A stretch of 39,082 nucleotides of DNA from Microcaldota archaeon. GTDB lineage: Archaea > Micrarchaeota > Micrarchaeia > Micrarchaeales > Micrarchaeaceae. The translations under genes were made by a program, and so were the position numbers. Below the pieces are notes generated by a model. The model was not told the DNA's origin, ran no database searches, and was given only the letters and a program-made list of their open reading frames with translations. This document shows positions 1 to 39,082 of the stretch, in pieces. How positions within the stretch are numbered: the stretch's first letter is position 1; each line of letters begins with the position of its first letter. The stretch lies in contig JAKAPJ010000011.1 of NCBI GenBank assembly GCA_021807115.1, forward strand, positions 1 to 39,082, written 5' to 3'.

Positions 1-622
1 ATCTGTTGAACTCACCCCCTATGTTCACTTTGTTAACCACATATGTGGCCTGGCCATTTCCAGTGGACGATTGCTGGTTGCCACCGTTTAGGAACACTGT
101 CATCTGGTCTGTGGTGCCGTTCCACTCCCCTGTTATGAAGTACCATGTGCCAGTGCTTATGAGCGGTGAAGGGACACCTACAGCATGAGATCCATCTTGC
201 CGCATAACTGCCTCGTAAGACGAACACGACACGCCTATGTCCAACGCCGCAGATCCTGTGTAAAGCGCAGCCACATTTTCCCAGCACGGGTTAAGGTTGC
301 GCAGGTTGACCCATGCTGATATGGTTACCGCTGTCATGGACTGGGCAGGTATGGCACTTACCACGCTCTGGTTCACTGCCGAGCCGTATCCTGTGAGCGA
401 CATCACGTACTGCGGCAGCTCCCCCTGGCACATGCCGCCAAGGGATGCGCCAGCCGTGGTGCGTTCCACCAAGCAGCTTCCAGCCTTCGCCCTTGGGGCG
501 AAGCTTGCGGAGCTGATCTCCCCCAGCTGGAACATCACGCCCAGAACCACGGCTATGATTAGTATCGCCCAGCCGTAGGTCATGAGGTATTCCATCGCGG
601 ATTGTGACTTTTTGTAGCGCAT
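1..622 (-). CDS. Pilin-like LamG (ConA-fold) surface protein, 3' end cut by window edge
   Basis: This is the N-terminal 207 residues of a pilin-lectin paralogue that continues beyond base 1. The start at 622 gives MRYKKSQSAMEYL, a class III (type IV pilin-like) signal with predicted cleavage before QSAMEYL, then a hydrophobic helix (YGWAILIIAVVLGVMFQLG). The family cysteine pair follows (AGSC and GMCQGELPQYV, subtype A), then the front part of a LamG-like jelly roll (TISAWVNL, GTWYFITGEWNG). It lies 7 nt after the stop of the upstream paralogue, so it is very probably the next gene of the same operon. The usual C-terminal motifs fall outside the window. The expected role is an exported, membrane- or filament-anchored carbohydrate- or surface-binding protein, inferred from domains. 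Confidence 0.85.
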   Translation of the reverse strand, partial: MRYKKSQSAMEYLMTYGWAILIIAVVLGVMFQLGEISSASFAPRAKAGSCLVERTTAGASLGGMCQGELPQYVMSLTGYGSAVNQSVVSAIPAQSMTAVTISAWVNLRNLNPCWENVAALYTGSAALDIGVSCSSYEAVMRQDGSHAVGVPSPLISTGTWYFITGEWNGTTDQMTVFLNGGNQQSSTGNGQATYVVNKVNIGGEFNR

Positions 623-629
623 TCGAGCA

Positions 630-1619
630 TCACGGCGCAGTATATGCACTAGTCCAGAAACCTGTGTAGGTGATCCCAGTGCTCGGCTGCCCATTGTTGT
701 TATTGCCGCTGTAGTCATTGAGGTTGCTGTTCATCGGCCACCAGCCCACTAGATTCTGCGGGCGCACGGGTGCGCCGCCGATCCCCTCCTGGTAGAGCCC
801 TGTTATCTCCGTCTGGCTCAGGCTTGCGTTGTAGAGTTGTATGTTGGCGAGATCACCGGATATGGTGTTTGTGCTGCAGCAGCCATTGTCGAACAGCCTG
901 AAGACGAGATTCCTATCCACAAGGTCATCCTTGACATAATTTGTGGGAGCATCACCGGACGGTACAGAGCTTTCGAAAGTCTGGCACTGTGCATTATAGC
1001 ACACTAGCTGGTTCGCTCCGTTTGTCGAGGCGGAAAAATTGAAGGTTACGGCAAGGAATACCCATTTGTTGTAGGGCAGTTGCAGGGTACTGGCCTCACA
1101 GCTGCCTATAGTGCCGCTTTGGCACGAAGATGTATCGCCGGTAGGTTGCCACCAAGCGCAACCTGCTACCTCGTAGTACGTAGCAGGGGAGCTTGGCGTG
1201 TCTATCCACAGGCCGCTGGTGCAGCCCTCGTCCTCCTCCACAAGGTCCCTGCCCACCCCTGTCCCTAGCTGCTGCGTGGCATCGAACCATGCGGTTATGC
1301 TCCAGTTGCCGCCGTTCCACGAGGTATTTATGCTGGTGCTTGTCGGCACAGTTGCCTGGCAGCATGGAGACGGGGAGAATACGGCGACGTACTGCGGCAG
1401 CTCCCCCTGGCACATGCCCTCGAGAGACGTGCTTACTGAGGTATGCTCAACCTGGCAACTGCCAGGCTGTGCCTTAGGCGCGAGGTTCGCGCCCCCGAAG
1501 ACGCCGAGCTGGAAGAGCACGCCGAGCACCACAGCTATGACGAGTATCGCCCAACCATAAGTCATGAGGTACTCCATTGCAGACTGGGATCTGACTGTTT
1601 TGCCGCTGGGCTTCTGCAT
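630..1619 (-). CDS. Pilin-like LamG surface protein
   Basis: A 329-residue protein. The ATG at 1619 is chosen because a TATA-like box lies about 31 bp upstream (1647-1654); the reading frame extends to a TTG at 1688, but that would place the signal too far inside. The N-terminus has the class III signal motif RSQSAMEYLMTYGWAILVI, followed by one transmembrane helix, then PGSC and GMCQGELPQYVAVF (subtype A, conserved cysteine pair). The rest is a LamG/ConA-like domain (ITAWFD, WVFLAVTFNF, LANIQLYNASLSQTEI) and a C-terminal WWPMNSNLNDYSGNNNNG motif. It contains extra cysteines (CC pairs) in the variable middle. First gene of an operon continuing leftward. Role inferred: secreted or pilus-associated lectin-like protein; ligand unknown. 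Confidence 0.85.
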   Translation of the reverse strand: MQKPSGKTVRSQSAMEYLMTYGWAILVIAVVLGVLFQLGVFGGANLAPKAQPGSCQVEHTSVSTSLEGMCQGELPQYVAVFSPSPCCQATVPTSTSINTSWNGGNWSITAWFDATQQLGTGVGRDLVEEDEGCTSGLWIDTPSSPATYYEVAGCAWWQPTGDTSSCQSGTIGSCEASTLQLPYNKWVFLAVTFNFSASTNGANQLVCYNAQCQTFESSVPSGDAPTNYVKDDLVDRNLVFRLFDNGCCSTNTISGDLANIQLYNASLSQTEITGLYQEGIGGAPVRPQNLVGWWPMNSNLNDYSGNNNNGQPSTGITYTGFWTSAYTAP

Positions 1620-1646
1620 ACGCTCATTAATGCTTCTAGAATAAGG

Positions 1647-1654
1647 TATAAAAT
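1647..1654 (-). promoter_or_regulatory. TATA-like box of the left pilin-lectin operon
   Basis: On the minus strand the sequence ATTTTATA is centred about 31 bp upstream of the ATG at 1619. That spacing fits an archaeal promoter giving a leaderless or near-leaderless transcript. No Shine-Dalgarno motif is visible before that ATG. Confidence 0.5.
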
Positions 1655-1709
1655 CCCCTCTGTAAAATCGGGATTCGTATATAGACAACCGCCGTGCGCC
1701 CGCGCGCGC

Positions 1710-1717
1710 TTTAAATA
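1710..1717 (+). promoter_or_regulatory. TATA-like box of the metallopeptidase gene
   Basis: TTTAAATA lies about 25 bp before the ATG at 1739, in an AT-rich pocket next to a CG-rich alternation. The distance matches leaderless transcription. It is divergent from the promoter at 1647-1654. Confidence 0.55.
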
Positions 1718-1738
1718 TTTCAGAAACGAAATAACATT

Positions 1739-3037
1739 ATGGCAAGATACAAAGAACCGAAGGCTGCCGCAAAGGAGTCGGGCGACGCTCTGTTGGAGCG
1801 CCAACTTGAAAAAGTGGCTGCCTCTCTGGTCTCGGAATCCAAGGGCATAAAAATCGATGTCTTCCCGCTAGACCCATCTGTCGGCAAGGGGAAGGTAGCG
1901 GTAACCGTCACCATGCCCAAAGCAGAGCGGATGGAAGCCGTGAAGGATCTGGCTGCAAAGACGCTGAACGTGCTTGGGGATCTTTCAATAGGAACAGGTT
2001 TGATAAAGGATCCGGAAACGTACCGCACCGAACGGCGCCAGGACCAGAGCAACGTATGGAACTACGAGATTGGCGGCAAGCGCATACTATATCCCGACCC
2101 TCCAATATACCTGGCTACGTTGTCTAATGCCGGATCCTCAGGTAAGGATGGCGCCTTGGATGGCGATACTGCGGAAATCAGGAAATATTGCATGGTTACA
2201 CTGTTCATGCACATGGCCCACGAGCTCATGCACGCATCCCTGGAGCAGCAGGGCAGGATACCTTCAAGCACCGAAGGGGCGTCACGCGTCTCCGGGGCAT
2301 TCACAGAGGGCATAGCCTCCCATATAAGCAACGAACTTGCCGAGCGCGTCCTAAAGAAGCTGGGCCTTGACTGGATTTCTAGCGATGATTGGAGGGATGT
2401 GCACAGGCAGGTTTTGCGGGAGGCCAAGGAACTGGCTTTGCCCGCCGCCGCGCCACCAAGGGCAGGGAAGCTGGCAATGCTTGGCGGCATAGAGCCGTCG
2501 TTCTCTGCGGCATACGTAGCCGGCAGCGTGCTGCCTTCGATATCCCCTGACTATTCAATGCAGTTCAGGTACAAGTACCACAACGGCGAGTTCATGTGCA
2601 TGGCAGTGCATCTGGGCGCCGGGGAGGACATGGTCAAGTCCACAAGGCTGCTCATGGGCGCGGGCGACCTGCCTGACCTTGCAAAGCTGGCGGCCGGGGG
2701 AATGCTCGCAGCATCGTCCAGCGCCCCAGCCGCGCATCTGCGCTCATCGGCAGAGCAGCGCGATGCGTTCGGGCGCGAAGCGGTGAGCGAGTTCGTAAGC
2801 TCCGCCACAGCCACGGTTAAGAAGATCAACTCCAGCGGCGAGACGGTAGATGCACAGCTCAACTTCATCGAGGCCGTCAACTCCCTGGGCAGCAAGGAGC
2901 ACAAGCAGGCCCTGATAGACGCGGTAGAGGCCATGCTCAGCGCAGACGGTTACATGGGCGGACCATGGTACAACCTCATATACGAGATGAGGAAGCAGAG
3001 CGCCCTTCCACAGAAGTACCAGATATACTACGACTGA
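1739..3037 (+). CDS. Putative HEXXH zinc metallopeptidase (unclassified family)
   Basis: A 432-residue soluble protein with no signal peptide. The best-supported element is a zincin motif, HELMH at residues 161-165, in a helix preceded by hydrophobic MVTLFMHMA. It is followed by Glu190 in GAFTEGIASH, which would suit a gluzincin-type third ligand. The N-terminal 100 residues are charged and mixed alpha/beta; residues 215-300 look like the helical lower lobe of a zincin; the C-terminus is mostly helical and Ala/Ser-rich. I do not recognise a named family, and the substrate is unknown. It sits between a pilin-lectin operon and regulators and is monocistronic by its own promoter. A catalytic role is inferred from the motif only. 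Confidence 0.7.
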   Translation: MARYKEPKAAAKESGDALLERQLEKVAASLVSESKGIKIDVFPLDPSVGKGKVAVTVTMPKAERMEAVKDLAAKTLNVLGDLSIGTGLIKDPETYRTERRQDQSNVWNYEIGGKRILYPDPPIYLATLSNAGSSGKDGALDGDTAEIRKYCMVTLFMHMAHELMHASLEQQGRIPSSTEGASRVSGAFTEGIASHISNELAERVLKKLGLDWISSDDWRDVHRQVLREAKELALPAAAPPRAGKLAMLGGIEPSFSAAYVAGSVLPSISPDYSMQFRYKYHNGEFMCMAVHLGAGEDMVKSTRLLMGAGDLPDLAKLAAGGMLAASSSAPAAHLRSSAEQRDAFGREAVSEFVSSATATVKKINSSGETVDAQLNFIEAVNSLGSKEHKQALIDAVEAMLSADGYMGGPWYNLIYEMRKQSALPQKYQIYYD

Positions 3038-3046
3038 GCCTTGGCG

Positions 3047-3334
3047 TCACTTGCTATACTGGCAGTAGCTCACAACCTTCCCAAATTCCAGCCCAACGTT
3101 CCTTGATATGTACCTGCCTACGTCGTTAGGCTCCTGGTCCTTGAAGAACCTTGCCTTCACCACAAAGCCATAGTCCCCCTCGGTAAGGAATACCTCCTCA
3201 ACCGCCTTCAGCCCTATCAGCCTTTCCGCGAGCTTGTTCGCGTCTGCGTTCACCCTGGGCCGCACGAAATAGAACTTGTGCAGCGCCTCCCTTTTCCTAC
3301 CCTTGCCGGTCCCGTTTCCTGTCATTGTAGCCAT
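3047..3334 (-). CDS. Stand-alone Lrp/AsnC ligand-binding (RAM/ACT-like) domain protein
   Basis: A 95-residue protein whose core (RVNADANKLAERLIGLKAVEEVFLTEGDYGFVVKARFF) matches the beta-alpha-beta-beta pattern of the Lrp/AsnC effector domain (RAM), with the typical hydrophobic VEEVFLTEGDYGFVV strand-turn-strand. There is no DNA-binding helix-turn-helix. The ATG at 3334 is chosen because GGGTGAT, Shine-Dalgarno-like, lies a few bases upstream; the longer frame to 3451 would run into a predicted structured RNA. Stand-alone RAM proteins usually bind amino acids or modulate full-length Lrp partners, and one such partner is encoded next door (3701-5020). It is convergent with the metallopeptidase, 9 nt apart. 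Confidence 0.7.
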   Translation of the reverse strand: MATMTGNGTGKGRKREALHKFYFVRPRVNADANKLAERLIGLKAVEEVFLTEGDYGFVVKARFFKDQEPNDVGRYISRNVGLEFGKVVSYCQYSK

Positions 3335-3424
3335 CGTATCACCCAAGCATGAACCGATTAACGGCAGGCGCCCCTGCCGCAGCGGAGAAGTGCGATGTAC
3401 GTGAAAAACGACATAATCGTGATT

Positions 3425-3534
3425 GGTGGAGCGGCTCGTAATTAGGGCCATGTGAGCGGATGAGAGTAAGGCCTAAGACCTCTGCATTAGAAGAATGCGG
3501 AACTCTTTTGCCGAGCACCACTCCACCAACGCTT
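3425..3534 (-). ncRNA. Candidate structured RNA (ncRNA or leader of the RAM-domain gene)
   Basis: A long interrupted stem (GGTGGAG at 3425-3431 with CTCCACC at 3521-3527, extended by CTCG/CGAG) closes two internal hairpins. One pairs TTAGGGCC (3442-3449) with GGCCTAA (3470-3476); the other is GCATT-AGAAG-AATGC (3484-3498). On the minus strand a TATA-like AATATATA (about 3556-3563) sits roughly 25-30 bp before the base of the stem, so minus transcription would begin at the structure. It lies 91 nt upstream of the RAM-domain gene and could be its 5' leader. No known RNA family was recognised. The structure was folded by eye. Confidence 0.4.
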
Positions 3535-3700
3535 AGCTGTTATGGCAATTGGAGTATATATTCCCTCCACCAACTATCGTCAAAAACGCACAGCTCTAAT
3601 TTCAATAAATCCAGATTTTAGCTACAAAATTACCAGATTTTATATTAATATAGTATGAAAAATAGTAATATATTTAAAGCAATTTTAATTTAATATTAAT
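3535..3700. other. AT-rich intergenic promoter region
   Basis: This stretch is much richer in A and T than the rest of the window. It holds the TATA-like box for the minus-strand structured RNA and, at 3671-3679, TATTTAAAG, about 26 bp before the ATG at 3701. A third copy of CTCCACCAAC occurs near 3565-3573. No open reading frame of interest was seen. Confidence 0.5.
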
Positions 3701-5020
3701 ATGAAGAATTTGCCATTCGCCGTGCATGAAACCTTTGTCCGGCTTAAGAAGGAGCACCAATTCCCACTAACGGTCGACGTGTTCAATGGCCGGTACTACC
3801 TGTACAAACGCGAAACAAGATGGGACAAGGGAAGTAAGCGCGTCCTGAGCACAGCCGAATACCTGGGCAAGATAAGGGAGGACGGAACGTTCATTCCAAA
3901 AAAGCATACCCGGGAAAAGAAGGCGGCCAGGGTCCCGACTCCGCCCACTGCACTGAAAATAGACCATATCGATGAAAAAATATTGACACATCTAAGTATG
4001 AATTGCAGATCCACGCTGAAAACAATAGCCGGGCGCACCGGGCTGAGCGCGAACGCCGTGGAGCACAGGATAGCGGGCCTGGAAAAAAAATTCGCCATCA
4101 GGTACTTTTGCAGTATAAACTATTTGAAATTGGGATTATCGCCATATGTGATACTCATTAAATTTAAAGACGCCCGACCAGACACAAAAACCGTGAAGGA
4201 AGTGCTGGAAAAAGAACCGAGAATCCAATTAGCTATGGCAACGCACGGCAAATACGATTTCCTGGTATATCTTCTTGCAGAAAACAGCACAATCTTGAGC
4301 GATGTGGTGTTCAACATCCGTAAAAATGCGCGCATAAACAAGTTCAGCTCTATTTGGCGCGTAATAGCGTTCGATGAAATATATGGCTATGTTCCGTTCA
4401 GGGAGCGGTTCTTTGAAATACTCGAGGAAAAAATCTGGCAACGGAGCAAAAAAACACCAAGCCCGTTCCACGGCAGTTTAAAATACCGTGAGTATGCCTT
4501 GTTGAAAGCTATGAGTATTGACGGAAACATGCCGTTTGCAGAGGTAGAAAAAGAATACGGTTTGGGCCACGGCGCAGCAAAGTACACACTGGAAAAATTG
4601 AAAGAAAACGGCTTAATCTGGCGCCAAACACTAACTCTGCGCAACCAAAACGTAAAGTACGATGCAATCATATCCATAAGGATAATAAACTACGCGAAAT
4701 TTTTGCACGACAGAGCAAAGTTACTGGATCACATAATCAAAGATTCGGAGTCCCCAATAAATCGGTTCGCATTGGCTGGAAATACGGTTTCCCCTGACGG
4801 GATAATGCTCATTATGCCAGTGTTCAAAGACGGCGAGCTGGAAGCCGAACTGGAATGGCTAAACAGCCAAATACGCGGAGTAACGCTAGAGGCGTCCATA
4901 GGCACAGACTTTGTACTCGGCGAGTTGTGCTATCGCCGGTTCGATAATAGTTACTCCCAGCAATTCAAAATCCTGGCTGAAGAATATGGGCTAAAGCGGG
5001 CAACGCCTATTACGTATTAG
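3701..5020 (+). CDS. Double-module Lrp/AsnC-family transcriptional regulator
   Basis: A 439-residue protein. Residues about 88-130 form an AsnC-type helix-turn-helix (DEKILTHLSMNCRSTLKTIAGRTGLSANAVEHRIAGLEKK). Residues about 135-235 form a RAM-like effector domain (SPYVILIKFK, MATHGKYDFLVYLLA). A second weaker helix-turn-helix (about 262-310, GNMPFAEVEKEYGLGHGAAKYTLEKL) and a second degenerate effector domain follow. The first 70 residues (YYLYKRETRWDKGSKRV..EYLGKI..DG) resemble the N-terminal segment of some IS4/IS1634-type transposases; this is a pattern impression only. The gene is AT-richer than its neighbours. The TATA box at 3671-3679 implies a leaderless mRNA. Target genes are unknown; the nearby RAM protein and aminotransferase suggest amino-acid-related control. 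Confidence 0.75.
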   Translation: MKNLPFAVHETFVRLKKEHQFPLTVDVFNGRYYLYKRETRWDKGSKRVLSTAEYLGKIREDGTFIPKKHTREKKAARVPTPPTALKIDHIDEKILTHLSMNCRSTLKTIAGRTGLSANAVEHRIAGLEKKFAIRYFCSINYLKLGLSPYVILIKFKDARPDTKTVKEVLEKEPRIQLAMATHGKYDFLVYLLAENSTILSDVVFNIRKNARINKFSSIWRVIAFDEIYGYVPFRERFFEILEEKIWQRSKKTPSPFHGSLKYREYALLKAMSIDGNMPFAEVEKEYGLGHGAAKYTLEKLKENGLIWRQTLTLRNQNVKYDAIISIRIINYAKFLHDRAKLLDHIIKDSESPINRFALAGNTVSPDGIMLIMPVFKDGELEAELEWLNSQIRGVTLEASIGTDFVLGELCYRRFDNSYSQQFKILAEEYGLKRATPITY

Positions 5021-5088
5021 TGCCAGTTCTCACCGTCGCGCTTTTGCAACGCCGGGCAATGTGCACCGCAAAATAACCCCCTAAGCTT

Positions 5089-5102
5089 CAGGCTTCTGCC
5101 TG
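5089..5102. other. Small hairpin between convergent genes
   Basis: CAGGC-TTCT-GCCTG forms a 5-bp stem with a 4-nt loop in the 102-bp gap between the convergent regulator and aminotransferase genes. It may help separate their transcripts, but archaeal termination depends mainly on T-tracts and no long one is present. Confidence 0.25.
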
Positions 5103-5122
5103 CGGGCCAGTGGCACAAGGCG

Positions 5123-6067
5123 CTACTTCACATAGGTGAGCCAGGCGTCGAACTTCTTATCCCTGCCATGCACCACATCATAGAACTTCTTGAAGAGCAT
5201 ATCGGTTATCGGGCCTACCTTGCCTGTGCCTATCTTTATCCCGTCAACATCCACTATTGGTGTCACCTCCGCCGCAGTTCCGGTGAAGAACACCTCATCA
5301 GCGGAGTAGAGCTCCTCCTTGTGGACCGGCCTCTGCTCCACCGCCAGGTCCATGCTCTCTGCCATCTTTATTATAGATTCTCTGGTTATGCCCATAAGTA
5401 TGTCTGCACTTGCATCCGGAGTCACCAGCCTGTTGTCCTTGACGAGGAATATGTTCTCCCCGCTCCCCTCCGCTATATAGCCGTTTGATGACAGAAAAAT
5501 GGCCTCGTCGAATCCTGCGCTCTTGGCCTCGAAGTTCGCTATTATGGAATTGAGGTAGTTGCCGCTAGCTTTGGCCTCCACGGGCAGTATCTCAGAATTT
5601 ATCCTCCTCCATGAGGACACCTTGCAGCGTATCCCCTTTGCGCCTCCCTCGAAGTACGCACCGAACGGCACTGCCGCTATATACACACTCACCTTCTTCT
5701 TCCATCCGCTCACCCCTATCCTCTGGTCGTTGTAGAATGCGAACGGCCTTATGTAGCAGTGCTGCAGCTTGTTCATCCTGACAAGTTCCACCGCCGCATC
5801 GCACATTGTCTTCTGCGGGAACGCCAGCTCTATGAAGTACATTTTTGCGGAACTGGTGAATCTCCTAATATGGTCCTGGAGCCGGAATATTGCAGGTCCC
5901 CTGTCCGTCTCGTAAGCCCTAATGCCCTCGAATATGGCGCTGCCGTACTGGAGGGAGTGGGTGAATATGGAGACGTTGGCGTCAGTGTAGTTTATAAACT
6001 CGCCATCAAACCAAACCTTCAGATCCTTCCTCTCCTCCCCCCCTATAGAGCTTATTACTTTCATCAT
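5123..6067 (-). CDS. ilvE: Branched-chain amino acid aminotransferase
   Basis: A 314-residue class IV PLP-dependent aminotransferase that interconverts branched-chain amino acids and their 2-oxoacids. Family hallmarks are YGSAIFEGIRAYET near residues 41-54, RLQDHIRRF, YIRPFAFY, the PLP lysine K166 in VEAKASGNYLNS, EAIFLSSNGYIAEGSGENIF (about 188-207) and FFTGTAAEVTPI. The length is normal for IlvE. The start may be either of two adjacent ATG codons (6067 or 6064). A weak TATA-like TTATTAAC lies about 31 bp upstream. The gene appears monocistronic. D-amino acid transaminase or aminodeoxychorismate lyase belong to the same fold, but the GIRAYET and GTAAEVTPI signatures favour IlvE. Confidence 0.93.
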   Translation of the reverse strand: MMKVISSIGGEERKDLKVWFDGEFINYTDANVSIFTHSLQYGSAIFEGIRAYETDRGPAIFRLQDHIRRFTSSAKMYFIELAFPQKTMCDAAVELVRMNKLQHCYIRPFAFYNDQRIGVSGWKKKVSVYIAAVPFGAYFEGGAKGIRCKVSSWRRINSEILPVEAKASGNYLNSIIANFEAKSAGFDEAIFLSSNGYIAEGSGENIFLVKDNRLVTPDASADILMGITRESIIKMAESMDLAVEQRPVHKEELYSADEVFFTGTAAEVTPIVDVDGIKIGTGKVGPITDMLFKKFYDVVHGRDKKFDAWLTYVK

Positions 6068-6218
6068 CCCACGGTCTATCTAAAGCTGAAAAAGTTAATA
6101 ACCCTTTCGCGCCCACCACGGCAAGCAATGTGTACCATCCTGGCACAATAGTGATATGATTCGCACCCCTCCAACACGCCATGCCAAGTAACCTATTGCT
6201 CATTATGGCTGCATAGCA
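6068..6218. other. Intergenic spacer between aminotransferase and pilin-lectin operon
   Basis: It holds the putative minus-strand promoter of ilvE near its left end. I see no gene, tRNA or clear terminator in the remainder. Confidence 0.5.
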
Positions 6219-7091
6219 TCATTCCGGCCCGCTATATGTATTCGTCCATGCCCCGTCGAATCCAGCGCCGTTGTTCTGCAGGTTGTTGTTGTTTCCGGAA
6301 TAATCGTTTAGGTTGCCGTTCAGGGGCCACCATGCAACTATGTTCTGCGGTCGTACAGGCGTGCCGCCTATGCCCTCCTGGTAGAGCGCGGTGACCTCTG
6401 CCTGCGTAAGCGATGCGTTGTAAATCTGCACGTTACTTATGTAGCCGTTGAACCAGTTGTCCCATGTGCCAAGCTTGTAAGCCCCGCAGCAACCCGGATA
6501 TGTGAAAGTCAGTGGCCCAATGTAGGCGCCATTCTGCGCCACCAACTTCCCATCCACATAGTCGGCTTCGCCCGTTGCGCTTCCGATTGAGAGCGTAAGA
6601 AAGACCCATGTGCCCTTGTAGCTGCCCAGCGCGAAGGGCGTATAACCCCCGCTGCCGCCTTGCTGCTCAAAGCGTATTGCTATGTCATTGTACTCAATAT
6701 CCGCACAGTCAAGTCCGTTGCAGGTGCCTGCGCCCACTATGCCGCCGCCAAAGCCGGTTATCCCGCTATCATACGCCCATGCGGTGTATGTAAGGTTGTT
6801 TAGCACTTCATTGGCGGGAAACGTTGAGGTTGGCATCTGCAAATAAGCTCCGCTGCCACCGAGCTGCGCTACGAATTGCGGCAGCTCCGGGCTGCACAGC
6901 CCCGCCAGCTGGTGCGTCGTCGACTGGCCGCTGCCCACTACCTGTATCTGGCACTGCCCTGCCTTCGCCTTAGGGGCGAAGTTTGCGGAGCTGAACACCC
7001 CTAGTTGGAACAGGACACCCAGCACAACGGCTATGACCAATATGGCCCATCCGTATGTCATGAGATATTCCATTGCGGATTGCGATTTCAT
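6219..7091 (-). CDS. Pilin-like LamG surface protein, subtype B
   Basis: A 290-residue last gene of a four-gene operon. The ATG at 7091 gives MKSQSAMEYL, 5 nt after the stop of the preceding paralogue; an in-frame GTG overlapping that stop is an alternative. After the class III signal and membrane helix comes the subtype B linker (KAGQCQIQVVGSG, STTHQLAGLCSPELPQFVA) with the conserved cysteine pair. The jelly roll has LTYTAWAYD, WVFLTLSIG and SNVQIYNASLTQAEV, and ends with WWPLNGNLNDYSGNNNN. The sequon NAS sits at the conserved site. A cysteine pair GCCG occurs in the variable part. Function is inferred to be surface or filament lectin-like binding. Its 3' coding part shares a 44-nt identical block with the third gene of the operon. 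Confidence 0.87.
   Translation of the reverse strand: MKSQSAMEYLMTYGWAILVIAVVLGVLFQLGVFSSANFAPKAKAGQCQIQVVGSGQSTTHQLAGLCSPELPQFVAQLGGSGAYLQMPTSTFPANEVLNNLTYTAWAYDSGITGFGGGIVGAGTCNGLDCADIEYNDIAIRFEQQGGSGGYTPFALGSYKGTWVFLTLSIGSATGEADYVDGKLVAQNGAYIGPLTFTYPGCCGAYKLGTWDNWFNGYISNVQIYNASLTQAEVTALYQEGIGGTPVRPQNIVAWWPLNGNLNDYSGNNNNLQNNGAGFDGAWTNTYSGPE
6265..6308. repeat. 44-nt exact direct repeat, copy 1
   Basis: Bases 6265-6308 are identical to 7997-8040. Both lie at the end of pilin-lectin genes and encode the NDYSGNNNNLQNNGAG segment. Identity at the silent positions too, in otherwise diverged paralogues, points to recent gene conversion or recombination. Confidence 0.85.
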
Positions 7092-7096
7092 CCATG

Positions 7097-7948
7097 TCAC
7101 GGTGCGGAGTAGCCGTTTGTCCAAAAGTTGTTGTAGCCCAGGCCTGCGCTCACTGCCTGACCGTTGTCGTTGCTGCCACTGTAGTCGTTCAGATTACTAT
7201 TCAGCGGCCACCATTCCATTATACTCTGCGGCCTCACCGGCGCCCCTCCAATCCCTTCCTGGTAAAGCGCCTTTATTTCAGTGGATGAAAGCGAGGTGTT
7301 GTACACCTGTACGTTAGATATCTCCCCACTGAAGGAGCTCATACCGGTGTACGGGGAGTGGCCGCCAAGTGTATAGGTGGTCACGGTGTACGAAGTAGTT
7401 CCGCTACCTGCAGTTATTGGGGTAACCAATGTTCCGTCAAGATACGCGCTTAGGGTGTTATTTGAACCGTTCCATATGCCTGCGACAAAATGCCAACTAT
7501 TGAGGGGTATGGATCCACCCCCTGGCTGTATCAATGGGGTGCTCCACCTTATCACTGCCTGGCTGCTGCATGTTATCCCTATGCCTAGCGATAGAATGGT
7601 ATTCGAGAGCTCTATTATGTTCTGCCAGCAGCTGTTGGTGTTGTATTCGTCCACCCATGCCGTGAATGTGAGCTGGCCTACCTTATGGAATATGCTGCCG
7701 CTTACTATCTGTCCAGGCATTGATGCAGTGAACACCGCGACATCCTGCGGCAGCTCCCCCTGGCACATGCCCTCAAGGGATATGCTCGCAGTGGTGCGCT
7801 GCACCTCGCAGCTGCCAGGAGTCGCCTTAGGGGACAAATTCGCGTTCCCAAACACCCCTAGCTGGAACAGGATGCCCAGTACAACCGCTATCACGAGTAT
7901 CGCCCATCCGTATGTCATCAGGTACTCCATTGCCGATTGTGATTTCAT
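7097..7948 (-). CDS. Pilin-like LamG surface protein, subtype A
   Basis: A 283-residue third gene of the four-gene operon. The ATG at 7948 (MKSQSAMEYL) is 5 nt after the preceding stop; a GTG start overlapping the stop as GTGA is also in frame. The layout is class III signal, membrane helix, LSPKATPGSCEVQRTTASISLEGMCQGELPQDVAVF, then a jelly roll (LTFTAWVDEY, SWHFVAGIWNGSNNTLSAYLDG, SNVQVYNTSLSSTEI), then EWWPLNSNLNDYSGSNDNG. The NTS sequon is at the conserved position, and NGSNNT adds another. Variable-region cysteines (NSCWQN, ITCSS) may form a further disulfide. Ligand unknown. Confidence 0.87.
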   Translation of the reverse strand: MKSQSAMEYLMTYGWAILVIAVVLGILFQLGVFGNANLSPKATPGSCEVQRTTASISLEGMCQGELPQDVAVFTASMPGQIVSGSIFHKVGQLTFTAWVDEYNTNSCWQNIIELSNTILSLGIGITCSSQAVIRWSTPLIQPGGGSIPLNSWHFVAGIWNGSNNTLSAYLDGTLVTPITAGSGTTSYTVTTYTLGGHSPYTGMSSFSGEISNVQVYNTSLSSTEIKALYQEGIGGAPVRPQSIMEWWPLNSNLNDYSGSNDNGQAVSAGLGYNNFWTNGYSAP

Positions 7949-7953
7949 TTTCT

Positions 7954-8820
7954 TCACGGTGCACTGTAGCTGCTGCTCCAGAAACTTGTGAAGCCCGCGC
8001 CGTTGTTCTGCAGGTTGTTGTTGTTTCCGGAATAATCGTTGCCGTTGCCGTTGAGCGGCCACCATCCCACTATGTTCTGCGGCCTCACCGGCGCCCCTCC
8101 TATCCCCTCCTGGTACAAAGCAAGGAGCTCTGCCTGCGAAAGCGATGTGTTATAAAGCTGGAGATTTGCCGCATCGCCAGTGAAGTACCAGTGATCGCAC
8201 ATGTCCTGTCCAACCAGCAGAGTCTGTCCGCCTATTTCCGGGTTTGCGGCCCAGCTTGCAGACTCGTAACTTCCATCAACCTGGAACGCTATCGTTGCGG
8301 CGCTTGACGAGTAGCTTATCGCTATGAAATGCCACTTTCCATCAGCCCGGTTGAACGTTGCCGGCGCAGTGGATTGGTAGTCATTGCAGCAGCCATGGTA
8401 ATCTATCGTGCTGCTCGAGTCATGCGAGTCCAAACCCGCATAGTACAGGTGGGATGTGCACCCATATGAATTGGATCCGGCCGCCACTGCGGCAATTGCG
8501 CTGTTGGACGGATCATAGACCCATGCAGAAAGTGTTACTGGTGTCTGGGCGTTTGTTGGGAATCCGCCGCTGAAGCTGCCTACCATGTTCGCGGCCCCGC
8601 CGAAGACAGCAACGTACTGCGGCAGCTCCCCCTGGCACATGCCCGCCAGGGATGTCCCGGCGGTTGTGCGCTGCACCTCGCAGCTACCCGGCGTTGCCTT
8701 GGGTGCGAGGTTCGCGTTGCCGAATACGCCGAGCTGGAAAAGGACCCCGAGCACTACTGCGATTACAAGTATCGCCCACCCGTATGTCATGAGGTATTCC
8801 ATCGCAGACTGTGACCGCAT
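7954..8820 (-). CDS. Pilin-like LamG surface protein, subtype A
   Basis: A 288-residue second gene of the operon. The start ATG at 8820 (MRSQSAMEYL) is 4 nt after the upstream stop; the open frame further upstream only overlaps the neighbouring gene. Order of parts: class III signal, membrane helix, ATPGSCEVQRTTAGTSLAGMCQGELPQYVAVF, jelly roll with VTLSAWVYD, KWHFIAISY, DAANLQLYNTSLSQAEL, and a terminal WWPLNGNGNDYSGNNNN. The variable part holds several cysteines (YGCTS, GCCNDY, DMCDHW). The conserved NTS sequon is present. Its last coding segment contains the second copy of the 44-nt repeat. Confidence 0.87.
   Translation of the reverse strand: MRSQSAMEYLMTYGWAILVIAVVLGVLFQLGVFGNANLAPKATPGSCEVQRTTAGTSLAGMCQGELPQYVAVFGGAANMVGSFSGGFPTNAQTPVTLSAWVYDPSNSAIAAVAAGSNSYGCTSHLYYAGLDSHDSSSTIDYHGCCNDYQSTAPATFNRADGKWHFIAISYSSSAATIAFQVDGSYESASWAANPEIGGQTLLVGQDMCDHWYFTGDAANLQLYNTSLSQAELLALYQEGIGGAPVRPQNIVGWWPLNGNGNDYSGNNNNLQNNGAGFTSFWSSSYSAP
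7997..8040. repeat. 44-nt exact direct repeat, copy 2
   Basis: Identical to 6265-6308; it lies in the 3' coding end of the subtype A paralogue at 7954-8820, whereas copy 1 is in a subtype B gene. The exchange therefore crosses subtype boundaries. Confidence 0.85.
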
Positions 8821-8824
8821 ATTA

Positions 8825-9718
8825 TCACTGAGGTCCGTGGTACGTACTGGCCCATGTGCTGCTGAATCCAACATTCGTGCTCTGGCCATTGTCATTATTG
8901 CCGCTGTAATCGTTAAAATCCCCGTTGAGCGGCCACCATCCAACGAGATTCTGGGGCTTTACCGGTGTACCTCCAATACCCTCATTATAGAGCGCAAGAA
9001 CCTCGGCAGTCGAAAGCGATGCATTATACACCTGCACATTAGAAATTAATCCATAAAAACAATAATAGCACGGCAGAGCCGGCAAAGAGCCTATGGTCAT
9101 CGTGCTAGTTTCAACCTGCCCCCCTGCGGTCATGGAATTCACCGGCACGCCGTCCACGTAAAGCTCTTGTGCCCCATTGCTCACCGCGGTACCTGCCAAA
9201 AAATACCATGTGCCTGTAGAAAGTGTGGTGGGATTGAACCCCCATGTAGATCCCCCAAACATCGTTGTGGCTGCGCCTGTTGAGAATGCGGCAAGCTGGA
9301 ACCCCCCGTTTCCCGAGTCATCCACAATTTCATTGCTTGGCGTAAGATACGCATATATCCACGCGGTGAAGGTAACAGCCTTTGCGGCTTCAATCGACGC
9401 AATCATGGAATTACTCGGTATAAAGACATAGCTTCCCCCTGCGCTAAAGCTCCCTACATACTGTGGAAGTTCAGGTGAGCACATCCCCGCAAGTTGATGT
9501 GTCATCGATGATCCGCTGCCGACAACCTGTATCTGGCACTGCCCGGCCTTCGCCTTCGGTGCAAAATTCCCAGAGTTAAAGACTCCCAGCTGAAACAACA
9601 CACCCAGCACTACGGCAATGATTAGTATGGCCCAGCCGTAGGTCATCAGGTATTCCATCGCAGATTGTGACCTGACAAAATCAAAATCGCTGGTGGCGCT
9701 GCCGCGTACTGGTCTCAT
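8825..9718 (-). CDS. Pilin-like LamG surface protein, subtype B, operon leader gene
   Basis: A 297-residue first gene of the four-gene operon. The ATG at 9718 is the only reasonable start and lies about 33 bp downstream of a TATA-like box; the leader peptide (MRPVRGSATSDFDFVRS) is longer than in its partners. After cleavage the mature protein would start QSAMEYLMTYGWAILIIA. Then come the subtype B segment (KAGQCQIQVVGSGSSMTHQLAGMCSPELPQYV), a jelly roll (VTFTAWIYAY, TWYFLAGTAVS, SNVQVYNASLSTAEV) and WWPLNGDFNDYSGNNDNG. The NAS sequon is at the conserved site. CYYCF supplies variable cysteines. Confidence 0.87.
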   Translation of the reverse strand: MRPVRGSATSDFDFVRSQSAMEYLMTYGWAILIIAVVLGVLFQLGVFNSGNFAPKAKAGQCQIQVVGSGSSMTHQLAGMCSPELPQYVGSFSAGGSYVFIPSNSMIASIEAAKAVTFTAWIYAYLTPSNEIVDDSGNGGFQLAAFSTGAATTMFGGSTWGFNPTTLSTGTWYFLAGTAVSNGAQELYVDGVPVNSMTAGGQVETSTMTIGSLPALPCYYCFYGLISNVQVYNASLSTAEVLALYNEGIGGTPVKPQNLVGWWPLNGDFNDYSGNNDNGQSTNVGFSSTWASTYHGPQ

Positions 9719-9747
9719 GGAACACGTACCTCTATAGAAGAAAAACG

Positions 9748-9755
9748 ATAAAATA
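9748..9755 (-). promoter_or_regulatory. TATA-like box of the four-gene pilin-lectin operon
   Basis: TATTTTAT on the minus strand lies about 33 bp before the ATG at 9718. It would leave a leader of only a few bases. The three downstream genes have no promoter of their own and start 4-5 nt after the preceding stop. Confidence 0.5.
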
Positions 9756-9841
9756 CTTTAGCACCATGCCTCCACTGTTCCGTGGATGCGCAAGACAACT
9801 AATTAAAAGCCGTCTGGGCCAAAGCGCCTCTAACCCAATTG

Positions 9842-9849
9842 TTTAAATA
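9842..9849 (+). promoter_or_regulatory. TATA-like box of the HAD phosphatase gene
   Basis: TTTAAATA lies 35-40 bp upstream of the ATG at 9884. A strong GGGGAGGT purine run sits directly before the ATG with only 2 nt spacing. Confidence 0.5.
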
Positions 9850-9883
9850 TCTGGATGGCAGAATTGAGGTAGCGGGGAGGTAC

Positions 9884-10816
9884 ATGAGCGATAGGACTTC
9901 GTCAAGGGCAGCTACGGCCAAGGCTGCAACCGCTGTGCTCGCGCAGGCGGTCTATGTTGACTCGTCCACGAACATGGAGAAGCTCGCCGCGCTCCATTCT
10001 GGCAAGGGCCTGATCGCATTCGACTTGGACAATACCATGGTGCCTGCCGGCACGACAATGACGGAAGAGACCGCACGCGCTATGGCAGAGCTGCTCAAAT
10101 ATCGGAAAGTTGCAATAGTCAGCGGCGCGGGCTTCAGCGAAATTGACCGGCGTGTTGTGGATGTGCTTAAGGGGGTATTGGCGGAGATGGACCAGGCTGA
10201 GCTCATGGCCAACCTGATCCTGCTGCCGTCTGTTGGCTCGTCACTGTACACTTACAGTAATGGCGGATACGCTGCCGTGTATTCCGAAAACCTGAAGGAG
10301 GCGGAAAAGTCACATATACGTGCAGTTTTCACTGCCCTGCTCGATGAGGGTGCGTTCGGCAGGCAGGCGCAGGTCTACGGCGACCAAATCGTCGATAAAG
10401 GCAGTTCCATGACACTGGTGATAACCGGCAACGATGCGCCTCCTGACGTGAAGAACAGTTGCGATCCGAACAAGGCGCTGAGGCGCAGTCTTCTGCCCAG
10501 GGTAAGGGGGGAGATCGGAGCCGGTTTCAACGTTACCCTTGGTGGTCCAGAGTCAATAGACGTAACCAGGAGCGGCGTGGACAAAGGCTACGGGGTGGAA
10601 AAGCTTATCACAACATTAGGCATCAGGAACGGCGACGTGGTGTATATAGGCGACGCATTTGCCAGCGACGGCAATGATTACCCGGTGCTGCGCACTGGGG
10701 TCGACGCCCTGCATGTGAAGTCACCCACCGAGACCTGGAAGTTTGTCCTTGCCGTGGTAAGGAATGCAAGCATCAACGCGCAGCTGCTTAGGAAAAGCTC
10801 AAGCGATCAGGCATAA
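9884..10816 (+). CDS. HAD-superfamily (IIB type) phosphatase or phosphomutase-like protein
   Basis: A 310-residue soluble protein. It has all four HAD motifs: I, FDLDNT with D47 and D49; II, SGAG at 80-83; III, K234 in SGVDKGYGVEKL; IV, GDAFASDGNDYPV at 256-268. The long insertion between motifs II and III is a C2 cap as in the sucrose-phosphatase, mannosyl-3-phosphoglycerate phosphatase and eukaryotic-type phosphomannomutase group. The GND in motif IV is reminiscent of phosphomannomutase, which would fit the glycosylation genes in this window, but the substrate cannot be fixed from sequence. The ATG at 9884 is chosen because the longer frame begins at a TTG that overlaps the TATA box. Confidence 0.8.
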   Translation: MSDRTSSRAATAKAATAVLAQAVYVDSSTNMEKLAALHSGKGLIAFDLDNTMVPAGTTMTEETARAMAELLKYRKVAIVSGAGFSEIDRRVVDVLKGVLAEMDQAELMANLILLPSVGSSLYTYSNGGYAAVYSENLKEAEKSHIRAVFTALLDEGAFGRQAQVYGDQIVDKGSSMTLVITGNDAPPDVKNSCDPNKALRRSLLPRVRGEIGAGFNVTLGGPESIDVTRSGVDKGYGVEKLITTLGIRNGDVVYIGDAFASDGNDYPVLRTGVDALHVKSPTETWKFVLAVVRNASINAQLLRKSSSDQA

Positions 10817-10883
10817 CTTTTCCGCAAGCCCCTGCAATATTATGTCCACAATCATCCTGGCAGGGTTCGTCCACCGTAATCTA

Positions 10884-10890
10884 TTTATAT
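10884..10890 (+). promoter_or_regulatory. TATA-like box of a small-protein gene
   Basis: TTTATAT lies about 35 bp before the ATG at 10922, and 29 bp before an in-frame GTG at 10916. It decides little between the two starts. Confidence 0.45.
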
Positions 10891-10921
10891 CACATCTTAC
10901 GTTGTATAGCTCGGTGTGTTC

Positions 10922-11194
10922 ATGGAGGCGACCATTCCAAAGAATGCGCAAAGCGACCTGCTTGAAAAAATCAGGCCGCTTGTGGAGAAGGCCGGCTACA
11001 GCATGAGAGCGGAACGGGAAGGCGACGCTACAACGGTAACCATCGTGGGCGCGGGGACACTGACTGCAACCAAGCTTGTGGACCTGCTAGAGAAGATAGG
11101 CTACACGCGGTCAAGCATGGAGGAGTACCGGCCCAGGGGCAATCCGGCCGCAGCGGTCTATTCGATTAAGTTCGAGCGGCGGGACACGGCATAG
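10922..11194 (+). CDS. Small conserved-looking protein of unknown function
   Basis: A 90-residue protein (MEATIPKNAQSDLLEKIRPLVEKAGYSM...). The pattern is helix, then strand (TTVTIVGAG), helix (ATKLVDLLEKIGY), then strand (AAVYSIKFERR), a compact alpha/beta fold. I see no cysteine, metal-binding or membrane motif. It has its own promoter and is followed 50 bp later by a secreted-protein gene. An in-frame GTG at 10916 would add two residues. Codon use looks like that of the neighbours, supporting a real gene. Function not recognised. Confidence 0.65.
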   Translation: MEATIPKNAQSDLLEKIRPLVEKAGYSMRAEREGDATTVTIVGAGTLTATKLVDLLEKIGYTRSSMEEYRPRGNPAAAVYSIKFERRDTA

Positions 11195-11244
11195 GGCGCA
11201 GCCACCCCAAACAGTTTTTAGAGCTTGCCGCACAAGATAGCCAC

Positions 11245-12003
11245 ATGGAGGATGAGCAGCGCACACTTTTTGGCGCTATCATTATAGTAGGCATACTGAG
11301 CTTGACTTTGCTGTACGTCGCTACGCTTCCGTACGGGAACGTTGGACCTAGCGTTGTGCCGCAGGGACAGGCGAATGGCGGCGGCGCAAGCTCCACGGTC
11401 CCGGTCACGCAGACCACCACGTCCCCCAGCACCTCCACAACGGCGCAATATAACCGCACGGTGTGCTATGCGGCGACGGACTCCTGCGCCAACGCCGCGA
11501 CGGCATTGGGGCTTTCGCTTCATACAGGCAAAGGCGCCAACGGATCGCTGTACATCAACGCGTCTGACATAAACACGCTAAATTCCAGCAACAACGTCAC
11601 GGCAGTCTACGTGCTTGGCGTTAAGCATTCTGCCCTCAGCTATATCGGCTACGTCTGCGCGCCCCCTGCAATACCCACTGTCTTAGTCGGGATAAGCAGG
11701 GGCACATACAACCTATCAAACATAAACTCCAGCCATGGCTTGCCCCTCGCAGAGCCATGGAATGGCCCCCCTCCCGCCTGCCCCATACCAATATCATACA
11801 TGATGAAGTACTTCATTTTCGCCCCCGGCAGCGATTATGTGACAAATGCCTCGTACGGGCTGTCGGGCAGCGACAGCCTAAACATAAGTGTCGGCAGGTA
11901 CTGGAACGGTACCGCCTTTACCGCCCTCGCCTCCGGTCAATATACCGTCGTCGCCGCGGACAGGTGGGGGCAGGTTGACATCCTGCACCTGGATGTTTCC
12001 TGA
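11245..12003 (+). CDS. Membrane-anchored, probably N-glycosylated extracellular protein
   Basis: A 252-residue protein. A short charged N-terminus (MEDEQR) is followed by one hydrophobic helix (about 8-30), then a flexible Gly/Thr/Ser/Pro linker (about 38-68) and an extracellular domain with paired cysteines (TVCYAATDSC, YVCAPPAIP, PPACPIP). At least seven N-X-S/T sequons are visible (for example NGS, NAS, NVT, NLS, NSS, NIS, NGT), so it is a plausible AglB substrate. No class III pilin signal is present, which separates it from the pilin-lectin family. The fold is unrecognised. Its last 126 bases overlap, in antisense, the 3' end of the peptidase gene on the other strand. Confidence 0.75.
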   Translation: MEDEQRTLFGAIIIVGILSLTLLYVATLPYGNVGPSVVPQGQANGGGASSTVPVTQTTTSPSTSTTAQYNRTVCYAATDSCANAATALGLSLHTGKGANGSLYINASDINTLNSSNNVTAVYVLGVKHSALSYIGYVCAPPAIPTVLVGISRGTYNLSNINSSHGLPLAEPWNGPPPACPIPISYMMKYFIFAPGSDYVTNASYGLSGSDSLNISVGRYWNGTAFTALASGQYTVVAADRWGQVDILHLDVS

Positions 12004-12765
12004 CGCCTGCCGGCCAGATTCCGCTGGCTCCAGCCCCAGGTCATGCGAGTGCTCCCTCAACCACTTTCTGCGCTGCTTGTAATCCGGCAGTACGCGCGCC
12101 ACATGCGCCCAGAATGCCCTAGAATGGCCGCCTACCCTCGAGTGCGCCAGCTCGTGGACTATGACGTACTCCAGTACTGGCCTGGGCGCGTAGAGAAGCC
12201 TGAAATTGAGCGTTATTGAGCGGTTGTGGCCCCTGTAGGATCCCCATGTCCACAGCATGTCACGCAGGCTTATGACATCTATCTCCGCGTTGAAGTGCTC
12301 AGAGTTTATCCGCCTGACTTCCGCCTCCACCTCCCCTAGGAGGTGGCGCGTGAGTGATCGCTTCGCCAGCCTGGACAGCGCCGACGCCTTGCCTTCGGCC
12401 GCCTCAGGTATCGTTACCATGACGTTGCCGTCCCTAATGCGCGTGCTGGCCTTTACCATGCTCGGATCTATTGTCATGTTTATCAGAAACCGCTTCTCAA
12501 ACAGGGTGACCAGCTGGCCGTCCCGGAAAATAATATCCGGCATGCCGAGGTATCTCTCCGGCTTCTTGGCAAGACCGGCCGATATCCTCCTATAAAGATC
12601 CTTTGCGGTAATGGACGCGCTTATCCTGTTCATGCGTTCGGGAAGGGTTATCACCACCTTGCCGTCGCGCACCCTGGCGTTTGAGCCCCTCACCCTCTTC
12701 CTCACTACCTCTACCTGAAGGATTTGCCCTTTAACTGCTATGGGTTCGAAGGTTAGGTCGAACAT
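11878..12765 (-). CDS. YgjP/DUF45-type zinc metallopeptidase-like protein with an antisense-encoded tail
   Basis: A 295-residue protein. Residues 204-208 are HELAH followed by H214 in VGGHSRAFWAHVARVLPDYKQRRKWL, the signature of the YgjP/DUF45 metallopeptidase-like family, here at the usual C-terminal place. TWGSYRGHNRSITLNFRLLYAP just before it is also typical. Residues 1-150 form the family's beta-rich N-terminal part. After about residue 250 the normal domain ends, yet the frame continues for some 45 low-complexity residues (GGEGGKGGTVPVPADTYV) encoded antisense to the neighbouring secreted-protein gene, as if a stop was lost. It starts 26 nt after the methyltransferase stop, as third gene of a minus operon. 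Activity in these proteins is presumed, not proven. Confidence 0.82.
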   Translation of the reverse strand: MFDLTFEPIAVKGQILQVEVVRKRVRGSNARVRDGKVVITLPERMNRISASITAKDLYRRISAGLAKKPERYLGMPDIIFRDGQLVTLFEKRFLINMTIDPSMVKASTRIRDGNVMVTIPEAAEGKASALSRLAKRSLTRHLLGEVEAEVRRINSEHFNAEIDVISLRDMLWTWGSYRGHNRSITLNFRLLYAPRPVLEYVIVHELAHSRVGGHSRAFWAHVARVLPDYKQRRKWLREHSHDLGLEPAESGRQASGNIQVQDVNLPPPVRGDDGILTGGEGGKGGTVPVPADTYV

Positions 12766-12791
12766 CTCCCAATCACTGTCGCCGGTCGCTT

Positions 12792-13106
12792 TTACCTGCC
12801 CTTAACGCTCGCCCCTTCCGATGCGAGCAGCACCATCTTCCTCCTCGCCCCTCCCCTGCCCGAGTAGTTACCGAGCGTGCCGTCGCTCTTTATGACCCTA
12901 TGGCACGGTATTGTTGGCGCGAGGGGGTTCTTCCTCATCACCGTGCCCACGGCCCTATATGCCCCAGGGTGGCCCGCCATGGCCGCCAGCTGCTTGTAGC
13001 TTACGGTACTGCCTCTGGGTACCCTAGTAAGCGCGAGGAGCACGTCTGTCTGGAAGTGCGTCATGCCCATCTCCCTGAGCCTTCTGCCCAGCCCGCGCCG
13101 CTCCAT
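12792..13106 (-). CDS. ogt: Methylated-DNA-protein cysteine methyltransferase (DNA-binding domain only)
   Basis: A 104-residue protein that removes alkyl groups from O6-alkylguanine in DNA by suicide transfer to a cysteine. The acceptor motif IPCHRVI (C68) is intact, and TDVLLALTRVPRGSTVSYKQLAAMAG and AVGTVMRKNP are the expected helix-turn-helix and asparagine-hinge regions. It lacks the N-terminal ribonuclease-H-like domain of longer homologues, so it is a minimal form; alkyltransferase-like proteins of similar size have a changed cysteine, but here it is retained. It lies 23 nt after the GNAT gene and before the DUF45 peptidase in one operon. Confidence 0.9.
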   Translation of the reverse strand: MERRGLGRRLREMGMTHFQTDVLLALTRVPRGSTVSYKQLAAMAGHPGAYRAVGTVMRKNPLAPTIPCHRVIKSDGTLGNYSGRGGARRKMVLLASEGASVKGR

Positions 13107-13129
13107 AGTACCCCTAAATTATCCCTTGC

Positions 13130-13654
13130 TCATCTTATAAGCCTTTCCCAGATTATCTGGTCCTGCCCGAAGCTGTGCCTGCGCAGCACCCCTACCTTCC
13201 TGAAGCCCATCCTACTGAAGAAACGCAGCGCAGGCACGTTTTGAGGGTTGCTGTCGCACCATACCTTGTGGCATCCCCTGCCCTTTGCATTATCCATTGC
13301 ATACTTCAGCATAGCCGCGGCGATTCCCCTGCTGCGGCAGTCCTGCGACACCAATATCCAGTCAAGCCAGTCCACATGCCCAAGGCCCATGAAATGCGTG
13401 GCGATGCCCACAATGCCCCCGCCCCTCTGCACAGCTAATATGACGCTGTTGGCATCCTTAGCAAGGTCATCGGCAAGGGCCTTCGCGCTCACCTCCTTTA
13501 TGTTGTTTTTTGTGCACTCCTGGTTGTAAAACTTCAGCGACCTTATTACGGGGGTGGCAAACCTGCTTGCTGCGGCCAAGTCGCGTCTTGTAGCAAGCCT
13601 TATCTCAAAGCCGTCCAATCCCCCAATCCCTATGTCTGTTGCCAAAATGATCAC
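13130..13654 (-). CDS. GNAT-family N-acetyltransferase
   Basis: A 174-residue protein beginning at a GTG (13654) chosen because AAGGAG lies 6 nt upstream. The GNAT core is clear: IRLATRRDLAAASRF at the start, ILAVQRGGGIVGIATHF (strands 2-4), WILVSQDCRSRGIAAAMLKYAM (motif A with the acetyl-CoA loop near QDCRSRGIA), and NPQNVPALRFFSRMGFRKVGVLRRH (motif B). The acceptor substrate is unknown. It heads a three-gene minus operon with the alkylguanine methyltransferase and the DUF45 peptidase. It is divergent from the pilin-lectin operon and shares an AT-rich promoter region with it. Confidence 0.88.
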   Translation of the reverse strand: MIILATDIGIGGLDGFEIRLATRRDLAAASRFATPVIRSLKFYNQECTKNNIKEVSAKALADDLAKDANSVILAVQRGGGIVGIATHFMGLGHVDWLDWILVSQDCRSRGIAAAMLKYAMDNAKGRGCHKVWCDSNPQNVPALRFFSRMGFRKVGVLRRHSFGQDQIIWERLIR

Positions 13655-13684
13655 GCCAAGCTCCTTGCGAATCCCTATGGTCGA

Positions 13685-13699
13685 AATATATATTATATC
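13685..13699. promoter_or_regulatory. Divergent TATA-rich promoter
   Basis: An AT stretch (TATATATTATATC at 13687-13699) lies about 25 bp before the ATG at 13718 on the plus strand and about 36 bp before the GTG at 13654 on the minus strand. The near-palindromic sequence could serve both the pilin-lectin operon and the acetyltransferase operon. Confidence 0.5.
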
Positions 13700-13717
13700 T
13701 TTGTGAGACTTGTAAGC

Positions 13718-14617
13718 ATGTCAGGTGTGGTAAAGTCGCAGTCTGCAATGGAGTACCTGATGACCTACGGTTGGGCCATACTCGTGATCGCAGTCGTACT
13801 TGGCGTGCTCTTCCAGCTTGGGGTGTTCGGAAGCGCGAACCTGACGCCCAAGGCGACTCCAGGCAGCTGCGAGGTGCAGCGCACCACTGCGAGCATATCG
13901 CTGGCAGGAATGTGCCAAGGTGAAATGCCTCAGTACGTAATGGTGTTTAGCGGTGCCACGACCAGCAACATACTCGCACCGCTTCCAACTACTGCCACAT
14001 ACGGAACCACAATTTCCGCGTGGTTTTACCAGCCTTCTTCGACAAACTACGGCGGGATATTCTACCTTGGCAACGGGCCGCCATACCCGGGCTCAAATGG
14101 CTACGGCATAGTCGCAGTAGCACCATCTGACTTTGGCGGTTGTGGTGGCACAAATCCCACATACGTCATCGCGGTACTCGAATCCAGTGTCAGTTGGTAC
14201 TGCTTTACAAGCGTGCAGTACAAGCCCAGTGCATGGAATAACGTCATTCTTGTTGACACCCAGAGCGGCGCCCAAGTCACATACACGGCGTACATAAACG
14301 GCGTGGCAGACACGATAAGCAGCGTCACGGCCCCGAAAACCCCCCTCGGCATGTCATTAATAGGTTCAACTGTCGAAAATGATAATTTCGCCGGTTGGAT
14401 ATCAAATGTGCAAGTCTATAACACCACATTATCCCCTACGGAGGCTAATGCCCTATATACGGAAGGCATAGGCGGCGCGCCGGTGAAGCCGCAGAACATA
14501 GTGGGATGGTGGCCGCTCAACGGCAACGCAGATGACTATTCGGGCGGCAACAACAATGGGCAGGCTTCCGATACGGGCTACACGTCATTTTGGACCAGTG
14601 GATATTCCTCACCTTGA
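13718..14617 (+). CDS. Pilin-like LamG surface protein, subtype A, first of three
   Basis: A 299-residue protein. The ATG at 13718 (MSGVVKSQSAMEYL) fits the TATA box 25 bp upstream; a GTG at 13703 would sit too close to that box. The structure is class III signal, membrane helix, LTPKATPGSCEVQRTTASISLAGMCQGEMPQYVMVF, then the jelly roll (TTISAWFYQ, AWNNVILVDT, YTAYINGVAD, ISNVQVYNTTLSPTEA) and a terminal WWPLNGNADDYSGGNNNG. The NTT sequon occupies the conserved glycosylation position. Variable cysteines occur in GGCGGT and SWYCFT. The C-terminus ends YSSP, 7 nt before the next start. Confidence 0.87.
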   Translation: MSGVVKSQSAMEYLMTYGWAILVIAVVLGVLFQLGVFGSANLTPKATPGSCEVQRTTASISLAGMCQGEMPQYVMVFSGATTSNILAPLPTTATYGTTISAWFYQPSSTNYGGIFYLGNGPPYPGSNGYGIVAVAPSDFGGCGGTNPTYVIAVLESSVSWYCFTSVQYKPSAWNNVILVDTQSGAQVTYTAYINGVADTISSVTAPKTPLGMSLIGSTVENDNFAGWISNVQVYNTTLSPTEANALYTEGIGGAPVKPQNIVGWWPLNGNADDYSGGNNNGQASDTGYTSFWTSGYSSP

Positions 14618-14624
14618 TGATGCA

Positions 14625-15539
14625 ATGAAATCGCAGTCGGCAATGGAGTACCTGATGACATACGGCTGGGCGATACTTGTCATAGCCGTTGTGCTGGGCG
14701 TGCTCTTCCAGCTCGGCGTCTTCAATAACGCAAACTTTGCGCCGCGCGCACAGCCCGGCAGCTGCGAGGTGCAGCAGTTAGGGGGCGGATCCTCAACAAC
14801 ACACCAGCTCGCTGGAATGTGCCAGGGAGAGCTGCCAAAGTATGTCCTGAGCATACCATCCAACCAGGCATTTAACAACAATGTCCTTACCAGCCTCAAT
14901 CTCAACGGCATAACCTCACTGACCATAACTGTATGGTTCAATCCTCAATCCACACAGCCGCAGCCAGGCGGACCGGACGGCGGAGAAGGCTCGCCCGTAG
15001 GTAGCACGACATGGTGCCCCGACGGCATATCCATAGAGTACACCATCACCCACCAGATAGCCGTGGAGACGACGATGAACCCGCTGGACGGCGCAGCCCC
15101 ATGCAACGACCACCTGATCCAGACAGGTACCGAAAGCCCGAACCAGTGGTATTTTGCGGCGGCGGTCTATAACGGCATTGGCACAGCGCTTTACGTGAAC
15201 GGCCAGTATGTCACAAGCACATATCCTGCAGCAAGCACAAACGGCGTGTGGTATGGCGGGCCTTTCGTGATAGGCAACTTCGGCTGCACGCCCTGCGGCA
15301 ACCACCCATTCAACGGCACAGTGTCAAATGTGCAGCTATACAACACATCGCTTTCTGCGGCAGAGGTGCTTGCGCTCTACCAGGAGGGGATCGGCGGCGC
15401 GCCGGTTAGGCCGCAGAACATAGTTGCATGGTGGCCCCTGAACGGCAACACCAACGACTACGGAGGTGGCAACTACAACGGCCAGAATAACGGCGAAGGC
15501 TACTCCGGCTCGTGGACAAATGGATATTCGTCGCCGTGA
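14625..15539 (+). CDS. Pilin-like LamG surface protein, A/B mosaic
   Basis: A 304-residue middle gene of the plus operon. The ATG at 14625 (MKSQSAMEYL) is 7 nt after the preceding stop. Its linker is a hybrid: PGSCEVQ (subtype A) joined to GSSTTHQLAG (subtype B) and then MCQGELPKYV (subtype A). The jelly roll shows LTITVWFN, QWYFAAAVYNG, TALYVNGQYV, SNVQLYNTSLSAAEV, and the end is WWPLNGNTNDYGGGNYNG. It has an insertion of proline- and glycine-rich sequence (QPQPGGPDGGEGSP) and four variable cysteines (TWCPDG, APCND, GCTPCG). The NTS sequon is conserved. Confidence 0.87.
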   Translation: MKSQSAMEYLMTYGWAILVIAVVLGVLFQLGVFNNANFAPRAQPGSCEVQQLGGGSSTTHQLAGMCQGELPKYVLSIPSNQAFNNNVLTSLNLNGITSLTITVWFNPQSTQPQPGGPDGGEGSPVGSTTWCPDGISIEYTITHQIAVETTMNPLDGAAPCNDHLIQTGTESPNQWYFAAAVYNGIGTALYVNGQYVTSTYPAASTNGVWYGGPFVIGNFGCTPCGNHPFNGTVSNVQLYNTSLSAAEVLALYQEGIGGAPVRPQNIVAWWPLNGNTNDYGGGNYNGQNNGEGYSGSWTNGYSSP

Positions 15540-15543
15540 TAAC

Positions 15544-16437
15544 GTGAAATCCCAATCCGCCATGGAGTATCTCATGACATACGGCTGGGCGATACTTGTG
15601 ATAGCCGTCGTACTCGGCGTGCTGTTCCAGCTAGGTGTATTCGGCAGCGCAAACTTGACACCAAAGGCAGCCCCGGGCGGTTGCCAGGTCGAGCGCACCA
15701 CTGCTGGCACTTCCCTTGCCGGCATGTGCCAGGGCGAGCTGCCCCAATATGTTGCCGTATTCACCGGCACAAGCAACTCGTTCGTCAGCATAGGCACACC
15801 GAGTACGGTCTATTCCGCGTTCGAGAGCCATTCGTTCACCGTAACAGGCTGGGTCTACATAACCGGCAGCACGCAGGGCGCGCTGTTCAACGTAGGCGAG
15901 CCGCCCACCAACAATGTCTTCGAGGCGCTCGCCACCACATCCGGGTCAAACTGCGGCATAGAGTGGTATGACTGGTCATTTTACATATGCTCCGCATCTG
16001 CGTTATCTACAAACACATGGTACTTCCTTGCATGGACATACCAATATGTAGGAAACAGCAATACTAACTACGCCGCGGGATACATAGACGGCCAGCTTGC
16101 AACAAGCAGCACCACCGCCCCTCCTATAGCGTCATCCACTAACTTCCCCATATGTATAAACGAGGACTATTCCCCATGCACCTACAATGACGGGTTCTTC
16201 TTCCCGGCCGCGTACATGTCCAACATACAAGTCTACAACACATCGCTTTCCTCTGCAGAGGTGCTGGCCCTCTACCATGAGGGGATCGGCGGCGCACCCG
16301 TGAGCCCACAGAGCATCGTTGGCTGGTGGCCCCTGAACAGCAACACCAATGACTATTCTGGGAACAACGACAACGGGCAATCCGTGAATGGGGTGGGATA
16401 CAGTGGCTTTTGGACAAACGGCTACAGCGCCCCGTGA
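15544..16437 (+). CDS. Pilin-like LamG surface protein, subtype A, last of three
   Basis: A 297-residue protein beginning at a GTG (15544; VKSQSAMEYL, read as Met), 4 nt after the stop of the preceding gene. It has the class III signal, one membrane helix, LTPKAAPGGCQVERTTAGTSLAGMCQGELPQYVAVF, a jelly roll (FTVTGWVYI, TWYFLAWTYQ, GYIDGQLATS, SNIQVYNTSLSSAEV) and terminal WWPLNSNTNDYSGNNDNG. The NTS sequon is conserved; NCGIEW, YICSA, PICIN and SPCTY hold variable cysteines. The 10-bp gap to the convergent M20 hydrolase gene leaves little room for a terminator. Confidence 0.87.
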   Translation: MKSQSAMEYLMTYGWAILVIAVVLGVLFQLGVFGSANLTPKAAPGGCQVERTTAGTSLAGMCQGELPQYVAVFTGTSNSFVSIGTPSTVYSAFESHSFTVTGWVYITGSTQGALFNVGEPPTNNVFEALATTSGSNCGIEWYDWSFYICSASALSTNTWYFLAWTYQYVGNSNTNYAAGYIDGQLATSSTTAPPIASSTNFPICINEDYSPCTYNDGFFFPAAYMSNIQVYNTSLSSAEVLALYHEGIGGAPVSPQSIVGWWPLNSNTNDYSGNNDNGQSVNGVGYSGFWTNGYSAP

Positions 16438-16447
16438 GCCATCCCCA

Positions 16448-17584
16448 CTAGACAGTTTCCGAGAAAACTAGTCCATAAACCTCTGCTACCCTCTCTAGGT
16501 CTGACCGAGACACCCACTCGTTTGACGAATGTATGTTGCCCCCTCTCGGCCCAACTATTATCACAGGCAGGCGAAGCCTAGTGGCAAAAACATTGTCGTC
16601 CCCAACGGAGCTGGCGTAGTTAACCACTACCCTGCCGCACACGCGCCTTACGGCATCTGCCACAGTCTTCACGGCAGGATTGCTCTTGCTGTCTACAAAC
16701 GGGGTCATATACGGCGTCTCCCTGCTCTTGACCGTCACGCCTATCGAAGTCCTGCCATCGAGCCTTCCGTCGGAAAGCATGCCCTTTATGAACTGCTCAA
16801 CCCTGCTCCTGGCACCCTGTATCGTCGTGGGCGGCACTATGTGGAACGACAGCTCAAGCGACGCTCTTTCCGGGACCGACAGGCCGCTGGCGCCTCCGGA
16901 AATGCTACAGACGAATATGCTCTCCCGCCCGAGCAGCGGATGCCTCAGCAGCTTCATGCCGCGCAGCCCCGCCGCTATCCTTGATGCCTGCTCTATCGCG
17001 TTCACGCCCATCTCGGCCAGCGCACCGTGCGCGGACTTGCCTACCACCTCCACACGCAGGGTAACGCGCCCCCGCCTACCCAGTGTAACCATGTCTGATC
17101 CCCCTGTTGAGGCACTAGACGCACCTGGCTCGCCGGACACTATAAACGACACATCCTTGAACCATCGGTGCCTGCGCTCTGCAGCGGACCATGCGCCCTC
17201 GGAGATATTCTCCTCCCCCGAGCACAGCAGTATCTTCATCTTCCTGTCCTTCAGCGTAGTTGCAACGTGCAGCGCGGCAGCTATGCCTCCCTTCATGTCG
17301 CATGCCCCAAGACCGAAAAGCCTATCACCCTTCTGGGTGAGCTTGAACGGGTCAGTCTTCCAGTCCCCATACACAGGGACCGTGTCGAGGTGTCCGTAGA
17401 ACATCGGGAATGTGCCGCCCCTGCCCCTTGTCGCAAGGACATTGAGCCTGCCGTCCCTGAACTCGTGCAGCCTCACTGAGAATCCAGAACCCTCCAGCAT
17501 GCGTGCCGCGTGCAGCGCAAGCCTGCGCTCGTCAGGGTAAACCGACTTTATGCCGACTAGGCCTCCAAGCAGCTTATCTATCAT
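16448..17584 (-). CDS. M20-family metallohydrolase (ArgE/DapE/LysK-like deacylase)
   Basis: A 378-residue di-zinc amidohydrolase. It shows the metal and catalytic motifs GHLDTVP (H65, D67), GLGACDMKGG (D96), SGEEN (E124 catalytic, E125 metal), the dimerisation-domain motif VVGKSAHGALAEMGVNAIEQ, and IHSSNEW at the end. The family removes acyl groups from acylated amino acids such as N-succinyl-diaminopimelate, N-acetylornithine or LysW-lysine; the substrate here is not decided. The ATG at 17584 is preferred because AAGGAGGG precedes it; it overlaps the end of the GNAT-like gene by 11 nt, so the two are probably translated together. This suggests an acetylation-deacylation pair, an inference. 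Confidence 0.88.
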   Translation of the reverse strand: MIDKLLGGLVGIKSVYPDERRLALHAARMLEGSGFSVRLHEFRDGRLNVLATRGRGGTFPMFYGHLDTVPVYGDWKTDPFKLTQKGDRLFGLGACDMKGGIAAALHVATTLKDRKMKILLCSGEENISEGAWSAAERRHRWFKDVSFIVSGEPGASSASTGGSDMVTLGRRGRVTLRVEVVGKSAHGALAEMGVNAIEQASRIAAGLRGMKLLRHPLLGRESIFVCSISGGASGLSVPERASLELSFHIVPPTTIQGARSRVEQFIKGMLSDGRLDGRTSIGVTVKSRETPYMTPFVDSKSNPAVKTVADAVRRVCGRVVVNYASSVGDDNVFATRLRLPVIIVGPRGGNIHSSNEWVSRSDLERVAEVYGLVFSETV

Positions 17585-18677
17585 CCCCGTCCCTCCTTGC
17601 AAGCGCCATGCTTCTCATGGTATCCATCTGGCTCCTGTTCAGGAACGTAACCACGAGGCTGCACATCCTGTTGTCTATAGCGGCATGATAATTTAAAATA
17701 CCATTGCCGATTCCGAGCGCAGCAGACGTGTCGGTCGAGAACGCCCTCATCTGGTGATTGGCTGCGCTGAGCACGCCCGGGCTCTCCAGGTTGGACTCGC
17801 CATACACAAGATCCGCGCCGCCGCCAAGTATGCCCATCAGCAGGAACAGGGATGTGGCAAAGTATACGTTGTTGCCCCTTTCGCTCTTCTTAACTATCGC
17901 GTCCGTCAGCTCAACTATCCGCAGGTCCCTCTCCCCCGCCATGCGCACAGTCCCCGCTTCCGCCACCGCCACGCATACTATCTCCCCTCCTCTCGATGCT
18001 ATGGCTATGCTGTTGCTTGCGTTGCCCAGCAGGTTGGCGACTTCGCGTTCACCGTAGCCGAACGACCCCAACAGGGACACCATGTCCTTCCTTTCGGTGT
18101 CGTTGATGGTCGCGCCGCTCGCGGACCTTATGGAATATATGTTCCCCGCGCCGCTGGTGTAGCTGTACATCCCTTCCCTGGTGCGCAGCGCCCTGTCAAT
18201 GTCCCCTATCAACGCAGCGGAACCCGGTCCAGGCCTGCTGTCGCCCCTTGCAATGCTGATGTTTGACCTATACCTCGCGACATCTGAATCCGTGGCGCCG
18301 CAGCTTGGCCTGTTGTGTCCGAAGTAAACTATTGCAATCTTCCCCCCGCCGCCTGAGTCAAGGGGCACCACGGCCTCCGCCATCTCCCTGAACCTCCCAA
18401 GCAGATCGGGCCTCCCGTCAAGGACAGACAGGTCCACAACCGCACGAACAGACATGCGGTAAGCCTGTCCCCCGCCGTCCACGACGCCCGCATAGTGATC
18501 CAGCGTCCTGAACAGGTAGTCCAGATCGGCTTCAGTCCTCACGGTGCGGTCCAAAAAGCCCTTGATCCTGTCCCCAACAGCGTATATGCCATCTGTAGGT
18601 CCTATGCTGCTAGTACCTGTGTATGTCCCGCGCTGTTCCTGGCGGCCCGCGCCGTGCGTCTCGGCCCTTTCTCGCAT
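17574..18677 (-). CDS. Protein with C-terminal GNAT-like domain, reminiscent of AblB acetyltransferases
   Basis: A 367-residue protein. The C-terminal part (from about 225) runs EIVCVAVAEAG, LRIVELTDAIVKKSERGNNVYFATSLFLLMGI, GESNLESPGVLSAANHQMRAF, which follows the layout of GNAT enzymes of the lysine-2,3-aminomutase-associated AblB group (ELTD followed by a divergent CoA loop). The first 220 residues include Gly-rich loops and YFGHNRPSCGATDSD, and are unrecognised. The ATG at 18677 has GGAGG about 9 nt upstream. No aminomutase gene is present here, so beta-lysine synthesis is not supported. It overlaps the M20 hydrolase gene. Confidence 0.6.
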   Translation of the reverse strand: MRERAETHGAGRQEQRGTYTGTSSIGPTDGIYAVGDRIKGFLDRTVRTEADLDYLFRTLDHYAGVVDGGGQAYRMSVRAVVDLSVLDGRPDLLGRFREMAEAVVPLDSGGGGKIAIVYFGHNRPSCGATDSDVARYRSNISIARGDSRPGPGSAALIGDIDRALRTREGMYSYTSGAGNIYSIRSASGATINDTERKDMVSLLGSFGYGEREVANLLGNASNSIAIASRGGEIVCVAVAEAGTVRMAGERDLRIVELTDAIVKKSERGNNVYFATSLFLLMGILGGGADLVYGESNLESPGVLSAANHQMRAFSTDTSAALGIGNGILNYHAAIDNRMCSLVVTFLNRSQMDTMRSMALARRDGDDR

Positions 18678-18719
18678 TCAATCGCCTCCATTCCAATCAC
18701 GTTCATGGTTTTATCGTGA

Positions 18720-18744
18720 GGCCGGCCCCATCCAAAGGCCGGCC
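18720..18744. repeat. GGCCGGCC hairpin in an operon leader
   Basis: Two perfect palindromes GGCCGGCC (18720-18727 and 18737-18744) are separated by 9 nt and can pair as an 8-bp GC stem. It lies in the gap between the winged-helix regulator and the GNAT-like gene on the minus strand, about 45 bp before the latter's start. It might be a regulator-binding site or an attenuating hairpin. Confidence 0.5.
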
Positions 18745-18787
18745 CAATCCTGTTACAACCCTTTTTTATCCCACCGGGACTCAATCA

Positions 18788-19213
18788 TCAACCAAAATTT
18801 CTCACAAGCATCGGCGACTCCACACGCATCTGTGTGCGTCTGTGCAGGTGGGCTACATAGTCTGCAGCCTGCTGCACGGTGGGCCATGGGGCCATCCGCC
18901 CGCTTTCCATGGCCTCAAGACGCAGCCCCGCCCTTTCCATGCCCTTCATCTCCTGCACGCCGTATTTTGTGAGCGTCAATGCCTTTCCGGGCTCGTCCTT
19001 CGTGGCGAAGTCCACCAGTCCCTTCTCCTTGAGCCGGTTGAGGTTGTACCACACCGAGCTCTTCGAGAACCCGTAGCTCTCGCTGAGATAGCTGACGAAC
19101 GCGCTGGCGCTGTCTATGCTGTCAGCGCCTATCTCCAGGACTATAAGCTGCTCGCGCCTGGTTAGCACTGCGGACCTGCGGACCCTTTCAGTAGTAGTGG
19201 TTAGTTGGCTCAT
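18788..19213 (-). CDS. Winged-helix DNA-binding regulator
   Basis: A 141-residue protein with a helix-turn-helix and wing in its middle: LTRREQLIVLEIG, SASAFVSYLSESYGFSKSSVWYNLNRLKEKGLVDF, then LTLTKYGVQEM. The layout matches small PadR/MarR/ArsR-type archaeal regulators; no effector domain or metal site is visible, and the last 40 residues are charged helix (VQQAADYVAHLHRRTQ). The ATG at 19213 is chosen because an AT-rich TATA-like stretch (about 19229-19242) lies about 22 bp upstream; two earlier in-frame starts would lie even closer to it. It precedes the GNAT-like/M20 pair in the same direction and may control it through the GGCCGGCC hairpin. Confidence 0.75.
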   Translation of the reverse strand: MSQLTTTTERVRRSAVLTRREQLIVLEIGADSIDSASAFVSYLSESYGFSKSSVWYNLNRLKEKGLVDFATKDEPGKALTLTKYGVQEMKGMERAGLRLEAMESGRMAPWPTVQQAADYVAHLHRRTQMRVESPMLVRNFG

Positions 19214-19487
19214 AAACATACCCAAAAAAAATTTATTTTTCAGGGGTTTATGCGGCCAACGCGATATATGGTGTGTTTATAATCCAACCATCGCAGCCGC
19301 TAAATTTGAAGGACGAGAAGTACCTCATGTGCGACTGCATTTGTTGCATTCCTCTTGCACCATATATGCCGCAAATTTCAAGCAGACATATGTAAGACAT
19401 TATGGAAACATTATATTATTTAAAGGTTGTGTCTCAATTCTGCTTCGCGTACCGCTGCTTGGCGCCCCGCCTGACGTCGTAGCACCC
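19214..19487. other. AT-rich intergenic region with inverted repeat and orphan TATA box
   Basis: It carries the minus promoter of the winged-helix gene, an exact 10-bp inverted repeat (ATATATGGTG at 19264-19273 and CACCATATAT at 19358-19367), and a strong TATA-like TATTATTTAAAG (about 19413-19425). No long open frame is convincing on either strand. The second TATA could drive an unannotated RNA. Confidence 0.45.
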
Positions 19488-19922
19488 CTACGGCCTAAGC
19501 AGCCCCTTTACCGTAGCCGCAAGCGCGTACACCGCGTGGCCGCCGCGCTCGCCAGACTCGTCGCTAAGCCTCTTTTCCGCAGCCTTGCCTATCTTCATCG
19601 CCAGGTACCTAGCTTCGTTGTATTCCCGTTCGCTAAAAAGCTCCTTCGCCAGCCCCAGCGCCTGCGAATATTCGCCCCGTTCATAATATGCCACCGCCCT
19701 CGCTCCTTTCTCCGACTTCGGCACTGGTAGTTCATCATCCTTGAGGAAGTGCCTGTCGCCCTGCACCAACCCCCTTGCGACCGTCCTGTATACTGCCCTC
19801 ACCGCGAGGTACATTGCATCCTTCAACACCTGCCTCAGCTCGCGTTCCTGGCCCTCCAGCGCGCCCATTATCTCCCTTTCCGCAACCTTGATCTCCCTTG
19901 GTGAAAGCATCGAGTTTTCCAT
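19488..19922 (-). CDS. Small, largely helical protein of unknown function
   Basis: A 144-residue protein starting MENSMLSPREIKVAEREIMGALEGQ. It is almost entirely predicted helix, with heptad-like spacing in the first 60 residues and EYSQALGLAKELFSEREYNEARYLAMKIGKAAEKRL resembling a tetratricopeptide- or HEPN-like helical pair (AVAYYERGEYSQALGLA). No catalytic motif is evident. A TATA-like TATTTAA (19955-19961) lies about 36 bp upstream of this start; an ATG at 19937 would be an alternative. Monocistronic. Function not recognised. Confidence 0.65.
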   Translation of the reverse strand: MENSMLSPREIKVAEREIMGALEGQERELRQVLKDAMYLAVRAVYRTVARGLVQGDRHFLKDDELPVPKSEKGARAVAYYERGEYSQALGLAKELFSEREYNEARYLAMKIGKAAEKRLSDESGERGGHAVYALAATVKGLLRP

Positions 19923-19988
19923 CGGACCACAGTACATAGTTTGCCAACGAAACCTATTTAACCATTGCAAAAGAGCCTGCCCCTGCGC

Positions 19989-21545
19989 CTAATGCCCCTC
20001 CAGCCTATAGAGCGATGCGGTGCCGTTGACTGCATATAACGAATAAGTGTTGTTGGCAATGTAGCCGTACACAGACGAAGTGCCTCCGCCGCCAAGATAC
20101 GGGGTGGCCAGCGCCGCGCTGCTGTCAACGAGTATGTATTGCGGCACGAAGAATTTCGGGTACCTCACCAGCTCCACATACTCCCTGCCCAGGACATGTG
20201 GCATAATCGAATCCTGCGTCATCAGCGTGGCGTTCGGCGGCACGAGCCCCATCACCGACTCGAGCTGGGACACTGCCATTCTGCCACTAACGCTCTCCTG
20301 CAGCAGCAGGCTCTGGTAGCCGCCCGCGGATCCCATGTAAAGGTATATCGGCAGCGAAATTGCAAATACCAGTAGCGGGAGCGCCAGCGCAGCAGACAAC
20401 GCAATGCCCCTCGCCAGCGCCTTCGCCTCCCTGCGCCTAGCGGCAATGCGGCCCACCGCGCCTTCGCCTTTGAGCAAGGTCCTTGCGCCCAGCAGCGCGG
20501 CAACGAACGTGCCCCCTAGCACAAGGCCGTAGTACTGGGCGTATATCGACACCACGTACGGCACCCTGAACACGAATGCCTCCAGCAGCCACGGAGAAAG
20601 CATTACCAGTGCCGGCAGGATGTCGAACACTATTGATATGCCAAAGCCGAACAGCACTATGAGTAGGCCGTAAAGGTAATAGAAGTATAGCGGCTGGGCC
20701 GCCTCCCCGCCGCCCCCGAATGCCGGCACGGTAAGGTTCACCCGGGCAGGCATGCCCTGGTACGCATACTGCTGCTCGTATATGGGCACTGACGGGTAGG
20801 GGTTAACGCGCAGGAATGCCGGGGTCTGCGCCCCCTGCGCGCCGTAGCCTGACGTCACTAAGTAGTATGCGACGTTGTACAGTGCGATGGCCACTATGGC
20901 CATGGCAAACAGCGCGCCAAGCATGACATATCTACCTCTTCGCCCATCCCCCCCCCCCCCCACGGCCTCGAAAAGGCCCAGCCCCGCCCCCAGCGCCATG
21001 GCTATCAGCGGGGCGACCTCCATGGTGCCGAGCAGGAGAATCAGGGCCGGCACGAATCCGCGCCACGAGCCCTTGAAGTAGAAATAGAACACCAGTATGT
21101 ACAGCGGCATGACCAGCGCCTCGGCATGGTAGTCGAAGAGCAGCATCCCATGCACCCCCGGGTTGAGGAAGTAGGCCAGGCACATCGCCATCGCCAGCGG
21201 CTCCCATCCCGCAACTTCCCTGGCAACTATGAAGACCAGCAGCCCCGTCAGCGACAGCACAGCATCCTGCGCCAGCAGCAGCGTAAGCGGCGAGCTGAAG
21301 AGATAGTACAGCGGCACCAGCATGAGCTGGTCCGGGGAAATGTGCTGGCCGAACACGAGCGCCTGCGCGCCTGGCACCATTCCGGGATAGTTTATGTCAT
21401 AGTACATGCTCAGTGCGTAGAACCCCAGGTCCGAATACTCGTGGAAGCTGCCGTATGCCGCGGCGGCGAACGCCGCCCAGTATGCCATGCTGGCCGCGGC
21501 GAGGAAAATGGCCGCATAGAGATAAAAATCTGTTTTCCTGCCCAT
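19989..21545 (-). CDS. DUF2079-family polytopic membrane protein
   Basis: A 518-residue integral membrane protein with about ten or more hydrophobic helices. Family marks are SDLGFYALSMYYD (about 38-50), FGQHISPDQLMLVPLYYLFSSPLTLLLAQ (about 65-93), and NPGVHGMLLFDYHAEALVMPLYIL (about 128-151); these resemble a GT-C glycosyltransferase-like fold, but activity in DUF2079 is uncharacterised. The C-terminal part is an extracytoplasmic domain (LVPPNATLMTQDSIMPHVLGREYVELVRYPKFFVPQYILVD). A 14-base C run on the plus strand (20948-20961) encodes Gly at about residues 195-199 and could slip. It lies downstream of Pelota on the same strand, 26 nt apart. Confidence 0.8.
   Translation of the reverse strand: MGRKTDFYLYAAIFLAAASMAYWAAFAAAAYGSFHEYSDLGFYALSMYYDINYPGMVPGAQALVFGQHISPDQLMLVPLYYLFSSPLTLLLAQDAVLSLTGLLVFIVAREVAGWEPLAMAMCLAYFLNPGVHGMLLFDYHAEALVMPLYILVFYFYFKGSWRGFVPALILLLGTMEVAPLIAMALGAGLGLFEAVGGGGDGRRGRYVMLGALFAMAIVAIALYNVAYYLVTSGYGAQGAQTPAFLRVNPYPSVPIYEQQYAYQGMPARVNLTVPAFGGGGEAAQPLYFYYLYGLLIVLFGFGISIVFDILPALVMLSPWLLEAFVFRVPYVVSIYAQYYGLVLGGTFVAALLGARTLLKGEGAVGRIAARRREAKALARGIALSAALALPLLVFAISLPIYLYMGSAGGYQSLLLQESVSGRMAVSQLESVMGLVPPNATLMTQDSIMPHVLGREYVELVRYPKFFVPQYILVDSSAALATPYLGGGGTSSVYGYIANNTYSLYAVNGTASLYRLEGH
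20948..20961. repeat. Homopolymer tract of 14 C (G on the coding strand)
   Basis: The run lies inside the DUF2079 membrane-protein gene. A gain or loss of one base would truncate the protein after about residue 200, so the tract is a candidate slippage (phase-variation) site or a sequencing weak point. Confidence 0.85.
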
Positions 21546-21571
21546 GCGACTACCGCAAGCAACCAGAGCAT

Positions 21572-22600
21572 TCAGCCTATGGCCCCTATGTTCCCGAAAC
21601 CCTTTAGCTGCGCGCCCACCTCGTCATCGGAGTTGAACACCTCTATCTTCACGCCCCTCCTCTCCGCGTTCGCCAGCACCTCCTGCGTGGGCTTGTCGCC
21701 CAGAACGTTGTCGTTCACCATGACCACCTTCGCCTCGTAGCTGTCTATGGCTCCGTTCACCCCGCCCGTGCCGTACCTGGACCTGCCGCTCTCCAGCCCG
21801 GCAAGGAACTCCTCCATCAGCCTGAATTCCACAGTTATCCTCTCCCTCTGCAGTATGTCCGCCACCCGATCCCCCTTGATCAGCTCGTATACCCCTGGCC
21901 TGTCCGCGTTGCTGGTGCTGTCGAATATGACCCTCTTGCCTACCTTCTTGAGCCCGCCCCCCCGCTCGCCGAACTTCTTTATGTCGTCCTTGGTGAAGCC
22001 AGGCCCAGCTATTATGACCGTGTCCACGTCCATGCCCGCCGCCGTGTCAAGCACCGCCTGGAAGAACTTCCTCTCCGCCTCCTGGAAGTCCTTCTGGCTC
22101 ATCCGCTTGCTCAGCCTGCTGTATATCTCGTTCCTGAACTCTATCCCGTAGCCGAGCAGGTACGCCGGCAGCGCCCTCTCGTCGTCCACTACTATCATGC
22201 CCAGCCTTGCCTTCTTTGTGTCAGACACCGCGCTGCGCACCACGTTGACGATGTAGTCGTGCCACTCCGGCTTGGTTATGGTCAGCTCGTCGCCCGGCGC
22301 GATGTTGAGGGTGTGGTAGCTGTTGAGCTTTATGTAGTCCAGGGGCCTGCCCTCCACTATCTTGCCCATGACCCTGAGCCTGTTTGCCGTCTTGTCCAGC
22401 TCGGTCTTCTCCACCCTCACCGTTATCACCACCTCCTTCATCTCGCCCTGGTCGCTCTCGCTGGATTTGAACTTGCGCAGGCTCTCCGATTTCACCAGGT
22501 CGTCCGGGAAAAGTATCCTCTGTATGGTCCACAGGTCATCAGTGGTGTCGGCCCTGAGCCTCAGCCTGCCCTCCGCCTCGTAGAACCTTATGACCTTCAT
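21572..22600 (-). CDS. pelA: mRNA surveillance protein Pelota (Dom34)
   Basis: A 342-residue eRF1-related factor that, with an EF1A-like GTPase, splits ribosomes stalled on mRNA. Recognised by the N-terminal Sm-like domain (LRLRADTTDDLWTIQRILFPDD, and VRVEKTELDKTANRLRVMGKIVEG), the middle domain (ARLGMIVVDDERALPAYLLGYGI, VIIAGPGFTKDDIKKF) and the C-terminal domain (GTGGVNGAIDSYEAKVVMVNDNVL, RRGVKIEVFNSDDEVGAQLKGFGNIGAI). The GGQ of eRF1 is absent, as expected. The ATG at 22600 is chosen over a TTG nine bases upstream; an AT-rich box lies about 32 bp before it. It shares a divergent promoter region with the DedA gene. Confidence 0.95.
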   Translation of the reverse strand: MKVIRFYEAEGRLRLRADTTDDLWTIQRILFPDDLVKSESLRKFKSSESDQGEMKEVVITVRVEKTELDKTANRLRVMGKIVEGRPLDYIKLNSYHTLNIAPGDELTITKPEWHDYIVNVVRSAVSDTKKARLGMIVVDDERALPAYLLGYGIEFRNEIYSRLSKRMSQKDFQEAERKFFQAVLDTAAGMDVDTVIIAGPGFTKDDIKKFGERGGGLKKVGKRVIFDSTSNADRPGVYELIKGDRVADILQRERITVEFRLMEEFLAGLESGRSRYGTGGVNGAIDSYEAKVVMVNDNVLGDKPTQEVLANAERRGVKIEVFNSDDEVGAQLKGFGNIGAIG

Positions 22601-22626
22601 GATGCCCAACTAGGATTTAACAACAA

Positions 22627-22637
22627 CAATTATTAAC
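22627..22637. promoter_or_regulatory. Divergent TATA-like promoter between Pelota and DedA genes
   Basis: AATTATTAACC and its complement lie about 32 bp from the Pelota ATG (22600) and about 32 bp from the ATG at 22664. The symmetry supports 22664 rather than the earlier in-frame starts at 22640 or 22643 as the DedA start. Confidence 0.45.
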
Positions 22638-22663
22638 CTGTGATGCCACAGATAGGCGATACA

Positions 22664-23347
22664 ATGCTGCACATTGCGTTTGCGCTGCTTTATGCGGTCA
22701 GCGGCGGCCTCACCAGCCTGCCTGGCGCGGCTGCGTCTGCGGTGTCGGAGCAGTTCTCCGACCTGATCCAGAGCTACAGCTATGCCGCGGTGTTCGTGCT
22801 CATGCTGCTGGAAGGCATAGGCTTTCCAATCCCGAGCGAGGTAGTGATACCGCTTGCCGGCTACTACGCCGCCACGGGGGCGCTGAACCCCGCCCTCTCG
22901 TTCCTTGCCGTGTTTGCTGGCTCTACGGGCGGCCTGCTGATCGACTACTTCATAGGCTACTATGTGGAGAAGGACGTGGTGTACAAGCACCTGCACTTCT
23001 TCCGCATAAACAAGCACTCGCTCGCGCACTTCGACAGCTGGTTCAACAGCAATGGAACGTTCGCCGTATTCATAGCCAGGCTCATACCCGAGGTGAGGGC
23101 GCTGATAAGCCTCCCCGCCGGGTTCGCCAAGATGCCGCTGGGCCGCTTCATGCTGGCCTCGGTTACCGGCACCCTGGTATGGGATGCGGTGCTGATGTGG
23201 TTCGGCTACACGCTGCAGTCCGTGAACAGCGTCTACCTGCTGCTCACAGCCATAGGCGTATTCGGCATGGTGCTTTACGTGCTCTACCGCTACGGCACTA
23301 AGTGGATGGGGGCGAAGGGCAGGCACGCCAGCGGCAAATCTCACTGA
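22664..23347 (+). CDS. DedA-family (SNARE-associated) membrane protein
   Basis: A 227-residue polytopic membrane protein. DedA marks are YAAVFVLMLLEGIGFPIPSEVVIPLAGYYA, GGLLIDYFIGYYV, and the conserved ARLIPEVRALISLPAGFAKMPLGRF motif before the last two membrane helices. DedA proteins act as phospholipid-carrier flippases or in membrane potential homeostasis; the substrate here is unknown. A polyprenyl-phosphate role would suit the glycosylation genes in this window, but this is speculation. The ATG at 22664 is preferred from promoter spacing. Confidence 0.85.
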   Translation: MLHIAFALLYAVSGGLTSLPGAAASAVSEQFSDLIQSYSYAAVFVLMLLEGIGFPIPSEVVIPLAGYYAATGALNPALSFLAVFAGSTGGLLIDYFIGYYVEKDVVYKHLHFFRINKHSLAHFDSWFNSNGTFAVFIARLIPEVRALISLPAGFAKMPLGRFMLASVTGTLVWDAVLMWFGYTLQSVNSVYLLLTAIGVFGMVLYVLYRYGTKWMGAKGRHASGKSH

Positions 23348-23424
23348 AGCCCCGCGCCCCCGCCGCGCGGCGGCCAACGTCGCCGTTCCGCTAATTTGCA
23401 GGCGCCGCCGCCCTCAGCGAAAGG

Positions 23425-23433
23425 CTTAATAAA
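23425..23433 (+). promoter_or_regulatory. TATA-like box of small membrane protein gene
   Basis: CTTAATAAA lies about 31 bp before the ATG at 23461 in an otherwise GC-rich spacer. Confidence 0.4.
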
Positions 23434-23460
23434 GTTAGTTTTGACTTATTACAAGAGACA

Positions 23461-23940
23461 ATGGCGAAAAGAAGCGCTAGACACGCAGCAGCAAGACACC
23501 CGGCGCACCGCGCAGTGGCACATACTATATCAACCCTCCGCAGGGAGGTGACGAATTTCTCCCCGAGGGAGGTGGAGTTCTACGAGAAGAACAGGCGCGA
23601 CATACTCTTCTTCGCATTCATATTCATAGGGCTTGGCCTGGGCGAGTGGATAAACCAGGCAGGCGCAGGCCTGATAGGGGGCATAGGCCTTGGCATATTG
23701 GTCACAGACTACCTCAAGCAGCTGCGTGAGAGCGCCATAGTGCCGCGCAAGAACCCCACACTGTACATGTTCGCGCTCATAATATTCTACTTCATAGCTC
23801 TGGTGCTGTCATATATATACAACAACACCGTGTCGTCGCAGTACAGCACCGCGATACTCACAATAGTCATGGGCGCGGTGCTGCTTGTTCTGTACTACAA
23901 GAGCGCGAGGAAGTACTCTGCGCCGCACCGCGAGCGCTGA
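23461..23940 (+). CDS. Small integral membrane protein, unknown function
   Basis: A 159-residue protein with a basic histidine- and alanine-rich N-terminus (AKRSARHAAARHPAHRAVAHT) and four hydrophobic helices (ILFFAFIFIGLGLGEWI, GAGLIGGIGLGILVTDYL, LYMFALIIFYFIALVLSYIY, AILTIVMGAVLLVLYY). The ends are positively charged and probably cytoplasmic. No conserved functional motif is recognised. Own promoter; convergent with the giant gene to the right. Confidence 0.7.
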   Translation: MAKRSARHAAARHPAHRAVAHTISTLRREVTNFSPREVEFYEKNRRDILFFAFIFIGLGLGEWINQAGAGLIGGIGLGILVTDYLKQLRESAIVPRKNPTLYMFALIIFYFIALVLSYIYNNTVSSQYSTAILTIVMGAVLLVLYYKSARKYSAPHRER

Positions 23941-23980
23941 CTGCCGGAGGGCATGGCGGCACGCCTTGCCCATCGGCCCC

Positions 23981-26900
23981 TCATTCCCTTAGGTCTATCT
24001 GCTTGACCGGTATCTCCACGAACCCCTCAGGGGTACTGTCGAACGAGTAGTGGCCCAGAGTCTCGGTGAACCCCTCGATGTACTGGCCCTGCCTGAGCAG
24101 CAGCCTGAGCTTCATGACCATGGGCCTTGCGCCTATGCTCTTGAGGAAGTCCCGCGGCGTCTGGTTAGGCGTTTTCGTGTAGAACGCCAGCTTCTCCGCC
24201 CCCGCCTCCCTAGCCAGCCCTTCAAGCACCTCCAGCACCTTCCCCTCCCTGCCCCTGATCGCCTCCCTGAACGTGTCCCCTCCCTCAAGCGAGTCTATGT
24301 ACAGCACCTTCGTGCCCTGCGGCGTCACCCCCAGCGCGCCTATGGCCGTGCCGTTGACCTTGACGTCCTCCAGCCTCGCCTTGAGCGGCATCTTGGCGAC
24401 CGAGAAGTTCACTATGACTATCCCCGGGTCGTTGGCGTAGCGCAGCGCTGCCCAGTGGTTACCCCCGCTCGGCAGGTAGCAGCACGCGCCAAGCGTCGCG
24501 GAGTCTATGCCTATGATGTTGTCCTTGCCCTTCACCGTGTATGCAACTATCCCGCGGCCTACCACCGTACCCTCGCTCCCCGCTGCGGCGTCCAGGACGT
24601 CAATCAACCCACGCAGCGCGTCAGCCTGCGCCCCGTTCCTAATCTTCGCCGCAGCCGACCTGAATATGCCCTCCACGGCCGCATAGTCCCTGCGACCGTA
24701 TGCCTCCTTCAGCTCGTTCATGAACCCGCCCTTTACGGAGTCCCATCCGTTTCGGGACATGTTTACCAGGGGATACCCTACCTTATCGACCAGCTCAGCA
24801 AGCGCGTGATTTGCGGCCTCCACATTATGCCTAGAGCCGTTTATGCCGTATACCAGCAGGTCGAGCGCGCGGTCCTTCGCTATGCGCACCGCTTCCGCTC
24901 CGTTAGCCATCGGCAGGGCGCGCACGATCCTGGTCTGATCCAGCACGCCGACGTTGAAGTACCTTGCCGCTTCGCCGGTTTCAACAGAATACGTGTTCCT
25001 TCTCTTCGCGAATGCGCTTATGCTGTCCGCCTCATTGTGCATGTAGTCGCCGCCGGCATTCATTATCGTGATTTTCTCGTCTGTCGTCAGCATCTCAGAG
25101 CCGCTGATCCCGTGGAGCTTGAAGATAGATTCCAGGACTCCCTCCGCCCCTTCCCTGCTGCTGAATATCCTTTCGTAGAGTGCATCACTGTTGCCGAACA
25201 TCTTATAGTAATCATTCTTGTCAGTAATGGCGGTCTTCGCGTTGTTCATGTGCACCGCCAACGCGACGGAATACCTCTCGAAATCCGTGCTGCCATTTGC
25301 GATGTTCCTGCTCGCCGCATTTACAAATGGCGGCAGGATCACGGTCTGTATCTTCTCTGCAAGATGGGGTGTCGCAGACACGCTCCTGAACAGCGCGGTG
25401 AAATAGTCGAACATGGCGCTGTCCCCCCCGTGCTTTTCGATCTCCATTGCAGTGGAGGCCGCATCGCAGAATTTGCGCAGGGCGCCATGTTCGCGCATGT
25501 ACAGTTTCATGATGTCGGAGACTGTTCCGAATGCCTTCGGATCCTCGCACGCGCGCCGCAGCGTTCCCGCAGCCAGTCCCGCAGTATCCGGATTGTCGCC
25601 CACCGCCCTGAGGGTGTCCAGGGCATCGTTGACCGTTTCTATCCCGATATTGCCCAAGGCGTAGTGGCAGAGCATAATGTGTACATCGCTGACAAGCCTG
25701 GCAACCCAAATGTCGTTGCGTTTGGCGTGGCTGAAGCGCACAAGCACGCCACTAAGCACCGGCCCCTCAAGAAGCTCCATCACCTTTTCATTCTCCTTCC
25801 GGCCAAGCCTCCTGATTTCTAACTCGCCATTAGGCCCAATCGCCTCGTAATTGGAATGCACCATCCGCATAAGTAGCCAGTATGAGACGAACGGCAAGTC
25901 CGCATACTTCTCAGCGATTCCCAGTGCGCGGTTGAGGAGTTCCGCATCCGATTTGCCGGCTGCTGCCTTCAGGCCGTAGTTGGACAGCTGCTCGGCCGCC
26001 ACATCGGGCCTGGCGGAAAACTTTTCACCCATCTCCCCCAGCGCCCCGTTGATTACCGCAGCCATCCTTTTGTTGCCCATGGCATCCACAGCCGCCCTTA
26101 TGGTGCCGTTGTCAATGCCCGCATGCGCCCACGAGGCTATGGTGGCCACGAGCCGGGGTGCGAATTCCGCCGAGCTATTGAAGTGCGACAGCAGCCCAGC
26201 TATCGGCGCCCCCTCTAGGGCGGTCTCCCACGCCACACCGGCGCGCGCATCCTGCTTTGGCATGTCCGGGATATGGTCGTCTACCATCCTCCATATGCGC
26301 TTCCATTCCTTTGCGCGCTGGCCCTGCCCCTCCCCGCCCCTCCCTACGGCGTTCGCTATAATGCCTGCCATGTAAGGGGCGCTGTCAGGGTTACCGCTGC
26401 GGTGCCTGAATAGTACGATTGCGCCCATGAGCTCCCTGCTCTCCAGTATGCGCATCCTGTTGTTCATCAGCGCCTCACTGTCCATCACTGGCGCAAGTAC
26501 GTCGTTTGCGATCTTTATTGCGTCCAGCAGGCCTGCGCCCCCGCCTCCCCCTGCCGTACCAATCCGGCCAAGCGCCTGTGCAACTCGGACGGTCCCTGCC
26601 CTGTTGCCATATCCATATGCGCTTTCCAGCAGCCCCCTTGCCGCCGCCGCTGCAGCCTGCCTGTTGTGGACGATGCGCGCAAGGGCGTCCAGCACATCCC
26701 TGTTCCAGGCCACGCTGATCTGCCTGTTCAAAATCTCGGCGAGGTTGGACGGCGAAAGGCCGCCGTGGCGCCGTTCAAGGCCACCCATTGTCGCCCTTGC
26801 CAGGATCTCCATGGCCCTGCGCCTTTCGGCACTGGATTCCGCATATTCCAGCAGCTCCGCTGGCACGCGTATTGCCGACGTGTCCCTCCTAAGGGTTATG

Positions 26901-26983
26901 CGGCGGTCGCGGTCCTTAAGCGACTCCAAATACGCGTTGGCGGTGTCTATGATTGATTTGGTGGCATCCGCGGCCCTGTCCAT
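23981..26983 (-). CDS. 1000-residue protein of unknown function with helical repeats and a C-terminal alpha/beta domain
   Basis: A soluble protein without signal peptide or membrane helix. Residues about 60-780 are mostly helices of 15-25 residues with alternating Ala/Leu and Arg/Glu, resembling HEAT/ARM-type repeats (MEILARATMGG, DVLDALARIVHNRQAAAAAARGLLESAYGYGN, TVNDALDTLRAVGDNPDTAGLAAGTLRRA). Residues about 820-1000 change to alpha/beta: IGIDSATLGACCYLPSGGNHWAALRYA, GIVIVNFSVA, GTKVLYIDSLEGGDTFREAIRG, VLEVLEGLAREAGAEKLAFYTKTPNQTPRDFLKSIGA, which resembles a GNAT-like fold by pattern only. The ATG at 26983 has AGGTG upstream and a TATA box at 27046-27055. Monocistronic. No function assigned. 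Confidence 0.8.
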   Translation of the reverse strand: MDRAADATKSIIDTANAYLESLKDRDRRITLRRDTSAIRVPAELLEYAESSAERRRAMEILARATMGGLERRHGGLSPSNLAEILNRQISVAWNRDVLDALARIVHNRQAAAAAARGLLESAYGYGNRAGTVRVAQALGRIGTAGGGGGAGLLDAIKIANDVLAPVMDSEALMNNRMRILESRELMGAIVLFRHRSGNPDSAPYMAGIIANAVGRGGEGQGQRAKEWKRIWRMVDDHIPDMPKQDARAGVAWETALEGAPIAGLLSHFNSSAEFAPRLVATIASWAHAGIDNGTIRAAVDAMGNKRMAAVINGALGEMGEKFSARPDVAAEQLSNYGLKAAAGKSDAELLNRALGIAEKYADLPFVSYWLLMRMVHSNYEAIGPNGELEIRRLGRKENEKVMELLEGPVLSGVLVRFSHAKRNDIWVARLVSDVHIMLCHYALGNIGIETVNDALDTLRAVGDNPDTAGLAAGTLRRACEDPKAFGTVSDIMKLYMREHGALRKFCDAASTAMEIEKHGGDSAMFDYFTALFRSVSATPHLAEKIQTVILPPFVNAASRNIANGSTDFERYSVALAVHMNNAKTAITDKNDYYKMFGNSDALYERIFSSREGAEGVLESIFKLHGISGSEMLTTDEKITIMNAGGDYMHNEADSISAFAKRRNTYSVETGEAARYFNVGVLDQTRIVRALPMANGAEAVRIAKDRALDLLVYGINGSRHNVEAANHALAELVDKVGYPLVNMSRNGWDSVKGGFMNELKEAYGRRDYAAVEGIFRSAAAKIRNGAQADALRGLIDVLDAAAGSEGTVVGRGIVAYTVKGKDNIIGIDSATLGACCYLPSGGNHWAALRYANDPGIVIVNFSVAKMPLKARLEDVKVNGTAIGALGVTPQGTKVLYIDSLEGGDTFREAIRGREGKVLEVLEGLAREAGAEKLAFYTKTPNQTPRDFLKSIGARPMVMKLRLLLRQGQYIEGFTETLGHYSFDSTPEGFVEIPVKQIDLRE

Positions 26984-27045
26984 GTGTGCACCTGCTTTGG
27001 CTCCGGCCTGCTCGCCGAATGGCGATATCCGTTGGGTTTTGCCTC

Positions 27046-27055
27046 ATATTTAAAT
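27046..27055 (-). promoter_or_regulatory. TATA-like box of the 1000-residue protein gene
   Basis: ATTTAAATAT on the minus strand lies about 65 bp before the ATG at 26983, leaving a leader of about 40 nt, and AGGTG near the start acts as a likely Shine-Dalgarno. This makes it an exception to the leaderless pattern of the window. Confidence 0.45.
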
Positions 27056-27135
27056 GGAACGGAATTTTGCAGTTATCCCGCACCTCCCTGCGATTCTGTA
27101 TCCCGGCCGCAATGGCATGCGTGCCAGGCAGCGAC

Positions 27136-27148
27136 GTTTATTTATAGC
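27136..27148 (+). promoter_or_regulatory. TATA-like box of the C/D sRNA (and nuclease gene)
   Basis: GTTTATTTATAGC has its centre about 25 bp before the first bases of the C/D RNA at about 27167. The nuclease gene that follows has no other visible promoter. Confidence 0.55.
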
Positions 27149-27166
27149 TATTCGTAGATACTAAAG

Positions 27167-27228
27167 CAGTGATGAGTGAGGTGAAAGCTGAGCCTTGCGG
27201 CTGTGAAGACAAGTAGGCGGGCTGATAG
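27167..27228 (+). ncRNA. Box C/D guide sRNA (dual guide)
   Basis: All four boxes are in order with archaeal spacing. C box GTGATGA at 27169-27175; a 12-nt guide at 27176-27187; D' box CTGA at 27188-27191; an 11-nt spacer; C' box GTGAAGA at 27203-27209, one base off consensus; a 12-nt guide at 27210-27221; D box CTGA at 27222-27225. A TATA-like box sits about 25 bp upstream. Such RNAs guide 2'-O-methylation of rRNA or tRNA by fibrillarin at the base paired five positions before D or D'. The targets were not identified. It ends 5 nt before the TTG start of the nuclease gene, so it may be processed from that transcript. Confidence 0.72.
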
Positions 27229-27230
27229 AT

Positions 27231-28109
27231 TTGGATGCGCTAAAGAGGTTGAAGAAGTCCAGCATTCGTGTCACGGACATAGCCGCCCAGTACTGGTGCG
27301 AGCGCCAGATGGAATACAACTACCTCTACGGCGCCAGGATAACCAAGGAGATAAAGCAGGGCACCGCGATACACGCGGAGCTGGAGGAGGCGGTTAACGC
27401 CCCAATAGACCTGAACCCAAGCTCCTACCCCGATGTGCTGTACAAGATACTGTACACTACCGTGAGGGCGCTGGACGCGCTGCGCAAGAATGGCAAGGCC
27501 AGGGAGATCCAGGCGTACGGCATGTGCAGCGGCTTCAAGATGGTGGGCAAGATAGACCAGCTTGAGATGGACTCCGACGAGGTCGTGGTGTGGGAGGACA
27601 AGACCAAGGGCAACGACAACCTCCCCTCCGACGCGCAGCTGTCCACGAACCGCGCCCAGGTGATGGTGTACCGCAAGATGCTCGAGGACGCCAGGGACGG
27701 CCGCTACACTCTGGAGCAGTACAAGAGGGACTACCGGACGTCATTCATGCGCATAAGCGACAATTTCGCCATGCAGCTGTCCGCGCTAGGGATAGAGAAG
27801 AAGCAGCAGACCGTGGATGCGGTCGCCGCCGACTACTTCGAGAGGATGAGGGGGCTGGGGAAGATAAGCAACACCCTCCACGTGCGCTACATAAACCAGC
27901 TGACCGGCAAGGTCATAAAGACGTACCGTTTCGGGTACGACGTGGGCGAGATGGACGGGATGCTGGACTTCTCCATGAAATACTGGAGGGGCGAGAGGGA
28001 GTCCCTGCCAGTCCCTGAGAACGAGGCGTGGAAGTGCAGGTTCTGCGCCTTCTTCGGCAAGGAGTGCAAGGTATGGTGGCCCCAGAAGGGGTTACAGCCC
28101 AAGGCATGA
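27231..28109 (+). CDS. Exonuclease V/Cas4-like PD-(D/E)XK nuclease with Fe-S cluster
   Basis: A 292-residue RecB-family nuclease. The nuclease core shows GTAIHAELE (H48), GKIDQLEMD (D109), VVWEDKTKG (E122, K124) and QLSTNRAQVMVYRKML (Q143, Y147). Four cysteines, C23 in QYWCERQ and C269, C272, C279 in WKCRFCAFFGKEC, are placed as in the iron-sulfur clusters of Cas4 and Exo V. No CRISPR array or cas gene is near, and the spacing resembles Exo5/Dem1 more than Cas4, so a role in DNA repair is favoured. The start is TTG at 27231; no ATG or GTG occurs upstream in frame before a stop. It directly follows the C/D sRNA. Confidence 0.88.
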   Translation: MDALKRLKKSSIRVTDIAAQYWCERQMEYNYLYGARITKEIKQGTAIHAELEEAVNAPIDLNPSSYPDVLYKILYTTVRALDALRKNGKAREIQAYGMCSGFKMVGKIDQLEMDSDEVVVWEDKTKGNDNLPSDAQLSTNRAQVMVYRKMLEDARDGRYTLEQYKRDYRTSFMRISDNFAMQLSALGIEKKQQTVDAVAADYFERMRGLGKISNTLHVRYINQLTGKVIKTYRFGYDVGEMDGMLDFSMKYWRGERESLPVPENEAWKCRFCAFFGKECKVWWPQKGLQPKA

Positions 28110-28160
28110 TGCCCCCGCGCCCGCAGGCGCGCAGCCCAGCCCGCCCAAAATACGCAATAC

Positions 28161-28170
28161 CTAATAACTT
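28161..28170 (+). promoter_or_regulatory. TATA-like box of the alaS-carS operon
   Basis: CTAATAACTT lies about 31 bp before the ATG at 28196, supporting that start over a GTG at 28187. Confidence 0.4.
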
Positions 28171-28195
28171 TTGTAGTCAATAGGAAGTGTTCTTT

Positions 28196-30877
28196 ATGCT
28201 GAGCAAGGACGAGCTTAGGAAGGAGTTCGCAAGGGACCCCAAGAGCTTCTACTCCACCGAGACCTTCGTGCACGAGGGGTTTGAGCGCAGGCAGTGCAAG
28301 GGCTGCGGCAAGTACTTCTGGACATTGGATCCCGGCAGGGATCTGTGCGGCGATTCCGCCCACGAGCCTTACTCGTTCATCAGGGACAAGCCCCGGGAGA
28401 TAGAGTACGTCAAGTTCTGGGACGACTTCTCCAGGTTCTTCAGGGAGAACGGCCACACCGAGGTAGAGAGCTACCCTGTTGTCAGCCGCTGGAGGCAGGA
28501 CCTCTACTTCGTGATAGCCGGGATACAGGACTTCCAGAGGATAGAGAACGGCAGGATGAGCTTCGAGTATCCGGCCAACCCACTCATAGTCCCGCAGATA
28601 TGCATGAGGTTCAACGACATACCGAACATAGGCGTGACAGGCAGGCACTACACATCGTTCATGATGGCAAACCAGACCTCGTTCAACTACCCGAAGGCCG
28701 GGTACTGGAGGGACCGCACCATAGAGCTCAACTACAAGTACCTCACCGCCATGCTGGGCGTGAGGAAGGAGGACCTCACGTACGTTGAGGACGTGTGGGC
28801 GATGGGCGACTTCTCCGAGTACGGGCCGTCGCTAGAGTTCTTCGCCAACGGCCTGGAGCTGGGCAACAACGTGTTCACGCAGTTCGAGTACTCGAACGGC
28901 AGGGTGTCGGAGCTGCCGGGCAAGGTGGTGGACGTGGGCTGGGGGCTGGACGCAAGGGAGATGTGGTACTACGCCGGCACGCAGACCGCGTTCGACGCGG
29001 TCTTCCGCAGGGAGCTGGAATACATACACCGCGCATGCTCATTCAAGCCCGATCACAGGCTGTACTCCAAGATAGCGTCCATGGTCGGCAAGGTCGACCT
29101 CTCCGAGGTGGCCCACGGCTCCGAGGCCGAGCGCAAGCTGATAAGCGGCGCAGGTATCGGGGACTCCGAGTACTACGACGTCATAAAGCCCATGCAGGCC
29201 GCATACGCCATAGCGGACCACACCCGAACGCTGCTTTTCGCGATAAGCGACGGAGCGCTTCCCAGCAACACCGGCGGCGGGTACAACCTAAGGATAATAC
29301 TGCGCAGGGTGTTCGACTTCATGGACCGCTACAACATGGGCTTCGACATAATGAAGCTCATGGAGATGCACGTCGGCGACCTCAAGCGCCTCTACAAGAA
29401 CGTCGGCAAGGACATGGGGGAGATTGCGGAGGTGATAGACATAGAGCGGAAGCGGCACGATGCGACCAAGTCCGCGGCCCTGAAGACCGTCACCGCCCTT
29501 GTGGAGAAGGGCGAGGCGCTCACGGTGGAGAAGATGCGCACCCTGTACGAGAGCAACGGGATAACCCCCGACCTTGTAACGTCCATAGCGTCGTCCAAGG
29601 GGGTGAAGCTCGAGCTGTCCGAGGAGGCGTATACTAAGATAATCAAGGGCGACTTCGTGGAGGGCAGGGAGCGCCACAAGGAGGTGAACGTGAAGACCGA
29701 CGTCGCGGGGCTGCCCCGGACCGAGCAGCTCTTCTACAAGTTCGCCAGCGAGTCCGATTCGAAGGTGCTAAAGTCAGAGGGGGACGAGGTTGTGCTTGAC
29801 CGCTCGCCGTTCTACGCCGAGAGCGGGGGCCAGGAGGCGGACTTCGGCACCATAGGCGGCCACGAGCTAAAGAACGTCCAGACCGTGAACGGCGTTATAG
29901 TCCACGTGCTGGAGCAGCCGCACGGGTTCAAGGTCGGGGAGAGCGTCAGGTGCGTGGTCGACCTGGACAGGAGGACCCGCCTGATGGCCCACCACACCGC
30001 AACCCACCTTATAAACGCCTCGGCGCGCAGGGTCCTTGGCGACCATGCATGGCAGGAGGGCGCGCACAAGGGCCCGCACAAGGCCCACATAGACATAGCG
30101 CACTACGAGAGGCTGAGCGACGAGCAGGTCGCGGAGATAGAGGCCACAGCCAACAGGTTCATCCTGGGCGGGATAAGGGTGAAGATGGAGGAGATGGACC
30201 GCAACGAGGCTGAGTCAAAGTTCGGATTCACGATATACCAGGGCCATGGGGTCCCGGCCAGCAGGCTGAGGATCGTGTCGGTGAGCGACCTGTCAGGCAA
30301 GGTGATAGACGCGGAGGCATGCGGCGGCCTGCACCTTCAGGGCAGGGAGACGTCCATAGGGCTGATAAAGATAATCGCCTCTTCCAGGCCCCACGACGGC
30401 ATAGACCGGCTGGAATTCGTCGCCGGGCCCGCCGCCGCCGACTACATAAACTCGATGGAGCAGAACATAAGGGGCATAGCCGCCCTGGCCGGGCTAGACA
30501 AGGACAAGGTGAGGCAGGGGCTGGAGATACAGCTAAAAGAGCTGGCCGGCTACCGCAGGCAGTACAAGGTCCTCTCCGAGCAGCTGGCTGACCACCTGGT
30601 GGAGCAGCTGTCGGCCCAGAAGGCCAGGGAGATAGTCAAGGAGCTCGACTACGACAAGAAGATGCTCAGGGAGGTGGGGACAAGGTTCACCCAGAAGCAC
30701 CCCGAGTCAGTAATCCTGCTGCACAACAAGGCATCGGAGTTCGTATGCATAGCCGGAGACGGCTCGGGGAAGAGCGCCGTGGACTTCATGAAGGCCAATG
30801 CGCCCAAGGCAGTGGCAGGGGCGTTCACCGGCGGGGGGTCTAAGAAGATAGCCGAGGGCAGGATCACGCCCGGCTAG
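28196..30877 (+). CDS. alaS: Alanyl-tRNA synthetase, archaeal type
   Basis: An 893-residue class II enzyme that charges tRNA-Ala and edits Ser/Gly mischarging. The archaeal N-terminal zinc-like segment is seen (QCKGCGKYFWTLDPGRDLCGD), then the catalytic core (VVSRWRQDLYFVIAGIQDFQ, ALPSNTGGGYNLRIILRRVFDF). The editing domain carries AHHTATHLINASARRVLGDHAWQEG and CGGLHLQGRETSIGLIKI with its metal-binding histidines and cysteine, and a C-Ala domain closes the protein (GDGSGKSAVDFMKANAPKAVAGAFTGGGSKKIAEG). Length and order are normal. The ATG at 28196 is chosen from promoter spacing. CarS follows 7 nt downstream in an operon. Confidence 0.97.
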   Translation: MLSKDELRKEFARDPKSFYSTETFVHEGFERRQCKGCGKYFWTLDPGRDLCGDSAHEPYSFIRDKPREIEYVKFWDDFSRFFRENGHTEVESYPVVSRWRQDLYFVIAGIQDFQRIENGRMSFEYPANPLIVPQICMRFNDIPNIGVTGRHYTSFMMANQTSFNYPKAGYWRDRTIELNYKYLTAMLGVRKEDLTYVEDVWAMGDFSEYGPSLEFFANGLELGNNVFTQFEYSNGRVSELPGKVVDVGWGLDAREMWYYAGTQTAFDAVFRRELEYIHRACSFKPDHRLYSKIASMVGKVDLSEVAHGSEAERKLISGAGIGDSEYYDVIKPMQAAYAIADHTRTLLFAISDGALPSNTGGGYNLRIILRRVFDFMDRYNMGFDIMKLMEMHVGDLKRLYKNVGKDMGEIAEVIDIERKRHDATKSAALKTVTALVEKGEALTVEKMRTLYESNGITPDLVTSIASSKGVKLELSEEAYTKIIKGDFVEGRERHKEVNVKTDVAGLPRTEQLFYKFASESDSKVLKSEGDEVVLDRSPFYAESGGQEADFGTIGGHELKNVQTVNGVIVHVLEQPHGFKVGESVRCVVDLDRRTRLMAHHTATHLINASARRVLGDHAWQEGAHKGPHKAHIDIAHYERLSDEQVAEIEATANRFILGGIRVKMEEMDRNEAESKFGFTIYQGHGVPASRLRIVSVSDLSGKVIDAEACGGLHLQGRETSIGLIKIIASSRPHDGIDRLEFVAGPAAADYINSMEQNIRGIAALAGLDKDKVRQGLEIQLKELAGYRRQYKVLSEQLADHLVEQLSAQKAREIVKELDYDKKMLREVGTRFTQKHPESVILLHNKASEFVCIAGDGSGKSAVDFMKANAPKAVAGAFTGGGSKKIAEGRITPG

Positions 30878-30884
30878 ACAATGG

Positions 30885-31400
30885 TTGGTAAACTTGCCCG
30901 CGGACCTCTACTCGGTGGTTGTGTACCCACTAATCTACATATTCCCCGCATACGCCGCCAACGCCCTCCCTGTCCTCTTCAGCGGCGGCGGGCCTCTCGA
31001 CCGCAAGAGGAAGCTGTGGGGCAAGAGGGTACTTGGCGAGCACAAGACTGTCTACGGCACGCTTTCGGCCGCGATAGGCGGGGTGCTTGTCGGGCTGGTA
31101 TACACGCAGTTCGGCGCGCTTGGCTACATGCTCCCGATAGCGATAATGCTGACGCTCGGGGCTATATCAGGGGACCTGCTGGGCAGCTTCATAAAAAGGC
31201 AGCTGGGCCTGAAGTCCGGCTCCAGCGTGTTCCTGCTTGACCAGTACGGCTTCTACGTGCTCGCGCTTGCGTTCGCGTTCAGGCTAGGCAGCATGCCGGG
31301 GCTGTACGGCATGGCATTCATAACGCTGCTGACAGGGGTGCTGCACATCGCAACGAACCGGGCGGCTTACATGCTGCGGCTCAAGAAGGTCCCGTGGTGA
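30885..31400 (+). CDS. carS: CDP-archaeol synthase
   Basis: A 171-residue membrane enzyme that transfers CMP from CTP to digeranylgeranylglyceryl phosphate to give CDP-archaeol, a step in archaeal ether lipid synthesis. Diagnostic motifs are ANALPVLFSGGGPLDRKRKLWGKRVLGEHKTVYGTL and GAISGDLLGSFIKRQLGLKSGSSVFLLDQYGFY, with four or five membrane helices. The start is taken as TTG at 30885, 7 nt after the alaS stop; there is no in-frame ATG or GTG near, and the upstream ATG at 30881 is in another frame. Co-transcription with alaS is very likely. Confidence 0.92.
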   Translation: MVNLPADLYSVVVYPLIYIFPAYAANALPVLFSGGGPLDRKRKLWGKRVLGEHKTVYGTLSAAIGGVLVGLVYTQFGALGYMLPIAIMLTLGAISGDLLGSFIKRQLGLKSGSSVFLLDQYGFYVLALAFAFRLGSMPGLYGMAFITLLTGVLHIATNRAAYMLRLKKVPW

Positions 31401-31427
31401 CCTTGCGCCGGGCCGTGGCGTACGGTG

Positions 31428-31916
31428 TCATTTGCGCCTCTTCTTCCATGTGTCGGACCTGTGGTTGTAGTCCAGCACCCTGCACCTGACGCCCCACCTC
31501 ATGAGCAGCTTCCGGAGGCTGTCCTCGTTCTCGCGCTCCGTGGCGCCCATGTGTATGCCGCGGTCCTGGAGCATGCCCAGCAGCGCCTTTGTCGATGCGT
31601 GGTCGTACTCGGACAGTATAGCCAGGGCGCTCTTGAACGGCTCAAGCCTCACCAGCTCCCTGCCTACGCGGCTGTGGAAGTTGCCCATGTTCAGCTGCAT
31701 GCCCGCCGCGGTGAGCTGCACGTTGCCCCCCGCCACCTTGGCAAGGCCAAGCATCCTGCACGCCTCCACCATGGGCAGCAGGTCGTCCACATCCTTCTCC
31801 GACTCCTCGGCAAGCATGTACATCGATATACGATGGTCCTTGCCGCTCTCCCTGATTATCTCTATTAGCCCCCTGACCTCGTTGAGGTCCGCGCCCGGAT
31901 GGAAAATGGCTACCAT
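31428..31916 (-). CDS. Stand-alone AAA-associated C-terminal domain protein of an ABC transporter
   Basis: A 162-residue protein matching the domain (AAA_assoc_C) that is usually fused to the C-terminus of NitT/TauT-type ABC ATPases: VRGLIEIIRESGKDHRISMYMLAEESEKDVDDLLPMVEACRMLGLAKVAGGNVQLTAAGMQL, then LEPFKSALAILSE. It resembles a winged helix and probably senses substrate or regulates the ATPase. Here it is a separate gene, 24 nt after the ATPase gene, as third gene of the minus operon permease-ATPase-this. Confidence 0.8.
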   Translation of the reverse strand: MVAIFHPGADLNEVRGLIEIIRESGKDHRISMYMLAEESEKDVDDLLPMVEACRMLGLAKVAGGNVQLTAAGMQLNMGNFHSRVGRELVRLEPFKSALAILSEYDHASTKALLGMLQDRGIHMGATERENEDSLRKLLMRWGVRCRVLDYNHRSDTWKKRRK

Positions 31917-31940
31917 TGCATCAACTCATAAGTGTAAGCG

Positions 31941-32690
31941 TCACTGCGTCAGCTCCTCGTATATCTCGTCTACCTGCGAGAGGAACCTCTTGCTGTGCTT
32001 GTCCCTCGGGGCCGGCAGGTTCACTGGCTTCACCTCCTTCACGCGCGAGGGCTTGTTGGACAGCACTACTATCTTGTCGGACAGCTCCACCGCCTCCTCC
32101 ACGTTGTGCGTCACCATTATGACGCAGTCGACCGATATGTCCTTGCTCTTGAGCATGTACCTGACGTCCCTCCTGAGCGTGTTTGCGGTGAGCTCGTCAA
32201 GGGCGCTGAACGGCTCGTCCATTAGCAGCACCTTCGGGTCCGAAGCTATCGCCCTGGCTATCGCCACCCTCTGCTTCATCCCGCCGCTCAGGGTGTTGGG
32301 GTACGCCTCCTCGAATCCGGACAGGCCGAACTGGTCCAAAAGCTCCGACGCCCTCTTGTCCTTCTCATCATCGCCCATCCTGGAAAGCGACAGCCCGACC
32401 TTGACGTTATCTATGTTGGTCAGCCACGGCAGCAGCGCGAAGTCCTGGAACACGAACGATATCTCCGGGACTGTGCGCCTAACCTCCCTGTTCATGCACA
32501 TAACCCTGCCGCCGCCAGCCCGGACCAGGCCCGCAATTATCCTCAGCAGCGTGCTCTTCCCGCAGCCGGACGGGCCTATTATAGATACGAACTCGGAGCT
32601 TTTCGCCGAGAAGGAGACGCCGTCGAGTATCTTGAACCGCCGGTCCGTCCCGTAGTAGAACGACACGTCTTCTACCCTTATCATATCCAT
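31941..32690 (-). CDS. ABC transporter ATP-binding protein, NitT/TauT (nitrate/sulfonate) type
   Basis: A 249-residue ATPase. Walker A GPSGCGKST at 39-47, Q-loop Q82 in VFQDFALLPWL, signature LSGGMKQ at 134-140, Walker B VLLMDEP near 154-160, D-loop SALD, and H-loop MVTHN are all intact. The closest recognised subfamily by pattern is SsuB/TauB/NrtD-type. It lies 11 nt after the permease gene and before the stand-alone AAA-associated domain. Energises import through the fused permease; the substrate is unknown because no binding protein gene is near. Confidence 0.93.
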   Translation of the reverse strand: MDMIRVEDVSFYYGTDRRFKILDGVSFSAKSSEFVSIIGPSGCGKSTLLRIIAGLVRAGGGRVMCMNREVRRTVPEISFVFQDFALLPWLTNIDNVKVGLSLSRMGDDEKDKRASELLDQFGLSGFEEAYPNTLSGGMKQRVAIARAIASDPKVLLMDEPFSALDELTANTLRRDVRYMLKSKDISVDCVIMVTHNVEEAVELSDKIVVLSNKPSRVKEVKPVNLPAPRDKHSKRFLSQVDEIYEELTQ

Positions 32691-32701
32691 TTCGCATCAA
32701 C

Positions 32702-34351
32702 CTACTTGTACACATCGGAGACCCTGCGGTACAGCCGATCCCACAGCAGCCTGTTTACCAGTATTATCATCACAGTTAAGTTAATTAGGGCTATTGCCAT
32801 CATGATGAGCCCGCAGCTGTACAGCCCCGGCAGGGGCGGCAGCGCGCATGCCGCGGTGTTCGACAACGAGATGTCAAGGAGCTTTCCTATCCCGGTACCC
32901 ACGGCGGTGAGCGCGGTCCCGCTGCCGACGCCCGTGTTGGTGAAGTACTCCGCGACTATGCTCGCGTTCCACTCCGCGGCAATTGCGGTTACCGCACCAG
33001 TTATGAGGCCGGGCGCTATGGCCTTTATGTATATGCTCCTCCACGCGTTGAGCCCGTTCACGCTGAATATCTGCTTGACCTCGAAGAGCTCCGGCTGCAG
33101 GGTCCTGGCGTCAGCCATGACGCTGAACACCACGTACCATACGCCGCTGAGGAAGAAGACCACGAATGCCACCATCTCCCCGCTGTGCGAATGGCCGCTG
33201 AGGGCGTACACTATGAGCGGCAGCACTATCGTGGCAGGGATGGACGCGACAAGCTGGAAGACGGTTATGTAGGAATCGGCCTTCCTTGCTATGAACACTA
33301 TGTAGACGCACAGAGGCACGGCCACGATCATGACGGCCGCGAACGCGAGCCATATGCGCGCGAAAGAGTACACCAGCGCCACGAGAGCTAGCTGCTCGTC
33401 CGTGACCACGGTCGCGCTAATGCCGCCCACGGCGAACAGCAGCACAAGCGCCACGATGGCTGCCATGACCACAGACTCCGTGGTCAGCAGATGGCCGGAA
33501 TCCACGGCGGGTGCGGCGCGCCTCCTGCCCATGACCGCATGCACTATCCTCCTCACGTCCCTCTCCAGCGGCCGCTCTATGGCCCGCCCCTCGTAGGAAA
33601 GCCCCTTCAGGAGCCCGGCCTTCCCAATGGTCCACGTCTGCGCCCTGCGGGTGCCGCCCGCCCGCGCGGAGCCCTCGATGTGCCTGTTGAAATGCCGCTC
33701 AAGGGGCGCGAAGAGCAGGTACCTGGTGGCGACCACGAAAATTATGAACACCGCAAGGCCCATGGCATAGCCCAGCGAGTTTCCGGCCATGGCAAGCCGG
33801 GTCAGGTCCACCCCTATGCCCCGAACTGAGTACTGTGCGCTTCCCGTGGAGAATATCTCGCTGGTGACCAGATAGAAGAGCCCGATGGACCACGACAGGG
33901 CGGACTGCTCCACCACCTTGGGCATGGCCGCCGGCACGTATATCTTGCTAAGGCGCTGCATAAGCGTCATGCGGTATATGGCTGCAACCTCGAGCAGCTC
34001 ATTAGGCAGGGTCTTCACAGACTCGTACACGCCGAAGATTATGTTCCAGGCCATGCTGGTGGTTATGAGCAGTATCACCCCTGCGTTCACCCCTATCATG
34101 GGCGGCAGCGACACCACAACCACGTAAATCACGAATGGGAAGAAAGCGAGTATCGGCAGAGTCTGGAATATGTCAACTATCGGCAGTATTATCCTGCCCG
34201 CCCTGGGCACCCTCGCGGAGTATATGCCAACCGCAAGGCTGATCAGGACCGATGCCGCCAGCGCTATGAGCATCCTCAGCCATGAGCGGCAGGCGTCAGA
34301 CACCAGCATTATTGCCAGCTGCACGAGCTGCTCCATCTGCGGCAGGTACAT
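32702..34351 (-). CDS. ABC transporter permease with two fused BPD domains
   Basis: A 549-residue membrane protein made of two binding-protein-dependent permease domains in one chain. Each has the cytoplasmic EAA-type loop: NELLEVAAIYRMTLMQRLSKIYVPAAMPKVVE in the first half and PELFEVKQIFSVNGLNAWRSIYIKAIAPGLITG in the second. A cytoplasmic linker of about 60 residues joins them. This fused form is known from archaeal and bacterial NitT/TauT-type relatives. The ATG at 34351 lies about 25 bp from a TATA-like TATTAAT (about 34373-34379), as first gene of the operon. Confidence 0.9.
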   Translation of the reverse strand: MYLPQMEQLVQLAIMLVSDACRSWLRMLIALAASVLISLAVGIYSARVPRAGRIILPIVDIFQTLPILAFFPFVIYVVVVSLPPMIGVNAGVILLITTSMAWNIIFGVYESVKTLPNELLEVAAIYRMTLMQRLSKIYVPAAMPKVVEQSALSWSIGLFYLVTSEIFSTGSAQYSVRGIGVDLTRLAMAGNSLGYAMGLAVFIIFVVATRYLLFAPLERHFNRHIEGSARAGGTRRAQTWTIGKAGLLKGLSYEGRAIERPLERDVRRIVHAVMGRRRAAPAVDSGHLLTTESVVMAAIVALVLLFAVGGISATVVTDEQLALVALVYSFARIWLAFAAVMIVAVPLCVYIVFIARKADSYITVFQLVASIPATIVLPLIVYALSGHSHSGEMVAFVVFFLSGVWYVVFSVMADARTLQPELFEVKQIFSVNGLNAWRSIYIKAIAPGLITGAVTAIAAEWNASIVAEYFTNTGVGSGTALTAVGTGIGKLLDISLSNTAACALPPLPGLYSCGLIMMAIALINLTVMIILVNRLLWDRLYRRVSDVYK

Positions 34352-34394
34352 GATAAAGGATTGAGAGAAAGGGATTAATACGCTTGCGTATGCG

Positions 34395-36713
34395 TCAGTG
34401 GTAGGTCATCTGCAGTATCTTCGTGTCCGCATTCATGAAGACCGCCCTTGCCGTGACGTTAGCGTTGTCGTATGCGCACTGCGCGTAGTTGCACTCGTAG
34501 AGCAGCTTGAACAGGTTGCTGTACGGCAGCGCCGGGGACAGTATCATGGCGCCGGTTATGTTCCTGCCAACATAGGATATCATGAGCGTGTAGTTGGCGC
34601 TGCTGTTCTGGGTGTTCACCACGCTGTAGTTGCCGTCGCTGGCGTTCTCGAATATGACGTGCTCCATCGGCACCGCAACTGTGCTGCCGGGCTGCCCGAG
34701 CAGCGCCGCCACCCTCCTGCTGCCGTTCGATGCCGTGCCGATCAGCAGCTGGGCCCTGTAATACGGGCTGGAAAAGCTGTACATCTCGTACGTGGAGTTT
34801 CCGCCTATTGATATGTTCTGCAGCGGCTCATAGCCGTAGTTGCTCAGGTTCTGTATTGTGTTGCTCTCGGCAAGGAGGCCTCCGAGCTCTGCCATCCAGA
34901 ACGTCCTTACCACTATGTACTGCGGCTTGTGCGCGTGGTAGTAGAGATACTGGCTGTCCGGGCTGGTGTTGCCCAGAAAGTTGGCGTACGCGGTTATCCG
35001 CGCGCCGTTCTCGCCGCCGACGCTGTCCATGAGGCTGGTGCGGTTGCCCCAGCCCTCAACAACAGAGCCGTCGGGCCACAGCGCGAGCACGGTTGCGTTA
35101 GAGGCAGTGTTGTTGCTCAGCCATGTCATCGCGCCCAGGAACTGCGGGTTTATGCCGTCCGCCTGCCCGCTGCTGAACGATTGCCCGGCCGCGGTCACGG
35201 TCTGGAACGCCAGCAGAGCCAGCACGAAGCCAGTGTACACATAAACGAGCCGGATCTGCGTGCCGCCTAGCACCACCGCATAGTCCTTGAGCAGCTTGCC
35301 CACAGCGTACACGGCGTACGCCGCGAAGAGCGCTATCGGCATGGAAATTAGCGCATTGTACCTTATCGCACTGTACTGCAGGTATCCAGTCAGCAGCAGA
35401 TAGGCGAATGCTACGATGAAGCCGTAGTTGAAGTTAAGCTTCAGCGCCTTGACCCTGAGATGCCTTGTCCCCCCCGTTACGTGCCCCAGCAAAATGAAAA
35501 TGATTAGCCCCAGCGGGGCCATGATGAGCTGCAGCCCGAAGCTCGACTCCAGGAAGCCCAGCGTGGGTTTCTGGAGTTCCTGGGTGGTTGCGCCTATGTT
35601 GCCTGTGCCCACCACTCCCCCCTCCACCAATATGCCATATATCGTCTGGCCGTACAGCAGCGAAACGACAAGGATTCCCAGCGCCACCGCAATAACCATG
35701 AACCCAAGGCGCCTCCACACGTTACCGGTTATCGCCTTGGCCGAATCGCTGCTTGCGCCTATAATCGCCCTGGACACTGCCGCAAATAGCAGGATTGGCA
35801 CGAACATCACAAAGAAGTTGGTCGGATCCGACACTGGCGACGTGTTCGCCACCCCCACCCATATGAATAGCCAGTAGATCAGCCAGCCAACAAGCAGGCT
35901 GGCCATGAGCAGCAGCATTGATTCCAGTTCGCGCCGGTCTGCAGCGACGAATCCGTACATCGCCATAATCATCATGCTGCACAGGTACACGGCCACCACA
36001 AAGTACCCCCCGTTCCATATGGAGCACCCCACGCCAACCGCCAGCGCCGCTACCGTGGCGTACAAGTACTTCCGGTCCCAGCTGTTCTCGTTAAGCACCT
36101 TGAGCATGGCGATAAGCGCTATAAGCACAAACGCGCTTATGAAAGAATCGCCCCTGAATATACCCCCCGCGGTTCTGGCTATGTTGCCGCTGGAGGTGGC
36201 CACGAAGAACATGGCGAGCAGTCCGAGCATCTTGCTGTTGGCCATGTATTTTACAAAGTAATACGCAAGGACCGCGTCTACTATCCCAAAAAGTATCGCA
36301 ATCGTCCTCATGATATCATACGCGCTCACACCGAAGTACTGGAGGAAGACATAAGGGATAAGAACGAAGTAAAGGAGCCCCGCTGACTCGCCCAGATGGT
36401 TGTGGAGCGGATAGCCGGAGAGCGTTACGCTGTGCGTAACTACGAAGCCGTCCGCTATGGCCTGCTTTATCGCAGTGTAATAGAAGAAACCGTCAGGCTC
36501 GAACAATCCCTGGTACTGGAGCAGGCCGCTCCTCAGCCATATCGCTATTACGAGTATGGCCGCTATCAGAACAATCATTACATATTTGTTGTCAAGGGTT
36601 ACGGACTCAAAGTTAAAGCCCGAGTTTACTACCGTGTGTTTGCTTTTATCCGAATGCACATGGTGCGCCGTACCGCCATCGTGTGTCTCTTGCACTCCAT
36701 CCATACAAATCAT
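34395..36713 (-). CDS. aglB: AglB/STT3-type oligosaccharyltransferase with variant catalytic-site motifs
   Basis: A 772-residue GT-C membrane enzyme that transfers a lipid-linked glycan to asparagine in N-X-S/T. About twelve hydrophobic helices are followed by a globular domain. Seen: EPDGFFYYTAIKQ (72-84, first acidic motif), ARTAGGIFRGDSF (second acidic loop), TTQELQKP (376-383, matching the TIXE/SVSE loop with E379), and in the globular domain LWPDGSVVEGWGNRTSLMD where others have WWDYG followed by GNRT. Numbering is from the ATG at 36713; the frame can extend to a TTG at 36746. The TATA box at about 36805-36813 implies a leader of about 70 nt. Likely partner of the GT2 gene. Confidence 0.85.
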   Translation of the reverse strand: MICMDGVQETHDGGTAHHVHSDKSKHTVVNSGFNFESVTLDNKYVMIVLIAAILVIAIWLRSGLLQYQGLFEPDGFFYYTAIKQAIADGFVVTHSVTLSGYPLHNHLGESAGLLYFVLIPYVFLQYFGVSAYDIMRTIAILFGIVDAVLAYYFVKYMANSKMLGLLAMFFVATSSGNIARTAGGIFRGDSFISAFVLIALIAMLKVLNENSWDRKYLYATVAALAVGVGCSIWNGGYFVVAVYLCSMMIMAMYGFVAADRRELESMLLLMASLLVGWLIYWLFIWVGVANTSPVSDPTNFFVMFVPILLFAAVSRAIIGASSDSAKAITGNVWRRLGFMVIAVALGILVVSLLYGQTIYGILVEGGVVGTGNIGATTQELQKPTLGFLESSFGLQLIMAPLGLIIFILLGHVTGGTRHLRVKALKLNFNYGFIVAFAYLLLTGYLQYSAIRYNALISMPIALFAAYAVYAVGKLLKDYAVVLGGTQIRLVYVYTGFVLALLAFQTVTAAGQSFSSGQADGINPQFLGAMTWLSNNTASNATVLALWPDGSVVEGWGNRTSLMDSVGGENGARITAYANFLGNTSPDSQYLYYHAHKPQYIVVRTFWMAELGGLLAESNTIQNLSNYGYEPLQNISIGGNSTYEMYSFSSPYYRAQLLIGTASNGSRRVAALLGQPGSTVAVPMEHVIFENASDGNYSVVNTQNSSANYTLMISYVGRNITGAMILSPALPYSNLFKLLYECNYAQCAYDNANVTARAVFMNADTKILQMTYH

Positions 36714-36988
36714 GAACGCTGTGGGCTGCAAAATCTGAGAAGGCAATGGCCTACAAACTCCCTCTCCCCAATTTCCACAGACAAAACTATGATTGCCAAT
36801 AAAGATTTATAAAACAGTAGCAGGAAGGCCAGGGACACAATGAACAAATCCGGAAAATAACCCGCGAGGCCCCAAGCGCATGCGGCGTAGAAACGCGGCG
36901 TGCCGCAGTTTCACCATCGCGACGGAGCTATAGGTATATAAAACATGATAGCGCATAATTACAAACAGACTGGAAATCTGTGATTCCA
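36714..36988. other. Intergenic region with opposed promoters
   Basis: It holds TTTTATAAATC on the minus strand (about 36803-36813, for aglB) and TATATAAA on the plus strand (36935-36942, about 50 bp before the radical SAM ATG). A GC-rich hairpin-like sequence (TGCGGC near 36880 with GCCGCA near 36905) lies between. No gene is seen. Confidence 0.45.
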
Positions 36989-38191
36989 ATGAAATTAGAC
37001 AGCGGTTCCCACCCACACCTCTACAAAGTGGGGATGAAGTTGCAGAAGACTAGCCCAGACCTTTGGGAATATGGCATCAAGCTCATCACCCTCCCTGATT
37101 CCGTGAAGTCCGATGTCAAGTTCAAATTCGGCAACAAGAGGACGGCCGGGAAGATATCAAACATCAACCTGGAGCTGTCAGTGCTATGCAACCTTCGGTG
37201 CAGCATGTGCTGGTGGTGGGGGGAGAAAGGGATAGCGTTCAACCTAGTGAGGGACAGGGCACCCCTCGTGACACAGGAGCTTAGCACGCAGGAGATATAC
37301 AATGTGGTGGATCAGGTCGCAAAGGACAAGCCGTCCTTCTACCTCTCCGGAGGCGAGCCGTTCATAAGGAAGGACACAGTGGACATAATCGAGTATATAG
37401 CCAACAAGGGCATGTCTGTCATAACGAACAACAACGGCACGATGCTGACCGAGGAGAAGATGCAGAGGCTGGCCAAGATAAAGAACCTCACAATAAACTT
37501 CTCCATAGATGGACCGCGCGAGGTGCACGACCGCATAAGGGGCCAAGGCATGTACGACAAAACGACAAATACCATAAGGCGGCTGGTCGAGCTCAGGGGC
37601 AACTCGATGTTCCCCGCCATAAAGACAAATACTACATTCTCCCCGTGGATTCTGGGCACTATAGACGGCCTGATACGGGACCTTCAGGAAAACGTAGGCG
37701 TGGATGCCACAAGGTTCCAGCACCTATGGTTCACTGACAAGGCGCATGCTGAAGCCCACAAGAAGGTGCTCAAGGACGTTTTCGGCACAAACGAGTCGGC
37801 GGGCGTTGACTCCCACATAATATCCAGCTTTGACCCGCAGTATGTCTGCGCCCTGGCCGACGAGATAAACAAGGTGCTCAAGACCCAGTACAAAAAGCCT
37901 GTGTTCATGCACCCGCGCCTAACAAAGGAACAGATGGCCAAGTACTACTCCAACCTGGACTTCACAAAACAGGACAGGTGCTACGTGGCGTGGGGCGGCC
38001 TCATCATAAAGGCAAACGGCGACGTGATGTTCTGCCCGGACGAATGGATGACGGACTTCAAGTTAGGCAACACGCGGCACGACAAGATAGAAAGCATGTG
38101 GAAGAGCGAGAAGGCGCAGAAATTCAGGGAGGAGCTTTACAATCATGGCCTTTTCCCCGCATGCGCGAGGTGCTGCGTCATAAACGGCTGA
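36989..38191 (+). CDS. Radical SAM enzyme with SPASM-like C-terminus
   Basis: A 400-residue protein. The CX3CX2C 4Fe-4S motif is CNLRCSMC (C67, C71, C74), followed by FYLSGGEPFIRKD for SAM binding and LTINFSIDGPREVHDRIRG. The C-terminal region has cysteines in RCYVAWGGLIIKANGDVMFCPDEW and GLFPACARCCVING, as in SPASM/twitch domains that hold extra iron-sulfur clusters. Such enzymes modify peptides, proteins, tRNA or cofactors; the substrate cannot be named. It lies between aglB and the GT2 gene, so a role in envelope modification is conceivable. A GTG at 36980 is an alternative start. Confidence 0.88.
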   Translation: MKLDSGSHPHLYKVGMKLQKTSPDLWEYGIKLITLPDSVKSDVKFKFGNKRTAGKISNINLELSVLCNLRCSMCWWWGEKGIAFNLVRDRAPLVTQELSTQEIYNVVDQVAKDKPSFYLSGGEPFIRKDTVDIIEYIANKGMSVITNNNGTMLTEEKMQRLAKIKNLTINFSIDGPREVHDRIRGQGMYDKTTNTIRRLVELRGNSMFPAIKTNTTFSPWILGTIDGLIRDLQENVGVDATRFQHLWFTDKAHAEAHKKVLKDVFGTNESAGVDSHIISSFDPQYVCALADEINKVLKTQYKKPVFMHPRLTKEQMAKYYSNLDFTKQDRCYVAWGGLIIKANGDVMFCPDEWMTDFKLGNTRHDKIESMWKSEKAQKFREELYNHGLFPACARCCVING

Positions 38192-38279
38192 GCAGGCATA
38201 TGCGTACATAATCCACCGCGCGTTGTGCCCGCAAGCCGCTGCACAACCCCCCTGCCCAGTGGCGCATTACTATGCGAAT

Positions 38280-39041
38280 ATGCAAAATGAACCGGCGGAT
38301 CAAATGCTCGAATTCCTTCTAGTTATAACTGCAAGGAATGAAGAGGACGCAATAGCTGCGACAATAAAGCGCGCGGATAAGGTGCTTGGCGGGCTTTTCC
38401 AAAACTATCACATTGCAGTGGTTGATGCGTCATCGATAGATAACACTGTCGGTATAGTAAATGCACTGGCCGAAAAGAATGGCCGCTTGAGTATAATAAC
38501 CGGCAGGACTCCTCATGCAAAAGGCTCGGACATAATGTACGGCTTCTCCAAATACGAGTCCAGAATATACGGATTCATAGATGCGGACATGGCCCAAAGC
38601 TTGGCTGATCTGCCTAAAATGGTCAAAAACATAAATGCAACAAGCTACGGCGCAGTAATAGGCTCACGCTACACGGGGAACTCCAAGATAAACCGCTCAA
38701 AAATACGGCTTGCGGTATCAAAATCATACAACATGATGCTGTCCCTGCTGTTCAATGACCACATCGCAGATCATCAGTGCGGCTTCAAGTTGTTCAACAG
38801 GAAGGCAGAGCGCCTTCTGCTCAAGCACTCAGTAGAGGCGCATTGGCCATGGGACACCGAAGCCGTTCTCATATGCGAGCGAAACGGAATAAATATCCTA
38901 GAAGTGCCAATAAGGTGGCACGACACTAGGGCTAGGGGAAACATATACGATATAAAGCGGTCAGTTAAGGACATAATCATATTCATAGTTCCCATATTGA
39001 GGATGTTCTATCGGTTTCGGATTTCCCGGCAGCGAAAGTAG
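38280..39041 (+). CDS. Family 2 glycosyltransferase, dolichyl-phosphate sugar synthase type
   Basis: A 253-residue GT-A enzyme. It has LLVITARNEEDAIAATIKRA (nucleotide-sugar binding start), HIAVVDASSIDNTVGIV, YGFIDADMAQ (DXD-type metal site), GAVIGSRYTGNSKI, and IADHQCGFKLFNRKAERLL, a signature of Dpm1/Alg5/AglD-like enzymes that load sugars on dolichyl phosphate. A hydrophobic stretch near the end (DIIIFIVPILRMFY) may hold it at the membrane. The ATG at 38280 is provisional; 38304 or a TTG at 38223 are also possible. It probably feeds the AglB pathway. Confidence 0.87.
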   Translation: MQNEPADQMLEFLLVITARNEEDAIAATIKRADKVLGGLFQNYHIAVVDASSIDNTVGIVNALAEKNGRLSIITGRTPHAKGSDIMYGFSKYESRIYGFIDADMAQSLADLPKMVKNINATSYGAVIGSRYTGNSKINRSKIRLAVSKSYNMMLSLLFNDHIADHQCGFKLFNRKAERLLLKHSVEAHWPWDTEAVLICERNGINILEVPIRWHDTRARGNIYDIKRSVKDIIIFIVPILRMFYRFRISRQRK

Positions 39042-39044
39042 AAA

Positions 39045-39055
39045 GTATATATAGC
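39045..39055 (+). promoter_or_regulatory. TATA-like box at the right edge
   Basis: A TATATATAG-containing stretch just after the GT2 stop is probably the promoter of a gene beginning beyond the window. Confidence 0.4.
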
Positions 39056-39082
39056 GCAAATGGAATAAATGGGATAAGACAC

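Follow-up and report, generated by a model that had tools for sequence, protein, structure and literature searches.

Anatomy of the predicted sRNA and its genomic setting

The window, which is the whole 39,082-nt stretch of DNA analysed here, belongs to a Candidatus Micrarchaeota genome of 1.18 Mb in 44 contigs. On its forward strand, at positions 27169-27225, we find the elements of a double-guide archaeal box C/D sRNA in the order C, D', C', D. The C box (GTGATGA, 27169-27175) takes the form RTGATGA among 46 aligned relatives, with TGATGA invariant, and is followed by the 12-nt D' guide GTGAGGTGAAAG (27176-27187) and the D' box CTGA (27188-27191). An 11-nt spacer, GCCTTGCGGCT (27192-27202), separates these from the C' box GTGAAGA (27203-27209), which reads RTGANGA in nearly all relatives, the 12-nt D guide CAAGTAGGCGGG (27210-27221) and the D box CTGA (27222-27225), which is invariant. 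All four boxes are kept in the 46 aligned relatives, and the guides and flanks vary. Each box and both 12-nt guides named in the original prediction, which had been made from the letters of the window, could be located in the sequence, and the boxes have the sequences and order (RUGAUGA, CUGA, C', CUGA) of archaeal C/D guide sRNAs.

The spacer can fold into a K-turn stem of 3 bp, in which GCC (27192-27194) pairs with GGC (27199-27201) around a TTGC loop and nucleotide 27202 is bulged. Two or more spacer pairs in K-turn register are present in 141 of 148 related RNAs, as expected of a C'/D' K-turn or K-loop, and the second pair of the stem shows a compensatory change from C-G to G-C among these RNAs. 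No terminal stem of the sRNA was obvious by inspection. The gathering score was reached by no Rfam family for this sRNA; the archaeal C/D families sR3 and sR2 were among the best sub-threshold matches.

Box D is followed by TAGAT and then by the TTG start codon, at 27231, of a 292-aa Exo5-family nuclease gene (27231-28109, forward strand; PF09810, E = 6.5e-48). Beyond it lies a gene with a match to tRNA-synt_2c (alanyl-tRNA synthetase). The RNA thus ends 5 nt short of the TTG, as originally predicted. Two readings of this proximity had been offered, namely that the D box region overlaps the translation start or that the RNA is the processed leader of the mRNA. The first fails, since 5 nt separate box D from the start codon. 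The second fits the arrangement, since a conserved promoter precedes the sRNA and none fits between the sRNA and the TTG.

The predicted sRNA promoter is a TATA box (TTTATA, 27141-27146, forward strand) 28 nt ahead of box C, which agrees with the TATA-like box of the original prediction; from it, transcription is expected to start at about 27165-27169. Its position is conserved: in 44 relatives the best TTTATA match lies at a median of -28 relative to box C, and the A+T fraction at -29 to -25 from box C is 0.98-1.00. Transcription should hence begin at the sRNA, and the Exo5 mRNA should carry the sRNA as its leader. The best reading of these sequences is that in the order the sRNA is transcribed from its own promoter and doubles as the 5' leader of Exo5; once the transcript is trimmed on the 3' side of box D, the Exo5 mRNA would be left nearly leaderless. 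The nuclease is probably a passenger on the same transcript, without a role in guiding. On the other side of the sRNA promoter, and adjoining it, lies a divergent 1000-aa ORF with no Pfam match (23981-26983, reverse strand).

Conservation in the order and across the phylum

Upstream of Exo5, the same RNA recurs in other members of the genus and of the family, and in a second family of the order. A covariance model gave strong matches in 53 of 60 relatives, and Exo5 follows closely behind the sRNA in 48 of these 53. Exo5 is displaced in G011, G024, G055 and G059, where it lies 0.4-1.4 kb from the sRNA, and was not found in G030, where the sRNA is present. Searched across the phylum, the model matched 214 of 295 genomes, the weakest of which may be other C/D RNAs. 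Guides were read in 149 genomes, of which 38 lie outside the order; the ~1.4 kb downstream of the loci read beyond the order showed no Exo5. Because the sRNA is kept without an adjoining Exo5, it is the older, independent unit, and its link to the nuclease is local to the order. To judge from sequence comparison, the sRNA is conserved across the Micrarchaeota phylum.

Several genus members also hold a weaker second match to the model (E ~1e-4), probably another C/D sRNA: G005:C9:29611-29677, G013:C12:89141-89207, G012:C12:1300-1366, G006:C1:309298-309365, G004:C36:33335-33401 and G007:C1:22227-22293.

These data bear on the view that the boxes are a chance resemblance, or that what is conserved is N-terminal coding sequence of Exo5. 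In some relatives (e.g. G008) the D-guide stretch is indeed open in frame with Exo5. However, the distance from box D to the start codon and the frame both differ among relatives, so that a coding extension of Exo5 was rejected, and the sRNA is conserved where no Exo5 was detected behind it. The four-box pattern, which occurs once in the window, had no match in 200 Markov-shuffled windows searched on both strands. We consider either version of this explanation to have a negligible probability.

Search for guide targets

rRNAs (including 5S) and tRNAs were collected as candidate targets. The assembly of the window genome's 16S stops at Rfam model position 828 and its 3' half is missing, so both 16S sites described below are inferred from genus members and other relatives. 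In these relatives the sites of the two guides are first or among the best of ~1,490 16S positions, so that the outcome named as refuting the original prediction, a lack of complementarity for both guides, is not what is seen. The other targets it had proposed did not materialize: no convincing guide match was seen in the 38 tRNA genes found in the window genome, and 23S offered no consistent guide site. Guides of ~8-12 nt adjoining D' and D, complementary to their target across N+5, are typical of such RNAs; this complementarity is found in the relatives and is weaker for the window genome's D' guide.

5S rRNA was first suggested as a D-guide target by a match to CCCGCCTAC 59 nt past the 23S end, and was ruled out, as the 5S gene lies elsewhere and is without the site. 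In many of these Micrarchaeota the 16S gene contains insertions that are probably introns (L193 and other loci of ~2.0-2.2 kb). At L001 (G000:C26, end 18054) the contig breaks inside 16S just past GCCGCCTGGGGA, at or adjoining the point of the G022 (L193) insertion.

The D guide and C1402

The D guide is complementary to the 16S stretch ACCGCCYGYC, where h44 begins, and N+5 falls on C1402 (E. coli numbering). Among ~1,490 16S positions this site ranks first in 28 of 37 genomes and in the top five in 35. Guide and target show compensatory changes: position -9 of the guide is paired in 45 of 46 cases (C/G in 30, U/A in 15) with one exception, and position -7 is U/A in 26, C/G in 10 and mismatched in 10. 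When guide and target partners were shuffled among genomes, the observed pairing was never reached for either the D or the D' guide, in a comparison that ignores kinship. The -9 changes were also placed on a 16S tree from which the target columns had been left out. Two independent pairs lie on well-supported branches, and the changes agree in direction in both; these are too few for a formal test. The guide-target covariation at the D guide thus rests on few independent events.

In the window genome the D guide forms 8 contiguous pairs at C1402 (-2 to -9, with one wobble against CCGCCUGC), followed by a mismatch. In other organisms this nucleotide is 2'-O-methylated: PMC7005279 lists it as m4Cm for E. 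coli and its equivalents as Cm1376 (Pyrococcus abyssi), Cm1639 (yeast) and Cm1703 (human). The most likely role of the D guide is to direct 2'-O-methylation at C1402, a nucleotide of the decoding centre.

We also asked whether guides as a rule stop short of full pairing with the CCGCCCG site; this does not hold generally, as the G004 and G012 guides pair throughout -2 to -9. In G014 (L171) the sRNA still stands before Exo5, and its D guide, CAAAAACCTTG, is without C1402 complementarity.

The D' guide and the 16S 3' end

The D' guide, with the core AGGTGATC, is complementary to the 16S 3' end AGAUCACCUC, that is, to the anti-Shine-Dalgarno (anti-SD) sequence, with N+5 at C1533. Among ~1,490 positions this site ranks first in 19 of 37 genomes and in the top five in 35. 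In G036 the 16S 3' end reads CCUA and the guide UAGG. Comparison across the genomes strongly suggests the 16S 3' end as the pairing partner of the D' guide.

In the window genome, the D' guide makes 7 Watson-Crick pairs and one wobble with the anti-SD sequence, and -1 to -3 are unpaired. In several genus members it pairs better with a 16S hairpin near position 399 than with the 3' end, and in the second family a further site, CGATCGTCAGT, also scores well. The D' target is therefore firm for the phylum and less so for the genus. It is conceivable that in this genus the D' guide no longer acts on the 16S 3' end, having moved elsewhere (for example, to the hairpin at ~399) or become an orphan. 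Genus members that carry GGTGAAAG or GGTGAACG in place of GGTGATCG, with 9-11 nt of pairing to GGTTCACTTCGG at ~399, point in this direction. However, the 399 site is disrupted in the window genome itself (GGTCCACTTCGG), the anti-SD core AGGTGA is still present, and the genus members G008 and G010 retain GGTGATCG. We regard such a move as unlikely and keep the 16S 3' end as the probable D' target.

The 16S 3' tail departs from AUCACCUC in G006, G009, G026, G034 and G036 (L035, L048, L054, L060 and L056; AUCACCUA, AUCACCUU). G006, G009, G026 and G034 are without a strong match to the sRNA model; G036 keeps the sRNA and a matching guide.

A recurrent mismatch at the predicted position of methylation

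Position -5, opposite the nucleotide to be methylated, differs between the two guides in many lineages. In 41 of 149 RNAs there is an A at -5 of D' and a G at -5 of D; 16 of the 149 have the opposite arrangement, and none has A at -5 in both guides. G014, whose D guide lost its complementarity, is the one RNA without a G at -5 of either guide. On the tree these states require at least 6 and 4 changes. For a mismatch at such a position, Dennis et al. predict no methylation and consider pairing possible (PMC4644070). Since A stands opposite C at one guide in many lineages, and never at both, pairing seems to be more conserved than methylation. We infer from these few events that pairing is under selection and that at least one of the two guides stays able to methylate.

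Alternative roles for an RNA that adjoins a nuclease gene

An RNA that lies a few nucleotides before a start codon throughout the order might work mainly in cis, with L7Ae or the whole C/D RNP on the 5' UTR controlling Exo5 translation and rRNA pairing being secondary. There are precedents: Sulfolobus L7Ae represses mRNAs that have K-turns in their leaders (PMC5539422), and C/D genes overlapping the 5' side of a gene reduce the expression of that gene (Tripp 2017, as cited in PMC7994747). However, the guides covary with 16S, the RNA is kept in the five genomes above where Exo5 is displaced or was not found, and it occurs in other families without Exo5 downstream. The element is thus not tied to its downstream gene, as an L7Ae-regulated leader would be. 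A mainly cis-regulatory role is improbable in our view; a regulatory side effect on Exo5 is possible.

A C/D-like RNA adjoining a nuclease gene also recalls TIGR systems, in which, according to PMC12045711, guides in a tandem array are combined with a Tas protein, and the RNA could then serve a nearby DNA-targeting nuclease. However, the window holds a single unit rather than a tandem array, the neighbouring Exo5 is without a Nop match in Pfam, and the RNA has conserved guides that are complementary to rRNA. A TIGR-Tas system was rejected on this comparison, and we give a TIGR-like role hardly any probability.

Proposed mechanism

The original prediction of a well-formed box C/D sRNA is borne out by the anatomy, the conservation, the covariation with the rRNA target and the genes for fibrillarin (the enzyme) and Nop5 (the scaffold), both of which are present in the window genome. 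We consider it highly probable that the RNA is a double-guide archaeal box C/D sRNA that guides rRNA methylation and assembly and doubles as the leader of the Exo5 mRNA.

In such an RNA, L7Ae would bind the K-turns, and Nop5 and fibrillarin would assemble there into a standard C/D sRNP. While the D guide addresses C1402, the D' guide would contact the 16S 3' tail, and could methylate C1533 where its -5 base is G, as in the window genome. C1402 and the 16S 3' end lie close together in the 30S subunit. The sRNP would hold two stretches near the decoding region, and binding of both sites of one pre-16S may help its folding during 30S maturation.

As a more tentative proposal, to which we give a fairly low probability, one sRNP kept across Micrarchaeota might clamp the immature 16S at two places simultaneously, on the P-site strand around C1402 and at the anti-SD tail. 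The decoding site and the tail that reads the SD sequence would be masked until 30S maturation ends, and selection would act on pairing, with the methylation-competent -5 base toggling between the guides.

Relation to known systems

In box order and sequences, 12-nt guides and K-turn register this RNA resembles the known archaeal double-guide C/D sRNAs (PMC4644070; reviewed in PMC7994747), with which it also shares two rRNA targets, the N+5 rule and a proposed chaperone role for distant targets (PMC4644070). In contrast, the pair of C1402 and the 16S 3' end is absent from the distant-double-target table of Dennis et al. 2015 (PMC4644070), where h44 predictions are sparse, A1408 and G1494 are mentioned, and a search of the text for "1402" gave no match. 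Unlike the known double-guide RNAs, this sRNA can apparently be traced across a DPANN phylum, with a recurrent mismatch at -5. Our search of the main texts of openly available papers for Micrarchaeota C/D sRNAs or anti-SD-directed C/D guides returned nothing on point. We conclude that the kind of RNA, an archaeal C/D sRNA, is already known, and that the family, its persistence across the phylum, the anti-SD guide and the toggling mismatch are new.

In yeast and human, the guides of Cm1639 and Cm1703 are snR70 and U43. We know of no second guide against the 16S 3' end among the guides of the C1402 equivalents in yeast, human and P. abyssi. The likeness that can be claimed to the guides of Cm1639, Cm1703 and P. 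abyssi Cm1376 (PMC7005279) is in the target, which is the same nucleotide.

Both targets of this guide RNA appear to be traceable over the whole of a DPANN phylum through guide-target covariation. Methylation of C1402, which occurs in all three domains, could here be guided by RNA, and the guide for it is coupled to one for the anti-SD tail; with this coupling one can test whether double-guide sRNAs serve as clamps in small-subunit assembly.

As a leader, the sRNA resembles the 5'-side C/D genes of Tripp et al. 2017, as these are cited in PMC7994747, in standing directly before a start codon and in being likely to form part of a longer transcript; it differs from them, as far as that citation describes them, in its own conserved promoter and in a link to Exo5 kept through two families. 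With the K-turn leaders that bind L7Ae (PMC5539422) it has in common a K-turn within the 5' UTR, and differs from them in being an entire C/D sRNA whose guides are complementary to rRNA. It may thus serve as an example of a C/D sRNA that is the leader of an unrelated mRNA across a whole order.
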